NCBI GenBank assembly: GCA_002364615.1
Contig: DEYP01000011.1
Coordinates: forward strand, 62,001-126,000
Direction of reading: 5' to 3'
Origin: Arsukibacterium sp. UBA3155
Lineage (GTDB): Bacteria; Pseudomonadota; Gammaproteobacteria; Enterobacterales; Alteromonadaceae
Length of the DNA: 64,000 nucleotides
The notes under the pieces were generated by a model. That model saw only the letters and a list, made by a program, of their open reading frames with translations, was not told the origin of the DNA and did not search any database. The position numbers and the translations under genes were made by a program. Positions within the stretch are counted from its first letter, which is position 1. Each line of letters begins with the position of its first letter. Below are positions 1-64,000 of the stretch, piece by piece.

Positions 1-286
1 CCCAATGCCCCATATCCATGACCAGGTGTCTTAACCCTGCCAACAGGTGGTAAATAAGCACTGAAATAGTACCCAGGGCGATAAACTTCGCCAGATGCGA
101 GGTCATCAGAGACTGCACATAATCAAAGCCGGCCTGGCTTTGCAATGAATAAGCCCATGCCCAGATAACGAACACAAGTGCGAAGAACATTGCTACACCG
201 GTAACACGATGCAAAATCGACGCTTTGGCTGCAGCAGGTAGAGAGATCGTTGATAAATCTAGATTTACTGGTCTTTGCTTTTTCAC
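1..286 (-). CDS. sdhC: Succinate dehydrogenase cytochrome b556 subunit SdhC (partial, 3' end outside window)
   Basis: This is the membrane anchor of complex II, which passes electrons from SdhAB to ubiquinone in the inner membrane. Only about the first 95 residues are present; the gene runs off base 1. The minus strand reads VKKQRPVNLDLSTI, then SILHRVTGV, which holds the Ser and Arg of the quinone site known from E. coli SdhC, then a first membrane helix, then YHLLAGLRHLVMDMGHW, whose first His sits at the heme b ligand position. I chose the GTG at 286: it has AGG about ten bases upstream and no in-frame ATG fits better. The gene diverges from gltA, the usual arrangement in gammaproteobacteria, and sdhDAB presumably follow outside the window. 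Confidence 0.93.
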   Translation of the reverse strand, partial: MKKQRPVNLDLSTISLPAAAKASILHRVTGVAMFFALVFVIWAWAYSLQSQAGFDYVQSLMTSHLAKFIALGTISVLIYHLLAGLRHLVMDMGHW

Positions 287-436
287 AGTTTCTTGCCTAT
301 CGATGCTCGTACAGAGCCTTAGTTGTTGTTTTAGGTGCTGTAGAAACAGCCACCCGCCCTTACCGATATACTTATTTTTGTTCAAGCTGGTTCAACAAAA
401 ACTATCTGACTGGTGAACTGTTTTTACGCCGGCAAT

Positions 437-465
437 AGTATATATTTCATAGCCGCTCATTACAA
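437..465 (-). promoter_or_regulatory. Probable sigma-70 promoter of sdhC
   Basis: Read on the minus strand, TTGTAA (465-460) and TATACT (442-437) are separated by exactly 17 bases. Transcription would start near 430, giving a leader of roughly 145 bases before the sdhC GTG. Confidence 0.55.
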
Positions 466-574
466 TTTTTGTTTGATTTTAGTCGGAAAATTCCGCATAC
501 GAAACATTACACACTTGGGGGGTGGTTACAATACTACTAGAGTCGAATACTTATTAAGCAAATACGCATTAAAA

Positions 575-605
575 TTGACTTATAGGGGCAGTTTGCGAGT
601 AGAAT
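575..605 (+). promoter_or_regulatory. Possible sigma-70 promoter of gltA
   Basis: TTGACT (575-580) and TAGAAT (600-605) lie 19 bases apart, slightly longer than ideal, about 50 bases before the gltA start. The match is reasonable but not strong. Confidence 0.4.
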
Positions 606-654
606 AGCGGCAATACCCTTAGAATCCGAAACTACAACAATTAGGAGAAATCCA

Positions 655-1938
655 ATGGCAGATAAAAAGGCCGTCGTGCAGATTGATGGTAAGTCATTTG
701 AATTACCGATTTATTCTGGCACGGCTGGTACTGACGTAATTGACGTTCGTACGCTCGGGCAGCAAGGTTATTTCACATTTGATCCGGGCTTTATGGCAAC
801 AGGCTCCTGCGAATCTAAAATCACCTATATTGACGGCGATAACGGCGTATTACTGCACCGTGGTTACCCTATAGAGCAACTTGCTGAACATTCAGACTAT
901 CTTGAATTATGTTATTTGTTACTTGAAGGCGAATTGCCGAAAAAAGAACAATATACAGATTTCGTCACCACTATTACCCGCCATACCATGGTACATGAGA
1001 AAATTGCGTCATTTTTTCAAGGTTTCCGGGTAGATGCGCATCCTATGGCCATGCTGTGTGGCGTCGTCGGCGCGCTGTCGTCTTTCTATCATTCAGATTT
1101 AGATATCAATGACCCAGAGCAGCGCAAACGCAGTGCGCACCGCTTAATTGCCAAGTTACCGACTATCTCAGCAATGGCTTACAAATATACCGTTGGCCAG
1201 CCGTTTGTGCATCCGCGCAACGACCTTAGCTACTCTGAAAACTTCCTGCACATGATGTTTTCTGTGCCTGCCGAAGAGTATAAGGTTAGCCCTATCCTGG
1301 CTAAAGCCATGGACCGGATTTTTATGCTGCATGCGGACCATGAACAAAACGCTTCAACATCAACAGTAAGGTTGGCGGGTTCTTCAGGTGCCAATCCTTA
1401 TGCCTGTATTGCTGCTGGTGTTGCATCGCTGTGGGGCCCAGCGCATGGCGGCGCTAACGAAGCCTGCCTGAAGATGTTACAGCAAATCGGCTCAGTAGAT
1501 CGCATTCCGGAATTTGTTGCCCGGGCGAAAGATAAAAACGACAGCTTCCGCCTGATGGGCTTTGGCCACCGGGTTTACAAGAACTTTGACCCACGGGCAA
1601 GAGTTATGCGCGATACCTGTCATGAAGTATTGAAAGAGCTTAATATTAAAGATCCATTATTAGATGTTGCCATGGAACTTGAACGTATTGCTCTGGAAGA
1701 TTCTTACTTTATCGAGAAAAAACTGTACCCTAATGTCGACTTCTATAGCGGTATTATTTTAAAAGCTATTGGTATTCCTACCAGTATGTTTACGGTGATT
1801 TTTGCGATGTCACGAACCGTAGGCTGGATTTCTCACTGGGATGAGATGCTGGGTGAAAAAGGCCATAAAATCGGTCGTCCACGCCAGCTTTACACCGGTT
1901 ATGCCAGCCGTGATTTTAAAAAGCTGGATAAGCGTTAA
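655..1938 (+). CDS. gltA: Citrate synthase GltA (type II)
   Basis: Condenses acetyl-CoA and oxaloacetate to citrate, the entry step of the TCA cycle, in the cytoplasm. The 427-residue length and N-terminal beta-rich segment match the hexameric, NADH-inhibited Gram-negative enzymes. The catalytic residues known from E. coli are all visible: His in GPAHGGAN, His in [14 protein letters not shown], and Asp in NVDFYSGI. The ATG follows AGGAGA at good distance. It is a monocistronic unit: a strong hairpin terminator follows directly and the next gene has its own leader. It is divergent from sdhC, which feeds the same cycle. Confidence 0.98.
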
Positions 1939-1961
1939 GCCTTTAAATAACGCTTAGCAAT

Positions 1962-1991
1962 AAAAAAGCGGCGATTATCGCCGCTTTTTTT
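1962..1991 (+). terminator. Rho-independent terminator of gltA
   Basis: A perfect GCGGCGA / TCGCCGC stem (1968-1974 with 1978-1984) with a TTA loop is flanked by a run of A and followed by seven T. The A/T flanks pair too, so it could also act from the other side. Confidence 0.92.
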
Positions 1992-2075
1992 ATCCGCAAT
2001 AACAGCGCAGGACAGCTTGCTATCCAGTGCTTAACCATCGACAATCTTGCTATCGTCCAGGCTAACCGAGACACT

Positions 2076-3293
2076 ATGCTCCCTTTTGATCCTGTAAACT
2101 TTCGCGGCCAGTTTGAGTTTTTTCAGCACAACCCTGATTGGGTATATCTGGATAACGCGGCCACCATGCATAAACCAAATGCTGTAATCGACGCGATAAC
2201 CGCGTTCTATCAGCGCAATAACAGTAACGTGCACCGCGGAGCCCATAGCTTAAGCCAGAACGCGACCCGGGCATTTGAGCAAGCACGTGATGACATTGCT
2301 ACGTTTGTGAATGCCCGCGAGAGACAACAAATTGTCTTTTGCAGTGGCGCTACCGCAGCGTTAAACCAGATTGCTTTTGGCCTGATGCATACCGTGCTTA
2401 AAGCAGGAGACCGCGTGCTGATCACGGCACTTGAGCACCATGCCAATATCGTTCCCTGGCAGATGCACTGTGCCCGCTTCGGGGTGACACTGGATGTGGT
2501 TCCCCTCGATAACCAGCATCAGGTCGATCAACAGGCGTTTAGCGAAATGTTGCAGCGTAAACCGAAAGTGGTGAGTTTAAGCCATATTTCCAATGTGCTG
2601 GGTCATATTCAGCCGGTAGTGCAAATGATCAACCAGGCAAAAGCTGCTGGGGCTCTTACGGTAGTTGATGGCGCTCAGGGTATCGTGCACGACAGTATTG
2701 ATATGCAGGCACTGGATGCTGATTTTTATGTCTGGTCCGGGCATAAGCTGTTCGGTCCCACAGGCATAGGGGTGTTGTATGGAAAAACAGCAGCTCTGGA
2801 ACTACTTACGCCAATTTTTGGCGGTGGTGAAATGATTAGTGAAGTTCAATTTAGTCACAGCTTATTCAACATTCTGCCATTCCGGCTGGAAGCCGGCACC
2901 CCAGATATCGCGGGGGCTATCGGCCTGGCAGCCGCCACCAACTGGTTACAAAAAGTTAACCGAAATGAAATTAAAAATTATAAGGCAATGTTATTAAACC
3001 AGTTTTTTGAAGGCCTTAAGAGGATTGACGGGCTGGATATTTTATCATCGCCTGTGCATAATGCAGGGATCGTAGCGCTAAATGTACAAGGTGAACATCC
3101 TGCCGATGTAGCAGAGTTACTGAACCAGCAAAAGGTAGCGGTCAGAGGCGGCCAGCACTGTGCCATGCCTTTTTTCAGCCAACTGGGATTAGCTGGTGCG
3201 GTCAGATTTTCATTTGCGCCCTATAATAACGAAGCAGATGTGACAACCAGCCTGCAAGCATTAACGCAGGCCGTGGAGATATTAACGGCATGA
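2076..3293 (+). CDS. csdA: Cysteine desulfurase CsdA
   Basis: A PLP-dependent class V aminotransferase-fold enzyme that removes sulfur from cysteine and leaves it as a persulfide for transfer to CsdE. The 405-residue protein has the PLP-binding lysine in SGHKLFGPTG (about residue 226), an EHHANIVPW His-containing motif and the persulfide Cys in RGGQHCAMPFF near residue 365. SufS-type enzymes share these motifs, but the overlapping csdE partner and nearby tcdA favour CsdA. The stop overlaps the csdE start as ATGA, so the two are translationally coupled. The ribosome binding site upstream of the ATG is weak. Confidence 0.93.
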   Translation: MLPFDPVNFRGQFEFFQHNPDWVYLDNAATMHKPNAVIDAITAFYQRNNSNVHRGAHSLSQNATRAFEQARDDIATFVNARERQQIVFCSGATAALNQIAFGLMHTVLKAGDRVLITALEHHANIVPWQMHCARFGVTLDVVPLDNQHQVDQQAFSEMLQRKPKVVSLSHISNVLGHIQPVVQMINQAKAAGALTVVDGAQGIVHDSIDMQALDADFYVWSGHKLFGPTGIGVLYGKTAALELLTPIFGGGEMISEVQFSHSLFNILPFRLEAGTPDIAGAIGLAAATNWLQKVNRNEIKNYKAMLLNQFFEGLKRIDGLDILSSPVHNAGIVALNVQGEHPADVAELLNQQKVAVRGGQHCAMPFFSQLGLAGAVRFSFAPYNNEADVTTSLQALTQAVEILTA

Positions 3294-3733
3294 CCTTAGA
3301 CCAATTACTGACAGACACTAAACCTGCGCTGAGTCATATCTATAACGAAGACTTGCCTGAGCTGAGCCAGGCCAAAGACTGGCAAAGCAAATATCGGATT
3401 CTGATGCATCTGGGCCGTAAACTTCCTCCAATTCCGGAAAAAATGAAACAACCCTCGTTGCTAGTCAAGGGCTGTGAAAGTCGTGCCTGGTTAATGCATT
3501 ATTATAATAAACATCAGGATCAGCACTTTTTTGTATTAGATAGTGAAGCGCGGATTGTCAAAGGACTGATGGCAATAATGTTATGTCTGGTCAATGGCAT
3601 GAGTAACACCGAGCTGAAAAAATTTGATCTGGCCCATGCTTTTGACAAACTAAATTTAAAGCCCTATCTCAGTCAGTCGCGTGGCAGTGGTCTCAATGCC
3701 ATGATGGTACGAATTAAAGATTGCTGTCATTAA
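3290..3733 (+). CDS. csdE: Sulfur acceptor protein CsdE (SufE family)
   Basis: Accepts persulfide sulfur from CsdA and, with it, supports the TcdA tRNA modification described in E. coli. The protein is 147 residues, typical for SufE/CsdE, and carries the acceptor Cys in VKGCESRAWL. It overlaps csdA by four bases. Its stop codon is nested with the stop codon of convergent tcdA in a shared TTAA (3730-3733), so the two transcripts overlap at their ends. Confidence 0.93.
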   Translation: MTLDQLLTDTKPALSHIYNEDLPELSQAKDWQSKYRILMHLGRKLPPIPEKMKQPSLLVKGCESRAWLMHYYNKHQDQHFFVLDSEARIVKGLMAIMLCLVNGMSNTELKKFDLAHAFDKLNLKPYLSQSRGSGLNAMMVRIKDCCH

Positions 3734-4545
3734 CTTTTGGCCGCGTCATTGGCTTTAGCTGCTATTTTCAGTAATACCCTCGACACTGCTGCTAAACCAA
3801 AACTGGCGGTCACTACGGTGGTCGCACCAAAACCTGCACTGCAATCTAAACGCATACTGCTGGTGCCACCGTCTGGCGCTAGCTGAGACGCCTTTTGCTG
3901 ACAGACAGTACCATCTGGCTGCGGATATTTTAACTGTTCTGTTGAATACACACAGTCTATGCCAAAACGGCGTTGCGGATTGCGACTGTAATTGTAGTCA
4001 CGGCGCAAGGTGTTGCGCACTTTTGCCAGCAGCGGGTCATTAATGGTCTGGGTTAAGTCGCTTATCTGAATTTGGGTCGGATCCGTCTGCCCTCCGGCAC
4101 CACCTGTGCTGATCACCTTAATTTTGTTACGTTTACAATGCGCCAGTAAGGCGACTTTTGCTTTAATAGAATCAATCGCGTCAATGACATAATCCAGTTC
4201 TGACGTAATCAGCTGCTGCAGGTTATCAACGCTGATAAAGTCTTCAATCTGATGAACAATACACTCAGGATTAATCGCTTTAATACGCTGCGCCATCACA
4301 GCGACTTTATCCTGACCGATGGTGTCCGATATGGCATGAAGCTGGCGATTAATATTGCTGATACACACATCATCCAGATCGATCAGGGTAATTTCACTAA
4401 TCCCCGAACGCGCCAGCGCTTCCGCTGCCCAGCTACCAACTCCTCCTATACCGATAACACAAACATGGGCCTTAGAAAACGCCTGCAGCGCGTCGGCACC
4501 ATACAGCCGGCCGATACCGGCAAAACGAAGTAAATAATCAGACAT
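3730..4545 (-). CDS. tcdA: tRNA threonylcarbamoyladenosine dehydratase TcdA (CsdL)
   Basis: E1-like (ThiF/MoeB) ATP-dependent enzyme that cyclises t6A at position 37 of ANN-decoding tRNAs to ct6A; in E. coli it depends on CsdA-CsdE. The 271-residue protein has the nucleotide-binding GIGGVGSWAAEALARSG near residue 33, the LIDLDDVCISNINRQ segment typical of E1-like folds, and the TcdA-specific STGGAGGQTDPT region. Its start lies eight bases inside the end of the upstream pseudouridine synthase gene, so it is the last gene of the leftward operon. It is convergent with csdE, its functional partner. Confidence 0.94.
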   Translation of the reverse strand: MSDYLLRFAGIGRLYGADALQAFSKAHVCVIGIGGVGSWAAEALARSGISEITLIDLDDVCISNINRQLHAISDTIGQDKVAVMAQRIKAINPECIVHQIEDFISVDNLQQLITSELDYVIDAIDSIKAKVALLAHCKRNKIKVISTGGAGGQTDPTQIQISDLTQTINDPLLAKVRNTLRRDYNYSRNPQRRFGIDCVYSTEQLKYPQPDGTVCQQKASQLAPDGGTSSMRLDCSAGFGATTVVTASFGLAAVSRVLLKIAAKANDAAKS

Positions 4546-5251
4546 CTTGGTTGGTGATCCGTTGCGGTTGTTTATAATCCGGCCAGTTTAGCTGCCAAGG
4601 CTCAGCCCAGTCTTGCCATAAGCGCTGCTCGTTGCCCTGCAAAAAAAACTGGCCCGTGGTCGGGGCCTGAACATACTGATAGCAGGTGCCTGCTAAACTG
4701 AACATCAGTGCGTAAGCGTGCAGATAAACCCGATCCGCAGCCGCGCCCTGGTACAGGGTATCGCCGGCAATGGCCGCACTGACGCTTTTTAACGCTACCC
4801 GAATTTGGTGGGTCTTACCACTAAATGGTTTAATCAGAAATGCCCGCCACGGCAGCCCGGCAAACCCCTGGCTGATAAAGTAACTTACCGCCGGATTGTG
4901 CTGGGTGTTCAGTAGTTTCCAGGCTCCCCGGCGTGCAGGAACCATATCTCCTTTAACCCAGCCCTGTTTTTTGGCCGGTTTAGCCAGGCTTATTGCCAGG
5001 TAGTACTTTTGTACCTGATGCCTGGTAAACTGTGAAGTCAGTTCGGCTGCGGTTTCACTGCTTCGGGCCAATAAAATTAGCCCAGAAGTGACTTTATCCA
5101 AACGATGAACCGGGTACAGCTTAACACCAAGCGCTTGCTCGGCCTGTACCACCAGACCTGGGCCCTGCTCAGAGTGAAAACTCACCCCGGGCGCTTTGTT
5201 CAGGACCACAAACTCTGCAGTTTGCGCCACCAGCTCAAACGGCCAATTCAT
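4538..5251 (-). CDS. RluA-family pseudouridine synthase
   Basis: Predicted to isomerise a uridine in rRNA or tRNA to pseudouridine. The 237-residue protein has the catalytic motif HRLDKVTSGL near residue 51, with the nucleophilic Asp, and the downstream KPFSGKTHQIRVALKS segment typical of the RluA branch. There is no S4 domain, so it is a short stand-alone version; the exact target is unknown. An ATG at 5251 and a TTG at 5257 both fit; neither has a strong ribosome binding site and I prefer the ATG. It overlaps tcdA by eight bases, which makes a small RNA-modification pair at the end of the operon. Confidence 0.88.
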   Translation of the reverse strand: MNWPFELVAQTAEFVVLNKAPGVSFHSEQGPGLVVQAEQALGVKLYPVHRLDKVTSGLILLARSSETAAELTSQFTRHQVQKYYLAISLAKPAKKQGWVKGDMVPARRGAWKLLNTQHNPAVSYFISQGFAGLPWRAFLIKPFSGKTHQIRVALKSVSAAIAGDTLYQGAAADRVYLHAYALMFSLAGTCYQYVQAPTTGQFFLQGNEQRLWQDWAEPWQLNWPDYKQPQRITNQDV

Positions 5252-5277
5252 TGACAATAACTCATCGACAATAGCTC
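5250..5277. repeat. Imperfect 14-bp tandem repeat before the pseudouridine synthase gene
   Basis: ATTGACAATAACTC (5250-5263) is followed directly by ATCGACAATAGCTC (5264-5277), differing at two positions. It covers the leader and possible starts of the leftward pseudouridine synthase gene. Probably a local duplication. Confidence 0.7.
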
Positions 5278-5289
5278 ATTGCTGCCAGC

Positions 5290-6045
5290 TCACTTGCGCA
5301 AACTAAGCGCATACTGGCGCGCATGTTCCAGATCGGATGGCGTATCAACCCCTACCGCCGGGGTTTCCAGCGCGGTGTCAACATGAATGGCCTCACCGTG
5401 CCATAACACCCGCAACTGCTCCAGGCTTTCAATCTGCTCCAGGGCAGACGCCGGCCAGTCAACATAACGTTGAATAAAACTGGCGCGATAGGCGTAAATA
5501 CCAATATGCCGGCGGTAATGGCGAGCTAAATCGTCAGCGATAATGCCATCACGGTCATAGGGAATGGGGCTGCGGCTAAAATACAGGGCATAGCCTTGTT
5601 TATCACTGACCACCTTTACAATATTCGGGTTACGAATTTCTGCGCTATGGCTTAGCGGCACCGCTAAAGTTGCCATCCGTGCCTTTTGCTGGCCGGCCAG
5701 ATTCTCAGCAACCTGACGGATAATCAGTGGCGGGATAAAGGGTTCATCGCCCTGTACATTGACGACAATGGTATCTGCTGGCAGTTGCAGTTTACTGATC
5801 ACCTCCGCCAGCCGCTCGGTACCCGAATGGTGGTCGGCCCGGGTCATACAAACTTCCCCGCTAAAGGCATCGACAACATCCGCTACCCGCCGGTCATCCG
5901 TAGCGACCACAACCCGGCTGGCACCGCTTTGCAGCGCCTGCTGATACACCCATTCGATCATTGGCTTACCCGCAATATCGGCCAGTGGTTTACCGGGTAA
6001 ACGACTGCTGGCGTAGCGCGCCGGGATAACCACTACGAACGCCAT
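5290..6045 (-). CDS. kdsB: CMP-KDO synthetase KdsB
   Basis: 3-deoxy-manno-octulosonate cytidylyltransferase, which activates KDO with CTP for addition to lipid A in the cytoplasm. The 251-residue length is standard. [16 protein letters not shown] at the N terminus is the nucleotide-binding signature, and [13 protein letters not shown] holds the conserved metal-binding Asp region. The gene starts 13 bases inside the end of the Trm112-like gene and follows lpxK and msbA, the order also seen in E. coli. Confidence 0.97.
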
Positions 6046-6230
6046 TGTTTAACCTCATCGCTGTCAAGCTGCCCTGCTTCGTCAGCAATCAGCACCGGAA
6101 TATTGTTTCGTACCGGATACGCCAGCGCATCAGCCAGACAAATTAAGCGTTGGCCTGTTTTATCGTATTTTAATTTCCCTTTGCATAACGGGCAGGCAAG
6201 TATTTCGGTCAGAGCAACATTAATGGCCAT
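6033..6230 (-). CDS. Trm112-family protein (YcaR-like)
   Basis: A 65-residue zinc-ribbon-like protein. In other organisms Trm112 proteins stabilise methyltransferases; the bacterial YcaR role is not settled. [10 protein letters not shown] gives one CxxC pair, while the second pair of the eukaryotic type is reduced to a single Cys in [12 protein letters not shown]. It is sandwiched between lpxK (TAATG overlap, one base) and kdsB (13-base overlap), as ycaR is in E. coli, which implies strict co-translation with the lipid A genes. Confidence 0.9.
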
Positions 6231-7198
6231 TATTTTTCCAGTAATCGTGTAATGTGATTAATAATTTCATTGTTTTGATCGCCACAAAAACTGGCGTCTA
6301 CCGGCAAAGAATACCAGTTGTCCCGTGCAAAGCGCTGACATTTGACCGCATCTTTCTCGGTCATCAGCACCGGGCCGGTAATACCGCTGAAATCTGCTGC
6401 GCAAAACTGATGATGATCGGCAAAAAATCGCTGGTCGACAATGGTAAAGCCCGCTTGCTGAGCGGTGATCAGAAACCGTTGTGGGTTACCAATCCCCGCC
6501 ACCAACGTCACCTCACAGGGTGATAGCACTGTGTCAGCCAACAGGCTTTTCGCATTGCCACTGCTAAGCTGCATCTGGTAATTCGCCTCTGCAATGTTAC
6601 CTGAATTAGCAATAATCAGGTCAACGCTGCTTAACCTCGAGCGCGGTTCACGCAGTGGCCCGGCAGGCAACAATAAGCCATTACCAAAACCGCGTCGTCC
6701 GTCTATCAGTACTATTTCAAACTGGCGTGCCAGTCGGTAATGCTGTAAACCATCATCACAAATTATTATATCAACAGGGTGCCGGGCTAACAGCGCCCTG
6801 CCAGCCGCTACCCGGTCAGGACATACCACCACCGGACAATGGCTACGTCTTGCCAGCAACAAAGGCTCATCACCCACCTCACTGGCGGTACTTGTTACCG
6901 TGACGGTTAATGGCTTGCTGACATTCGCGCCATAACCCCGGCTGATAATGCCAGGCTTAATGCCTTTGGCCAGTAACTGCTGACACAGCCATAGCGTAAA
7001 AGGTGTTTTGCCGGTACCACCAACACTGATATTGCCGACGATAACCACCGGTACGGCCAGTTGATGCTGAGATTTCATACCGAGCCGGAATAAGCCGCGT
7101 CTGGCGCTGCTAAGCAGCCAATAAAGGGCAGCCAGGGGCAACAGTAACAGCGATAACCAATGGCCTTTCTGATACCAGCTTTGTTCCAGCAGATTCAT
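6230..7198 (-). CDS. lpxK: Tetraacyldisaccharide 4'-kinase LpxK
   Basis: Phosphorylates the 4' position of the lipid A disaccharide on the cytoplasmic face of the inner membrane. The 322-residue protein has an N-terminal hydrophobic helix (about residues 15-30), the P-loop VGNISVGGTGKTP (about 53-65) and the IICDDGLQHYRLARQ motif (about 145) with paired Asp typical of LpxK. It overlaps the upstream msbA stop as ATGA. Confidence 0.97.
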   Translation of the reverse strand: MNLLEQSWYQKGHWLSLLLLPLAALYWLLSSARRGLFRLGMKSQHQLAVPVVIVGNISVGGTGKTPFTLWLCQQLLAKGIKPGIISRGYGANVSKPLTVTVTSTASEVGDEPLLLARRSHCPVVVCPDRVAAGRALLARHPVDIIICDDGLQHYRLARQFEIVLIDGRRGFGNGLLLPAGPLREPRSRLSSVDLIIANSGNIAEANYQMQLSSGNAKSLLADTVLSPCEVTLVAGIGNPQRFLITAQQAGFTIVDQRFFADHHQFCAADFSGITGPVLMTEKDAVKCQRFARDNWYSLPVDASFCGDQNNEIINHITRLLEK

Positions 7199-8946
7199 TG
7201 CTCTGCGCCAAACTGTAACTTATATAACTGCGCATAGGTTCCATTGGCCTGAAGTAGCTCAGAATGAGAGCCTTGCTCAATAATCCGGCCCTGCTCCATT
7301 ACAATAATTTTATCCGCTTTTTCAATAGTCGACAGGCGATGCGCAATCACGATATTAGTACGCCCTATCAGTAATTCATCCAGTGCAGCCTGAATTTTCC
7401 GCTCGGATTCTGTATCCAGCGCCGAGGTAGCCTCATCCAGCACCAGGATCGGCGCTTGGCGCAATAACGCCCGGGCAATAGCAATTCGCTGGCGCTGACC
7501 ACCCGATAAACTCACGCCGTTTTCACCTATAACCGTATCCAGGCCATCAGGTAATTGCTTGGCAAACTCCAGGACATGTGCTTTTTCAGCAACATCAAGT
7601 AACGTTGCCCGCGCTACCGGTTCACTGAGGCCGTAGCAAATATTGTTGGCAATAGTGTCATTAAATAGGGTGACATGTTGCGACACTATCGCCATTTTGC
7701 TGCGAAGCGAAGGGAGGGTGCATTGCCGGATATTCTGACCATCAATGCTAATTGCACCACTGCTCAGCTCATAAAACCGGGGCAATAGGCTGGAAATAGT
7801 GGTTTTACCGCTGCCTGAACGTCCCACCAGTGCGATAGTCTGCCCTGCTTTGGCGCTAAAACTAATATCGAATAACACCTGCTTGTCATGGCCGGGGTAC
7901 GTGAAGTTTACCTGCTCAAATGTTATATCGCCTTTAACATCGTTTAGTTGCATTGTACCGGTGTCTTGCTCTACCGGCTGATCCAATACTTCAAATACAC
8001 TTTTCGCCGCGGCCAGACCGCGCTGGAATTCACTGTTTACCGTAGTTAATTGCTTTAAGGGCCGCAGCATTATCATCATCGAAGCGACTATGGTGGTAAA
8101 GGTACCGGCGGACAGGCTTTCCAGCATTTCAGGAAAACTGGCCATATACACCACAAACGCCAGGGCAAAAGAAGCAATTACCTGAATGGTCGAGACACTG
8201 ATCGCCCGGGTGGCTTCTAATTTGACGTCTTGCTGGCGAGTCAAATTATTAATTTTGAAAAAACGATGCTTCTCTACCTGCTGACCACCAAAAGATAATA
8301 TCACTTTATGGCCATTCAGCATTTGCTCTGAGCAAGTAGTGACATTGCCCATGGCATTTTGAATATTGCGGCTGAGCAGCCGGAAACGTTTGGATACAAA
8401 ACTGACTACAATGGCAATGATTGGTGCGATCAGTAAAAAGATGGCTGACAATTGCCAGCTCATCATAAACATCATCACCAGCAAACCAATGACAAAAACC
8501 CCTTCGCGCAACACTACTGATAACGAGCGTGAGGTGGTTTGCTTAATTTGTTCGGTGTTGTAAGTCACTTTCGAAATAAGCTCGCCGGTGGAATGTTGAT
8601 CATGAAAGCTAACCGGCAAACGCATGTAATGTTCAAACAATTGCTGGCGCAGCGTTTTAACAACATGAGTGCCAACCCAGTTCAGGCAGTAACTGGCAAC
8701 AAAATTGAATGCACCGCGTACAATAAATATTAATACAATAAATACCGGTGCATAGCGCAGGTAATCGGTATTTTTGTCGTTAATGCCTTTATCAATAAAC
8801 TGTGGCAGCTTTGAGATAAAATAGACATCAATCAGAGCATAACCGAGCATACCGATCGCAGCTGCCAGGAAGCCGAACTTATAAGGAATCACATATCGCA
8901 GTAACCGCCGGGCGGTTCCAGCTTGTTTTATTTCAGACACTGACAA
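7195..8946 (-). CDS. msbA: Lipid A export ATP-binding/permease MsbA
   Basis: Homodimeric ABC exporter that flips lipid A-core across the inner membrane. The 583-residue half-transporter has six membrane helices in the first 310 residues, then an ABC domain with Walker A GRSGSGKT (about 378), signature SLSGGQRQRIAIARA (about 482), Walker B ILVLDEATSALD and the IAHRLST switch. The start is a TTG at 8946 with AGGA seven bases upstream; the GTG two codons later is too far from it. It is followed by lpxK and preceded at 32 bases by comEC. Confidence 0.97.
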   Translation of the reverse strand: MSVSEIKQAGTARRLLRYVIPYKFGFLAAAIGMLGYALIDVYFISKLPQFIDKGINDKNTDYLRYAPVFIVLIFIVRGAFNFVASYCLNWVGTHVVKTLRQQLFEHYMRLPVSFHDQHSTGELISKVTYNTEQIKQTTSRSLSVVLREGVFVIGLLVMMFMMSWQLSAIFLLIAPIIAIVVSFVSKRFRLLSRNIQNAMGNVTTCSEQMLNGHKVILSFGGQQVEKHRFFKINNLTRQQDVKLEATRAISVSTIQVIASFALAFVVYMASFPEMLESLSAGTFTTIVASMMIMLRPLKQLTTVNSEFQRGLAAAKSVFEVLDQPVEQDTGTMQLNDVKGDITFEQVNFTYPGHDKQVLFDISFSAKAGQTIALVGRSGSGKTTISSLLPRFYELSSGAISIDGQNIRQCTLPSLRSKMAIVSQHVTLFNDTIANNICYGLSEPVARATLLDVAEKAHVLEFAKQLPDGLDTVIGENGVSLSGGQRQRIAIARALLRQAPILVLDEATSALDTESERKIQAALDELLIGRTNIVIAHRLSTIEKADKIIVMEQGRIIEQGSHSELLQANGTYAQLYKLQFGAEQ

Positions 8947-8978
8947 TGGATAATCCTGCCATTTAAATTTTGCTTATT

Positions 8979-11207
8979 CTAGCGCGTTGTTGCCAAGGTT
9001 TCAGCAATTGCGGCTGGCTTTTCCAGCCAAAAAGGTAATCTTTGCTGCCGCCAGCTGGTTAATCGCAGTTTTTGGTCGCTAAATTCAACGGTAATGGCAC
9101 CATACTCTGCGGTATTAAGCAAAGGGACTTGCAGTAACGCCAGTCGCTGTTGCACCGCTGCAGCAGGATGCTGATAACCATTCATAAAGGCAGCGGCATT
9201 CAACGCAACGGCCGGGCGCACCTGTTGCAACATTGCCAGGCTGTTAACTGCACCACTACCATTATTGGCAAGAATAATGATATCAGCAGCCAAATTCTCA
9301 TTGTTATCAACCAACGCCTGCTCTGTAATCTGGTCTAGTTTACCGGGAATAAGTATCCGCCACGCACCTATCGTGATACGAACAATACAGCTGTCGCCTG
9401 CTTCGGCGCTCAGTATTTCAAGCCGGATATCCTGATATGTAGCAGGTAATTCAGCACAGGAACCTGCGCCAGGCTGCTGACTCAAACCAGTGAGGTTATG
9501 CTGGTCTACCTGGTAGTTGTGCTGCAACGCCCAGAACCGGCTACGTTCGGTGCGCAGCTGTCGAAAAAGGACATAATCGAGCTGTTGCACCCCAAGCTGC
9601 CGCAACACAGGTGCTAACTGACTGGCAGCAATGTCCTGAGTGGCCAGCGCGGGTGCCATGTCATACAACAAAGCTTGACGCCCCTTTTGCAGCAATACTG
9701 ATTGTCGCTGACCGCTATCGAGTAAATGTAATTGCCAGGGCGGCGACTGCAGCGTGCTGCCGGTAAGCAACAACAGGCTAAGGGGCAATAGCAGCACGGC
9801 GGCTTTTCTGGCAAAAATCAGCGAAATAAGCAAAATTATCGCCGAGAGTGCCACAGCCGTGCCCGAAACCTCTGTCACCGACCACCATACGGGCAACTGA
9901 GCGCTGTACTCTAACCACCACAATAACGGCAATAAAGCACTGTCGGCTAGCAGCCATAAGCCACTGGCATTGATACCCACAGCAGTGAGCACTAAACTGA
10001 GCAGCAATAATGGAATTGCAACCAGGCTGCACCAGGGCACAAATAGCAGATTGGAGAGCAGCATTAAAGGGCTGAAGCCTCCAAACAGGATGACGCCAAG
10101 CAGGGTCATTGCCAGGGTTAATATCAGGTGGAAGGTCAGAAACCAGCGCAACCGGCACCGCCAGTGATAGTGGGTTAGCGGATAACGCCACATCACAAGA
10201 AATATGATAGCGACCGCCAGCACCGACAGCCAGAAACTGACACTAAGCCCCCAGAACGGCCAGATCAGCAGTAATAAGGCGACTAAGAGCAACCAGAAGC
10301 GACTTAAGGATACTTTTAGCAACTGACTTCGGCACATAACCAGAATGGCAAGACCAATGCTCGCCCGCAAGGTGGGAATAGCAAAACTGGCAAGCCAGGC
10401 ATAAAGTAGCGCTACGGCCAACGCCAGTATTAAGGCCAGTTGCTGCTGTCGCGTCACCGCAAGCAAGCCTTTGCTCCAGCTGCCAAGCCACAGCATCCAG
10501 CCAAATACCAGCCCGATATGTAAACCAGAAATAGCCAGTAAGTGGCCTAAGCCTGCCTGCTGAGCGCCCTGCCATAGCCAGGGTGGAAAATCACGCTCAC
10601 CCACTGCCAGTGCTCTGAGTAAGGGTGCGGTACGATACGGCGCAATAGCCTGCTCTACCCGGGCAACAATACGCTGGCGTAAAGAGTATTGTTGCTTAAG
10701 CAGAATGTGCCGGCCAGCGACAACGTGGCCGCTTGCGACCACGCTTTCTACCAGCGCATAGGTTTCGGTGTTAAAGCCACCCGGGTTAGCATAGCCCTGG
10801 ACCGGTTTAAGTTGCAGCCTCAAGCGCCATTGCTGGCCAACGCTGAGCGTTGGTGGCTGTTGCCAGCGTAATGATAGTTTAAATCCCGATGCTGGCCCAC
10901 TTAGCACAGTTGCGCTAAGCTGGGTGTAGTCTGGATATACTTTAGGTGGCGTATCGATAATCACTAACACCGCATCGTCTGTGGTACTTAGCACGGCATC
11001 GCGGGCCATCTGATGCTGCTGATACTGCCAGCTCAGGCTGGCCAAAAAGCAGCCAGCGCCTAACATAAACGTTATTAACAGTGGCCGGCGCCAGACAAAA
11101 ACCAGCAAAAGCAGTATTCCAAAAAAAATACTGAAAAAAGGTGGCACTATCGGCAAAAATAATGACAATAGGCTGGCTGTAATAACTCCGATGCAAAATC
11201 CTAACAT
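8979..11207 (-). CDS. ComEC/Rec2-family membrane protein with degenerate metallo-beta-lactamase domain
   Basis: ComEC forms the inner-membrane channel for DNA during natural transformation. The 742-residue protein has an N-terminal DUF4131-type segment, a Competence domain with many helices (about residues 170-480; note LGHLLAISGLHIGLVFGWML) and a C-terminal beta-lactamase-fold domain from about residue 490. In that last domain the metal-ligand motifs look lost: LLDSGQRQ in place of DVGQGDA, no HxDxDH where FRQLRTERSRF is found, IPGKLD in place of TGDI, and NNGS in place of HHGS. The membrane channel may work without its nuclease. The position upstream of msbA matches E. coli ycaI. ATG at 11207 follows GAAAGAGG closely. 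Confidence 0.88.
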   Translation of the reverse strand: MLGFCIGVITASLLSLFLPIVPPFFSIFFGILLLLVFVWRRPLLITFMLGAGCFLASLSWQYQQHQMARDAVLSTTDDAVLVIIDTPPKVYPDYTQLSATVLSGPASGFKLSLRWQQPPTLSVGQQWRLRLQLKPVQGYANPGGFNTETYALVESVVASGHVVAGRHILLKQQYSLRQRIVARVEQAIAPYRTAPLLRALAVGERDFPPWLWQGAQQAGLGHLLAISGLHIGLVFGWMLWLGSWSKGLLAVTRQQQLALILALAVALLYAWLASFAIPTLRASIGLAILVMCRSQLLKVSLSRFWLLLVALLLLIWPFWGLSVSFWLSVLAVAIIFLVMWRYPLTHYHWRCRLRWFLTFHLILTLAMTLLGVILFGGFSPLMLLSNLLFVPWCSLVAIPLLLLSLVLTAVGINASGLWLLADSALLPLLWWLEYSAQLPVWWSVTEVSGTAVALSAIILLISLIFARKAAVLLLPLSLLLLTGSTLQSPPWQLHLLDSGQRQSVLLQKGRQALLYDMAPALATQDIAASQLAPVLRQLGVQQLDYVLFRQLRTERSRFWALQHNYQVDQHNLTGLSQQPGAGSCAELPATYQDIRLEILSAEAGDSCIVRITIGAWRILIPGKLDQITEQALVDNNENLAADIIILANNGSGAVNSLAMLQQVRPAVALNAAAFMNGYQHPAAAVQQRLALLQVPLLNTAEYGAITVEFSDQKLRLTSWRQQRLPFWLEKPAAIAETLATTR

Positions 11208-11230
11208 GGCCTCTTTCTATACAGGTTGGA

Positions 11231-11752
11231 ATGCCCAAAAAACTATTTAAGAAATATCTACCATCAGCTGAAAAAATCAAGCAACAAAAACTTATAAATT
11301 TATTTGGAAGTTTGCTACACGATGGTAACCTTTGGCATTTAAACCGACGCTCGGCGCGCGGTGCTTTTGCTGTGGGGCTGTTTTGGGCTTGGATCCCCAT
11401 GCCATTTCAGATGCTGGCAGCCGCCGCTACGGCAATTCCATTGCGAGTAAATATGCCGTTAACGATGGCATTAGTATGGACATCAAACCCGCTTACCATG
11501 CCGATTATGTTTTATTTAAGTTATCTGATTGGCGCTGTGGTGCTGGCGCAACCGCTGGAGCCATTTGCATTTGAGGCGAGTCTGGAATGGCTTAGTCATA
11601 GCTTACATACTATTGGTAAGCCGTTTTTACTGGGATCGGTATTAATGGCGATAACCGCCAGTATCAGCGGTTATTTTATGATTGACTGGCTATGGCGATT
11701 GTCTGTTAAGAAAGCCCAGCTTGCTAAATTGCTGAAAAACCGTAAGCGTTAA
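11231..11752 (+). CDS. DUF2062 membrane protein
   Basis: A 173-residue inner-membrane protein of the DUF2062 family, whose function is unknown. It has an N-terminal basic cytoplasmic segment (MPKKLFKKYLPSAEKIKQQK), the conserved DGNLWHLNRRSARGAFAVGLFW start of the domain is visible in part as LWHLNRRSARGAF, and three to four membrane helices follow, with a basic tail. It diverges from comEC with only 23 bases between the two starts, and ends seven bases before the convergent lolE stop. Confidence 0.85.
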   Translation: MPKKLFKKYLPSAEKIKQQKLINLFGSLLHDGNLWHLNRRSARGAFAVGLFWAWIPMPFQMLAAAATAIPLRVNMPLTMALVWTSNPLTMPIMFYLSYLIGAVVLAQPLEPFAFEASLEWLSHSLHTIGKPFLLGSVLMAITASISGYFMIDWLWRLSVKKAQLAKLLKNRKR

Positions 11753-11758
11753 CCGGGC

Positions 11759-12997
11759 TTAGTGCTGGCCAAGAATGGTCGCAGGTTCAACTTTACTGGC
11801 GCGCCAGGCGGGGTATAGCGTCGCCAGCAAACTGAGTAACAACGCTATGCTCAGGGTCAGTAGCACATCCTGCCAGCGCAGCACTGAAGGCACAAAGTCG
11901 ATAAAATAAATGCTTGGATCCAGTAAGGTGCTGCCCACCACCCGGGTTATGGTGGCAAAAACTGATTCAATTGTACTGGCGAGCAGCACACCAAACGCTA
12001 CCCCCAGCAGCGAACCAATAAGTCCGTTTAGCCAACCAAGCAATACAAAGGTTTTAATCAGCTGGCCGGGCGCCATCCCCATGGTCAGCAAGATCGCAAT
12101 GTCCGCTTCTTTCTCACGTACCGCCATAACCAGGGTTGCCACAATATTAAAACAGGCCACAGTAATAACCAGGGTTAGTACCAGATACAAAATAGCCCTT
12201 ACCATCTGAATATCGTTGTAAACATGCCCCTGACTACGATACCAATCCAGCGTGTAGACGTACTCGTCAGATAGCCGGCCGAGCACCCGCGCCAACTGCG
12301 GCGCCGCGAATACGTCATCTACCCTAAACGCCAACCCATGTACCTCACCCTCTGACATTCCTAACCAGAGTGCTAATGCCGGCATATCAACCCATACCTG
12401 GCTGTAGTCAAGCTGGCCACCGAGCGCCACAATGCCGCTGACCGTTAAACTGACGGTGCGATGACTGGCCAGACTGCCATCGGCAGCAAACCGGGGCAGC
12501 ATCAGTTGCAAACTTTGCCCCACCGTAATGTCTAAGGCATCAGCAATACCCTGGCCCAGGATAATTTGCGTGTCATCCAGCATAGCCATACTACCTTGGG
12601 TAACAAACTCAGTAACCGCACTGATCTGCTGCTCGTGTTGCAGGCTTACGCCCCGCACCTGAGCCGCTTTTACCGCACTGCCATGGCGCAGCATGCCGTT
12701 GGCTTTAATAAAAGGCGCGCCGGCACTCACACCATCCACCCCAGACATGGTTGCAAGCTGGCGTGGCCAGTCGGTCAGCGAATAATCTACCGCTTCAAGC
12801 TCAATATGGGGGATCACTGCCAGCAAGCGATCTTTTAACGCTTGCTCAAAGCCGTTCATTACCGACAGCGCCAGAATAAGAATAGCGACGCCAAGGGCAA
12901 TACCCGAGGTAGAGGACGCCGAGATAAAACGGATAAAGCCACTGGTGTGACGGGTGGATCGGTAGCGCTTTGCCAGTTGCCAGGCCAGACTAGCCAT
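11759..12997 (-). CDS. lolE: Lipoprotein-releasing system permease LolE
   Basis: One of the two transmembrane subunits of LolCDE, which extracts outer-membrane lipoproteins from the inner membrane and hands them to LolA. The 412-residue protein has one N-terminal helix, a large periplasmic domain (about residues 50-255) and three C-terminal helices (MacB-like fold). The N-terminal stretch [20 protein letters not shown] and [10 protein letters not shown] resemble E. coli LolE more than LolC. It starts eight bases inside lolD and is the last gene of the operon. Confidence 0.92.
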
Positions 12998-13673
12998 GCA
13001 TCACCTCAAGCTTTCCTTCACGCATCAGATACTGGGTATCCAGCCTTCCTGCCAGTTCTGTATCGTGGGTTACAACTACAAAACTGGTCGCCATACTGGT
13101 ATTTAACTCGCGCAATAACTGGTAGATAGACTCGGCAGTATGCTGATCCAGATTACCGGTCGGCTCATCAGCGAGCACCAGAGCAGGTTGGGTAACCAGG
13201 GCTCTGGCAATGGCTACCCGTTGCCGCTCGCCGCCACTCAGTTCTGAGGGCTTGTGATGGCCCCGGTGGCTCAGGCCTACCCGGGTAAGCAGCGCCGCTG
13301 CTTTTTCCAGAGCATTCTGCTTATTGTCGCCCCGGATTAACAGCGGCATTGCCACATTTTCCAGCGCAGTAAAATCCATTAACAAATGATGAAACTGGTA
13401 AATAAAACCCAGCTGCTGATTACGTAACCTGGCCTTTTTAGCTGAACTTAACCCTGCAAGAGATTCGCCGGCAATGTCGACCGAGCCGCTGTCAGCCAGA
13501 TCCAGCGCACCTAAAATATGCAGCAAGGTACTTTTACCCGAACCGGAACTTCCGACTATTGCCACCATTTCCCCGGCGGCGACACTCAGGCTCACGTTAT
13601 CTAATACCTGAGTAACCGCGCTGCCATCGCGGTAGCTTTTACTGATCTGGTGAGCTTCTAATACTTTATTCAT
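12990..13673 (-). CDS. lolD: Lipoprotein-releasing system ATP-binding protein LolD
   Basis: ATPase of LolCDE on the cytoplasmic side. The 227-residue ABC protein has Walker [10 protein letters not shown] (about residue 42), the Q-loop, signature [15 protein letters not shown] and Walker [31 protein letters not shown] is the Q-loop region typical of LolD. It overlaps lolC upstream and lolE downstream by eight bases each, so the three subunits are translated together. Confidence 0.97.
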
Positions 13674-14865
13674 CGCGCAAAATTTCCGCCGGATTAACTT
13701 TAACAGCCCGCCAGGCTGGATACAGCACTGCCAGCAGGGTTAACCCTACTGCACAGGCGAAGATAGTGATAATTTGTAATGGGTTAATGTCGATGGGTAA
13801 GGCAATGCCGCTGGCCAGCTGCAAGCCGAATACATTCAGTACTTCGTTAAGCTGCAAGCTTAATACTACCCCGCCGAACACCCCGAGCAGCGCGCCAACC
13901 ATGCCGTTGACGACGCCCTGAAACGCAAACACCATAAACAATTGACTATCCGTCATGCCCAGTGTCTTTAAAATTGCCACTTCCGCTTGTTTTTCCGTCA
14001 CCATCATCACCAACGCCGAGACAATGTTAAAGGCGGCCACGGCGACAATCAGGAGTAACATCAACCACATCATGGCCTTTTCCATCGCCACCGCAGCAAA
14101 CAATTTACCCTGACTCTGGCGCCAGTCTGTGACACTGCGTAATTGGGCATTTTTGCTTAAGCGCTCTGCCAGCAATGGGGCACTGAACGGTTCTGCCAGG
14201 CTTAAGCGCCACGCGGGTTCGCGACTGGAAACAGGCAGCAACCGGGCCAGATCATCCAGCCGGGTGACCGCAAGTAAACCATCAACTTCAGAGCCGGTGT
14301 CGACAATGCCCACAACTTCAAACAGCCGCTGTCGGGGTAGCCAGCCTACCGGAGTATAACTGCCCCCCTGCGCCAGCATAAAACGTAATTGCTGGCCACG
14401 GCTAACCTCCAACTGCTCTGCCAGGCCTCGACCTAACACTACACCATAACGGGTATCGGCGAAGTTTTGCCAGCTACCGACCACCAGCGCCTGCTCTAGA
14501 AATTGCGGTAACTGCTGCGGATTAATGCCCTGCAACATCACCGCATTCAGTTGCCTGGGTGCCTGAACCAGGGCTTCGGTTTGTAAAAATGGGCTGATAT
14601 CCTGCACACCATCGTGCTCGGTTAACGCCGCTTGCCAGGCATTGTCAGCAGTTAAGGGCTGCACCACAACGTGGGGAATTACTCCCAGGATGCGTTTTTT
14701 AAGTTCAGCTTCAAAGCCATTCATTACCGAGCTAACCAGTGTTAAGGCCATTACACCCAGCAAAATACCTGCTACTGAAAAAAAAGTAATAAATGAGATA
14801 AAGGCATTGCCCTTGCGGCTTTGGCTATAACGTAAACCAAGCAAAATGCTGACAGGTAATTGCAT
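13666..14865 (-). CDS. lolC: Lipoprotein-releasing system permease LolC
   Basis: First membrane subunit of the LolCDE transporter, which in E. coli provides the LolA docking hook. The 399-residue protein has the same one-plus-three helix layout with a periplasmic domain as LolE. The N terminus ([20 protein letters not shown], then [20 protein letters not shown]) and [12 protein letters not shown] in the periplasmic domain resemble E. coli LolC. It is the first gene of a tight lolC-lolD-lolE operon, divergent from the PilZ-like gene. Confidence 0.92.
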
Positions 14866-14975
14866 GTTAATATTCAGGACTTCGCCTCGGTTAGATGGTA
14901 AATTAGCTGCAAAAATCGCTGCTGATAATAGTGATTATTAGCCATAATGACAAGCAACCTTACTCGAGGCCTGCT

Positions 14976-15566
14976 ATGGACCCAATATTACAGTCGTTAA
15001 CCGACGCGTATAACGACTACTTTAATGTCGAGCACGACATTACTGTCAATTGCAAAGAGATTAACGGCAGTTTGCCTTCTGAGCAGGAATTTTTAGCCAG
15101 TATTCCGGAACCGTTTTTACTGGCTGGTGAAATGGGTGGCTTAAACATGTCGGCCTTGCGCTCACTTAACCGGATTGGCGAACTGGCTGATGAGTTAGCT
15201 AATTATCTGCAGCAGCAAGCACGCAAGATCGACTTGTTGCTGCATTACGTACTTCGACAGCAAGACAGCTCAGAGCATCGTCAGTATACGTTAAGTTATG
15301 GTGGTGCAGGATTATGCTTGCAAAGCAGCCAACCGGTTGCGCTGCTGGCACTGGTTGAATTAAAAGTTTTTCTGGCTGAAAACGAAGGGGCGGTATATTG
15401 CCTGGGCCAGGTAATCAGTTCTGAGCAGACAAGCGATGGCTGGCAAATAAAAGTTGTGTTCAGGCGGATTAGAGATCAAGATCGCGAACTTATTGTTCGG
15501 GCCAGTTTGCATCAGCAATCGCGCCAGTTAAAACAAAAAGCCGCGCAGCGCCAGTTACCAGATTAA
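14976..15566 (+). CDS. PilZ-like domain protein
   Basis: A 196-residue cytoplasmic protein with an N-terminal helical half and a C-terminal half that looks like a PilZ beta barrel, a fold that often binds cyclic di-GMP. The stretch YTLSYGGAGLCLQS matches the second PilZ motif (D/N-x-S-x-x-G). The usual RxxxR motif just before it is not recognisable, so nucleotide binding is doubtful. I chose ATG 14976, with GAGG seven bases upstream, over an ATG 45 bases earlier that has no ribosome binding site. It diverges from lolC and lies upstream of mfd. Family assignment is by pattern and moderate. Confidence 0.6.
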   Translation: MDPILQSLTDAYNDYFNVEHDITVNCKEINGSLPSEQEFLASIPEPFLLAGEMGGLNMSALRSLNRIGELADELANYLQQQARKIDLLLHYVLRQQDSSEHRQYTLSYGGAGLCLQSSQPVALLALVELKVFLAENEGAVYCLGQVISSEQTSDGWQIKVVFRRIRDQDRELIVRASLHQQSRQLKQKAAQRQLPD

Positions 15567-15641
15567 CCATCTGCAGTAAAAGTTGGCGCTGCTGCCAGCA
15601 TTAATAACAGTGACATTATTTGTATAGGGCTTCAGGTTTTA

Positions 15642-18600
15642 ATGAGTTTTATTAAGTTTTTACCACGGATTAAACGTCAGCAGGATCAGATTAGCTGGGG
15701 CCAGCTGCATGGCGCCGCCTTACCTTATGCTATTGCGCAACTGGTACAGGCCGAACCCGGGGTATATTTACTGATCGTGCCCGACACCCCCAGTGCGCTC
15801 AGGCTGGAACAGGAACTGGCAGTTTTTTTTAATGACAGCAGCTGCCCCGTGCTCACCCTGCCCGATTGGGAAACGCTGCCTTATGACGTATTTTCGCCGC
15901 ATCAGGATATTATTTCCCAACGTCTGAAGACGCTTTATCAGTTGCCAAGGCTAACGCAGGGACTGGTTATTGTGCCGGTCAGTACCTTGCTGCTTAAAAT
16001 CAGCCAGCGTAATTATCTGGAACAGTCCAGTTTTCTGATTGAGCAGGGCCAGCAGGTTGATTTAACCGAGCTGAAGTTGCAACTGACTGCGGTCGGTTAC
16101 CGGGCAGTGGACCAGGTAATGGAGCATGGCGAGTTTTCAGCCCGTGGCTCGTTACTCGATCTATTTCCAATGGGTTGCAGCTCGCCTTTTCGCATCGACT
16201 TTTTTGATAATGAAGTGGATGGCATTCGTACTTTTGATCCCGATAATCAGCGCAGTTTAAGCCAGGTCAAGGCCATTGAGTTATTGCCTGCCCATGAGTT
16301 TCCGACTGATAAAGCCGCGATCGAGCGGTTCCGGCTGCGCTATCGTGAGCGTTTTGCGGCCCGTAATGAAAAAGAGTCATTATATCAGCAAGTCACACAA
16401 GGCATTTTCCCGGCGGGTATTGAATACTACTTGCCCTTGTTTGCTGAGCACACAGCCAGCTTGTTCAGTTTTTTACCGCCAGGCTGTATTGCCTTAAGTT
16501 ATGGTGACATTGAACACAATGCCAATCAGTTCTGGCTTGAGCTAAAGCGCCGCTATCATGATCGCGCTATCGACACCATGCGGCCGATTTTGCCACCGCA
16601 GGAACTCTACCTGCAAACCGATGAGCTGTTCAGTGAACTTAATAATTTCAGCCGGTTAAAACTAAGCCGTGCCACCTTACCAGCCAAAGCTGGCCAGGAA
16701 AATGCACCGGTTACCGAGTTACCAGATCTGAATATCCAGCATCAGTTAAAGCAGCCACTTAGCTTGCTTAGCCAGTTTTTAGTAAGCTTAAAGCAGCAAA
16801 ATGGCCGGGCAATTTTCTTTGTGGAAAGTGAAGGCCGGCGGGAAAGCCTGCATCAGCTGTTTAACAAAGCCGGGATCCGGGCACCTGAAATTACCCGGCT
16901 GGCTGATTTTGCCAACAGCGACGCTGATTTAGTCATACTGGTAGGCGCCCTGGAGCAAGGTGCCTTTATTACCAGCAGCCCGCCACTGGCCCTTATCAGT
17001 GAAAACGAGCTGTTTGGTCAGAAAATAAGCCAGCGCCGGCGCCGAAAAAAAAGTCAGCAGGTTTCCTCCGATACGATTATCCGCAATCTGGCCGAGCTGA
17101 CCGAAGGTCAGCCCGTGGTTCATTTACAGCATGGCGTTGGCCGCTACCAGGGGCTACAGGTGCTGGATGCGGCAGGGATCAGCGCAGAATTTGTTACCAT
17201 TGAATATGCCGGTAGCAGTAAGTTATACGTGCCGGTTTCTTCGTTACACCTGCTAAGCCGCTATTCCGGTAGCGATCAGGAACATGCACCGTTACATAAA
17301 TTGGGCAACGACACCTGGGAAAAAGCCCGGCGTAAAGCCGCTGAAAAAATTCGTGATGTTGCCGCAGAGCTACTGGATGTCTATGCCCAGCGTGCCGCCC
17401 ACCAGGGTTATGCCTTTAAAGTCGATCTGGAGCAATATGCGGCGTTTGCCGATAGCTTCCCGTTTGAGGAAACTGCCGATCAACAAGACGCTATTACTGC
17501 TGTTTTAAATGATATGCAAACCCCGCAACCCATGGATCGGCTGGTCTGCGGTGATGTTGGCTTTGGTAAAACCGAAGTGGCAATGCGTGCAGCCTTTATT
17601 GCGGTTAATGATGGCAAACAAGTGGCGATTCTGGTGCCCACCACCCTGTTGGCACAACAACACTTTGAGAACTTTAAAGACCGTTTCGCTAACTGGCCGG
17701 TACGGGTTGAAGTGTTATCCCGCTTTGTCAGCCAGAAGCAGCAAAAAGCGGTATTAGAAGATGTTGCCAACGGCAAAGTCGATATTTTAATTGGTACCCA
17801 TAAATTATTGCAGGACGATATTAAACTGCACGATTTGGGTCTGCTGATTGTTGACGAGGAACACCGCTTCGGGGTGCGCCAGAAAGAAAAAATTAAAGCA
17901 CTGCGGGCCAATATTGATATTTTAACCATGACCGCCACGCCGATTCCGCGTACTTTAAATATGTCTATGTCCGGCATGCGGGATCTCTCCATTATCGCTA
18001 CGCCGCCGGCTCGCAGGCTGGCAGTGAAAACCTTTGTCAGGGAATTTGAGGCCGGCTTATTGCGTGAAGCCGTCATGCGGGAAATCCTGCGCGGTGGCCA
18101 GGTCTATTTTTTACATAACGACGTGGCGACCATTGAAAAAATGGCGAGTGATCTGACCGAGCTGGTACCAGAAGCCAATATTGCTATTGCCCATGGTCAG
18201 CTGCGTGAGCGTGACTTAGAACGGATCATGGCAGATTTCTATCATCAGCGTTTTAACCTGCTATTGTGCTCTACCATTATCGAAACGGGTATTGATGTAC
18301 CCACCGCCAACACCATTATCATTAACCGGGCTGATAACTTTGGTCTCGCACAGCTGCATCAGCTGCGGGGTCGGGTTGGCCGTTCTCATCATCAGGCTTA
18401 CGCTTATTTGCTGACACCGCCACCCAAACGGCTTAGCAAAGATGCTGAAAAACGGTTGGAAGCCATTTCGTCACTGGAAGACTTAGGTGCCGGTTTTGCG
18501 CTGGCAACGCATGATTTAGAAATCCGCGGAGCCGGTGAACTGTTAGGCGATGAGCAAAGCGGCCAGATTGAAACTATCGGTTTCACCCTGTACATGGACA

Positions 18601-19121
18601 TGCTGGATGAAGCCGTTACCGCACTGAAAGAAGGCCGTCAGCCCAGCCTGGATATGATGCTAAGCCAGCAAAGCGAAATTGATTTAAAACTGCCAGCGCT
18701 GCTACCCGACAGCTATATCCCTGATGTAAACTTACGGCTATCTTTCTATAAAAAGCTGGCCAGTGCCAAAGATGACAGCGAGTTGGATGATGTGCAAGTG
18801 GAGTTGATTGACCGGTTCGGCCTGCTACCTGATGCGGCAAAAAATCTGGTTAAGCTTACTGAATTTAAGCAGCAAGCCCAGCAGCTTGGCATTAAACGAA
18901 TTGAAGCTAATGCCAAAGGCGGATTAATTGAGTTTGCAGAAAAAACTCGGGTTGCCCCTGCCTATATTATTGGGCTTATCCAGCAACAAAGCCGGATATT
19001 TAAACTGGAAAGCGGTCAGAAACTACGGTTTACTATCGCCAGCCCTGATGCCAAAGACCGGTTAAACCTGGTAGCCAATATGCTGGCTGATTTCAGTCAG
19101 CATCAGCTGGAGAAAGCATGA
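15642..19121 (+). CDS. mfd: Transcription-repair coupling factor Mfd
   Basis: Removes RNA polymerase stalled at DNA lesions and recruits UvrA. The 1159-residue length is standard. Domains in order are the UvrB-like module (about residues 1-350), the RNA polymerase interaction domain with GQPVVHLQHGVGRYQGL (about 485-550), the RecG-like helicase with Walker A CGDVGFGKTEVA (about 636), DEEHRFG as the DExx box, TMTATPIPRTLN and the second-domain LLCSTIIETGIDVP, and the TRCF C-terminal domain. UvrB, also in the window, acts in the same repair pathway. The csiV start overlaps its stop as ATGA. Confidence 0.98.
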   Translation: MSFIKFLPRIKRQQDQISWGQLHGAALPYAIAQLVQAEPGVYLLIVPDTPSALRLEQELAVFFNDSSCPVLTLPDWETLPYDVFSPHQDIISQRLKTLYQLPRLTQGLVIVPVSTLLLKISQRNYLEQSSFLIEQGQQVDLTELKLQLTAVGYRAVDQVMEHGEFSARGSLLDLFPMGCSSPFRIDFFDNEVDGIRTFDPDNQRSLSQVKAIELLPAHEFPTDKAAIERFRLRYRERFAARNEKESLYQQVTQGIFPAGIEYYLPLFAEHTASLFSFLPPGCIALSYGDIEHNANQFWLELKRRYHDRAIDTMRPILPPQELYLQTDELFSELNNFSRLKLSRATLPAKAGQENAPVTELPDLNIQHQLKQPLSLLSQFLVSLKQQNGRAIFFVESEGRRESLHQLFNKAGIRAPEITRLADFANSDADLVILVGALEQGAFITSSPPLALISENELFGQKISQRRRRKKSQQVSSDTIIRNLAELTEGQPVVHLQHGVGRYQGLQVLDAAGISAEFVTIEYAGSSKLYVPVSSLHLLSRYSGSDQEHAPLHKLGNDTWEKARRKAAEKIRDVAAELLDVYAQRAAHQGYAFKVDLEQYAAFADSFPFEETADQQDAITAVLNDMQTPQPMDRLVCGDVGFGKTEVAMRAAFIAVNDGKQVAILVPTTLLAQQHFENFKDRFANWPVRVEVLSRFVSQKQQKAVLEDVANGKVDILIGTHKLLQDDIKLHDLGLLIVDEEHRFGVRQKEKIKALRANIDILTMTATPIPRTLNMSMSGMRDLSIIATPPARRLAVKTFVREFEAGLLREAVMREILRGGQVYFLHNDVATIEKMASDLTELVPEANIAIAHGQLRERDLERIMADFYHQRFNLLLCSTIIETGIDVPTANTIIINRADNFGLAQLHQLRGRVGRSHHQAYAYLLTPPPKRLSKDAEKRLEAISSLEDLGAGFALATHDLEIRGAGELLGDEQSGQIETIGFTLYMDMLDEAVTALKEGRQPSLDMMLSQQSEIDLKLPALLPDSYIPDVNLRLSFYKKLASAKDDSELDDVQVELIDRFGLLPDAAKNLVKLTEFKQQAQQLGIKRIEANAKGGLIEFAEKTRVAPAYIIGLIQQQSRIFKLESGQKLRFTIASPDAKDRLNLVANMLADFSQHQLEKA

Positions 19122-20284
19122 AAGTATCTGTTGTAAAAACTATCGCTGTTGCTGCTACTGCCCTTATCGGTGGCGTGCTGCTTTTTATCAGTCACGATGC
19201 CAGCGCGTCAGGCCTCCCGGCAGAGCGCTGGTTTGAAATTGAGCTTATTGTGTTCAGCCCTGGCCAGAGCACTGAGCTGAAAGAGCAATTTGACCGCGAG
19301 GTTAAACCCATTCGCCTGGGCACAAGTGTTGACCTGGTGTCAGCCAAATATCAGCCTGAAATCAGGTCTTTGCTGCTGGCACTATCACACTGCGATGCGA
19401 ACGCTGACGCCGGGCGTGGTTTTTTACCCGCCACGTTGCGTAACTGGCAACAATGGCAGCCGCCTTATGCTGCTCTATTTTGTATCAGTGAGACTGAGCC
19501 AGCAGCCTGGCAGCGTACAACGCTTTTTCCGGAAAAATTAGTAAATACAGCGCTGCCTATGCCAGATAGTCTGCCGGTTGTATTGGCTGGCGAGTCTGAA
19601 CAACATCAACCCGTGCCTTATCTGGCACCTAAAAACGCTTTTGCATTAACAGAGCTTGCCAGCAAAATAAACCGTCAGTCAAATCAGAGTCTGTTATTAC
19701 ATACGGTGTGGCGCCAGGCACCGGTTACTGAGAAATTAGCCGTGCCAAGCCGCTGGTTTGCCGGTACAAATTACTCAGAAAAGATCGATTACTGGGGCCA
19801 GATCCGGCAACAGAGCGTGACAGAGTACGACGCTGCTCTACCGGGGATACCAGTTAACAGCGAGCCACAGGATAATTTGTTCAATGCCATCGATACCGTG
19901 CTGGGCCAGCTTCAGGCTGCCGGCAAACTGGAGGACATGGCCAGCCCCGACCAACAGCTGCCAAAGATTAGCGACAGTCTGTCTAATCTGCCGGATCACG
20001 TCTGGCAACTTGATGGTTTATTTAAACTGCATTTAGATCACTATCTGTTTATTAATACTGAGTTTAACCTGCGCCGCCCTTTGCCTGAAGGCGCTATGCA
20101 AAGTATTAATGTTACGCAAAGCCGGCGGGTAATAAGCGGCGAGCTGCATTATCTTGATCACCCCTATCTTGGCATAATTGTTCAGATCAGGCGGTTTGAA
20201 CCACCCCAGCCGGAGCCGGTTAATGAAGCAACCAGTCCTGACATCGCTTCACCTGAGCCAGTCCCCCGCACACCCAACAGATGA
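19118..20284 (+). CDS. csiV: CsiV-family periplasmic protein
   Basis: Member of the family named after Vibrio CsiV, a peptidoglycan-binding protein needed for cell shape and growth stress tolerance. The 388-residue protein has an N-terminal signal peptide (hydrophobic residues 8-25, likely cut after ASA), followed at once by ERWFEIELIVF, the conserved family start. Near the C terminus FKLHLDHYLFINTEFNLR and SGELHYLDHPYLGIIVQIRR are the other conserved blocks. The tail is Pro/Glu-rich. It is translationally coupled to mfd, an arrangement I recall from related genera. Confidence 0.85.
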   Translation: MKVSVVKTIAVAATALIGGVLLFISHDASASGLPAERWFEIELIVFSPGQSTELKEQFDREVKPIRLGTSVDLVSAKYQPEIRSLLLALSHCDANADAGRGFLPATLRNWQQWQPPYAALFCISETEPAAWQRTTLFPEKLVNTALPMPDSLPVVLAGESEQHQPVPYLAPKNAFALTELASKINRQSNQSLLLHTVWRQAPVTEKLAVPSRWFAGTNYSEKIDYWGQIRQQSVTEYDAALPGIPVNSEPQDNLFNAIDTVLGQLQAAGKLEDMASPDQQLPKISDSLSNLPDHVWQLDGLFKLHLDHYLFINTEFNLRRPLPEGAMQSINVTQSRRVISGELHYLDHPYLGIIVQIRRFEPPQPEPVNEATSPDIASPEPVPRTPNR

Positions 20285-20460
20285 TCTAAATTTGTTGCTT
20301 ATATAACAGCTTAAATAGTAAAGGCTGCTGATTGAGGCTTGCTTTATTTAAAAAAGGTACTAAACTAGCGCCCTCGTTACATATTTATACAAATAACAAC
20401 GGGTAAGTAACATGGTTTTTTCTTACAGTAGTCTTACCCATTAACCACAGCCAGAGATCA

Positions 20461-20739
20461 ATGGACGATTTTAATTTAAATCCCGAATTTACTCCCGCGC
20501 ATTATGTGCTGTTGCTGTTGTTGCTGGTTTTTGCCAGTGCAGGCAGTAGCCTGTTAGCCTGGCTGATGCCACATGCCGCTCACAGCCTTTGGTTGGATGT
20601 ATTGCCGCCGCTGTTGGGATTGTATAGCTTGCTGTTACTGTTTAAAGGTCTGGGTATTATCCGTTTGCCCTCTGCCGCCGTTTACTCCGCCATACTTACC
20701 CCGATCACCCTGATTAGCTTTTATCAATTTTTGCTGTAG
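20461..20739 (+). CDS. Small inner-membrane protein of unknown function
   Basis: I do not recognise this 92-residue protein. It has three predicted membrane helices (about residues 15-35, 43-62 and 70-91) rich in Leu, and an acidic N terminus (MDDFNLNPEF). The start has a GAGA sequence at suitable distance. It stands alone between csiV and rbgA with about 175 bases of AT-rich leader. Codon use resembles the neighbours, so I think it is expressed. Confidence 0.6.
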   Translation: MDDFNLNPEFTPAHYVLLLLLLVFASAGSSLLAWLMPHAAHSLWLDVLPPLLGLYSLLLLFKGLGIIRLPSAAVYSAILTPITLISFYQFLL

Positions 20740-20792
20740 CCCTTTATCACAATAGAGTATGATGCGGCCCTGATCGCTATTGAGGATAACTG

Positions 20793-21728
20793 ATGTCAAT
20801 TAACTGGTTTCCGGGCCATATGCACAAGGCCCGTAAAGAAATTGCTGAGGTAATGCCCCAGGTTGATATCATTATCGAAATGCTTGATGCCCGTATCCCC
20901 TTTTCCAGCGAAAATCCCTTAGTGCCGCAGCTTCGTGGTAATACACCCTGCATTAAGGTACTCAATAAAGCCGATTTAGCCGATCCTGCGCTTACTGCAG
21001 TGTGGGTAGCCCATTTTGAGCAGCAAACTGGCGTGCGGGCGATTCCGATCAGTCAGCAACACCCGGAGCAAATAAAAGCCCTGTTAAAACTGTGTAATGA
21101 CATGCTGCCAGAGCGCAACCTGGAAATTCGTCCCGCCCGCGCCATGATCATGGGCATTCCTAACGTAGGCAAGTCGACCTTAATTAACACCCTGGCCGGC
21201 CGTACCATTGCTAAAACCGGTAACGAAGCCGGGGTGACCAAGGCGCAGCAACGAATTAAGCTGGAAAATAACGTTATATTGACCGACACCCCGGGGTTTT
21301 TATGGCCCAAGCTAAGTCCGCCAACCTGTGGTTATCGCCTTGCGGTAACGGGTGCCATTAAAGATACCGTATTTGAATATGCCGACATCGCGATGTTTGC
21401 CGCAGATTACTTACTGCAAGTGTATCCACAGGAAGTGATGCAGCGCTTTGATTTAACCGAGCAACCAGAAAACGATCTGGCGCTGCTTGATGCCATTGGC
21501 GTGCGCCGCGGTTGTATGCGCAAAGGTGGTATTGTTGATTTGGAAAAGGCAGGCACAATTCTGATAACAGAACTACGTGCCGGCAACCTGGGCCCGATTA
21601 CCCTGGAAACCCCGGACATGGTCAGTCAGGAGCAAATTGATGCCAAGGCCGAAGAAGCGGCCAAATCAAAAGATAAAGCCGAGCGCGAGGCAGAGCGTAA
21701 GCGCCGTGCCCAGCGTAAATATCGCTAA
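20793..21728 (+). CDS. ylqF: Ribosome biogenesis GTPase RbgA/YlqF
   Basis: Circularly permuted GTPase that acts in late assembly of the large ribosomal subunit. In the 311-residue protein the motifs appear in permuted order: G4 NKADL (about residue 66), then G1 GIPNVGKSTL (about 122), then G3 DTPGF (about 169). INWFPGHMHKARKE at the N terminus is the family signature. The C terminus is a highly charged Lys/Arg/Glu tail expected to touch rRNA. It ends seven bases before the convergent CDF gene. Confidence 0.95.
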   Translation: MSINWFPGHMHKARKEIAEVMPQVDIIIEMLDARIPFSSENPLVPQLRGNTPCIKVLNKADLADPALTAVWVAHFEQQTGVRAIPISQQHPEQIKALLKLCNDMLPERNLEIRPARAMIMGIPNVGKSTLINTLAGRTIAKTGNEAGVTKAQQRIKLENNVILTDTPGFLWPKLSPPTCGYRLAVTGAIKDTVFEYADIAMFAADYLLQVYPQEVMQRFDLTEQPENDLALLDAIGVRRGCMRKGGIVDLEKAGTILITELRAGNLGPITLETPDMVSQEQIDAKAEEAAKSKDKAEREAERKRRAQRKYR

Positions 21729-21734
21729 TAATAA

Positions 21735-22661
21735 TTACTCCTCTTGGTTTTCATATAACTGGCGTTCGTCACGACAATTTTCTTGGGTTAATTCCAGTTC
21801 TATTGTGGTGTGCGCTAAATCAAATGGCGCCAAAGCATTGGCAATGCGTTGTTTAATCCCTGCATAAACAGTGGCATTAAAATCACTGCCAACGTCTGTT
21901 ACCAGATGCGCTGTCAGCACATGATGTTCGCCATCCAGTGACCACAAATGCAGATGATGGATGCTTTGCAGTGCATCGATATCCAGTAAGGTGCGTTCGA
22001 TTTTTTGCTGTAGTGCCTTATCCGGGACAGCCTGCAGAAACAAACGCGCAGTTGCCGTTAAGTTTCGCAGTACATTAATCAGAATAAATAAAGTAAAGCC
22101 AATTGACAGTAGCGGGTCGAGAATAGGCCAGTCGACAAACTGTAAGATTATGGCGACGATAAGCACCGCTACCCAGCCCAGCACATCTTCCAGTAAATGC
22201 CAGTTCAATACTTTCTCGTTAAGGCTTTTACCTTTACTGAGTCGATAAGCAGCAAAACCATTCACTGCCACACCTAAGACTGCCAGCACCAGCATTCCTT
22301 CAGTAAGCGGCATCACAGGGTTTGCCAACCTCGGGATCGCTTCAGATAATACCCATAGCGAGCCACCTACCAGCACCAGACTGTTAATTAAAGCACCAAA
22401 TAACGATAAGCGGCGATAGCCATAAGTGAATTCATGGTTAGCTGACTTACGGCCTAGTCTGTTTAATAACCAGGCACTGCCAATTGACAGGCTATCACCC
22501 AAATCATGCACCGCATCAGCCATAATAGCCGTACTATTGGTTAACCAGCCGCCGATAAATTCAATGATTGTAAAACTGACATTCAGAAAAAACGCCAAAG
22601 CAAGGCGATTGTCGCTGTCATCCTGATGGAGAGACGGATGATGGTGCTGATGATGATGCAT
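21735..22661 (-). CDS. Cation diffusion facilitator (ZitB/CzcD-like zinc exporter)
   Basis: Proton-driven exporter of Zn and related divalent cations across the inner membrane. The 308-residue protein has a His-rich start (MHHHQHHHPSLHQDD), six membrane helices and a cytoplasmic C-terminal domain. Metal-site residues typical of the family are visible in helix 2 (ADAVHDLGDS) and helix 5 (NWHLLEDVLGW). It diverges from the CzcICBA-like operon, so cytoplasmic efflux by this protein and periplasm-to-outside efflux by CzcCBA would act in series. The two units may share the 103-base promoter region. Confidence 0.92.
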   Translation of the reverse strand: MHHHQHHHPSLHQDDSDNRLALAFFLNVSFTIIEFIGGWLTNSTAIMADAVHDLGDSLSIGSAWLLNRLGRKSANHEFTYGYRRLSLFGALINSLVLVGGSLWVLSEAIPRLANPVMPLTEGMLVLAVLGVAVNGFAAYRLSKGKSLNEKVLNWHLLEDVLGWVAVLIVAIILQFVDWPILDPLLSIGFTLFILINVLRNLTATARLFLQAVPDKALQQKIERTLLDIDALQSIHHLHLWSLDGEHHVLTAHLVTDVGSDFNATVYAGIKQRIANALAPFDLAHTTIELELTQENCRDERQLYENQEE

Positions 22662-22732
22662 TTAATGCTCCTGCAGATGCACTGCTAGTGATGATGACTT
22701 CAGCAATGCGACTTGTCGTATAGCTGCAATAA

Positions 22733-22756
22733 CGCTAACATGGCACAGTGTTAACG
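22733..22756. promoter_or_regulatory. Inverted repeat between the metal-efflux units (possible operator)
   Basis: CGCTAACA (22733-22740) and TGTTAACG (22749-22756) form an inverted repeat with one mismatch and an 8-base spacer, just before the ribosome binding site of the small His-rich gene. It could be a metal-sensor operator, but no regulator is encoded next to it. Confidence 0.3.
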
Positions 22757-22764
22757 AGGGCTTT

Positions 22765-23086
22765 ATGACAGGTCGAACTACAGGCTTATTACTATTATTA
22801 CTGATAATGCTCAATCATGCTGTGATGGCATGTGATGGCATGTGATGCATTAGTGGTACATATGCCTGAACATGACCATTCCTTAACCAGCCTGATCGAT
22901 AGCCACAGTGAAAGCAGTGTCACAGATAACGCTGAGTACCACAATGAGCATGCACATGTTACCTGCCATATCGCATTTTTTTACGGCATTGAACTGCTGA
23001 ACTTTGGCGAGACCGCCATAGCCAACAGCCCCTGCCAATTTAACGTTATCAGCTACAGCCCGCCCGTACCGCCTCCCAACACCTGA
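22765..23086 (+). pseudogene. CzcI-like His-rich periplasmic protein, frameshifted by a 10-bp duplication
   Basis: From ATG 22765 (GAGGG at good distance) the frame encodes a signal peptide, MTGRTTGLLLLLLIMLNHAV, and stops at 22843-22845 after 26 residues. The rest of the protein continues in another frame to 23086. The shift coincides with two exact copies of TGTGATGGCA (22821-22840). Removing one copy joins the halves into a protein of about 103 residues with a signal peptide cut next to a Cys (VMAC), a His-rich segment (HMPEHDH, YHNEHAHVTCH) and a Pro-rich end. Small His-rich periplasmic proteins such as CzcI often precede czcCBA; that identity is inferred from position and composition. 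A GTG/ATG restart at 22832/22835 would make an unexported product. Confidence 0.7.
22821..22850. repeat. 10-bp tandem repeat causing the frameshift
   Basis: Two exact units TGTGATGGCA (22821-22830, 22831-22840) are followed by a near-copy TGTGATGCAT (22841-22850). Because 10 is not a multiple of three, gain or loss of one unit changes the reading frame of the gene it lies in. Confidence 0.9.
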
Positions 23087-23136
23087 TCCTGCTTGTTTAT
23101 CACTTTTACTACTGATTAACTAACAGGAGCATACCT

Positions 23137-24423
23137 ATGCGTATGACATTTGTGCTGCCGGCTTTGCTGGCGGCAACAAGCTATTCGGTTGCGCTTGCAG
23201 CAGAACAACCGCAAACACTAGCGCTGCCTCAGGCCTTACAACGCACTTTGCAGCATGACGCCACGCTGCAAGCGTTTCCGTATCAATTACGAATGGCTGA
23301 AGCTCAGCAATTGCAAGCCACCATTAAACCTAACCCTGAGTTGGATATCTCGCTTGAAAATGTGCTGGGCACCGGTGATAACCGGGGCCTGAACGCTGCA
23401 GAGCTTACCCTGAGCCTGAGTCAGCATATTGAGCTGGGAGAAAAACGCGAGCGCCGGGTAGAACTGGCACAACGGCAAAGCCAGCTGCAACGTGATAATT
23501 ATGAACTGGCCAGACTGGATGCGCTGGCAGCGACAACGTTGCAATATGTAGAGTTATTACGTCTGCAACATTTGCAGCAATGGGCCGTTGAAAAACTTAG
23601 CCGTGAACAAGCGCTGCTGGCCACGGCAGAATTGCGCAGTCAAGCTGGTAACCTGCTGGATGCCGATATCAGTCGGATTAAACTGCGGCTGCTGCGCAGC
23701 CAGATTAACCTTGCAGATATCCAGCAAACCATGGAGAGCCGTCGATATCGCCTGGCAGCAAGATGGAATGCCGAACCTGATTTTTCTGTGGTAACTGGCG
23801 ATCTGGCCATATTGCCGCAACTGCCCGCGTTATCATCATTGCAGCAACAACTGCAGCAAAGCGCTGCCTTGCAGCGTTATATTACTCTGCACCAAGTTGC
23901 AGATAGTCAGCTGCGTTTAACCGAGGCCAACAGTCAGGCCGATATCCGTATTTCTGCCGGGTTAAGACGTAACCAGGCTAATAACGACAATGCCCTGGTG
24001 TTTGGCTTTAGTATACCGCTAACGCTTACTGATCCAAACGAAGGGCGTCGCCTCGCCCAAGCCGAAGATCAAGTACTGCTGGCCAGGCAGCAGCAACTCG
24101 CCGCCAGCGAACTCGCCCTGCTGGTGAAGCAGCAGTGGTTAAATTTGCAGCACCTGCGTGACACAATCCAAGCGATCAATACTCTGCTTTTGCCAGAAGC
24201 AAAAAAACTGCGGCAAACCAGTTTGAACAGTTATCAGCAAGGTCAGCTTGACTTGTTAAGCCTGTTATCAGCAGAAGAAGAGTTGGCACAGGCAGAACAT
24301 GACCTAATCCAAAGCCAAAGCCGCTTTCATTTGACTCTGCTGGAGTTGGAGCGCCTTACCGGCCTACCTATGACATTGACTACCACAGTGCCTGGCGCTG
24401 CATTGGAGCAAAGCTATGAATAA
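23137..24423 (+). CDS. czcC: CzcC-like outer-membrane factor (TolC family)
   Basis: Outer-membrane channel of a tripartite heavy-metal efflux pump. The 428-residue protein has a signal peptide (about 1-22, ending VALAA) and two repeats of long Gln/Leu-rich helices typical of TolC-like proteins, with LDADISRIKLRLLRSQ and QLDLLSLLSAEEEL as characteristic pieces. AGGAG lies at ideal spacing. The last eight bases overlap czcB. Codon use matches the neighbours. Confidence 0.88.
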   Translation: MRMTFVLPALLAATSYSVALAAEQPQTLALPQALQRTLQHDATLQAFPYQLRMAEAQQLQATIKPNPELDISLENVLGTGDNRGLNAAELTLSLSQHIELGEKRERRVELAQRQSQLQRDNYELARLDALAATTLQYVELLRLQHLQQWAVEKLSREQALLATAELRSQAGNLLDADISRIKLRLLRSQINLADIQQTMESRRYRLAARWNAEPDFSVVTGDLAILPQLPALSSLQQQLQQSAALQRYITLHQVADSQLRLTEANSQADIRISAGLRRNQANNDNALVFGFSIPLTLTDPNEGRRLAQAEDQVLLARQQQLAASELALLVKQQWLNLQHLRDTIQAINTLLLPEAKKLRQTSLNSYQQGQLDLLSLLSAEEELAQAEHDLIQSQSRFHLTLLELERLTGLPMTLTTTVPGAALEQSYE

Positions 24424-25657
24424 GACACCGACCATACTGACCAGCTTGCTGGCAGCGCTATTACTGTTTTTTATCGCCACGGCACAAGCCGCAGGCGGAC
24501 ATGACGATCATAGCGACGCACATGCAAGCGAACAGGCTGAGGGCCCGCATGGCGGCAGATTGTTAACTGATGCTGATTTTGCGGTGGAAGTAACCATTTT
24601 CGAAACAGGCATACCGCCGGAAATGCGTTTGTATGCCTATGCCAATGGTGAGCCGGTTTCAGCCACTGCGCTGGAAGCTAAAGTGACACTGCACCGGCTG
24701 GATGGCCAGCAGGATGACATCCGGTTTAGCCCGGAGCAGCAGTACCTGGTCGGCGATATCAGCATCAGTGAGCCTCACTCGTATCGCGTTGATATTAGCG
24801 TCAGCTATCAGGGCCAGCAATACCACTGGCATTACGATAGCTTTGAAGGAAGGGTTGAACTGAATGACAGAATTTTTGCCTTAGCGGGTATTGGCACTGA
24901 TATCGCCCAAGCGCAGGTACTGACCCAGAAAACCCATTTATTTGGCGTGATCAGTAGCCCGCCTACCGCCCGTTATAGCGTAAAAGCGCCCTATTCCGGC
25001 ACGCTGACAGAGGTATTGGTACAACAAGGCGATACGGTCACTAAGGGCCAGCGAATAGCCCGTATTAGTAACGCCGCAACCTTAAATATCTACGATATTG
25101 TATCGCCGGCAAACGGCATCATTACCGACCGTTTCTTTAACAACAATGAGCTGATCCGCGACGAGGTGCTGTTTAACATCGTTGATTTCAGCAGCGTCTA
25201 TGTCGAGCTATCTGCTTTTCCTAACGATATCGACCAATTGCGTGTCGGTATGCCGGTGTCCGTATTCAGCTTGCATCACGGTGAAAGCGCTGACAGCAAC
25301 ATAAGTTACATTGCCCCGCAGATGACTGAAGGCCATATAGCGCGGGCACGCGCCGTGATGGACAACAGTAATGGTTACTGGCGGCCAGGTATGCATATCA
25401 AAGCTGAGGTACTGACGGCAACCATACCGGTTGCGTTGGCCGTGCAGAAACGCGCTATTCAGCGCTTTCGGGATATGCCGGTGGTATTTGCCCGCTACGG
25501 CAATACCTTTGAAGTGCGGATGCTGCAGTTTGGCCGTGAAGACGATAACTATATAGAAGTCACCTCAGGCCTTAAACCCGGTACTGAATACGCCACTGAC
25601 AACAGCTTTGTGCTTAAAGCCGACATATTGAAATCAGGCGCTAGCCATGATCATTAG
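24416..25657 (+). CDS. czcB: CzcB-like periplasmic adaptor (membrane fusion protein)
   Basis: Links the RND pump to the outer-membrane channel. The 413-residue protein has a signal peptide (about 1-25), then a His/Asp-rich patch GGHDDHSDAHASE that could bind metal, then a CzcB-type extra N-terminal domain (ETGIPPEMRLYAY to about residue 150), then the lipoyl/barrel-sandwich and beta-barrel parts (KAPYSGTLTEVLVQQGDTV around 190). The C terminus is again His-containing (SGASHDH). It overlaps czcC by eight bases and is followed at nine bases by czcA. Confidence 0.9.
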   Translation: MNKTPTILTSLLAALLLFFIATAQAAGGHDDHSDAHASEQAEGPHGGRLLTDADFAVEVTIFETGIPPEMRLYAYANGEPVSATALEAKVTLHRLDGQQDDIRFSPEQQYLVGDISISEPHSYRVDISVSYQGQQYHWHYDSFEGRVELNDRIFALAGIGTDIAQAQVLTQKTHLFGVISSPPTARYSVKAPYSGTLTEVLVQQGDTVTKGQRIARISNAATLNIYDIVSPANGIITDRFFNNNELIRDEVLFNIVDFSSVYVELSAFPNDIDQLRVGMPVSVFSLHHGESADSNISYIAPQMTEGHIARARAVMDNSNGYWRPGMHIKAEVLTATIPVALAVQKRAIQRFRDMPVVFARYGNTFEVRMLQFGREDDNYIEVTSGLKPGTEYATDNSFVLKADILKSGASHDH

Positions 25658-25666
25658 GAGTGCGCC

Positions 25667-28600
25667 ATGATTGACATGCTATTAAAGTTTGCCCTTAGCC
25701 GCCGTTATCTGGTGCTGGGGCTAACCCTGCTGCTTATTGTCGCTGGCATATACAATGCTCAGCGCCTGCCCATGGATGCTGTGCCTGATATTACCAACGT
25801 CCAAGTACAAATTAACACGGAGGCGTCTGGCTATTCGCCACTTGAAGCAGAACAAAGGCTTACGGTGATCATTGAAAATGCCATGGCCGGTTTGCCAAAG
25901 CTGCAATACAGCCGATCACTGTCGCGCTATGGTATGTCACAGGTAACCGTTGTTTTTAATGACGGTACCGATATTTACTGGGCACGACAGCAGGTCGCTG
26001 AACGCTTACAGGCCGTTCGGGCCAAATTGCCTGCAGAGACAAATCCAACACTGGGACCTGTTGCCACCGGGCTGGGTGAGATTTTTATGTATACCGTCAG
26101 CGCTGCCCCTGACGCACTAAAAGACGATGGTACAGCTTATAGCGCAGAAGATTTACGCACCCTGCAGGACTGGGTGATAAAACCGCAGCTGGTTAACGTC
26201 AAAGGGGTGACAGAGGTAAACACCATTGGTGGCTATCAACGTCAGTACCAGGTGGCGCCCGATCCGGCAAGGCTGTTAGCGTTTAAACTGACCCTGGATG
26301 ATATCGCCAACGCGCTTGAGCGCAACAACAGCAATGTTGGCGCCGGTTATATAGAGCAACGAGGCGAGCAATGGCTGGTGCGCTCACCGGGTCAACTGCG
26401 TAACCTTGATGACATCAGCTCGCTGATTATCGCAAAACGTGATGATGAGCCGGTGCGGCTGCGCGATGTGGCCGACGTCTATTTCGGTAAGGAGCTGCGC
26501 ACCGGTGCGGCCAGCCTTAATGGCGAAGAAACGGTATTGGGCACCGTGTTTATGCTGATGGGTGAAAACAGTCGCACCGTTTCTCAGGCAGTGGCAGAAA
26601 AACTTATAGGAGTTAACCGCTCATTGCCCGACGGCGTCAGCGCCAATGCGGTTTACAACCGCACGACCCTGGTAGACAAAACCATTGCTACGGTACAGAA
26701 AAACCTGTTTGAAGGGGCGGTACTGGTTATCGTGGTGCTGTTTGTCTTTCTGGGCAATATTCGCGCCGCGCTGATTACCGCCCTGGTTATTCCGCTAAGC
26801 ATGCTATTTGCCATTAGCGGTATGGCCATCAATAAGGTCAGTGGCAATCTGATGAGTTTAGGCGCTATCGACTTTGGTTTAATGGTCGATGGTGCAGTGA
26901 TCGTGGTGGAAAATTGTCTGCGAAGACTGGGGCTGGCCCAACACAGAACAGGACGGCTGTTAACGCTTGAAGAGCGCTTAAGCGAAGTGTATCAGGCTAC
27001 CCGTGAGGTGTTTACCCCGGCCGTATTTGGTGTACTGATTATTATGTTGGTATTCCTGCCTATTTTTGCGCTAAGCGGGGTCGAGGGCAAAATGTTTCAT
27101 CCGATGGCCTTTACCGTTATTGCCGCATTGGCCGGTGCTGTGCTACTGGCGATTACCTTTGTTCCGGCAGCGGTGGCCATTTTTGTCCGTGGCAAAGTGA
27201 AAGAGCAGGACTCGGCGCTAATGCACACCTTAAAACGTGGTTACTCGGTATTACTCAGGCAGAGCTTGCGCCATTCAGTACTGTTTATCGGCGGCGCCGT
27301 ACTTGTTATGGTGGCAATATTCTGGCAAGGCAGCAAACTCGGTAGCGAGTTTATGCCACAGCTGGATGAAGGCGATATTGCCTTGCATGCGCTGCGTATA
27401 CCTGGAACCGGCTTAAACCAGTCGCTTCAAATGCAACTGTTACTGGAGCGTGAAATAGCCGCCCTGCCTCAGGTAGAGCGGGTATTTAGTAAACTGGGTA
27501 CCGCAGAAATTGCCACTGACCCCATGCCGCCGAATGTGGCTGATACCTTTGTCATACTGAAGCCAAAAACACAGTGGCCAGATCCCAGCATGAGCAAAGC
27601 TGATTTCGTGGCGTTACTACGCCAAATCGTTGAAGCCGTGCCGGGTAATAACTACGAGTTTACCCAGCCTATTGAAATGCGCTTTAATGAGCTGATTGCC
27701 GGGGTTCGCAGCGATGTTGCACTGCGCATTTACGGTGATGACTTAACCGAGCTCGCCAGACTGGCTGAACAGGCGTCTGCGTTACTAGCCACAATACCGG
27801 GTGCTGTTGATGTCAGAATGGAGCAGACAACCGGCTTACCAATGTTATCAATTGAGGCTGATCGGGAACATCTGGCATTACTGGGTATTGATGTGGCAAC
27901 TGTGCAACAGACAATAAAGACTATGATTGGCGGTACGCAGGCCGGCCTGATTTACCAGGGTGATAAAACTTTTGAGCTTATCATCAGAGCAGATGAAAGC
28001 TTAAGAGTTGATCCACAGCAATTAATGCGTCTGCCGGTAGCATTGTCTGGCATGTCGGATAACCACACTGAGTTAACCTATGTACCACTTGGCGAAGTCG
28101 CCCATTTTAATGAGATTAGTGCCCCTAATCAGATAAATCGGGAAAGCGCTAAGCGCAATATCGTGGTCAGCGCCAATGTGTCCGGGCGTGATCTTGGCAG
28201 TTTTATTAGTAAAACTAAGCAGTTAATGGTTGATCAGCTTGCCCTGCCACCCGGTTACTGGCTGGGTTATGGCGGTACCTTTGAGCAACTGCAGTCGGCG
28301 TCTAATCGTTTAATGTGGGTGGTACCGCTAACGTTGCTAATGATTTTTGGACTGCTGTTTAGCGCGCTTAATTCAGCAAAGGATGCCTTAGTGGTATTTA
28401 GTGGTGTGCCGCTGGCATTAACCGGTGGTTTTGCCGCCTTGATGCTACGCGATATGCCACTGTCAATTTCTGCTGCGGTAGGCTTTATTGCCTTGTCAGG
28501 TATTGCGGTACTTAACGGCGTGGTGATGTTGGCAATGATAAAACAACTTCGACAGCAGGGCCTTAATTTGCGCGAAGCGATTGAGCAAGGCGCGGTACAA

Positions 28601-28795
28601 CGGTTAAGGCCGGTATTAATGACCGCACTGGTCGCCAGTCTGGGGTTTGTGCCGATGGCGTTTAACAGTGGTACCGGCGCCGAAGTACAACGTCCACTGG
28701 CAACCGTGGTCATTGGCGGTATTATTTCCGCTACACTGCTGACCCTGTTATTGCTGCCCGCGCTTTATAAGTGGGTACATAAGCAAGAAAAGTAG
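25667..28795 (+). CDS. czcA: CzcA-like heavy-metal RND efflux permease (HME type)
   Basis: Proton-driven inner-membrane pump of the trimeric RND family that exports metals from the periplasm or cytoplasm. The 1042-residue protein has twelve expected membrane helices in two halves, each with a large periplasmic loop. In helix 4 the motif DFGLMVDGAVIVVEN matches the group associated with Zn, Co and Cd rather than the Cu/Ag group. LGSEFMPQLDEGDIALHALR is typical of the family. AGGAG sits six bases before the ATG. It is the last gene of the operon. Substrate assignment is by motif only. Confidence 0.93.
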   Translation: MIDMLLKFALSRRYLVLGLTLLLIVAGIYNAQRLPMDAVPDITNVQVQINTEASGYSPLEAEQRLTVIIENAMAGLPKLQYSRSLSRYGMSQVTVVFNDGTDIYWARQQVAERLQAVRAKLPAETNPTLGPVATGLGEIFMYTVSAAPDALKDDGTAYSAEDLRTLQDWVIKPQLVNVKGVTEVNTIGGYQRQYQVAPDPARLLAFKLTLDDIANALERNNSNVGAGYIEQRGEQWLVRSPGQLRNLDDISSLIIAKRDDEPVRLRDVADVYFGKELRTGAASLNGEETVLGTVFMLMGENSRTVSQAVAEKLIGVNRSLPDGVSANAVYNRTTLVDKTIATVQKNLFEGAVLVIVVLFVFLGNIRAALITALVIPLSMLFAISGMAINKVSGNLMSLGAIDFGLMVDGAVIVVENCLRRLGLAQHRTGRLLTLEERLSEVYQATREVFTPAVFGVLIIMLVFLPIFALSGVEGKMFHPMAFTVIAALAGAVLLAITFVPAAVAIFVRGKVKEQDSALMHTLKRGYSVLLRQSLRHSVLFIGGAVLVMVAIFWQGSKLGSEFMPQLDEGDIALHALRIPGTGLNQSLQMQLLLEREIAALPQVERVFSKLGTAEIATDPMPPNVADTFVILKPKTQWPDPSMSKADFVALLRQIVEAVPGNNYEFTQPIEMRFNELIAGVRSDVALRIYGDDLTELARLAEQASALLATIPGAVDVRMEQTTGLPMLSIEADREHLALLGIDVATVQQTIKTMIGGTQAGLIYQGDKTFELIIRADESLRVDPQQLMRLPVALSGMSDNHTELTYVPLGEVAHFNEISAPNQINRESAKRNIVVSANVSGRDLGSFISKTKQLMVDQLALPPGYWLGYGGTFEQLQSASNRLMWVVPLTLLMIFGLLFSALNSAKDALVVFSGVPLALTGGFAALMLRDMPLSISAAVGFIALSGIAVLNGVVMLAMIKQLRQQGLNLREAIEQGAVQRLRPVLMTALVASLGFVPMAFNSGTGAEVQRPLATVVIGGIISATLLTLLLLPALYKWVHKQEK

Positions 28796-28828
28796 TACCG
28801 GTTTTTCCCGGACATGTTTGTGCGTATT

Positions 28829-28852
28829 GCTGCCAGCATAAATGCTGGCAGC
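28829..28852. terminator. Perfect hairpin between czcA and the convergent TPR gene
   Basis: GCTGCCAGCAT (28829-28839) and ATGCTGGCAGC (28842-28852) are perfectly complementary over 11 bases. There is no T run on either side, so it is not a textbook terminator, but its place between convergent genes, touching the stop codon of the leftward one, suggests a role in ending or stabilising transcripts. Confidence 0.45.
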
Positions 28853-30490
28853 TTAGGTTAAAACAGATTGCAGTTGCTGTTGATAGTGCTCAAATAGGGT
28901 GTGTTGCTCACTCTGCAGCTCAGCATACGACAACTGTTGCCTGATGTTTTTTGCCAAAGCAGTGCAGCCTTCATCTAAAGGCGCCTGACTTTGCATCGCC
29001 ACCAGCACTTTGAGGATATTCAACGCCACGTTCATATTATTCGGGGTAAGTGAGTAGGCTTGCTCTAATGAATTTAATGCGGCCTTAAATTTATTACGCT
29101 TAAAAAATTCTACTGCCATCCTGTTTAACTGCTGCGGGGTAAAATGCACTGCGGTGCGCTCGGCGGCTTCCTGCTCAATATATTTGCCGACTACCTGATT
29201 GGTCAGGCCGGTACCAGCGATTTGCCGCTTAATGGCATCAATCAGGGTGACCGCTTCTTCCCGCCGGCCCAGCTCGTGCAGCGCTTTAACCTTATCCAGA
29301 TTATCTTCCACCGAGGTAGTCGGTCGCAAACTCAAATGATTATCAACGATGCCCTCGGCTTTAGGCCGCTCTTCTCTGGCAGTATGTAACCGCGCCCTTA
29401 CCACCAGCAACTGCTCTTTCAGCTGAGCTGCCAGCGGTAACTGTTTTTCCAGCTCAGTTAACAATAATTCTGCCTGATTCAGTACTTTTAACGAATCGGC
29501 TTTATCCAGAGTAGTGGCATAATCGATGGCTGAGCGCACCACATTCAGGCGCAGTAATGGCGAATCATGGATAGAATTTTTGGCAAACTTCGCCATAGCA
29601 ATAGTGGCATGATACTGACCGGCATGATCATGATTCAGCCTGGCTAAATCGAGTACGCGTTTGTTGCGTTCGATATTGCGCGGCGCCAGCCGGCTGGCTT
29701 TTTTTATCTCAGTGTACGCTTGCTGATAGTCTTCTTTACCAATGTAGTAATGCGCCAGCATGTCATAAGTGGCAAAACGGGTGTCGGTTTTATCAGTAAG
29801 TTGCTGTAACAGTTCCTGAATATCAGCAAGCTTATCTTGTTGCAGCAAGGCTTTAATGTAACCCAGATACACCCAAGAGACCTTGTGCTGCGCTTTTAGC
29901 AAATTGTCGTAGTACCTAGCAGCCTCGGCAAACTCACGTAAATTAAGTAAACACTCGCCTTTTAACCGCTTCATTTGCAGATGATATTTTGTTAAACCCG
30001 TGTTCAGTAAATGACGCTCGGCAAAGTAAATGGCTTTACTGTAATCCTGGCGGTCTATCGCCTGGTACACATTAAACAAGGTGCGTTTAACTTCCAGGGT
30101 TACTGGCAGGCGGTTTTGGACATGTTTACTGCTTAGCGGTTTTACCCAGAAATCGTCGGGCTGAAGTTCAACAATGCTGTTGACTAAGTCTTCACTGGTT
30201 TCGGCACTTAAAAAAATTAACACCGTACATTTGGTGACATGGCGTTTAAATTTCAGCTCTTCGAGTAAATGAAAACCATCTTTATCGCTTTGCACGTTAA
30301 AGGCACAAATTACCACGTGAAAGGTGGTTTGTTCACATAACCGCAGCGCATAATAAGCATTTTCGGCACATTTAACCTGCTCTATACCCAGCTCAAATAA
30401 AGCGGATTTAATAACATTTTGCACCAGTATCTGATCATCGATAATCAGAACATTAAGCTTATTTAAGGCAGTAAGTTCTTCCTGTTCCAT
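28853..30490 (-). CDS. Receiver-domain/TPR protein with missing phosphoacceptor
   Basis: A 545-residue cytoplasmic protein. Residues about 10-130 form a CheY-like receiver: NVLIIDDQ gives the acidic pair, FLSAE the Ser/Thr switch and FWVKPLS the Lys. The phosphoacceptor Asp expected after VIC is Ala (VICAFNVQSDKDGF, residue 63, codon GCC). The rest is alpha-helical with tetratricopeptide-like repeats (about 150-545; for example AHYYIGKEDYQQAYTEIKKA). Similar receiver-TPR proteins occur in marine gammaproteobacteria. The ATG at 30490 is preferred to a TTG 21 bases upstream, although neither has a good ribosome binding site. It is a single gene with no kinase nearby; a protein scaffold role is likely but inferred. 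Confidence 0.82.
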   Translation of the reverse strand: MEQEELTALNKLNVLIIDDQILVQNVIKSALFELGIEQVKCAENAYYALRLCEQTTFHVVICAFNVQSDKDGFHLLEELKFKRHVTKCTVLIFLSAETSEDLVNSIVELQPDDFWVKPLSSKHVQNRLPVTLEVKRTLFNVYQAIDRQDYSKAIYFAERHLLNTGLTKYHLQMKRLKGECLLNLREFAEAARYYDNLLKAQHKVSWVYLGYIKALLQQDKLADIQELLQQLTDKTDTRFATYDMLAHYYIGKEDYQQAYTEIKKASRLAPRNIERNKRVLDLARLNHDHAGQYHATIAMAKFAKNSIHDSPLLRLNVVRSAIDYATTLDKADSLKVLNQAELLLTELEKQLPLAAQLKEQLLVVRARLHTAREERPKAEGIVDNHLSLRPTTSVEDNLDKVKALHELGRREEAVTLIDAIKRQIAGTGLTNQVVGKYIEQEAAERTAVHFTPQQLNRMAVEFFKRNKFKAALNSLEQAYSLTPNNMNVALNILKVLVAMQSQAPLDEGCTALAKNIRQQLSYAELQSEQHTLFEHYQQQLQSVLT

Positions 30491-30682
30491 GGATTGACGT
30501 CTTATCCCCAAAGTTGATATTCATCATACTAACCGCTCACTCGCTATATTAGCAAAAAATAAAAATATAAAATCTCCGCTAACGTTGCTGAAAATATAAT
30601 CACCTTTGGCCATTGTTCTATGAGCGGAACACCCCAAACTCCACCTCAGTACTTTCTATTAACCAAGCCAGAGGGCCTGACC

Positions 30683-31195
30683 ATGTTTTACGATTTGAGC
30701 GTAGTGCAAAATAGCAAAATGTTGAAAAATTTAAGCGCGATTCTGGATAAAGGAGCCGCGTATGCTGAACAGAAAAAATTTGATGTCACGGTATTGTTAA
30801 ACGCACGGCTGGCACCCGATCAGTTTAACCTTATTCGTCAGGTACAAATTGCCTGCGACAGCGCTAAACTTGGGGCAGCGCGCTTAACCGGCCAGGTAGA
30901 CAGTGCGCCAAAGCATGCAGATGATGAGATTAATTTAGCGCAATTGCAGCAACGCATTAATGATACGATTGATTATCTTGCCAGCTTTAAAAAGGCAGAC
31001 TTTGATAATGCCGCCACGCAGCATGTTAGCCAGCCGCGCTGGGAAGGAAAATATTTAGACGGATACGAGTTTTTAATTCAGCATATTATGCCAAATGTAT
31101 ACTTTCATATCACCACCAGCTACGCCATATTGCGCCACAATGGCGTCGATGTTGGTAAAAAAGATTACTTAGGTGCTATGCCTTACAAATCTTAA
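30683..31195 (+). CDS. DUF1993 family protein
   Basis: A 170-residue cytoplasmic protein of the DUF1993 family, which has a DinB-like helical fold and no known function. The start MFYDLSVVQNSKMLKNLSAI and the later RWEGKYLDGYEFLIQHIMPN and HITTSYAILRHNGVDVGK are the conserved family blocks. I chose ATG 30683 because AGAGGG lies at good spacing and family proteins begin there; an ATG 63 bases upstream lacks a binding site. A terminator follows, so it is monocistronic. Confidence 0.88.
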   Translation: MFYDLSVVQNSKMLKNLSAILDKGAAYAEQKKFDVTVLLNARLAPDQFNLIRQVQIACDSAKLGAARLTGQVDSAPKHADDEINLAQLQQRINDTIDYLASFKKADFDNAATQHVSQPRWEGKYLDGYEFLIQHIMPNVYFHITTSYAILRHNGVDVGKKDYLGAMPYKS

Positions 31196-31217
31196 TTTTC
31201 TGAAATTTACCTATGAA

Positions 31218-31244
31218 ACGCCGGGTAATTTACCCGGCGTTTTT
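31218..31244. terminator. Terminator between DUF1993 gene and alcohol dehydrogenase gene
   Basis: ACGCCGGGTAA and TTACCCGGCGT (31218-31240) form a near-perfect stem with a tiny loop, followed by TTTTT on the plus strand. It lies between converging genes and may serve both. Confidence 0.85.
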
Positions 31245-31253
31245 ATTATAAGC

Positions 31254-32255
31254 CTAACGCTCCAGCACAATACGGTAGCGGGCTTTACCACTTCCCAGGT
31301 GCGCCAGCGCTTCATTAATCTGACTGAACTTAAAGGTTTCCACAACCGGCTTAATGTCATGCTGCACCGCAAACTCCAGCATTTTCGCTATGGTGGCCGG
31401 GCTGCCCACCGGCGAGCCTGATACGCTGCGCTGCGCCATAATTAAATTAAACACACCAATATCTAATGGCTCCAACGTGGCACCAACAAAATGCAGCCGT
31501 CCTTTGGCTTTAAGCGTCGACAAATATAAATTCCAGTCCAGTTTCACATTAACGGTGGAGATAATAAAATCAAACCGGCCCGCCGCTTGTTCAATATCAT
31601 CTTCACTGCGGGAATTAATACAATGATGAGCCCCCAACTCTTTCGCTTCTGCCATTTTACTATCACTGGAGGTAAAGGCGGTTACTTCACAGCCCCAGGC
31701 CCGCAGAAACTGCAGACCAAGGTGCCCCAAGCCACCAATGCCTATTACCGCCACTTTATCAGTGGGTTTTACGTCAAACTGCACCATCGGGTTAAACACG
31801 GTAATACCACCGCAAAACAGCGGGCCGGCAGTTTTTGCGTCCATTCCTTCGGGTAGCGGGATGACCGCGCTGGCATTAGCCCGTACTTTGTCGGCAAAAC
31901 CGCCATGACGGCCAACAATGGTACTCTCGGCACTGCTGCACAGATTATGATCACCGCTGCCACAGGTGCTACACACATTACAGTAATCCGATTGCCAGCC
32001 AAGCCCAACCACCTGCCCTTCTTTTAAATGGGTGACATCAGAGCCGACAGCAGCAATTCTGCCCACCACTTCATGTCCTGCCACCAGCGGATACGAAGAC
32101 ATTCCCCATTCGTTATGCAACATTGAAATATCTGAGTGACAGATCCCGCAGTAATCGACCGCAATTTCCACCTCTTGCCGGCCGAGTTTGCCCGGATCAT
32201 ACTGCCAGGGTTCAAGTTTGCCTTTCGCTGCCATTGCCGCATATGCATTAATCAT
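31254..32255 (-). CDS. Zinc-dependent alcohol dehydrogenase (YahK/CAD-like)
   Basis: NAD(P)-dependent medium-chain dehydrogenase likely reducing a range of aldehydes. The 333-residue protein has the catalytic zinc Cys in [12 protein letters not shown] (about residue 38), the GHEVVGR motif with His-Glu, four structural-zinc Cys in [15 protein letters not shown] (about 90-104) and the cofactor-binding [11 protein letters not shown] (about 172). The sequence resembles the cinnamyl-alcohol-dehydrogenase branch that includes E. coli YahK, which prefers NADPH. It is a single gene with terminators and promoters of neighbours on both sides; the physiological substrate is not shown by the context. Confidence 0.9.
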
Positions 32256-32397
32256 AATATCTCCGTGTGGTTTATTTTTTCTGTCACTAATGGCTATACA
32301 GTTAACAGTATTAACCAGATCTGCTGAAGTGCACGGAAATAAGCCGGCAATGGCTATAATTTGACCAGTAGCACCTGTTTCTTAGCGTACTTTCAGG

Positions 32398-32403
32398 TAT
32401 AAT
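32398..32403 (+). promoter_or_regulatory. Possible -10 element of the rimO promoter
   Basis: A perfect TATAAT lies 42 bases before the rimO ATG. The hexamer 17 bases upstream (CTGTTT) is a poor -35 match, so an activator or another spacing may be involved. Confidence 0.4.
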
Positions 32404-32444
32404 CCGCCGACTTTTTTCAGGCTGCGCCTTAATACAGAGACACT

Positions 32445-33848
32445 ATGACAGTTCAAACCTTCGACCCAAGCCAAACCACCACCCTGGATACTTCTGCCAA
32501 AGCGCTGGCACAGCAGGCAAAAACCGCTGCCAGCAATGGCAATACCATCGGATTTGTGTCCCTGGGCTGTCCTAAAAACCTGGTCGACTCTGAGCGTATT
32601 CTGACCCAGCTAAAAAGCGAAGGTTACAATATCGTCCCCAGCTACGATGATGCACAGCTGGTTATCGTTAACACCTGTGGTTTTATTGACAGCGCAGTGC
32701 AGGAGTCATTGGATACCATTGGCGAAGCACTGGCTGAAAACGGTAAGGTTATTGTGACTGGCTGTCTGGGCGCACGCGAAGATGAAATTCGTCAGGTGCA
32801 CCCGAATGTGCTCGGTATTACCGGCCCGCACAGCTATGAAAACGTGTTAAAGCAGGTACATGAGTTTGTGCCTAAGCCAAAGTACGACCCTTTCACCATG
32901 CTGGTGCCAGACCATGGCGTCAAATTAACGCCCAAGCATTATGCGTACTTAAAAATATCGGAAGGCTGCAACCATCGCTGTACTTTTTGTATTATCCCGT
33001 CAATGCGTGGCGATTTAGTTAGCCGGCCAGTGGGTGAAGTTTTAGATGAGGCGCAGCGTTTAAAAAATGCTGGCGTTAAAGAGCTATTGGTGATTTCGCA
33101 GGACACCAGTGCCTATGGCGTTGATGTGAAACACCGCACTGGTTTCTGGAATGGTGCGCCGGTGAAAACCTCTATGCAGTCCTTATGTGAAGCCTTAGGC
33201 GAGATGGGTATCTGGGTAAGGCTGCACTACGTTTATCCTTACCCGCACGTCGATGACATTATTCCGTTAATGGCCGCTGGCAAAGTACTGCCCTATTTAG
33301 ATATTCCGTTTCAACATGCCAGCCCACGCATTTTAAAACTGATGAAGCGCCCCGGTCAGGCCGAGCGGGTATTAGAGCGAATTAAAAAATGGCGCGAAAT
33401 CTGCCCTGAGCTGACCATCCGCTCTACCTTTATTGTTGGCTTTCCGGGCGAGACCGAAGAAGATTTCCAGATGTTGCTCGACTGGTTAGATGAAGCGCAG
33501 CTCGATCGCGTTGGCTGTTTTAAATACAGCCCGGTGGTGGGTGCTAAAGCCAACGAGCTGGCCGATCCGGTGCCGGACGATGTGATGGAAGAGCGCTACC
33601 ACCGCTTTATGCAAAAACAGCAGGCAATAAGTGCGGCTCGGTTACAAAACAAAATTGGTAAAACCATTAAAGTGTTAATTGACGAAGTCGATGAAGAAGG
33701 TGCCATTGGCCGAAGCTTTGCTGACGCCCCGGAAATTGACGGCGCGGTGTACTTAAACGGCTTAACCACTGTTAAACCGGGCGACATCATCGATGCCGTT
33801 GTCGAAGAAGCCGACGAATATGACTTATGGGCGTCAATCGCTGAATAA
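32445..33848 (+). CDS. rimO: Ribosomal protein uS12 methylthiotransferase RimO
   Basis: Radical-SAM enzyme that methylthiolates an Asp of ribosomal protein S12. The 467-residue protein has the N-terminal MTTase domain with [15 protein letters not shown] (about residue 38) and the Cys residues of NTCGFI and VTGCLG that hold the second iron-sulfur cluster, the radical-SAM CNHRCTFC motif (about 180) and a C-terminal TRAM domain. About 30 residues precede the family's usual start (NTIGFVSLG); the extension is low-complexity (Thr/Ala-rich) and a later start cannot be excluded, though no internal ATG is suitable. A strong terminator follows. Confidence 0.96.
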
Positions 33849-33860
33849 GCGTTTATCAAA

Positions 33861-33900
33861 AAAAACGTGAAACAGGCAGCTTCGGCTGCCTGTTTATTTA
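33861..33900 (+). terminator. Terminator of rimO (TTCG-loop hairpin)
   Basis: AAACAGGCAGC (33870-33880), a TTCG tetraloop and GCTGCCTGTTT (33885-33895) form an 11-bp stem, preceded by a run of A. The same hairpin core is found again at 37984-38005. Confidence 0.9.
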
Positions 33901-33924
33901 GCGTGAGATGAATCTGATTCAGGA

Positions 33925-35958
33925 TTAATATTCCACCTTTATCATGTCACTTTGCGCCAGCACAGATCGTACTGCAAGCATGGTTGTGCCATCAGACGAC
34001 AGTTCAAAGTTCAGACGAAACCGATTTTTGGCAATTAACTGCTTATCAGTATTTGCTGTCGTCATGTCAGTGCGATACAAATAAGCCAGATTCTCTTCAT
34101 GTCCGGTGTAATAAAGTGCGCCTTGATAAACCTGCCAACGGTTTGGGCTGATACTAGGCAGTCGGGTAAGTAACACCGGCTCACTGTTGGCCTGTTCAAG
34201 CCAGGCATTGGCCTCGCTATCGATTACCAACGTTTGATTATCTGTCAGCTGCTGCTTCGCAAATACCTGGTGCTGCGCTCTAACCTTAATGTCAGCATCA
34301 AGCTCATAACGGTACAGTGCCGGCTGACCATGTTCAATTCTGGCGAAGTGCAGCTGCTCTGCTGCTGTCCATTGCACAGATGCTACCTTTTCCAGCTCAG
34401 TCGTCAGATAACGAAATTGCTGATCTTGTAACGCCAATATAAAGACTCTGCCGTTGGCAATACCGGCCAGATGCGTTTCCTCCTGATTCACCTGTAAAGC
34501 AGTAAATTCGATGTCTACCGGCAAAGACGCCAGTACGTATTTTACGTTATCGCGAATAACGGCAATCTGGCTTTGTTTATGAAGTTTATTAATAAGATAA
34601 ATATGGCCGCTGCGCTTGCCGGTAACGGGAAAGTCTTCAGCACCGGAAAACTCTAAGTAGTTGTGGTTCAGGCCACTATACGATAGAGGAGTCTGCGCCA
34701 GAAAAGGGTTAGGTTGGCTTACCAGATCGAGATAATTGCCATTGTGCTGACGAGCGAACAAACAACGATCACCGCAGCTGTAAAAAACATTATTAATATT
34801 ATTAATATCAACTGGCAGCAGAGCAAACTGACGGCTGGTCAAATCATACTGAGCAAACTCGCCATAAAAGCTGGAAAGCGTTATCACCTGATCATCTGCG
34901 CTCCATATCAGGTGCTGGTAACTTCCGGGAAGTTTGCTTACATGAACCAGCTCGCCACTTGGTAAATGCTGAATAAGCAGCTCGTTGTCGTCAGCGCCTG
35001 TATTGCGAAGTATCGCCAGAAATCTGCCATCAAAGGATTCTCGGGCAAAATAATCACCACTGCCATGCCCCGCCGACGATGTCACGCTGGATAATTTTTG
35101 GCTGGCCAGTTCGTAATACCAAATGCCCTGGGTCCGAGTTGGTTGCTTAAAATCACTAAGGTACAGCCCGGAACCGTCAGAACTCCATGCTTGAAAATAA
35201 CGTTGCCCTGCAACAACATCGGGTAAAGCAAAGATGTTACTTAAACCCTGCTGAGCAGAGAAATCGGCGATAAAAGTGTTGGTTTGCCCCGGTGTACTTC
35301 GGGTATACGCTAGCTTATCACCATTAGCAGATAACTGGCCGTTGGCGTAGTTTGCATCGTCATAAGTAAGCCGGGTTATCCGCCCGCTATCCAACGCTTT
35401 GGCGTAAAGTTGCAGGTAATCATCTTTATTGGCACGGTGCGAGAAAATCAATTGGTTTTGCGGAGCATTATAAAAAGGGCTGACTTCTGAACCATCCATA
35501 CTGGTAAGCGACGTTAGCGTAACTGCCGCTGGTTGCGACAGCACACTATACCCAGCCCAGCTAATGACACCGAACAACAATCCACAGGCAACCAGCCAGC
35601 GAGCAGCGGTTCGCATAACTAATTTTGGCTTATCGTCAGTTACTGCACCAGCAACAGCGGTAACCTCAGCAATCAGTATATAGCCTTTTAACGGTATGGT
35701 TCGAACATAACGTGAGTCACGGGCGCTGTCGTGCAGACTTTTACGTAGTTTTTTTATCACGGCCCGAAAGGCATCGTCGGTAATCACCCGATCTGACCAC
35801 AAGGTTTTTTTTATGGTGTCTTTCGTTACCAGTTCGCTGACATTATCGACTAGAAGTTTCAATAATTCATTGATCTGAGGCTCTATTTTCACTACCTGGT
35901 TGTTCTTGATTAGCTCAGCACGGCTATAATTAAAAACAAAATCACCTACTTTGAACAC
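33925..35958 (-). CDS. ToxR/CadC-like membrane transcription regulator with TolB-like periplasmic domain
   Basis: A one-component regulator. Residues about 1-97 form an OmpR-type winged helix (INELLKLLVDNVSELVTKD, then DDAFRAVIKKLRKSLHD and TIPLKGYIL). A single membrane helix follows at about 118-140 (WLVACGLLFGVISWAGYSVL). The remaining 530 residues are periplasmic and look like a TolB/WD40 beta propeller. The start is GTG at 35958 with AGGTGA six bases upstream. It diverges from the serine hydrolase gene with 132 bases between starts, so that gene is its most likely target. The signal sensed by the propeller is unknown. Confidence 0.85.
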   Translation of the reverse strand: MFKVGDFVFNYSRAELIKNNQVVKIEPQINELLKLLVDNVSELVTKDTIKKTLWSDRVITDDAFRAVIKKLRKSLHDSARDSRYVRTIPLKGYILIAEVTAVAGAVTDDKPKLVMRTAARWLVACGLLFGVISWAGYSVLSQPAAVTLTSLTSMDGSEVSPFYNAPQNQLIFSHRANKDDYLQLYAKALDSGRITRLTYDDANYANGQLSANGDKLAYTRSTPGQTNTFIADFSAQQGLSNIFALPDVVAGQRYFQAWSSDGSGLYLSDFKQPTRTQGIWYYELASQKLSSVTSSAGHGSGDYFARESFDGRFLAILRNTGADDNELLIQHLPSGELVHVSKLPGSYQHLIWSADDQVITLSSFYGEFAQYDLTSRQFALLPVDINNINNVFYSCGDRCLFARQHNGNYLDLVSQPNPFLAQTPLSYSGLNHNYLEFSGAEDFPVTGKRSGHIYLINKLHKQSQIAVIRDNVKYVLASLPVDIEFTALQVNQEETHLAGIANGRVFILALQDQQFRYLTTELEKVASVQWTAAEQLHFARIEHGQPALYRYELDADIKVRAQHQVFAKQQLTDNQTLVIDSEANAWLEQANSEPVLLTRLPSISPNRWQVYQGALYYTGHEENLAYLYRTDMTTANTDKQLIAKNRFRLNFELSSDGTTMLAVRSVLAQSDMIKVEY

Positions 35959-36090
35959 GTTATTTCACCTGTTTATTGATGTGACCTTTTGTGACTATTT
36001 ACCCTTGCCGTAAAATCACAATAAGTCCTTTGCCACTGCCGGCCTTCCATTTCATATTGACAACGACCGTCACTAATTGGAAGAAAAAAA

Positions 36091-37950
36091 ATGATAAAAA
36101 TTATTATCTTGTGGTTGGGGGTGTTTATAATCGCCGCCAGTGGCCACACCCACGCTAACGCTCCGGCAGAGGCTTCAGCAACATTCAAACAGCTGCTAGA
36201 TTCCGTCAGACAGAAAAGCGGCGTGCAAGGTATTGCCGTCAGTATTATTGAAGGCGGTAAAGAACCAACGTTCATTACCTCCGGCTTTGCCGATATCGAG
36301 CAGAGAACACCCATTACCGAACGCACCCAGTTTCGTTTTGGCTCGGTATCCAAAATTCTGGTTGCGATGTCAGTAATGAAGCTTATAGAACAACACCAGT
36401 TGACATTAAATACCCCGTTGCAGCAACTGATACCCGAAATTCACTTCGATAACCCATATGAAGCAGATTTTCCGCTAACTGTGCACCATCTGTTAAATCA
36501 CACTACTGGTTGGGACGCCATGCGTTTTGCCGAAAATGTACCGACCTCTGCCTCTCCGGTTACTATTAAGCAGGCACTGGATATTCACCCTGATAGCCGG
36601 CAATCACGCTGGCCACCCGGCTCACGTTTCGCCTACAATAATACCGGGCCACTGGTTGCGGCTTATATTGTCGAAAAACTCAGTGGTGTCAGTTTTGAAT
36701 CTTTTGTTAAAAGCCACTTTTTAACGCCGCTAGGTATGACTCACACCGATTATTTTTATACCGACCACTATCGCCAGCACGCTGCTACCCTGTATCTGGG
36801 AAACACGCCGTTAGCTTTTGAGCATCTGAATAATCGCCCGGCTGGTGGCTTAAACAGCGATATGGCCGATATGATTGCCTTAGTCAGGTTTTTATTAGCT
36901 CAGGGAAAAGAGCCATCGCAGCAGGTGTTATCAGCAACATCGTTTCAGACGCTGCAAACGCCGGCTGGCTCGCTCTCTGCTAACGCTGGTATTGAGCTGA
37001 CCTATGCTCAGGGCGTAAATCTTTTTCATGCCAATGGCCAGCTATTGTTTGGCCATGAAGGCAGTGTTCGGGGTGGCTCTTCGCTCGTGATCTACCAACC
37101 TGACATACAGAAAGGCTACGTTATTGCCGTGAATGGAGAAGGGCCGGCAGTGCCGCAAATCCATCAGTTTTTGGCTAATTTAATTACCCGGCCTGGCGCA
37201 ACACAACATGTCAGCGAGCAACATCACTTTTCTGAAAAACAGCAGGCTCTGTCAGGTTTTTATCGCAGCATAAATCCGGGTGCCAGCCTTATTGCTCCAT
37301 TCTCTGTGCTAAGTCCGTGGCAACTTAAAGTAACTGAGCAATCTGCTACTATCGGCCCGATAGTTGGCGCTAAACTGCGCTCGCTCGGAGCTGGCGGTGA
37401 TAATTACTTTACCCAGTGGCAGACCGGCAAAACAATACTGGTGCCAGCCGAAGACCCGATAGCAGGCGCAGTGATTCATTATGGTCCGCAGACTTTCAAA
37501 CGTATTTCGGCATTTACTGCCTATGCGCCGCTCTCTATTGTGGTGGTTTGGGTAATACTGACAATAATCGCTTTTCTCTTTGCTTTAATTTGGCTGCCAC
37601 GCAAATTGCACGGCAAAACTGCCGTACATGCCAGCATACGTTTGCGCAGCTGGCCGCTAATGACCATTGTGCCTTTACTGCTATCAGTTAGTTTAGTGTT
37701 GTATGCCAAAGCCAGCCCGGCTTTAACTGAATTAGCAGGCCAAGTCAGCTGGCTGTCGGTCGGCTTGCTGGTATGCAGCCTTCTGTTCTTTATCAGTAGC
37801 CTTTGGAGTATGGTTATATGGTGGCAAACACCACGGCATCAGGTTCATCCATTAACATACTGGCACTCATCAATGCTGATAGCGCTGAACAGCCTGATAG
37901 CCATTTTTCTGCTGTTTAATGGTTTAATCGGCGTTCGTTTGTGGGCATAA
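36091..37950 (+). CDS. Serine hydrolase, class C beta-lactamase-like, membrane-anchored
   Basis: A 619-residue member of the penicillin-binding-protein-like serine hydrolase family (Pfam beta-lactamase). A signal peptide (about 1-25) precedes the catalytic domain, with the nucleophile Ser85 and Lys88 in FGSVSKIL, Tyr182 in FAYNNTG and a third motif HEG at 322 (usually KTG or HxG). After about residue 480 there are four membrane helices, so the enzyme faces the periplasm on a membrane anchor. Members of this architecture include peptidases and esterases; a true beta-lactamase is unlikely but not excluded. GGAAG precedes the ATG. It diverges from a ToxR-like regulator gene and is followed by a terminator. 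Confidence 0.85.
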   Translation: MIKIIILWLGVFIIAASGHTHANAPAEASATFKQLLDSVRQKSGVQGIAVSIIEGGKEPTFITSGFADIEQRTPITERTQFRFGSVSKILVAMSVMKLIEQHQLTLNTPLQQLIPEIHFDNPYEADFPLTVHHLLNHTTGWDAMRFAENVPTSASPVTIKQALDIHPDSRQSRWPPGSRFAYNNTGPLVAAYIVEKLSGVSFESFVKSHFLTPLGMTHTDYFYTDHYRQHAATLYLGNTPLAFEHLNNRPAGGLNSDMADMIALVRFLLAQGKEPSQQVLSATSFQTLQTPAGSLSANAGIELTYAQGVNLFHANGQLLFGHEGSVRGGSSLVIYQPDIQKGYVIAVNGEGPAVPQIHQFLANLITRPGATQHVSEQHHFSEKQQALSGFYRSINPGASLIAPFSVLSPWQLKVTEQSATIGPIVGAKLRSLGAGGDNYFTQWQTGKTILVPAEDPIAGAVIHYGPQTFKRISAFTAYAPLSIVVVWVILTIIAFLFALIWLPRKLHGKTAVHASIRLRSWPLMTIVPLLLSVSLVLYAKASPALTELAGQVSWLSVGLLVCSLLFFISSLWSMVIWWQTPRHQVHPLTYWHSSMLIALNSLIAIFLLFNGLIGVRLWA

Positions 37951-37983
37951 CAGCAGTGTAAGCCGCACAAACATTCAACTGAC

Positions 37984-38011
37984 ACAGGCAGCTTCGGCTG
38001 CCTGTTTTTTT
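37984..38011 (+). terminator. Terminator of the serine hydrolase gene (TTCG-loop hairpin)
   Basis: ACAGGCAGC (37984-37992), TTCG and GCTGCCTGT (37997-38005) followed by seven T. The core is identical to the rimO terminator. Confidence 0.93.
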
Positions 38012-38042
38012 AGCAATAGGCACCTGCTCGCAACACCAACCG

Positions 38043-38444
38043 CTACTTTTCTTTACTGGCCGGATAATTTACCCCGGGGAAGCTGCCGGCCAGCTCTTCT
38101 TCCAGTAAATTCAGCTTTTTGCTGGCTTCACTATCGGCCAGGCCCTGGTCACGAACTTCCCGCAGTATCGCAATTAACCGGCGCCGGTAGTCCCAGTGCC
38201 ATTCACCACGCTGCTCCCACTTAAAAGTGCGCTGAAATAGCAATATAAAAGCCGGAATAGCGGCTATCCCTGCCGATAGTTTTGTCTGGCCATCGCCGAA
38301 TATCTGAGCAAATGCCGGGTAACTACTGGCCATAACCACCATAAATAACAATAAATGATTCAGTACAAAATCAAATTTGGAATAACGATAGCGGGCCGTT
38401 ATTTCACGCTCTATTTCAGCCACAATGGCACTTTTTTCTTCCAT
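38043..38444 (-). CDS. Two-helix membrane protein, SLATT/DUF4231-like
   Basis: A 133-residue protein I cannot assign firmly. It has an acidic amphipathic N terminus (MEEKSAIVAEIEREI), two membrane helices (about residues 32-52 and 60-78), then a tryptophan- and arginine-rich helix (KWEQRGEWHWDYRRRL) and a charged helical tail. This layout resembles SLATT/DUF4231 proteins, two-helix effectors found in conflict systems, but no nucleotide cyclase, SLOG sensor or other defence gene is next to it. ATG 38444 has GAGA at suitable distance and is preferred over a start 60 bases upstream. Confidence 0.6.
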   Translation of the reverse strand: MEEKSAIVAEIEREITARYRYSKFDFVLNHLLLFMVVMASSYPAFAQIFGDGQTKLSAGIAAIPAFILLFQRTFKWEQRGEWHWDYRRRLIAILREVRDQGLADSEASKKLNLLEEELAGSFPGVNYPASKEK

Positions 38445-38669
38445 AATGCAGTTCTCGCTACACAGCGATGATGAGTTAATTAAAAATAGCACAACCTCAG
38501 ACACAGAATGCTATGTAAACGGGCTGAATTAACAGCATAAAAGCATCCAACGAATAAGGCTGTCTGGTCCAGATGGAGTAATGGAAGGCCTTTACCCTCG
38601 CTTTACCACCACCCCCACGGCGCTATGCTATGTTTAAGTGATGGCAAACCAACCGGTTGGGGATAACTG

Positions 38670-39131
38670 ATGAACCTGATACCACAGTTTGACTGGAATA
38701 TTGTGGCATTGCACATTCGTGATTTATTAATTGCTTTTATCCTTGCGGTGCCTATTGGCTGGGACCGGGAAAAGCAAGAGCGTACTGCTGGCTTACGGAC
38801 CTTTCCGCTGGTTGCGGTTGCGGCGTGTGGCTATATGCTGGTAGGCCTGGAAGTGTTAAGCAGTACTGATGCTGAATCGCGGGTGATGCAGGGCATTATT
38901 ACCGGTATCGGTTTTATCGGTGGTGGGGCCATCCTAAAGAATGTTGTTGAAGGTGAAAACTCCGTTCGCGGTACTGCGACCGCAGCCAGCTTATGGTTAA
39001 CCGGGGCAATGGGGATGTCTGTCGCTGCCGGGCGCCTTGAAATTGCACTGGTGTTAAGCTTACTTACGTTCGTTACCCTGCGACTGATGACTCAAGCCAA
39101 ATCAATGGTAGACACCAAAGAAGAAAAATAG
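38670..39131 (+). CDS. MgtC/SapB-family membrane protein
   Basis: A 153-residue inner-membrane protein of the MgtC/SapB family, with four to five helices. The conserved pieces IGWDREKQERTAGLRTFPLVA and GIGFIGGGAILK and VRGTATAASLWLTGAMGM are visible in part or whole. Salmonella MgtC acts in growth at low magnesium and inhibits the ATP synthase, but this short version lacks the C-terminal ACT-like domain and corresponds to the basic family core; its role is unknown. It stands alone, diverging from the two-helix protein gene. Confidence 0.9.
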   Translation: MNLIPQFDWNIVALHIRDLLIAFILAVPIGWDREKQERTAGLRTFPLVAVAACGYMLVGLEVLSSTDAESRVMQGIITGIGFIGGGAILKNVVEGENSVRGTATAASLWLTGAMGMSVAAGRLEIALVLSLLTFVTLRLMTQAKSMVDTKEEK

Positions 39132-39380
39132 CATGGCTTCACGTTACCTTTAAAACAGCAAAATAACGGCCCGGATGGTGGCAATCTCCGCTGATCGATT
39201 TGGCAAACGCTTATCGATTGTAGTTCGGTCATTCTGTACTACCCTTAGTTACGTTGTAGCTATTTTATTATCACAACAAGGGAATAAATTTAATTTTCTG
39301 GGTCCAGGTTATTGATACCGCCCTGGTTCCACTAGCATTGACACTCTCGCATTTTCTACAAAATTACAGGAGTTTTTTAA

Positions 39381-41645
39381 ATGAAAAAAATGTTTTATCT
39401 GATATTGCCATTGTTTGCTCTGGCAGGATGTTTTGAAGGCGCAGACGACGAGCTACCTGAACCACCACCAGTGTTTACCGCGACCCAGACCTTTAATGTC
39501 AGCCTGACCGGCCATCAGCAGGTACCCAATGTTGTCACCGATGACATCGCGACTGCCACGGTGGAACTTGATGAAGATTTAAAGCAAATCCGGGCGTCAG
39601 TCGATTTGTCCGACATCGACAATGTTGAAGCCGCCCATATTCATGATGGCGATTTAGGATTTAACGGTGATGTTGCCTTTGCATTTACTGCTGACACCAG
39701 CGGTGTTTACCGCATTGCTCCGATCGATATTTCCGATGCCCTGATAGCCGACTTACAAAACGGCGAGTGGTATATTAATGTTCATACCACTTCATACCCG
39801 AACGGTAAAATTCGAGGCCAGATTGTCAACGATGAGACGGTAATCGTAACCTTTCCCTTGGCAGGCCAGCAAGAAGTACCGGCAGTTGATACCATTGCCA
39901 GTGGTTATGCTTATGCCGCAATAGATCAAACCGATTACCAACTTACGCTGACGGCAAGAACCATGGGAGTAGCTGATGCAACGATGGCACATATTCATAC
40001 CGGCCGGGTTGGCACCAATGGTGATGTACTAGTCGGTCTGGAGGCCGCAGAGGAAGATGGAGTTTGGGTATTACCTGCTGAGACCATGATTGATGAAGCG
40101 ACCTTTCAGGTGCTGGCTGGCGGAGGGCACTACGTTAATGTGCATACACCTGCCAACCCGGGAGGTGAGCTCAGAGGGCAAATAATTACTGATAACTTCG
40201 TGCTTACGACGTTTGCGTTATCTGGCAAACAGGAAGTACCCATGGTAGATACCCCGGCATCGGGTGACGGCTATGCGCTGATCAATACGGATGACTACAT
40301 GGTCGAGGTTGTCGCGGTCACCACCGGCGTTGATGATGCGACCATGGCCCATATTCATACCGGGCGCATCGGTAATAACGGCGATGTGTTGGTAGGCCTG
40401 GTGCAATCTGGTGACGATTTGGGCACCTGGATGACGCCTGAAGACACGCAGATTGACGAAGCCACCTTTGCGATACTGGCTTCTGGTGGCCATTACGTTA
40501 ATGTTCATACCCCCGAGAACCCAAGTGGCGAGCTACGCGGCCAGATTTTAACCGATAACTTTGTACTGAGTACTTATGATTTAAGTGGCGCCCAAGAAGT
40601 ACCCGCTGTTGCAACAATGGCATCAGGCGATGGCTATGCTCTGATTAATACCACTAACTTTGCGGTTGAATTAGTGGCACTGACAGAGGGGGTTGATGAT
40701 GCGACCATGGCACATATTCATACTGGCAGAGTGGGAATAAATGGCGATGTGCTCATTGCGCTTGAGCAGGATGTGACGACCCCTGGCAAATGGGTAACCC
40801 CAGACGGAACCCTGATTGACGCCGATATTTTTGCCGTGCTTGCCTCTGGTGGCCACTATGTCAATGTTCATACTCCTGCTTATCCCGGTGGTGAACTGCG
40901 TGGTCAGATCCTGACCGATAACTATATGCTGGCAACCTTTGCCCTTAGCGGAGCGCAGGAAGTACCGGCTGTCAACACTTCGGCATCCGGTACAGGCTAT
41001 GCATTGGTTAACAAGTCACAGCTGACATTGGAGCTCATGGTGCATACGCAGGGAGTGGACGATGCCACCATGGCACATATTCATACTGGTCGGGTGGGAG
41101 TAAACGGTGATGTGTTGGTTCCCCTTGTGCAAGTTGCAGGTGAAGCTGGCTCGTGGTTGCTGCCAACGGCAACCCCTATCACTGCAGACATTTTAAACGT
41201 GCTTATGTCAGGTGGACATTACGTCAATGTTCATACACCGGCCAACCCAAGCGGTGAGTTGCGGGGCCAGATTATCTCCAACGATAACTTTGCGCTGATT
41301 ACCTTCCCGTTATCCGGGGCGCAGGAAGTCCCGGCTGTTACCACAGCGGCCAGAGGAGACGGCTATGCCATGGTGAATTTGAGTGACTACAGCCTGGAAC
41401 TGCAGGTACTGACGTCAGGTGTGGAAGATGCCACTGCAGCACATATTCATACCGGCGTCGCAGGAGTAAACGGCCCGGTATTACTTGGCCTTGAACAAGA
41501 TGCCGGCAACGTTAACCGCTGGATGACGCCGGCTGATGCCGCATTAACCCAAAGCATTTTTGATGTGCTGGCCGCAGGTGGTCACTATGTTAACGTCCAT
41601 ACCCCAGAATTCCCCAATGGCGAAATACGAGGGCAAATTGAATAA
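39381..41645 (+). CDS. Lipoprotein with six tandem CHRD domains
   Basis: A 754-residue exported lipoprotein: MKKMFYLILPLFALAGC ends in a lipobox (LAGC), then an acidic linker. The rest is six CHRD domains of about 121 residues each, beginning near bases 39489, 39836, 40197, 40560, 40923 and 41289. Each has the core pattern xxHIHTG, NGDVL and GHYVNVHTP, and ends in GELRGQI. CHRD domains are named after animal chordin; in bacteria their role is unknown. The first copy is the most divergent, the middle ones the most alike, which suggests internal duplication. Conserved His pairs (HIH, VH) could bind metal, but this is a guess. A terminator follows. Confidence 0.9.
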   Translation: MKKMFYLILPLFALAGCFEGADDELPEPPPVFTATQTFNVSLTGHQQVPNVVTDDIATATVELDEDLKQIRASVDLSDIDNVEAAHIHDGDLGFNGDVAFAFTADTSGVYRIAPIDISDALIADLQNGEWYINVHTTSYPNGKIRGQIVNDETVIVTFPLAGQQEVPAVDTIASGYAYAAIDQTDYQLTLTARTMGVADATMAHIHTGRVGTNGDVLVGLEAAEEDGVWVLPAETMIDEATFQVLAGGGHYVNVHTPANPGGELRGQIITDNFVLTTFALSGKQEVPMVDTPASGDGYALINTDDYMVEVVAVTTGVDDATMAHIHTGRIGNNGDVLVGLVQSGDDLGTWMTPEDTQIDEATFAILASGGHYVNVHTPENPSGELRGQILTDNFVLSTYDLSGAQEVPAVATMASGDGYALINTTNFAVELVALTEGVDDATMAHIHTGRVGINGDVLIALEQDVTTPGKWVTPDGTLIDADIFAVLASGGHYVNVHTPAYPGGELRGQILTDNYMLATFALSGAQEVPAVNTSASGTGYALVNKSQLTLELMVHTQGVDDATMAHIHTGRVGVNGDVLVPLVQVAGEAGSWLLPTATPITADILNVLMSGGHYVNVHTPANPSGELRGQIISNDNFALITFPLSGAQEVPAVTTAARGDGYAMVNLSDYSLELQVLTSGVEDATAAHIHTGVAGVNGPVLLGLEQDAGNVNRWMTPADAALTQSIFDVLAAGGHYVNVHTPEFPNGEIRGQIE
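39489..41640 (+). repeat. Six tandem CHRD-coding repeats, about 363 bp each
   Basis: Unit starts from the second onward are spaced 361, 363, 363 and 366 bases. The protein motifs are strongly conserved while the DNA has drifted at third positions, so the array is old and under selection for protein sequence. Confidence 0.85.
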
Positions 41646-41708
41646 TTGAGTAACGTCTCATAACCAATGACTTAATACTGAGCGATACCCAATATAATAA
41701 TACATTTG

Positions 41709-41740
41709 ATGCGGCATCATCTGGTGCCGCATATTTATTT
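41709..41740 (+). terminator. Terminator of the CHRD gene
   Basis: ATGCGGCA (41709-41716) pairs with TGCCGCAT (41725-41732) around an 8-base loop, followed by a T-rich stretch (ATTTATTT). Confidence 0.75.
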
Positions 41741-41962
41741 AAAGAGTAACCGCTTTCAAGTTTACTTCCCCCCTCACTGTCAAAGCTTTCCCAGAGCAGC
41801 TTTGATTAAACCAGCAATACGTCGATGGGCGCGCCACCCGCCATGGAACGATTATTGCAGCTACTCCTTACTAATAACCTGACATTGCAGTGATGCATGA
41901 ATAATATTCACAGGGAACAGCTTTAACACGTAAGGATTACTTACATTATGAAAGGATGAACT
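41741..41962. other. Intergenic leader upstream of the DUF305 gene
   Basis: With the terminator region this forms a gene-free stretch of 317 bases (41646-41962). It holds two copies of ATTGCAG about 30 bases apart, AT-rich sequence and the AAGGA ribosome binding site of the next gene. I found no clear promoter pair and no small gene. Confidence 0.5.
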
Positions 41963-42493
41963 ATGAAATACGCTAAATTCGGGGCGATGATAATAACCTC
42001 GACTATCGCAATGTTTATCATGATGTACCTTAACACTTATGCCATGTCTCATATCTGGTTTAGTGAAACACGCACTTATATGGCCGTTTATATGGGCGCA
42101 GTAATGGCAATAATCATGCTCGCTTTTATGCTAGGCATGTACAACAATAAAAAACTTAATGCTGCTATTTTTATTGGTGCAATAATCCTGTTTGCTACAT
42201 GTCTGTACCTGGTTCGTTCACAAAACACCGTATCCGATGTCTCCTATATGAAAGCCATGATACCGCATCATTCTATCGCGATTCTAACCAGTGAGCATTC
42301 CAACATTGAGGATGCACGAGTTCGTGAATTAGCAGATGGCATTATTAAAGCTCAGCGCAAAGAAATTAAAGAAATGGAGTGGTTGATTCAGGATATTGAA
42401 CAACAGGGTAAGCTCACCACAGAGGCTGCTGCAAAAGCGCGCGCTGTTCCAGAATTTAAAGGAAATTTAAATAAAGGAGATCAGAATGAGTAA
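41963..42493 (+). CDS. DUF305 membrane protein
   Basis: A 176-residue protein with three membrane helices (about residues 7-27, 35-55 and 65-83) followed by a DUF305 domain, whose signature YMKAMIPHHSIAILTSEHS is seen at about residue 94. DUF305 has a ferritin-like helical fold with conserved His and Met that probably bind copper or another metal; such genes are common in copper-response clusters. Met is also abundant in the N-terminal helices. AAGGA precedes the ATG. It overlaps the downstream glutaredoxin-MauE gene by eight bases, so the pair acts together. Confidence 0.87.
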   Translation: MKYAKFGAMIITSTIAMFIMMYLNTYAMSHIWFSETRTYMAVYMGAVMAIIMLAFMLGMYNNKKLNAAIFIGAIILFATCLYLVRSQNTVSDVSYMKAMIPHHSIAILTSEHSNIEDARVRELADGIIKAQRKEIKEMEWLIQDIEQQGKLTTEAAAKARAVPEFKGNLNKGDQNE

Positions 42494-43217
42494 AACAGCC
42501 ACATTATACCGGATGGTAACCGATGAGCATATTTGTCCCTTTGGCTTGCGTTCAAAAGACCTGTTAGAAAGAAAAGGTTTTAAGGTAGACGATCATAAAC
42601 TGACTTCACGTGCTGAAACTGAGCAATTTAAACAGCAGCATGGAGTGAAAACCACTCCGCAGACATTTATTAATGATAAACGGATCGGCGGTTATGACGA
42701 CTTACGTGATTACTTTGGTAAAGACGAAGCAGGACAAACCGGTACCACTTATACCCCGGTAATTGCGATATTCGCTGTCGCCGCTTTGCTGACAATAGCG
42801 TTCCAGTATTTTGTATCCGGTGACTACGCTTCAGTCCGCACCTTTATGCTGTTTATTGCGTTTTCAATGACCCTGCTGGCGGTACAAAAACTGAAAGACC
42901 TGTACAGTTTTACTAACTCGTTTATCACCTATGATTTACTGGCCATGAAATGGCTTCGTTACGGCTACATTTACCCTTTTGTAGAGGCTTACGCCGGTAT
43001 TGGCATGATTGCTCAGCTTCCGGCATTAGCAGTGGCCCCATTTTCGCTATTTATAGGAACAGTAGGTGCCATTTCTGTGGTAAAGGCAGTTTATGTCGAC
43101 AAACGTGAGCTTAAATGTGCCTGTGTAGGCGGTGACAGTAATGTTCCTTTGGGGTTTGTATCGTTATCTGAAAATCTCTTTATGATTGCAGGCGGCCTGA
43201 TTATGCTCCTGTGGTGA
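42486..43217 (+). CDS. Glutaredoxin-MauE/DoxX-like fusion membrane protein
   Basis: A 243-residue fusion. Residues 1-80 are a glutaredoxin fold: ICPFGLRSKDLL contains a single active-site Cys (CPFG instead of CPYC), KTTPQTFI holds the cis-Pro and GGYDDL the glutathione-site Gly pair. Residues about 93-243 form four membrane helices resembling the MauE/DoxX redox-associated family, with a CxC motif in LKCACVGG near residue 211. It likely moves electrons or glutathione-derived thiols at the membrane, perhaps serving the co-translated DUF305 metal protein. Function is inferred from domains only. Confidence 0.82.
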   Translation: MSKTATLYRMVTDEHICPFGLRSKDLLERKGFKVDDHKLTSRAETEQFKQQHGVKTTPQTFINDKRIGGYDDLRDYFGKDEAGQTGTTYTPVIAIFAVAALLTIAFQYFVSGDYASVRTFMLFIAFSMTLLAVQKLKDLYSFTNSFITYDLLAMKWLRYGYIYPFVEAYAGIGMIAQLPALAVAPFSLFIGTVGAISVVKAVYVDKRELKCACVGGDSNVPLGFVSLSENLFMIAGGLIMLLW

Positions 43218-43284
43218 GTCTTTAACCACGATGGCAGGCAGCATGCTGTCCCAGCACTTTGCCTGCCACCTCCCCAGGCAGGCG

Positions 43285-43995
43285 TTACTCAACCGTTAAA
43301 TCAAATACTGCGTCTACCGTACTAGTAAACTTTACCGTGGCTTGTAAGTAACGGCCCGGCGCTACATCGGCGGCACCCAGCCTGGAGCCGGTTACTTCAA
43401 TGCGTTCATAGCCACCCTGCTGACGATGAGTATTAGAATTAATACTGTAAATACGACCCAGTCTGGCATCAAACGCACTGGCCAGCGCCTGCGCTTTTGC
43501 TTTGGCATTTGCTACCGCCATGGCCGTAACTTTGGTTTGCATTTCGTCGCTGTCAGAAGCCTGCAACTGGATATTGGTCACTTGATTAATTTGTACTTTT
43601 AAACCGAAGTTAATTAGCTCATTCAGCTGGTCGATATTTGTCAGCTCTACTTTTATCGACCGCTCTGCACGATAACCGGCTAATTGCTGCTCATTACCGT
43701 CAGTATAAATATAATGAGGTTCGGTTAATAAATTGGAAGCCGTCACCCCTTCGGTTTTTACCGCATAATCTTTTAACCCCTCTAAAAACAGATTTACCCG
43801 GCTATCAACATCAGCTTTTGCTTCAAGTGCAGTCGCTTGCATGCTCGATACGTCAAAAGAAATCAGCGCTTTGTCGGGTCTGGTGGTCAGTTCGGCGCTG
43901 CCCTGCACCGTCACATGGCGGTTTGCCGGCAAACCGTTACTCGCCAATGCGGTAAAAGCGCTAACGCACAATAAAATACTGATGAGTGTTTTCAT
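43285..43995 (-). CDS. SIMPL-domain (DUF541) periplasmic protein
   Basis: A 236-residue exported protein of the SIMPL/DUF541 family, which includes E. coli YggE, linked to protection from oxidative stress. A signal peptide (about 1-18, ending ALA) is followed by HVTVQGSAELTTRPDKALISF, the conserved N-terminal strand, in part. The later AVANAKAKAQALASAFDARLGRI is also typical. AAGGAG lies at good spacing before the ATG at 43995. It converges with the glutaredoxin-MauE gene and diverges from the second EF-G gene. Confidence 0.88.
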   Translation of the reverse strand: MKTLISILLCVSAFTALASNGLPANRHVTVQGSAELTTRPDKALISFDVSSMQATALEAKADVDSRVNLFLEGLKDYAVKTEGVTASNLLTEPHYIYTDGNEQQLAGYRAERSIKVELTNIDQLNELINFGLKVQINQVTNIQLQASDSDEMQTKVTAMAVANAKAKAQALASAFDARLGRIYSINSNTHRQQGGYERIEVTGSRLGAADVAPGRYLQATVKFTSTVDAVFDLTVE

Positions 43996-44179
43996 TCATT
44001 CTCCTTAATTATTAATCCTGAGGCTGGTGCTGGCCTCACAGCTGTTTAAAATCGTATGTCAGGCAGCGTTGACAGCATGGATAAAAAATTAGCAAGCGAC
44101 AACATTTTTTCTCTGCAAATCTTTTTAAAATCCTGTATATTGTCGCACTATTTTCAAACCCTAGCTTATTGAGATTACT

Positions 44180-46279
44180 ATGTCAGCAGATTTATCCTTA
44201 TACAGAAACATTGGTATCTTCGCCCACGTTGATGCCGGCAAAACCACGACTACCGAACGTATCCTTAAACTGACCGGTAAAATTCATAAGTTAGGCGAAG
44301 TTCACGAAGGTGAATCAACCACCGACTTCATGGAGCAGGAAGCTGAGCGCGGTATAACTATCCAGTCTGCAGCCGTAAGCTGTTTCTGGAAAGGTTACCG
44401 TTTCAACGTTATCGATACCCCGGGACACGTTGACTTTACCGTAGAAGTTTACCGTTCATTAAAAGTACTGGATGGCGGTATCGGCGTATTCTGTGGCTCT
44501 GGCGGTGTTGAACCACAATCAGAAACCAACTGGCGTTATGCTAACGATGCTGAAGTATCACGTCTGATTTTCGTTAACAAACTTGACCGTATCGGTGCTG
44601 ACTTTATCCGTGTTACCGAGCAGGTTAAAAAAGTGCTGGGCGCTAACCCGCTTATCATGACCTTGCCTATCGGCCGTGAAGATACTTTTTCAGGCGTTGT
44701 TGACCTGTTAACTCAGAAAGCCTACGTCTGGGATGAAACCGGCCAGCCAGAAAACTACGAAGTGACTGACGTACCAGCAGATATGGCTGATGACGTTGAA
44801 ATGTACCGTACGCAGTTAATCGAAACCGCATTAGAGCAAGATGACGACCTGTTAATGGCCTATATGGATGGCGAAGAGCCGTCTATCGAAGACATTCAGC
44901 GTTGTATCCGTAAAGGTTGTCGTGACCTGGCATTCTTCCCAACATACTGTGGTTCTGCCTTTAAAAACAAAGGTATGCAATTATTGCTGGATGCTGTTGT
45001 TGATTATCTGCCAAGCCCAACTGAAGTTATTCCGCAGCCACTGACTGACGAAGAAGGTAACGAGAACGGCCAGCACGCTATCGTATCTGCTGATGAGCCA
45101 TTCCGCGCCTTAGCGTTTAAAATCATGGATGACCGTTTCGGCGCCCTGACCTTTATCCGTATTTACTCTGGTGTACTGAACAAGGGTGATACCATCCTTA
45201 ACTCATTTACCGGTAAAACGGAGCGTATCGGCCGTATGGTTGAGATGTACGCTAACGACCGTATCGACCTTACTTCTGCTCAGGCGGGTGACATCATTGC
45301 CCTGGTAGGTATGAAGAACAACACTCAGACCGGCCACACCCTGTGTGATCCTAAGCACCCTTGTACTCTTGAGCCAATGGTATTCCCAGAGCCAGTAATC
45401 TCTATCTCTGTAACGCCAAAAGATAAAGGTTCAGTTGAGAAGATGGGTATCGCTATCGGTAAGATGGTTGCTGAAGATCCAACCTTCCGCGTTGAAACTG
45501 ATGTTGATTCAGGTGAAACCATCCTTAAAGGTATGGGTGAATTACACTTAGATATCAAAGTCGACATTCTGAAGCGTACATACGGCGTAGAGTTAGTAGT
45601 AGGCCAGCCACAGGTTGCTTACCGTGAAACCATTACCCGTGAAGTTGAAGACAGCTACACCCACAAAAAACAATCTGGTGGTTCAGGTCAGTTCGGTAAA
45701 ATTGATTACCGTATCCGTCCAGGCGAGCAGAACTCTGGCTTTAGCTTTAAGTCAACAGTAGTTGGCGGTAGCGTACCAAAAGAGTTTATGCCTGCTATCG
45801 AGAAAGGCTTTGCGTCAATGATGTCAACCGGTACCCTGGCTGGCTTCCCGGTATTAGACGTAGAAGTTGAAGTATTTGACGGTGGTTTCCACGCCGTTGA
45901 CTCATCAGCAATCGCGTTCGAAATTGCTGCTAAAGGCGCTTTCCGTCAGTCAATTCCTAAAGCTGGCGCCCAGTTGCTTGAGCCAATCATGAAAGTTGAC
46001 GTATTTACCCCGGAAGATCATGTTGGTGATGTTATCGGTGACTTAAACCGTCGTCGCGGCATGATTTCTGGCCAGGAAGCCGGTGTTACTGGTGTAAGGA
46101 TCAAAGCTGACGTACCATTGTCAGAAATGTTCGGTTACATTAGCTCACTGCGCACCATGACTTCTGGTCGCGGCCAGTTCTCTATGGAGTTCTCGCACTA
46201 CTCACCGTGCCCGAGCAACGTAGCTGAAACCGTTATTGCCAAAGAAAAAGAAAAGAAAGCCGCTGCTGCTAAAAACTAA
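44180..46279 (+). CDS. fusA: Elongation factor G, second copy (fusA2/fusB type)
   Basis: Translational GTPase. The 699-residue protein has all five EF-G domains: G1 [13 protein letters not shown] (about residue 15), RGITIQSAA (switch I), DTPGH (about 82), NKLD (about 137), and domains II to V. It is not next to rpsL-rpsG-tuf, so it is probably the second EF-G found in Shewanella, Vibrio and relatives rather than the main one; the sequence [17 protein letters not shown] differs from classical EF-G (HDGAATMDWMEQEQERG in E. coli). Unlike its neighbours, it uses almost only CGT for Arg and shows the bias of strongly expressed genes. A strong terminator follows. Confidence 0.93.
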
Positions 46280-46295
46280 GTAGGAAGCGTGCTTT

Positions 46296-46330
46296 AAAAA
46301 GCCCCGCCGGTGAACCGGCGGGGCTTTTTT
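46296..46330 (+). terminator. Terminator of the EF-G gene
   Basis: GCCCCGCCGG (46301-46310), loop TGAA and CCGGCGGGGC (46315-46324), flanked by five A and six T. Very stable, consistent with a highly expressed gene. Confidence 0.96.
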
Positions 46331-46453
46331 ATTTGTATTAGCAAAAAGACTTCAGTCTCAGATTGGCCCTATGGCATAAGCCTTGCTACAGTTAACCTCT
46401 TAACTAATTGAATAATGCGCAATATTATCACTGTGCCTGACAAGGAGTTGCCT

Positions 46454-47911
46454 ATGAGCTCGACCAGTTTTACCCAGGGGGGCTATCCGCTAACAGACGG
46501 CTGTTTTGATGAACTTGTTAGTGCCAATGGCAGTATTCGACGCCCCGCCGTTGCTATTGCCCGTTTTATTGATAAACATGGCCCCAGCGAATTAATCAGA
46601 CGACAATCATTAATAAATCAGACTATTAGCGACATGGGTGTGTGTTTTACTCTGTATGCCGATGGTGACAATATAGACCGGGCCTGGCCACTGGATGTGA
46701 TGCCACGCACTATTCCCAGCAGCGAATGGCAGCTGACCAGCGATGGCCTGAAACAGCGTTTGCATGCCCTTAATCTGTTTATCGATGACTTATATAATGA
46801 CCAGAAAATTCTGAAAGACGGCATTGTACCCAGCGAACTGGTGCTACAGTCCCGCAATTACCTGAGGGCATGCCAGGGTGTGTCGCCCCGTTATAAGGCA
46901 TGGGCCAATATATGTGGCACCGATTTAGTGCGCGATGGCAGCGGTAAGTTTCTGGTATTGGAGGATAATTTACGGGTGCCTTCTGGCGTATCCTATATGC
47001 TGGAAAACCGTACCGTAATGAAACGAGTATTTCCGGAGCTATTTGCTGACTCAACTATTTTTCCGGTAGATGATTATCCGCATCAGTTATGGAAAATGCT
47101 GGCATCTTTATCGCCGCGTGAGGGTGATGTGCCCTGCATCGTGTTGCTCACGCCGGGAATTTACAACTCTGCTTATTTTGAACATACCTTTCTGGCCCAG
47201 CAAATGGGGATTGAACTTGCAGAAAACCACGATATGTATGTCGAGGATGACGTGGTATGGTTAAAAACCCTGCGCGGTAAACGACGGGTAGATGTGATAT
47301 ATCGGCGGGTCGACGATGTATTTATTGATCCACAAGCCTTCCGGCCTGACTCGGTACTCGGTATTCCAGGTCTTATCAAAGCCTGGGCTAAAGGCAATGT
47401 TTCTATTGCCAATGCCCCGGGCTCCGGTGTCGCAGACGACAAAGTGGTGTACGCCTATGTGCCGGCAATTATTGATTATTACCTGGGAGAACAGCCCCTT
47501 ATCGATAACGTTGAAACTTTCCTGTGTCTCGATCCAAAACAAAAAAGTTATGTGCTGGCGAACCTTGACAAACTGGTGGTAAAACCGGCTAACGAGTCTG
47601 GCGGCTACGGCATATTAATCGGTCCCCGCTCTACCCTGGCCGAGCAACAAGAAATGGCTGCCGCTATTGAAGCGAACCCCCGCAATTTTATTGCTCAGCC
47701 CACGTTAAATCTGTCAACCGCGCCCACTTTGTGTGGTGAGGTGTTAGAGCCACGCCATCTTGACTTGCGCCCCTTTATTTTACAGGGGGAAGAACTGTAC
47801 TGCACCACCGGCGGTTTAAGCCGGGTTGCACTAACCAAAGGCTCCCTTGTAGTCAATTCCTCCCAGGGTGGCGGCAGTAAAGACACCTGGATCATCAATG
47901 ATGAGGTATAA
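46454..47911 (+). CDS. Circularly permuted type 2 ATP-grasp protein (DUF407)
   Basis: Predicted to join a carboxylate and an amine using ATP, as other ATP-grasp ligases do. The 485-residue protein carries VLEDNLRVPSGVSYMLENR, YFEHTFLAQQMG, a glycine-rich ATP loop K377-PANESGGYG and RHLDLRPF with Arg439, all expected for an active permuted ATP-grasp. ATG 46454 has a perfect AAGGAG six bases upstream and replaces an upstream start 39 bases earlier. It is the first gene of an operon with an alpha-E protein (gap 3 bases), a second ATP-grasp/alpha-E fusion and a transglutaminase. Comparative genomics by Iyer, Aravind and colleagues predicted that such clusters make a peptide or peptide tag; the product is unknown. 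Confidence 0.9.
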   Translation: MSSTSFTQGGYPLTDGCFDELVSANGSIRRPAVAIARFIDKHGPSELIRRQSLINQTISDMGVCFTLYADGDNIDRAWPLDVMPRTIPSSEWQLTSDGLKQRLHALNLFIDDLYNDQKILKDGIVPSELVLQSRNYLRACQGVSPRYKAWANICGTDLVRDGSGKFLVLEDNLRVPSGVSYMLENRTVMKRVFPELFADSTIFPVDDYPHQLWKMLASLSPREGDVPCIVLLTPGIYNSAYFEHTFLAQQMGIELAENHDMYVEDDVVWLKTLRGKRRVDVIYRRVDDVFIDPQAFRPDSVLGIPGLIKAWAKGNVSIANAPGSGVADDKVVYAYVPAIIDYYLGEQPLIDNVETFLCLDPKQKSYVLANLDKLVVKPANESGGYGILIGPRSTLAEQQEMAAAIEANPRNFIAQPTLNLSTAPTLCGEVLEPRHLDLRPFILQGEELYCTTGGLSRVALTKGSLVVNSSQGGGSKDTWIINDEV

Positions 47912-47914
47912 CCC

Positions 47915-48883
47915 ATGCTATTAAAATCAGTTGAACATATTTTCTGGCTTGGCCGGTATCTGGAGCGGTTAGATAACACGGCCCGCCTGGTCAACGCTAC
48001 CAGCCATTTGCTGATCGACAGCCATAAAGATACGAAATTCAGCTGGCCGGTATTACTGGATGTCATGGGACTGAACAGCACCAAAGCACTGGATAGTTAC
48101 CAACTACCCGCCGACGCAGAGCCAGAGCAATCGAGTATTGAAAATGCAGTGATGTCGCATTTAATCACTAACAAAGACAGTACGGTGTCTATTCGGTATA
48201 CCTGCAGCCAGTTGAAATTTAACGCCCGCACCATCCGCCAGCTTATTCCACGGGATATGTGGGAAGAGCTGAATAAACTGGACTTATTTTTAAAGCAACA
48301 CTGTCAGCAGCTGCAGGGCAGACAGCACCGTTACAACCTGATGACTGAAGTCAGCCGGCGCTGCCAGATGGTGGTTGGCGTATTAGATGGAGTGATGTTA
48401 CGCGGTGATGCATTTGACCTGTTTAACAGTGGCCGGCTACTAGAACGCGCAGATATGACCACCCGTATTATGGATGTGCTGGTGTTACAACAACTGCAGC
48501 CTACCCAGATAAAACGACCAAAATTTCGCTGGACTTCTATTCTCAATGCCCTGGGTGGCATAGAGTCTTATCATTACTATGTTGCAGAGCAAAGTGGCGA
48601 TGTCGATGCCATCGATTACCTGTTAACCTATGCTGATTTCCCGCGCTCTATTGCGTATTGCTTAAACCGGGTGGCGGCCTCTGCCAGAACCCTGCCACAC
48701 AGCAACAGTATTTTGGAGCAGGTACATGCGTTACAGGCACTGCTAAAAGCGCAGCCGCTAACTGATTTATCAACAGAACAACTGCATCAGCTGATTGATA
48801 ACATCCAAACCGGTATTATCAATTTGCACCAGGTGATAGTAGAGCCAAAGAGCAGCCAGCAAAGCCAGCAGCTGTCAGCCTGA
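47915..48883 (+). CDS. Alpha-E domain protein (DUF403)
   Basis: A 322-residue all-helical protein starting MLLKSVEHIFWLGRYLERLD, the family signature with a Trp-x-x-Arg-Tyr-x-Glu-Arg core. Alpha-E proteins are found almost only with permuted ATP-grasp ligases and are thought to be partner subunits or carry a second catalytic step. RGDAFDLFNSGRLLERADMTTRI repeats the same kind of motif in the middle of the protein. The start lies three bases after the ATP-grasp stop. Confidence 0.9.
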   Translation: MLLKSVEHIFWLGRYLERLDNTARLVNATSHLLIDSHKDTKFSWPVLLDVMGLNSTKALDSYQLPADAEPEQSSIENAVMSHLITNKDSTVSIRYTCSQLKFNARTIRQLIPRDMWEELNKLDLFLKQHCQQLQGRQHRYNLMTEVSRRCQMVVGVLDGVMLRGDAFDLFNSGRLLERADMTTRIMDVLVLQQLQPTQIKRPKFRWTSILNALGGIESYHYYVAEQSGDVDAIDYLLTYADFPRSIAYCLNRVAASARTLPHSNSILEQVHALQALLKAQPLTDLSTEQLHQLIDNIQTGIINLHQVIVEPKSSQQSQQLSA

Positions 48884-48945
48884 CAGGGTTACTCAGGCCA
48901 ACAAGCTTTATCCCGATGGCAACAGACGTTTATTACAGGAGTCTT

Positions 48946-51405
48946 ATGACCTTAAACCCAGCGCAGCCGGCATGCAACGAACAGCAACACTGGCAGGCGC
49001 TACCCCAGTGGCAAACAATGCAACATTGGTGGCAGCAACAAAACGATTTCGCGCTTAACCAGTTGCATAACGAATTGCAGCACCAGCTACGGGAAAATGG
49101 TGCTGCGGTCGATCCCTGGCATACCTCAGCACGGCAGCTGGATTTGCAACCCTGGCTGATTGCCAGTGAAGAGTGGCAAACCCTGGAAAATGGCATTAGC
49201 CAGCGTCATAAGTTGCTTAACGCCGTACTTGCTGATTTGTATGGACCGCAAAAATTACTACAACACGACATTATTCCTGCCGATGTCATTTACCTTAATG
49301 ACCATTTTCTGCTGCCCTGTGTCGATCTGGTCGTGGATCAGCCCTGGTTATCTCTGTTTGCCTGTGATGTCGGCCGTAACAGCGATGGCAGCTTTTGTGT
49401 TTACAATGACGTCAGCCGGGCACCGGCAGGCCTAGGCCATGTGCTGGAACACCGGCTGGCCTTTAACCACACTACCACTGAGTTGAACACTCAGATTAAA
49501 AAAACCCAGTTGGCCGGTTTTTTTCGTCAGTTGCAGCAATTGTTGCAACAACCGGCCCAGAGTAGCGATCAGCAACAGCTGGCCGCCCTGCTTACCCACC
49601 AGCGGCGGGATACCGCTTACTTTGAACATGCTTTCTTAGCTAATTATCTGGATATTGCCCTGGTGCACGGTGCAGACTTAATGTTTAAAAGTGGCAAACT
49701 GTGGCTGAAAACATTAAGTGGCCTGCAGCCTATCCACGGCGTGCTGCGCTATCTGGACGACAACAGCTGCGATCCGCTGGAACTGGCGCCGGCCAGCAGT
49801 GGTTGTGCCGGCATGCTGCAAGGTATCCGGCAAGGTCAGCTTTTTTGCGCCAACCCGCCAGGCAGTGCAGTGCTTGAATCCGGAGCGTTATTGCCTTTTA
49901 TGGCACAAGCTTGTCAGTTTCTGCTGGATGAACCATTGCAACTGGCCAGTGTGAATGCCCTATGGTGTGGCGATAGCGAAGCGTTAAACCGATTACAACA
50001 ACAACCCGAGCACTTTTGTATTTCGCATATTGGCAGTGACCGGCAATTTGTGTTGCACCAGTTAAATGATCAAGAGCTGGCGGCATGCTGGCAGCAGGTT
50101 AAACAACAGCCTCAGGCTTATATTGCCAGGCAGATACTACCGTTAAGCCAGCTACCCTGCCGCACGGTCAGTGGCAGCTCAGAGCTGCAAGCCGGCGCCT
50201 TACGCCTGTTTAGTCTGCTGGACCACCAGCATAACATTTCGGTGTTGCCGGGCGCACTGGGCCGGACGGCTCATGATCCGTTAATCTTGCAAACCGAGCT
50301 GTTACAAGGGTTTAATCAACAATTTAATGCCAAAGATGTCTGGGTGCTGGCAGAAAAAGCCCATAGCAGCAGCTTATTGCACAGTGCCAGTAATACCATT
50401 ACGTTATCGCGCCAGGCGGGCTTATTATCCAGCAGAGTGGCTGATCATTTATTCTGGCTTGGTCGCTATAACGAGCGACTGAATCTGATTTGCCGGGCGT
50501 TACGTGCGGCATTACCGCTGCTAAGTGGTGATGATCCGGCGCAGGGCCAACACGATGCCAAAGCCTTACTGCAGTTTTGTCTGCAGGCTAATGGGGCGGA
50601 TCCCAACCCACAAGCCAGCGTTGAGTCATTACTGGAACCGTTATTTTCTGGCAGCAATCCGCAAGGGCTGGTCGCGGTGCTGAAAAACCTGTTATTTAAT
50701 GCCCAGTCTGTCCGGGAATACTTCGGTGAGGATACCTGGTATGTGCTAGACCGACTGCAAAGTGCCGTTTACAGCTGGCCAGTTCAGCCTGACTGGCAAC
50801 AACCGGCATTGTTACTGCGCACCCTCGATGAAATTATTCTTTTGCAAACAGCAATTTATGGCATTAACAGCGAAACCATGACCCGCACCGACAGTTTACG
50901 CTTTATGGATTTAGGCCAGCACCTGGAACGGGCACTGCAGACCTGCGGTTTACTGCATTCGGTGTTCTGTCAAACCACTGCCTCGGCAAGTTTACTTGAA
51001 GCGCTGCTGCGCATGGCAGATACCCTGTTAACGTACCGCCGGCGTTATCATAGTGCGCTGCACCCCGTACCAATTATCGATTTATTGTTGCTCGATGACA
51101 GCACACCGCGTTCCGTGGGCTATCAATGCTCGGTGTTATTACATCAGATTAAAAAGTTACCGCCGCAGCAATTGTCTGCCGGTAACGGTCTGCTACAGGG
51201 CAATGAAAGTCAGTTAGCCAGTGAGCTGTTAGCCTTGCTGCAACAAACCGATCCGCAACAGCTGTTTGATCAAATGCAGCGACCTGCCCTGGAGCTGAGT
51301 CACCTGCTGTTACAATTGCAACTTCGGCTTCGTCAGTTATCAGACTCGATTACCTTATCGTATTTCAGCCATATCGATACTCACAACCAATGGCAGCGTT
51401 TCTGA
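48946..51405 (+). CDS. Fused permuted ATP-grasp (degenerate) / alpha-E protein
   Basis: An 819-residue fusion. Residues about 30-485 align with the separate ATP-grasp protein of this operon (YNDVSRAPAGLGHVLEHR, TAYFEHAFLANYLD, WLKTLSGLQPI), and residues about 490-815 with the alpha-E protein (VADHLFWLGRYNERLN). The ATP loop is not preserved: where the partner has KPANESGGYG, this protein has CISHIGSDRQFV (about 357-368), and the DLRPF Arg motif reads ALRLFSLL. The ligase half is therefore probably inactive or altered. ATG 48946 has AGGAG four bases upstream and is preferred to an ATG 30 bases earlier. It lies 62 bases after the alpha-E gene and one base before the transglutaminase gene. Confidence 0.87.
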   Translation: MTLNPAQPACNEQQHWQALPQWQTMQHWWQQQNDFALNQLHNELQHQLRENGAAVDPWHTSARQLDLQPWLIASEEWQTLENGISQRHKLLNAVLADLYGPQKLLQHDIIPADVIYLNDHFLLPCVDLVVDQPWLSLFACDVGRNSDGSFCVYNDVSRAPAGLGHVLEHRLAFNHTTTELNTQIKKTQLAGFFRQLQQLLQQPAQSSDQQQLAALLTHQRRDTAYFEHAFLANYLDIALVHGADLMFKSGKLWLKTLSGLQPIHGVLRYLDDNSCDPLELAPASSGCAGMLQGIRQGQLFCANPPGSAVLESGALLPFMAQACQFLLDEPLQLASVNALWCGDSEALNRLQQQPEHFCISHIGSDRQFVLHQLNDQELAACWQQVKQQPQAYIARQILPLSQLPCRTVSGSSELQAGALRLFSLLDHQHNISVLPGALGRTAHDPLILQTELLQGFNQQFNAKDVWVLAEKAHSSSLLHSASNTITLSRQAGLLSSRVADHLFWLGRYNERLNLICRALRAALPLLSGDDPAQGQHDAKALLQFCLQANGADPNPQASVESLLEPLFSGSNPQGLVAVLKNLLFNAQSVREYFGEDTWYVLDRLQSAVYSWPVQPDWQQPALLLRTLDEIILLQTAIYGINSETMTRTDSLRFMDLGQHLERALQTCGLLHSVFCQTTASASLLEALLRMADTLLTYRRRYHSALHPVPIIDLLLLDDSTPRSVGYQCSVLLHQIKKLPPQQLSAGNGLLQGNESQLASELLALLQQTDPQQLFDQMQRPALELSHLLLQLQLRLRQLSDSITLSYFSHIDTHNQWQRF

Positions 51406-51406
51406 T

Positions 51407-52285
51407 ATGAAATATAACCTGCGTCATCTGACTCAATACAGCTATCCACAGCCGGTAGCCAACAGTTATAACGTGGCATGCCTGACACCCCGTCAGTTAG
51501 CCTATCAACACGTTGAACAAACTCAGGTTGATGTTGAACCTTACCCCTCTGAAGTGCAGCAGAGAACCGATTATTTTGGTAACACTCAGCATTTCATTCA
51601 CTTGCAAAGCCCCCATTTGCAGCTTGCGGTAACCGCAAACAGTATTGTCAGGGTGCTGCCACGGGACAATATATTGAAAATTCAGGATGGTGCCAGCCAG
51701 GAGCAGTTACAGCAGCATCTGGCCAGCACTCGCGATAGTATGACACTGCAGGCAAAACTATGCAGCAATGCCAGCCAGCTTATCCCGCTATTGCCAGAAG
51801 CCAGGGCAATAATAACCCCCATGCTTAGCGACAGTCAGAATGTGTTGCAGCTGGCCCAGAGCATCAATCAGTTAATTTTCAAAGAATTTCAGTATGATCC
51901 CGAGTTCAGTACCGTAGTTACGCCGCTGAGCGAAGTGATAAAGCACAAGCGCGGGGTATGCCAGGACTTTGCGCAGCTGGCAATAGCGTGCATGCGCAGT
52001 GTCGGTATTCCAGCGCGTTATGTTAGTGGCTATCTGGAAACCCGTCCCCCGGAGGGACAACCCCGCTTAGTCGGCGCTGATGCTTCCCATGCCTGGTTTG
52101 CGGTATTTGATCCGGTGCTTGGCTGGGTAGATTTTGATCCGACCAATAATATACTGGCCGACGAGCAACACCTTACCGTCGCCTTTGGCCGGGATTATGC
52201 CGATGTGGTGCCATTAAAGGGCTTGCTGCAAGGCAGTGGTGAGCACAGCCTGACCGTTGCGGTTGACGTTGCTCCGATGGAGTAA
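51407..52285 (+). CDS. Transglutaminase-like protein
   Basis: A 292-residue protein with an N-terminal beta domain typical of bacterial transglutaminase-like proteins (LRHLTQYSYPQPV) and a papain-like core: Cys in RGVCQDFAQLAIACMRSVG (about residue 182), His in ASHAWFAVF (about 225) and Asp in DFDPTNN (about 245). It has no signal peptide, so it acts in the cytoplasm, probably as a peptidase or amide-transferring enzyme. It is the last gene of the ATP-grasp/alpha-E operon, starting one base after the fusion gene. In such clusters it is proposed to cut or transfer the peptide made by the ligases. Confidence 0.9.
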   Translation: MKYNLRHLTQYSYPQPVANSYNVACLTPRQLAYQHVEQTQVDVEPYPSEVQQRTDYFGNTQHFIHLQSPHLQLAVTANSIVRVLPRDNILKIQDGASQEQLQQHLASTRDSMTLQAKLCSNASQLIPLLPEARAIITPMLSDSQNVLQLAQSINQLIFKEFQYDPEFSTVVTPLSEVIKHKRGVCQDFAQLAIACMRSVGIPARYVSGYLETRPPEGQPRLVGADASHAWFAVFDPVLGWVDFDPTNNILADEQHLTVAFGRDYADVVPLKGLLQGSGEHSLTVAVDVAPME

Positions 52286-52305
52286 AAGAATAACAACAAC
52301 TGTGT

Positions 52306-53127
52306 TTAACGTTCTTGATGATTTGCAGCGACACTGTTTAGCCAGCGGTAGCCCAACCAGGCAGCGGCTAACAGATAAGGCAAGCCACCCGGTACCCACA
52401 TCAATAGTCCCGCCAGTTGCTGATCTGCCAATTGATGCGTCGGATAGTACAGCAGGCTGTCGGCAAAGGTCAGTATGGCACCGAGAAAACCGGTCTGCAT
52501 CAACGTAAACAGCAACGCCAGCAGCGCCCAGCTACGATTACGCTCGTTACAATTGAGGATTGCCCACCACAGCATCGCAGCACTAACGATAAAGCACATA
52601 TGCTCCACCAGATGCCACCAGGGATGCTCCAGTGCTAATACATAAAAACGAGGGGTATGCCAGAACCAGACCATAGCAGCATGCAGGTATGCCAAACTTA
52701 ACGGATAGCCGGCTATTTTCAGCAAGAGCTGCCACAGCGCTCTGCCCAAGCTGCCGGTAGCGGCAGCAAACTGCGCTAACGGCCGGCTAAGCGCCCACAT
52801 TGGCGGAATAACCACCATAAACAACATATGCTGCACCATATGCGCACTGGCACTGGTTTCTGCCCAATCGTCCAGCGGACCAATAACAGCAAAAGCGCAC
52901 AGCAACACACTGCTGTGAAACAATAGCGCCTGCGACAACAATGGCGAGCGCATTAGCGAGCCGACACTATACAACAGCCAGAACACGCTCAGCAAAACCA
53001 CAGCCAGCAGCGCAGCCCAAAAGGTGGCCCCTGCACTTTGAAGCGGATTATGCGCCTGCAGCGGCCAGCTGACAAAGCAGAGCAACAGCGCCGCTATTGT
53101 CGAACACCGTAAGACATTCAGGCGCAT
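52306..53127 (-). CDS. ctaG: Cytochrome c oxidase assembly factor CtaG (caa3 type)
   Basis: Membrane protein of the CtaG_caa3 family, required for assembly of caa3-type oxidases in Bacillus and found next to similar oxidases elsewhere. The 273-residue protein has a signal-like first helix and about seven membrane helices; HMVQHMLFMVVIPPMWALSRP and WHLVEHMCFIVSAAMLWW are family blocks with conserved His and Met that could bind copper. It starts ten bases inside the upstream small gene and closes the oxidase operon. Confidence 0.87.
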   Translation of the reverse strand: MRLNVLRCSTIAALLLCFVSWPLQAHNPLQSAGATFWAALLAVVLLSVFWLLYSVGSLMRSPLLSQALLFHSSVLLCAFAVIGPLDDWAETSASAHMVQHMLFMVVIPPMWALSRPLAQFAAATGSLGRALWQLLLKIAGYPLSLAYLHAAMVWFWHTPRFYVLALEHPWWHLVEHMCFIVSAAMLWWAILNCNERNRSWALLALLFTLMQTGFLGAILTFADSLLYYPTHQLADQQLAGLLMWVPGGLPYLLAAAWLGYRWLNSVAANHQER

Positions 53128-53489
53128 GGCGCCAATACCAGCACCGGCAAACCGCCGGCGACGGTCGCCACGGCTGCGGCCAGATACAATACGGTACTCA
53201 CGTAACCAATAAAGCGCTGCGTACTGCTGCTGTCATGAGCCTGATGCTGCGCGGTGCAATATCGTCCACTGCGCCAGGCAAGCACTAACAGCAGCAATAT
53301 TACCATTATACTAAACGCCGCTAAGCCAATATTAAGCCAGCTGAAAGCGCTTTGCGGCCTTGGCGGCGGTGCCAGCTGGCACACTACCGACAATCCGGCA
53401 TACATAGCAATAAACCAGATGCTCCAGATAATCAGGCCAATGACAAGTTGTGCCGGGTGGCCCGGGCCAAACCAGCGAGCGGTTGTCAT
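53118..53489 (-). CDS. Small membrane protein of the oxidase operon
   Basis: I do not recognise this 123-residue protein. It has three membrane helices (about residues 14-34, 52-72 and 97-118). Its ATG at 53489 overlaps the stop of the oxidase I/III gene as ATGA, with GGGAG seven bases upstream, and its end overlaps ctaG by ten bases. That tight coupling suggests a small subunit or assembly helper of the oxidase. A longer reading frame reaching 53567 would begin inside the oxidase gene and is not supported. Confidence 0.7.
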   Translation of the reverse strand: MTTARWFGPGHPAQLVIGLIIWSIWFIAMYAGLSVVCQLAPPPRPQSAFSWLNIGLAAFSIMVILLLLVLAWRSGRYCTAQHQAHDSSSTQRFIGYVSTVLYLAAAVATVAGGLPVLVLAPCA

Positions 53490-56008
53490 AGCGCAGCTCC
53501 CCAGCCTAGTGGCAACAAAAAGAACAATGCAACACTCAGCCAGTACACTGCCAGATAATAAAACCATAGCGGTTTAATGACCTGTGGCTCGTATGGCAAA
53601 CAGGCACTAACATAGCCGCGGCCGACTCTCAGTGCCTGTAATCCGGTTAAGATTACCGTTAACGTAGCATGGCCAAGCAAGTACAGCAGAATAACCATCA
53701 GCACAGCATCATGGGCGCTACTGGTGTAATTCAGTGGCACATCAATAAACAGCAGTAGTAAAATCAGCAGGTGCAACAAACCCAAAGCGGCGCTTAACCA
53801 CAACTTTTGCTGTAACCGGTTATCATCTTTTTCTGCCAGGCCCTGGCATAGGTTATGAAACAACCAACCGCCGATGCAGGCCGGTAAGCCACAAGCTACC
53901 AGCCACCAGACAGATAACGGTCCCGCAGCCGGTGCTGACCACTGCGGGGCGGCAGTCCATAAATAAAACCAGCCAAATAGCAGCGACATATATAAAGCAC
54001 CATTAGCCAGCAGGGTAACAATCATGCCCCAACGGCCCGGACCATCTAGAGTTTGCACTTCCAGCGGTAACGTATTGGAGTCTGGTGCCGATAGCTTTGC
54101 CGCTTTCGGATGTCCGCCGTTCTCCCATCCCCAGCCGAGCAGCACAATAACGGCTATACCAAACGCCACTAAGGCCAATTCATACCAGCGGCACAATAAA
54201 CTGACACAGACTAAGGCCAAAATCAGCGCAGTGGCTAAAGGCCACCAGGAGTTACCCGGCAACTGCAATATTTTTTGTGGCTGAGCACTGATAGCAGAGG
54301 TGCCATAAGTTTCCCGTTTGCCCCGACTGGTATCCGCCAGGCCTTCTTTAGCATCAGCAATACGCCCGGCAAGTTTTGGGTTTTGCCATAGCGGCTCGCC
54401 GCTATTCACTTTGGGTAAGCTGACAAAGTTATACTGAGCCGGTGGCATTGCTAACGCCCATTCCAGCGTATCGGCCTGCCAGGGGTTGGCCTCAGCGCGC
54501 TTGCCAAACCAAAAGTGCAGTAATAAATCCAGCAGCACCAGTGCCACACCGATGGCCATAATAAAACCGCCAATGGATGACAGCAGATTTAAACCATCCC
54601 AGCCCAGGCCGGCCTCATAAGTGTAAACCCGCCGCGGCATACCCAGTAAGCCGGTAAGGTGCATCAGTAAAAAGGTCGTATTAAAACCAGTGAAGGTTAG
54701 CCAGAAACCCCAGCGGCCAATGAGTGCTGATGGCATACGGCCCGAAACTAAAGGCAACCAATAATATAACCCCGCGATAAGAGGAAAGAACATGCCACCG
54801 ACCAGTACATAATGCATATGCGCTACCACAAAGTGCGTATCGTGTACCTGCCAGTTAAACGGCACTAACGCCAGCATTACCCCGGTCAGGCCGCCGCAGA
54901 CAAATATCATCAGAAAGCCGCTTATCCACAACATGGGCAGCCGGAATACCACCTTGCCCCGCCATAAGGTTGCCAGCCAGGCAAAGACCTGAATTGCGGT
55001 AGGTATGGCCACCAGCATGCTGGCGATAGAGAAGAAAGCCTGTGCCAGCTGCGGAATGCCCACAGTAAACATATGGTGCACCCATAGGCCAAAACTGATA
55101 AAACCGGTCAGGATCACCGCAATAACTATCCAGCGATAACCAACTATTGGCCGGCCACTGAAAACTGGGATTAAAGTTGAGACAATGCCTGCGGCCGGCA
55201 GAAAGATAATGTAAACCTCAGGATGACCGAATAACCAGAATAAGTGCTGCCACAGTAAGGGATCACCACCAGCAGCTACCGTGAAAAACGGCATCCCGGC
55301 AGCCCGCTCAAGTTCCAGTAGAATACTGGCCAGAATAAGTGGCGGAAAGCCAAATACGATCATTAACGCCATCACCAGAATATACCAGCAAAATAGTGGC
55401 ATCCGGCTCAACGTCATGCCGCGGGCCCGACTGCATAAAATGGAGACAGTTAGTTCAATACCAGCCGACATAGCTGAAATCTCAACAAAAGTAATACCCA
55501 GTAACCAGAAATCTGAACCAGGTCCGGGCGCAAATTCGCTGCTGCTAAGCGGCGTATACATAAACCAGCCTGAAGCCGGTGCTATCCCCAGCACCAAACT
55601 GGACAGTATAATAATGCCGCCAAATAAATAGCAGTAATAACCCAGCGCACTCAGCCTTGGAAACACGAGATCGCGGGCACCAATCATTTTGGGGATCAGA
55701 TAAATGGCCAGGCCTTCCAGTACTGGAATGGCAAACAAAAACATCATGACGGTGCCATGCATGCTAAACAGCTGGCTGTAGGTCTCAGCAGAAACCAGTT
55801 GTTGCTCTGGCAAGGCAAGCTGACTGCGCAGCAGCATGGCCAGCACACCACCTACCAGAAAAAAGAACAGCCCGGTAACCATAAAACGCAAACCAATTGT
55901 GCCATGATTTACTGCTGCTAAACTGCCCCATCCCGGCAAGTTTTTCCAGATATGGTGTAACTGACGGCCAATTTCCTGCGCCGATGTACCTGATTTGTTA
56001 TCAGTCAT
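53486..56008 (-). CDS. ctaD: Cytochrome c oxidase, fused subunits I and III
   Basis: Catalytic heme-copper oxidase. The 840-residue protein joins subunit I (about residues 1-560, twelve helices) to a subunit III-like part (about 610-840, LYMSLLFGWFYLWTAAPQW). Subunit I has the active-site GHPEVYI with the Cu-B His and cross-linked Tyr, WVHHMFTVG with the His pair, and DTHFVVAHMHYVL with heme ligands. The GARD Asp of the D proton channel and the Glu in HPEV are kept. In the K channel, the usual Lys of PTGIK is Gln340 (PTAIQVFAW), a change I recall in other fused oxidases. It overlaps coxB by eight bases. The operon is coxB, this gene, the small gene and ctaG. Confidence 0.93.
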   Translation of the reverse strand: MTDNKSGTSAQEIGRQLHHIWKNLPGWGSLAAVNHGTIGLRFMVTGLFFFLVGGVLAMLLRSQLALPEQQLVSAETYSQLFSMHGTVMMFLFAIPVLEGLAIYLIPKMIGARDLVFPRLSALGYYCYLFGGIIILSSLVLGIAPASGWFMYTPLSSSEFAPGPGSDFWLLGITFVEISAMSAGIELTVSILCSRARGMTLSRMPLFCWYILVMALMIVFGFPPLILASILLELERAAGMPFFTVAAGGDPLLWQHLFWLFGHPEVYIIFLPAAGIVSTLIPVFSGRPIVGYRWIVIAVILTGFISFGLWVHHMFTVGIPQLAQAFFSIASMLVAIPTAIQVFAWLATLWRGKVVFRLPMLWISGFLMIFVCGGLTGVMLALVPFNWQVHDTHFVVAHMHYVLVGGMFFPLIAGLYYWLPLVSGRMPSALIGRWGFWLTFTGFNTTFLLMHLTGLLGMPRRVYTYEAGLGWDGLNLLSSIGGFIMAIGVALVLLDLLLHFWFGKRAEANPWQADTLEWALAMPPAQYNFVSLPKVNSGEPLWQNPKLAGRIADAKEGLADTSRGKRETYGTSAISAQPQKILQLPGNSWWPLATALILALVCVSLLCRWYELALVAFGIAVIVLLGWGWENGGHPKAAKLSAPDSNTLPLEVQTLDGPGRWGMIVTLLANGALYMSLLFGWFYLWTAAPQWSAPAAGPLSVWWLVACGLPACIGGWLFHNLCQGLAEKDDNRLQQKLWLSAALGLLHLLILLLLFIDVPLNYTSSAHDAVLMVILLYLLGHATLTVILTGLQALRVGRGYVSACLPYEPQVIKPLWFYYLAVYWLSVALFFLLPLGWGAAL

Positions 56009-56702
56009 CGAGGGTTAACTCCTGTATGGATTCTTGCTTCAGCCACAGGGCAAAGTCTGACTGACTATGGGCGATAACAGTAAATTGCATATGGGCATGG
56101 CCGACACCACAATATTCGGCGCACTGGCCCCGAAATATTCCTGGCTCCGAGGCTTCAATTCGCAGAACATTAGTGCGCCCCGGCAGTAAATCCAGTTTAA
56201 CGGCCAACCTTGGTACCCAAAATGAGTGAATAACATCGGCACTGGTTAGCGACAAATGTACCGGCGTATCAACCGGTATATGTAATACATCACTCATCTG
56301 CAATGCGTGATCAGGGTAAGTAACCTGCCAATACCACTGATGTCCGGTCACGTTAATTCGCAAGGCATTTTCATCTGACAATGGCATCATCCGTTGCCCC
56401 ACCGGCAAACCGGCAACCAGCAAAACGATGATGGTAACGGTAGGTAGTACAATACCGCCCCAGATAATCCAGCTGCTGGTTGCACCGACTGGCTGTTTAT
56501 CTGTTTTGCGTTTTATCGCATAATGCCAAAGCGCAATCAGCGCCAGCAACACGACTGACGCGACAAAAAACATTCCCCACCAAAGCAGTGCAACTTCCGC
56601 AGCGGCGGGTCCCTTAGGGTCGAGACTTGAAAATGGCCCACCACAACCGCTCAGGCTCAGTAGCAGGATAGCTGGCCAGAACACTGCTACACTTTGCCGC
56701 AA
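56001..56702 (-). CDS. coxB: Cytochrome c oxidase subunit II
   Basis: Carries the Cu-A centre that accepts electrons from cytochrome c. With a TTG start at 56702 it is 233 residues: a lipoprotein signal (FWPAILLLSLSGC), two membrane helices and a cupredoxin domain with HSFWVPRL and CAEYCGVGHAHM, containing all Cu-A ligands. There is no fused cytochrome c domain. The frame is open much farther upstream to 57353, but that part lies antisense to the DUF2231 gene and has no family features. No start has a convincing ribosome binding site; an ATG at 56810 with AAGG five bases before it is the main alternative and would overlap the DUF2231 gene by 54 bases. Confidence 0.85.
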   Translation of the reverse strand: MRQSVAVFWPAILLLSLSGCGGPFSSLDPKGPAAAEVALLWWGMFFVASVVLLALIALWHYAIKRKTDKQPVGATSSWIIWGGIVLPTVTIIVLLVAGLPVGQRMMPLSDENALRINVTGHQWYWQVTYPDHALQMSDVLHIPVDTPVHLSLTSADVIHSFWVPRLAVKLDLLPGRTNVLRIEASEPGIFRGQCAEYCGVGHAHMQFTVIAHSQSDFALWLKQESIQELTLDD

Positions 56703-56756
56703 GGGTGTTAGCCGTTTTGTGGTTAGCGCTGCTGTTATTTGTTTTGGAGCTAAAAT

Positions 56757-57236
56757 ATGTCGATGGACCCCATTAACAGTCAAATTAAAATTTTTGGCCA
56801 TCCTATTCATCCCGGCCTTATTCATTTCCCGGTGGCGGCGCTGCTTGGTCTTATTGCCTCTGATCTGGCGTTTGTATTCAGTGCCGATCCATTCTGGGCC
56901 CGCGCCAGTTTGTGGCTGGCTGGCGTAGGCGCTGTCGGAGGCTGGCTGGCCAGTTGCGCCGGTATGATGGACTTGCTGATTGTTACTCAGATCCGACGGC
57001 TGATCAGCGGCTGGTGCCATGCCATACTGGCAGTGATGTTGTTGTCGCTGGCAACTTTTAACTGGATTTTGCGCCTGCCAGATGCAGCGGCGCACATTAT
57101 GCCAAAAGGGCTGTATTTGTCGTTGCTCAGTGGCTTGTTGATTATTGTCACCGGTTATCTTGGTGGCCGGCTGGTCTACGAATATGCGGTTGGGGTCAAT
57201 GTTGACGACATGCTTGAGGAAGACGCCAACAACTAA
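56757..57236 (+). CDS. DUF2231 membrane protein
   Basis: A 159-residue inner-membrane protein with four helices. The start MSMDPINSQIKIFGHPIHPG, followed by LIHFPVAALLG, is the DUF2231 signature (HPIHPxxIHFP) with conserved His. Related proteins sit next to oxidases and may bind heme or quinone; function is unknown. GGAG is seven bases upstream. It diverges from coxB and converges with the small membrane protein gene at 57254. Confidence 0.88.
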   Translation: MSMDPINSQIKIFGHPIHPGLIHFPVAALLGLIASDLAFVFSADPFWARASLWLAGVGAVGGWLASCAGMMDLLIVTQIRRLISGWCHAILAVMLLSLATFNWILRLPDAAAHIMPKGLYLSLLSGLLIIVTGYLGGRLVYEYAVGVNVDDMLEEDANN

Positions 57237-57253
57237 CACTAGTAACAGGATGA

Positions 57254-57688
57254 TTATAAAAACCATGGCAACTGCTCTTGCTGAGGTTTTAGCAACACCA
57301 GCACTACAATACTGATAATCAACAACAGCACCAGCAGCAATAAAGCAGTACATTTGCCGCTGATACTGCTACTTTCCGGCCGTTTACGATAAAGAATAAG
57401 TAAACCGGCGGTAACATGACAGGCTACCAGCGCGGTTACCAGCGTCAGTTTTAGCAGTAACCAGTTGTCGAATCGTTGCTGTACTACAAATATTAACGTA
57501 CCAGATACGATACTGAATAAGCCAGCAGGACTGGCCAGCCGGGTAAACCAGATCCGTTCCAGTGAATCTCCGTTGCCAGCCACTTGCGGCCAGTTCGGTG
57601 CCTTGCGCGCCAGCAATATTAATAGAATACACAGCGCCGCGGTCCAGATCACCAGACCGGCGATATGTAAAAACAACAACCACACCAT
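57254..57688 (-). CDS. CopD-like small membrane protein
   Basis: A 144-residue protein with four membrane helices (about residues 3-25, 50-70, 76-98 and 110-130). FLHIAGLVIWTAALCILL with the early His resembles CopD/DUF2269-like proteins that bind copper or heme, and HVTAGLL carries a second membrane His. Assignment is by layout and moderate. It lies beside the oxidase genes, which supports a link to copper or heme supply. Confidence 0.6.
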   Translation of the reverse strand: MVWLLFLHIAGLVIWTAALCILLILLARKAPNWPQVAGNGDSLERIWFTRLASPAGLFSIVSGTLIFVVQQRFDNWLLLKLTLVTALVACHVTAGLLILYRKRPESSSISGKCTALLLLVLLLIISIVVLVLLKPQQEQLPWFL

Positions 57689-57833
57689 TAAAAGATTCCG
57701 TTAGACACAGAAAACCCCACTATCCATTACAACATGCTAAATACATGAGTAATTTATTCAATAGCATTAACTGTAGCAGACATTTTCAGGTGTGTGATAT
57801 CGGGTAAAATAAGCGCAATACAAGAAACAGTTG

Positions 57834-57861
57834 AGCCAGCAACCCACCAAGGTCGCTGGCT
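57834..57861 (-). terminator. Possible terminator downstream of the RND permease gene
   Basis: AGCCAGC (57834-57840) and GCTGGCT (57855-57861) form a 7-bp stem with a 14-base loop; on the minus strand a weak T-rich stretch follows. Weak candidate. Confidence 0.3.
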
Positions 57862-57869
57862 GAGTGTGA

Positions 57870-60800
57870 TTATTCTGGCAGTACCGTTGTGGCTGTGGTT
57901 TTAATCGTAAACACTGTGCAATACAGCACGGGTAAAAATAGCAATGTCAGTAACGTGGCAAAGCCCAGCCCAAACATTATTACCACCGCCAGACTAGCGA
58001 AAAACACATCGCCCAGCAACGGGATCATCCCCAGAATGGTGGTAATGGCAGCCATGGCTACAGGCCTTACGCGGCTGACCGCACTGTCAAAGACAGCATC
58101 AAACGCGGCCTTACCTTCAAAGAGCTCCAGCTTAATTTGTTCGACCAGCACAATGCAGTTTTTAATCAGCATGCCGGATAAACTTAAAAAACCCAGCAAG
58201 GCAATAAAACCAAAAGGCGCACCGAGTAGCAGCAAACCAAAGCTGACGCCGATAATGGCCAGCGGCACGCAGGCCCAGATTACAAGGGCACTGCGCAGAG
58301 AATTAAACAGCAGCACAGTCACCACAAACATCATCAGATAACCGAGCGGCAGCGAACTGAATAACGCTTTCTGGGCTTTTTGTTGTGCTTCATATTCTCC
58401 GCCCCAGCTAAGAAAATAGCCGGTTGGTAGTGTAATAGCTTCGATATCTGCTTTGACTCTCTCTTGCAGGGCAGAGGCAGTGTCATCTGACAAATTGTCG
58501 TTATCCGCCATTACGGTAATCGTACGCTTACGGTCGCGACGCTGGATCTGGGCGTCTTCCCATACCAGATCGAAGCCCGTTACCACCTGGGTGATCGGCA
58601 CATAACGTTGCAATTTATTGCTGTATACCTGTAAGTCGTATAAGGCATCCAGATTATCACGCTCGGCCAGAGGCGAGCGGGCAACAATAGGCAGCAAATG
58701 CGTACCATCCCGATAAATGCCAACGGTGCGCCCCGACATACTGGTCAGCAATACCTCATCAATATCCTGCTTGCTAATTCCAGCCCTGCGGGCCATGGCC
58801 TCGTTAAAGCGTGGCCGGATCACTTTTGCCCGCTCGCGCCAATTATCCCGCACGCTAACCGCCCGGCCATCGGCTTTTAAAATTGCTTTTGCCTGCTCTG
58901 CCAGATTACGTAACACGTCAGGATCGGCGCCACTGAAACGGGCTTCAATTTTTGCCGGGGTCGATGGCCCGACTTCAAGTCGCAGCAACTTATACTGCAA
59001 GCGCGGTAGTTGCTCTGTAATATAGCGCCGGGTTTGCTGCATTAACGGTGCTAGCTGCTCACGCTCATCTGCCCGGATAATTAACTGGCTGTATGCGGCA
59101 AAGTTTTTTTCCGGCTGATAGGTCAGCATAAAGCGCTCGGCCCCACGGCCACTGGTACTGGTGACATGGCTGACACCGTCCAGCGTGCTCAGGTAGTTCA
59201 TCAGCTGCACCGCATCCTCACTGGCATGACGAATATCAGTGCCTTCAGGCTGCCATAAATCGACCATAAAAATGGGTGTATTAGACGGCGGGAAAAACAC
59301 CTGTTTAACATTGCCAAAACCAATCACTGCTGCCACCAGTAATACCGCTGTTACAAGATAAGTAACCAGCCGGTAGCGCAAGGCTAACAATAACGTTCTG
59401 CGATAAACATTGAACACCAGCCCTTGATAAAGCGGCTCTGGTGAGTCGTTGTCGGCCTGAATTTTATCTTTAAACAGAATACTGGCAAAAAAGGGCGTTA
59501 GCGTTATTGCAGTGATCCAGCTTAATAACAACGACACCAGTAGCACCCAGAAAAGACTGCCAGCAAATTCCCCGGTCGCATCACTGGATAAACCAATTGG
59601 TGCAAACGCTGCAATGGCAATTACTGTGGCGCCAAGCAACGGCCACTGCGTTTGTTTAACAATTAAACTGGCCGCGTCAGCCAGTTTTAGCCGGCGCTGC
59701 ATACCGATTAAAATACCTTCCGTAATGACAATAGCATTATCAACCAGCATCCCCAGCGCAATAATTAAGGCGCCTAGCGAGACCCGCTGCAGCTCAATAT
59801 TCATTTGCTGCATAAAGATGAAGGTACCGAGCACCGTTAACAGTAAAATAACCCCGATCAGAATACCGCTGCGTAACCCCATAAATAACAGCAATACCAG
59901 AATGACAATTGCCACGGCAGCGGCCAGGTTTACAATAAAACCGCTTACCGAACTTGCCACTTCTTCTGGCTGATTATAGATAGTGTTTAAGGTTATCCCG
60001 ACAGGCCTGTTGTACTCGAGCTCTGCCAGACGTTGCTTCACCTGACTGCCCGCCTCGACCACATTGACGCCGGCAGAAAATGCGATGCCAAGCGTCAGGG
60101 CGTTTTCACCGTTAAAACGAATAAGCTGCTGCGGAACTTCAGCGTTTTCCCGGTATACCCGGGCTACATCGCCCAGATAGATCAGTTCTTTTGAATCCGG
60201 GCTGGAAATGATCAGGCTTTCAAGCTCAGCCACCGATTCAAACTCACCAGTTGGATAAATTCGCAACCGATCCGGTCCGACTTTAATCGAACCGGCGTTA
60301 GCAACCATGTTCTGGCTTTGCAATAACGCTGACAGCGTTTGCGGCGCAATACCAAGCGCTGTTAATCGGGGCCGGGAAATTTCGACAATAACCTGTTCCT
60401 GCTGCACCCCGCCGACCGCCACTTTACCGACACTGGGTACCAACACCAGCTCCCGGCGCAGAAAATCAACATAGTCCCGCAGCTCATCAGCGTGGTAGCC
60501 ATCGCCGCTTATTGCGTACAAAATGCCGTAAACGTCGCCGAAATCATCTTTAACCTGGGGACTTTTCACTCCTGGAGGCAGTTGCGGTTGTAAATCATTG
60601 ACTTTATGTCGCAGCTCATCCCAGATCTGTTTCAGTTCTTGCGCCCGGTAGGTGTCTTTCATCTCTACCATTAATTGCGATAAGCCGGCTGATGATACCG
60701 AACTGACATGATGAACATAAGGTAGCTGCTGAATGGCATTTTCAAGCGGATAACTGACTTCTTCTTCCACCTGCACTGGCGATGCACCCGGATACTGGGT

Positions 60801-60944
60801 AATGATCAATGCTTGTTTTAAAGTAAATTGTGGATCTTCCAGTCGGCCCAGCCCCATATAAGACACGATGCCACCAAATAATAATATGGCAGCAAATAAC
60901 CAGGACGAGGTGCGATACCGGATAAAGTAGCGGGCGATATCCAT
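57870..60944 (-). CDS. RND efflux permease (AcrB/HAE-like)
   Basis: Proton-driven trimeric exporter in the inner membrane, expected to expel drugs, detergents or similar compounds. The 1024-residue protein has the twelve-helix, two-loop RND layout. In helix 4 the motif reads GMLVDNAIVITEG: the first Asp of the AcrB pair is kept, the second is Asn. This version occurs in a known side branch of the family. It begins two bases after the adaptor gene stop. No outer-membrane TolC gene is adjacent, so a housekeeping TolC probably completes the pump. The substrate cannot be told from the sequence. Confidence 0.92.
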   Translation of the reverse strand: MDIARYFIRYRTSSWLFAAILLFGGIVSYMGLGRLEDPQFTLKQALIITQYPGASPVQVEEEVSYPLENAIQQLPYVHHVSSVSSAGLSQLMVEMKDTYRAQELKQIWDELRHKVNDLQPQLPPGVKSPQVKDDFGDVYGILYAISGDGYHADELRDYVDFLRRELVLVPSVGKVAVGGVQQEQVIVEISRPRLTALGIAPQTLSALLQSQNMVANAGSIKVGPDRLRIYPTGEFESVAELESLIISSPDSKELIYLGDVARVYRENAEVPQQLIRFNGENALTLGIAFSAGVNVVEAGSQVKQRLAELEYNRPVGITLNTIYNQPEEVASSVSGFIVNLAAAVAIVILVLLLFMGLRSGILIGVILLLTVLGTFIFMQQMNIELQRVSLGALIIALGMLVDNAIVITEGILIGMQRRLKLADAASLIVKQTQWPLLGATVIAIAAFAPIGLSSDATGEFAGSLFWVLLVSLLLSWITAITLTPFFASILFKDKIQADNDSPEPLYQGLVFNVYRRTLLLALRYRLVTYLVTAVLLVAAVIGFGNVKQVFFPPSNTPIFMVDLWQPEGTDIRHASEDAVQLMNYLSTLDGVSHVTSTSGRGAERFMLTYQPEKNFAAYSQLIIRADEREQLAPLMQQTRRYITEQLPRLQYKLLRLEVGPSTPAKIEARFSGADPDVLRNLAEQAKAILKADGRAVSVRDNWRERAKVIRPRFNEAMARRAGISKQDIDEVLLTSMSGRTVGIYRDGTHLLPIVARSPLAERDNLDALYDLQVYSNKLQRYVPITQVVTGFDLVWEDAQIQRRDRKRTITVMADNDNLSDDTASALQERVKADIEAITLPTGYFLSWGGEYEAQQKAQKALFSSLPLGYLMMFVVTVLLFNSLRSALVIWACVPLAIIGVSFGLLLLGAPFGFIALLGFLSLSGMLIKNCIVLVEQIKLELFEGKAAFDAVFDSAVSRVRPVAMAAITTILGMIPLLGDVFFASLAVVIMFGLGFATLLTLLFLPVLYCTVFTIKTTATTVLPE

Positions 60945-60946
60945 TA

Positions 60947-62035
60947 TTACAGCCCCCGCTCACGCACCCAGGGCCTTACTTGCTGTCCCTCACTAAGATG
61001 CTGGGCACCCGCACTGACGATTTGCTCACCGACACTCAACCCAGCAGTTATTGCGGCACCGGCACTGGTTAAGCTGCTAACCGTCACCTGACGCCGCGCC
61101 ACCTCACCATCAGCCGGGTTATATACCCAGACAAAACTTTGCTGGCTACTGAGGGCGGCATCATCCGGCATAAAAATAGCACTGGCCGGGATAAATAACG
61201 CATCGACATAGGCCGCATTGATTTTACTGACTTCGGCAATAACATTTGCCGTCATGCCGGATAACACATTAAATTCAGTTGGCGTGGCCATGCTGAACAC
61301 CACTTTAAAGCTATTGGTAGCGGGATCAGCCCGGGTATCCCATTCCCGTATCTGCGCCCGGTAACGGTACATTGGGTGCGAATCAAAAACCACTTCCGGC
61401 TGATAGTCAAAATCTTTACGCACATTAGAAATGACATCTTCTGGCACCTGAATGACCACATCTACCTGATCCCGCACCTGCAACTCCATAATCGGTTGCT
61501 GTGCAGCGATGTTTTCATGATTTTCTACCAGCAAGCGGGAAATAATACCGGCAAAAGGTGCCTGCAGGACGGTGTAACTTAATGCCGTCTCTGCGGCAGA
61601 TAAATCGGCCTGCGCCACCTGCAACTGCGCTTTAGATTCATCAAATACCGCCTGAGAGACCAGTTTCTCGGCAATAAGCTGTTCAGCCCGGGCAAACTGT
61701 GTCTGGGCAAGCTCGTAGCGGGCCCTGGCCTGATCTAATTTTAACTTAAAATCGGTATCGTCCAGCTGGGCCAGCAGTTCGCCCTGTTGCACTTTTTGGC
61801 CAGGTCTGGCCATCAATTGGACTAATTTACCACTTACCCTGAACGTTAAATTAGCCCTGACTGTAGGCTCTACTATCGCAGGAAACTGCCGCACCGCTGC
61901 GCCTGAATCACTGCCGACCTGATGTAACTTAACCGGTCGTACTAACGGCTCGGTAATTGCCGGAGCCGGCTCACTGCATCCCGCTAAGATAAACCCGGAA
62001 CAGACCAGGAGTAATAATGGTGTTAAACGCTGCAT
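60947..62035 (-). CDS. RND efflux periplasmic adaptor lipoprotein
   Basis: Membrane-fusion protein that partners the downstream permease. The 362-residue protein starts with a lipoprotein signal, MQRLTPLLLLVCSGFILAGC, so the mature Cys is lipidated. Then come the barrel-sandwich half (RVSGKLVQLMARPGQKVQQG around 68), a coiled-coil hairpin (ARYELAQTQFARAEQLIAEK), the second half (YTVLQAPFAGIISRLLVENH around 150) and a beta barrel. It is first in the two-gene operon. No regulator gene is next to it. Confidence 0.92.
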   Translation of the reverse strand: MQRLTPLLLLVCSGFILAGCSEPAPAITEPLVRPVKLHQVGSDSGAAVRQFPAIVEPTVRANLTFRVSGKLVQLMARPGQKVQQGELLAQLDDTDFKLKLDQARARYELAQTQFARAEQLIAEKLVSQAVFDESKAQLQVAQADLSAAETALSYTVLQAPFAGIISRLLVENHENIAAQQPIMELQVRDQVDVVIQVPEDVISNVRKDFDYQPEVVFDSHPMYRYRAQIREWDTRADPATNSFKVVFSMATPTEFNVLSGMTANVIAEVSKINAAYVDALFIPASAIFMPDDAALSSQQSFVWVYNPADGEVARRQVTVSSLTSAGAAITAGLSVGEQIVSAGAQHLSEGQQVRPWVRERGL

Positions 62036-62130
62036 AGTAAAGATCCTGAAATCTGTTAGGGCACATCTGACCAGTAACGGCTATTAAACCTTAAAATCAG
62101 CCTGCTGACAGCCATTTTTTTGGCTCTGGT

Positions 62131-64000
62131 TTAAATTTCCAGCAGGGCCTGCTTTAACTGATGTAATTCATCGCGCAGCGCAGCGGCCTGCTCAAACTCC
62201 AAATCTTTGGCATGTTGCATCATTCTCTGCTCAAGTTGTTTTATTTGTGCCTGTAGCTGGTAAGGCGTTTTACCTTTAATCAACTTAACCTGCTCAGCCA
62301 CTTTTCGAAGCGCCGTCGGCGCCGTGGGTGCCTGGCCCAAATCCATCACATCTGAAATGCGTTTACGAATGGCTGTCGGCTCAATTCCCTGCTTAAGATT
62401 ATGGGCGATTTGCTTGGCACGACGTCGCTCGGTTTCATCGATCGCCCGTTGCATCGAGCCGGTGATCCTATCGGCATATAAAATTGCTTTGCCTTTGAGA
62501 TTACGCGCGGCCCGGCCCATGGTTTGAATAAGTGAACGGTCTGAGCGCAGAAAGCCCTCTTTATCGGCATCCAGAATGGCCACCAGCGACACTTCCGGAA
62601 TATCCAGCCCCTCACGCAGTAAATTAATGCCGACCAGCACGTCAAAAACCCCCAGCCGTAAATCGCGAATGATCTCCATCCGCTCTACCGTATCAATATC
62701 TGAATGCAGATAACGCACCCGGATTTGATGGTCATTAAGGTATTCCGTCAGATCTTCTGCCATCTTTTTGGTTAGTGTGGTTACCAGAACCCGCTCGCCC
62801 AGTTCGGCCCGGGCCAGTGCTTCTGACATTAAATCGTCAACCTGAGTAGCGACCGGCCGTATTTCTATCACCGGGTCGACCAATCCGGTGGGCCGGACCA
62901 CCTGCTCGATGACTTCACCACCGGATTTTTCCAGCTCGTATTTTGCCGGGGTAGCGGATACATAAATGCGCTGCGGCGCAATAGCTTCAAATTCTTCAAA
63001 CTTCAACGGTCGGTTATCCAGCGCCGAGGGTAACCTGAAACCATAATTAACCAGGTTTTCTTTACGCGACCGATCCCCTTTATACATGGCGCCAATTTGT
63101 GACACTGTAACGTGCGACTCATCTATAAACATCAGGCCGTCAGCGGGAAAGTACTCCAGCAAGGTTGGCGGTGGTTCGCCATTGCCCCGGCCCGATAAAT
63201 AACGGGAATAGTTTTCAATACCCGAGCAATAGCCGAGCTCGACCATCATTTCAATATCAAACTGGGTACGCTGAGCAATTCGCTGCTCTTCCAGCAATTT
63301 ATTGTTGCTAAGTAGATCGGCCCGGCGCGAAGCCAGCTCAGTTTTAATATTTTCTACCGCAGCCAGAATTTTTTCCCGTGGCGTGACATAGTGGGTTTTC
63401 GGATAAACGGTATAGCGGGTGACCACCTGCTCTACCGCGCCGGTTAACGGGTCAAATACGCTGATCCGTTCAATTTCCTCATCAAACAGCTCAACCCGTA
63501 CCGCCATTTCATCAGACTCTGCCGGAAAAATATCAATCACATCGCCTCTGACACGGTAGGTAGCGCGTTGAAACTCAATATCGTTGCGGCTGTATTGCAA
63601 TTCAGCCAGCCGGCGCAGAATAAAACGCTGGTCGACGATGTCGCCCACTTTTAAATGCAGCAACATTTTCATGTACGATTCGGGATCGCCCAGACCATAA
63701 ATTGCTGACACTGAGGCGATAATCACCACATCACGGCGTTCCATCAGCGCTTTGGTGGCCGATAGGCGCATTTGTTCAATATGTTCGTTAATCGACGCGT
63801 CTTTCTCAATAAAGGTGTCGGTTGAGGGAACATAGGCTTCAGGTTGATAGTAGTCGTAATATGATACGAAATACTCTACCGAATTATTAGGGAAAAACTC
63901 TTTCATCTCGCCATATAACTGGGCGGCAAGGGTTTTGTTGTGTGCCATTATCAGGGTGGGTCGATTCACCCGGGCAATGACATTGGCCATGGTAAAAGTT
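62131..64000 (-). CDS. uvrB: Excinuclease ABC subunit UvrB (partial, 5' end outside window)
   Basis: DNA-damage-verifying helicase-like subunit of nucleotide excision repair. About 623 residues are present; the frame continues past base 64000, so about 45-50 N-terminal residues with most of the Walker A loop are missing (the window edge reads TFTMANVIA). Visible are [15 protein letters not shown], the beta-hairpin region [17 protein letters not shown], helicase motifs including FIDESHV and [24 protein letters not shown], and the C-terminal UVR motif ([20 protein letters not shown]). It cooperates with Mfd, encoded elsewhere in this window, in transcription-coupled repair. Confidence 0.97.

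Follow-up and report, generated by a model that had tools for sequence, protein, structure and literature searches.

Operons that bring together ATP-grasp, alpha-E and transglutaminase genes were reportedly described by Iyer et al. 2009 (Mol BioSyst 5:1636), who, according to papers that cite them, predicted a role in peptide synthesis or modification. In the locus analysed here, genes of these three families likewise form one operon, and the operon type occurs across many Proteobacteria (among the best 80 of at least 595 stretches). E. coli glutathionylspermidine synthetase/amidase (GspSA), which also has a cysteine amidase of papain-like fold, has a permuted ATP-grasp fold in common with our gene 3 model. 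Anbu operons, as in P. aeruginosa, Yersinia bercovieri and P. putida (PP_2685-2688), likewise have ATP-grasp, alpha-E and transglutaminase genes, and that of P. putida shows nitrogen-linked expression, as we propose for this locus. The B. cenocepacia cluster I35_5080-83 also contains ATP-grasp, alpha-E and transglutaminase-like genes, under sigma-54 and NtrC; the accessible portion of its source lists, in addition, a 'large protein containing transglutaminase-like domain', probably of the DUF2126 type, and names no fused ATP-grasp/alpha-E among the genes.

DUF2126 and Anbu are the usual partners of the operon type. A DUF2126-type gene accompanies 41 of the 52 fused-type loci in our tree (built by a quick method and rooted at the midpoint) but not those of the present lineage. 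DUF2126 (PF09899) had no match in the genome, which sets the locus outside the DUF2126 subtype, and the Anbu query likewise found nothing there; unlike the Anbu operons, this one carries a predicted pseudo-ligase fusion instead. Both partners were absent from all seven lineage genomes tested. The single PF00227 match of the genome is a 183-aa frame, HslV-like by length. The operon type is already known, and this analysis adds the sigma-54 element, the probably degenerate fused copy, the absence of DUF2126 and Anbu, and the fold kinship predicted for the ligase.

The window, a stretch of 64,000 nucleotides from Arsukibacterium sp. UBA3155, contains the following features:

46296..46329, plus strand: rho-independent terminator-like stem (15 pairs with a T tail)
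46372..46387, plus strand: sigma-54 -24/-12 element TGGCATAAGCCTTGCT, a full match to TGGCAYRNNNNTTGCW
46442..46447, plus strand: ribosome binding site AAGGAG of gene 1, read from the sequence
46454..47911, plus strand: gene 1, CP_ATPgrasp_2 ligase (485 aa; Pfam)
47915..48883, plus strand: gene 2, stand-alone alpha-E (322 aa, all-helical; Pfam PF04168)
48916..51405, likelier start 48946, plus strand: gene 3, ATP-grasp/alpha-E fusion (Pfam; start context)
51407..52285, plus strand: gene 4, transglutaminase-like cysteine enzyme (292 aa; Pfam)

Genes 1 to 4 are four collinear plus-strand open reading frames of the window and are predicted from this layout to form a real operon, in which genes with PF14403/PF04174, PF04168 and PF08379/PF01841 lie adjacent on one strand, as expected of a CP ATP-grasp/alpha-E/transglutaminase operon. 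All Pfam scores were above the cut-off (CP_ATPgrasp_2 532 bits in gene 1; Alpha-E 218 in gene 2; CP_ATPgrasp_2 333 and Alpha-E 204 in gene 3; Bact_transglu_N 80 and Transglut_core 80 in gene 4), and at E 0.001 the whole genome gave two CP_ATPgrasp_2, two Alpha-E and one Bact_transglu_N matches, every one inside the operon. An earlier note on this DNA had the coordinates and four-gene layout (46454-52285) right by both open reading frames and Pfam, and its gene set and its idea of a ligase system are supported; as it stated, no characterised product was found for the operon type in the accessible literature. The intergenic gaps of 3, 32 (62 with the later start of gene 3) and 1 bp leave no space for an extra gene within the operon, consistent with its remark that no precursor-peptide gene is visible.

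For gene 1, the start at 46454 is preferred over the mechanical start of the frame at 46415, because AAGGAG lies upstream and four relatives share both AAGGA and ATGAG; for gene 3, position 48946 is preceded by CAGGAG and is likelier than 48916. Terminator-like matches between 46000 and 52600 were near chance in number (10 on both strands, against a shuffle mean of 7.1, sd 2.4), the strongest being the stem at 46296-46329 before the operon. This terminator-like stem separates the operon from an upstream gene that we take to be EF-G-like, and a similar one occurs in three of four aligned relatives, being absent from the Alkalimonas MAG. The downstream neighbour (52306-53127) is convergent to the operon.

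On balance we consider it somewhat probable that the locus is a sigma-54-driven amide-ligase operon, probably responding to nitrogen limitation, with one live ligase, a fused protein as its non-catalytic partner, and a cysteine enzyme acting as amidase or transferase. The element TGGCATAAGCCTTGCT at 46372-46387 is the sole perfect match in the window to TGGCAYRNNNNTTGCW, which we take to be the sigma-54 -24/-12 consensus; it ends 66 bp ahead of the gene 1 start codon, is conserved in relatives and, as a -24/-12 element upstream of the operon, assigns the latter to the sigma-54 regulon. Only three perfect matches occur in the 3.89 Mb genome (none for the reversed pattern), and the number expected per 175 bp of one strand is about 7e-5 at genome density or about 3e-4 from window shuffles. 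Across 111 loci (L044, L057, L058 and L074 left out), a site with at most one mismatch precedes 52 of 139 operon-leading genes compared with 11 of 430 other genes of the same loci, the reversed pattern giving 0/139 and 2/430; it is the ratio that matters here, as the Fisher p of 2e-25 is too small, near-duplicate loci having been counted separately. At the same stringency the site was absent upstream of 87 of the 139 leading genes, from all 12 Anbu-bearing loci, and from XY-R5 as well, although the fusion is present there.

RpoN and NtrC genes were each found in five of five genomes tested. In a B. cenocepacia ntrC mutant the ATP-grasp, alpha-E and two transglutaminase-like genes were down 6.0- to 9.4-fold, and the ATP-grasp/alpha-E/transglutaminase-like genes are listed as common sigma-54/NtrC targets in the part of that study available (PMC5491218). 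Since this related cluster is a sigma-54/NtrC target, a nitrogen-limitation role of the operon is likely, and by this analogy the operon is probably switched on under nitrogen limitation in the present lineage. In P. putida, according to the accessible portion of PMC8050072, the promoter of PP_2688 (ATP-grasp) gave 3.7-fold reporter induction upon nitrogen depletion and that of PP_2685 (Anbu) was nitrogen-agnostic; PP_2685 scarcely changes in the wild type (1.12; PMC7801951 Table 2). Induction of PP_2686-2688 persists in an rpoN mutant (14- to 20-fold; PMC7801951 Table 2), which argues against a strict need for sigma-54 in P. putida.

The alternative that survives best, though still unlikely, is that the sigma-54 element is real and works under an activator other than NtrC, for example a regulator that answers to a particular amine or peptide, and that the operon is catabolic rather than a nitrogen-stress system. 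No NtrC box, the mark of an NtrC regulon member, was found near the promoter within 2 mismatches (46000-46400), the best upstream NtrC-site score being 8/12 in the window, with isolated 10/12 sites only in the relatives (2 of 18), although a degenerate site or one farther away may exist; furthermore, the 57 matches to the NtrC model in the genome (E 0.001; some of them receiver domains only, and one over the cut-off among the matches listed) imply that other activators exist. Against this stands the nitrogen response of the related Burkholderia and Pseudomonas operons, and nitrogen limitation is retained as the preferred signal. A four-gene lineage with a sigma-54 element that hints at when to look makes the question of the product testable. 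Three points had no place in the earlier note: the perfect sigma-54 element, the NtrC/sigma-54 control in Burkholderia, and how the operon relates to those with Anbu or DUF2126.

Gene 1 is a circularly permuted type 2 ATP-grasp that matches the solved 3n6x at E 2.1e-145. It carries D157, E170, N172, K377 with the glycine loop, R439 and KDTW, conserved in all 109 stand-alone proteins aligned (left out were L059, the window copy, L044, from the same genome as L082, and L074, together with L057, L058 and L153, whose frames lie outside 441-619 aa). E170, N172, K377, G383, G384 and G386, which are presumably the Mg2+ and ATP site residues (E170 and N172 as the two metal ligands), are likewise present in 109/109, and gene 1 is predicted on this pattern to be catalytically active. 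A Yersinia ATP-grasp homologue frees phosphate from ATP, as stated in the available part of PMC6376114. The structure model of gene 2 has a mean pLDDT of 90.3. In gene 4, C185, H228 and D244, which we take to be the catalytic triad, are invariant in 25 of 25 aligned proteins, and a cysteine amidase or transferase acting on the product is predicted. Alignments for the models and the triad comprised 63 of 71 alpha-E, 31 of 36 fused and 24 of 30 transglutaminase relatives, each with the window protein added.

As the sole working ATP-grasp, gene 1 would activate a carboxylate as an acyl phosphate and then join it to an amine, as in glutathione and glutathionylspermidine synthetases, with gene 2 (alpha-E) as its partner; gene 4, of transglutaminase fold, would hydrolyse the resulting amide or transfer it, so that synthetase and amidase are paired much as in GspSA. 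We infer the heteromeric complex, the product type and the direction of the gene 4 reaction. Fold matches of the gene 3 model were, in order, 3n6x, glutathione synthetases, GspSA and trypanothione synthetase, and by this modelled fold the ligase is kin of glutathione and glutathionylspermidine synthetases. Unlike GspSA, the present system is encoded by separate genes and includes an alpha-E partner as well as a predicted pseudo-copy; the kinship is one of sequence and fold, identity with the gene 3 model being 10-12% over the rows listed. A peptide or peptide tag, the product envisaged earlier, stands as one option, and the fold relatives make an amide formed from a small carboxylate and an amine no less plausible; the substrates of these relatives, judging from entry names, are presumably small peptides and polyamines. 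We hold it doubtful that gene 1 builds a peptide or attaches one to proteins, with gene 4 trimming or cross-linking: such tagging agrees with the transglutaminase fold of gene 4 and was published as a hypothesis for the related Anbu operon (accessible parts of PMC6376114 and PMC5666114), but there is no space for a tag gene in the gaps between the four genes, the genome has no Anbu match and the ligase fold relatives act on small molecules of the kinds just named. Specific binding of the Yersinia Anbu-operon proteins to an Anbu bait was not seen, according to the portion of PMC6376114 available.

Under the preferred amide-ligase reading, gene 3 would be the same ATP-grasp/alpha-E pair by descent, fused into one chain, with its Mg2+/ATP site gone. 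E170 is kept in 0, N172 in 4, G383 in 9, G384 in 6 and G386 in 0 of the 52 fused copies (of 53 rows, L119 was dropped as the long ORF of a stand-alone ATP-grasp) as against 109/109 stand-alone proteins; the window protein has N at the E170 position, V at that of N172 and no KP..GGYG loop. The invariant D35, R105, D180, R184 and D187 are not kept in its alpha-E half (comparison with 101 of 114 proteins plus the window, frames outside 300-345 aa removed). These losses suggest that gene 3 is probably degenerate and has lost ligase activity, and since most of the ATP-grasp Mg/ATP site is gone, a non-catalytic role as partner is the better reading. The 'duplicated modules' of the earlier note hold for ancestry and not for the active site, E170, N172 and the alpha-E charges being lost. 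A reading of two equal modules is not supported, the fused copy lacking most of the ATP-grasp Mg/ATP site. In place of two ligation modules, the working model now has a single ligase with a non-catalytic partner, which bears on reconstitution.

Retention of D157 and R439 in 52/52 fused copies, of KDxW in 51/52 and, in part, of K377 (21/52) leaves other chemistry possible for gene 3. Nevertheless, a second active ligase or other enzyme with a rebuilt site, giving two reactions in sequence, is improbable, for although K377 persists in those 21, D157, E243, R284, R439 and KDxW occur in 51-52 of 52 and a Q at position 174 is family-wide (49 of 53 rows; R in the window protein), the counts for E170, N172 and the three glycines and the missing invariant residues of the alpha-E half speak against it.

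As a non-catalytic partner, gene 3 would be kept by selection and would scaffold or gate the live ligase. More tentatively, and as a rather unlikely suggestion, the dead fused paralogue might sense a nitrogen metabolite in its emptied ATP/substrate pocket, gating the live ATP-grasp/alpha-E pair of a two-part amide ligase; if true, the lineage would have lost the DUF2126 amidoligase and now rely on a minimal working version of four proteins, in which the product could be found. Gene 3 is under purifying selection in relatives, where two close pairs gave dN/dS values of 0.048 and 0.091, and two pairs that include the window, both nearly saturated, gave 0.11 and 0.16.

The four genes match the description in the earlier note (one copy of ATP-grasp and alpha-E split into two genes, a second copy fused and a transglutaminase ending the operon), with all Pfam matches over the curated cut-offs and intergenic gaps of 3, 32 and 1 bp. 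The genome that carries them (G000) measures 3.89 Mb and is 99.79% complete.

46372-46387, sigma-54 element TGGCATAAGCCTTGCT, a perfect match to the consensus, located between a terminator-like stem (46296-46329) and the gene 1 start codon
46454-47911, + strand, gene 1, CP_ATPgrasp_2
47915-48883, + strand, gene 2, Alpha-E
48916-51405, + strand, gene 3, CP_ATPgrasp_2 fused to Alpha-E
51407-52285, + strand, gene 4, Bact_transglu_N and Transglut_core

The gene 1 start at 46454, as first proposed, is right: AAGGAG lies 5′ of it, and AAGGA and ATGAG are kept in four relatives. For gene 3, 48946 is a better start than 48916, with CAGGAG upstream of it. Among the best 80 of at least 595 stretches, gene 1 was 90% identical to that of a MAG named Alkalimonas and 86% identical to that of Rheinheimera sp. 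EpRS3. Directly upstream of the operon lies a 699-amino-acid gene (44180-46279) that we take to be EF-G-like, and Rheinheimera EpRS3 and two congeners likewise have a terminator stem, similar to that of the window, ahead of their operons.

No other stretch of the window matched the sigma-54 consensus perfectly (whole-window shuffles contained at least one such match in 17 of 100 cases; mean 0.23), and the element was one of three perfect matches in the genome on both strands, where the reversed pattern gave none; the number expected per 175 bp of one strand is 7e-5 at genome density or ~3e-4 from the shuffle mean. When the window was aligned with Rheinheimera EpRS3, the two congeners and the Alkalimonas MAG, the −24 GG, −12 GC, AAGGA and start were kept and much of the remainder was variable, the MAG element having one mismatch to the consensus. 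Across 111 loci, sites with no more than one mismatch preceded 52 of 139 operon-leading genes (16 perfect), whereas among the 430 other genes of these loci that have a gap upstream, 11 had one (one perfect), the reversed pattern giving 0/139 and 2/430 respectively. Such sites were present in 8/9 loci with the fusion and neither a DUF2126-type nor an Anbu gene (the usual partners of such operons, Anbu being a proteasome-like protease), 20/39 with a DUF2126-type gene and the fusion, 10/41 with Anbu and 10/22 others. Both RpoN and NtrC genes were encoded in all five tested genomes of the window's lineage.

Nitrogen control of relatives is already in print, as are the operon type and its link to Anbu. 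In the Burkholderia cenocepacia H111 cluster I35_5080-83, the genes for DUF404/407 (ATP-grasp), DUF403 (alpha-E), transglutaminase-like and large transglutaminase-like proteins are down 8.2-, 9.4-, 9.4- and 6.0-fold respectively when ntrC is mutated, and the cluster is counted as a common sigma-54 and NtrC target (PMC5491218). In Pseudomonas putida, PP_2688 and PP_2685 are up when nitrate replaces ammonium, and under nitrogen depletion a reporter of the PP_2688 promoter was induced 3.7-fold and that of PP_2685 not at all (PMC8050072); in the wild type under nitrogen limitation, PP_2686-2688 rise 11- to 15-fold and PP_2685 1.12-fold (PMC7801951). The proteasome-type protease COG3484 is listed among sigma-54 targets in a regulon survey (PMC12316311), and marine metagenomes tie these operon domains to urea domains (PMC3597751). 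Because an NtrC box was looked for upstream of the window operon and none was found, we only infer nitrogen control in this genome.

Gene 1 occurred in 34 of 118 genomes sampled from the family, in loci of three kinds (Pfam names taken for examples) plus two truncated loci. Six have the gene order of the window; 12 carry a large transglutaminase/DUF2126 gene, the fusion, the transglutaminase, ATP-grasp and alpha-E; and in 14 a zinc-ribbon metallopeptidase-like gene adjoins ATP-grasp and alpha-E, with Anbu also adjoining in 12. Genome-wide, DUF2126 was detected in 1/6 (XY-R5), 12/12 and 2/14 of these respectively, and Anbu in 13/14 of the third kind and 0/18 of the first two. No DUF2126 or Anbu match was found in the seven genomes of the window's lineage, which include Rheinheimera EpRS3 and Marinobacter BGYM27; XY-R5 and Neptuniibacter have similar loci but encode DUF2126 elsewhere in the genome. 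A quick midpoint-rooted tree built from 52 fused proteins grouped those of the seven genomes in a single clade with an SH-aLRT of 100, its long stem measuring 1.1 changes per site and its neighbours being DUF2126-bearing rows. The simplest reading is that DUF2126 was lost and gene 3 then changed fast in the window's lineage.

Congener G097 gave no gene 1 match. Genome G085 (locus L057, 8568-9617 and 9684-10840) has gene 1 without its first 134 residues and, right upstream, a presumably transposase-like ORF pair, as if an insertion had broken the operon; G084 likewise has just a shortened gene 1 and gene 2. Genome G046 holds a lone 110-amino-acid fragment (L074, 6381-6713) resembling gene 1 residues 353-455, with a full operon elsewhere. 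In L096, a contig titled as a Klebsiella pneumoniae MAG, which may be a misnamed metagenome bin, large transglutaminase-like and Anbu-like genes adjoin the ATP-grasp/alpha-E pair. The zinc-ribbon and Peptidase_Mx protein (L061, 9172-10269; PF10005 and PF15887 in the one tested of similar ORFs in L060-L073) is encoded in 14/14 third-kind loci and 3/12 DUF2126-type loci of the family, and is a possible further partner of ATP-grasp/alpha-E.

The second copy, gene 3, is degenerate in both domains. Of the 454 residues aligned between it and gene 1, 108 are identical. When 109 stand-alone ATP-grasp proteins are aligned with 52 fused ones, E170 and N172 (gene 1 numbering), which we take to be the Mg2+ ligands of ATP-grasp enzymes, are invariant in the stand-alone proteins and kept in 0 and 4 fused proteins respectively. 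K377 is retained in 21 of the 52, glycines 383, 384 and 386 in 9, 6 and 0, the KDxW residues in 51, and D157 and R439 in all. The alpha-E half has lost D35, R105 and R184, which are 100% conserved (to two decimals) in 102 stand-alone proteins, and also D180 and D187, which are nearly invariant there; by contrast, 96-98% of the fused proteins retain the residues at R18 and E177-R178. The dN/dS of genes 1-4 was 0.042, 0.025, 0.091 and 0.057 between two congeners and 0.029, 0.019, 0.048 and 0.045 in a closer pair, dS being near saturation between the window and its relatives. Taken together, residue loss in both halves and dN/dS point to a gene conserved under selection that is very probably no ordinary ATP-dependent ligase. 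Its model has a permuted ATP-grasp fold (mean pLDDT 86.2), with 3n6x as top Foldseek hit (7e-26), followed by eukaryotic glutathione synthetases, Escherichia coli GspSA, trypanothione synthetase and YgiC/YjfC.

Gene 1 retains the ligase residues, and its predicted fold kinship follows from a sequence match to its closest solved relative, 3n6x, annotated as a putative glutathionylspermidine synthase. A Yersinia relative is reported to release phosphate from ATP (PMC6376114), and the Cys, His and Asp of gene 4 are retained in 25/25 aligned proteins. We accordingly propose a mechanism in which gene 1 would be the sole ligase of the system with alpha-E gene 2 as its partner, gene 3 a pseudo-ligase partner and gene 4 an amidase or transferase. 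The text of Iyer et al. 2009 aside, we found in print neither a lineage without DUF2126 and Anbu, nor a conserved sigma-54 site in such a lineage, nor the degeneracy of both fused-copy domains.

Elsewhere in the window, long overlapping minus-strand ORFs (53486-57353), presumably a cytochrome oxidase-like cluster, have mechanical starts that intrude on their neighbours, and the true starts need revision. A lipoprotein-like ORF of 754 amino acids (39381-41645) is made up of roughly six repeats, alike among themselves and bearing HIH/VNVHTP motifs, that presumably resemble CHRD domains.
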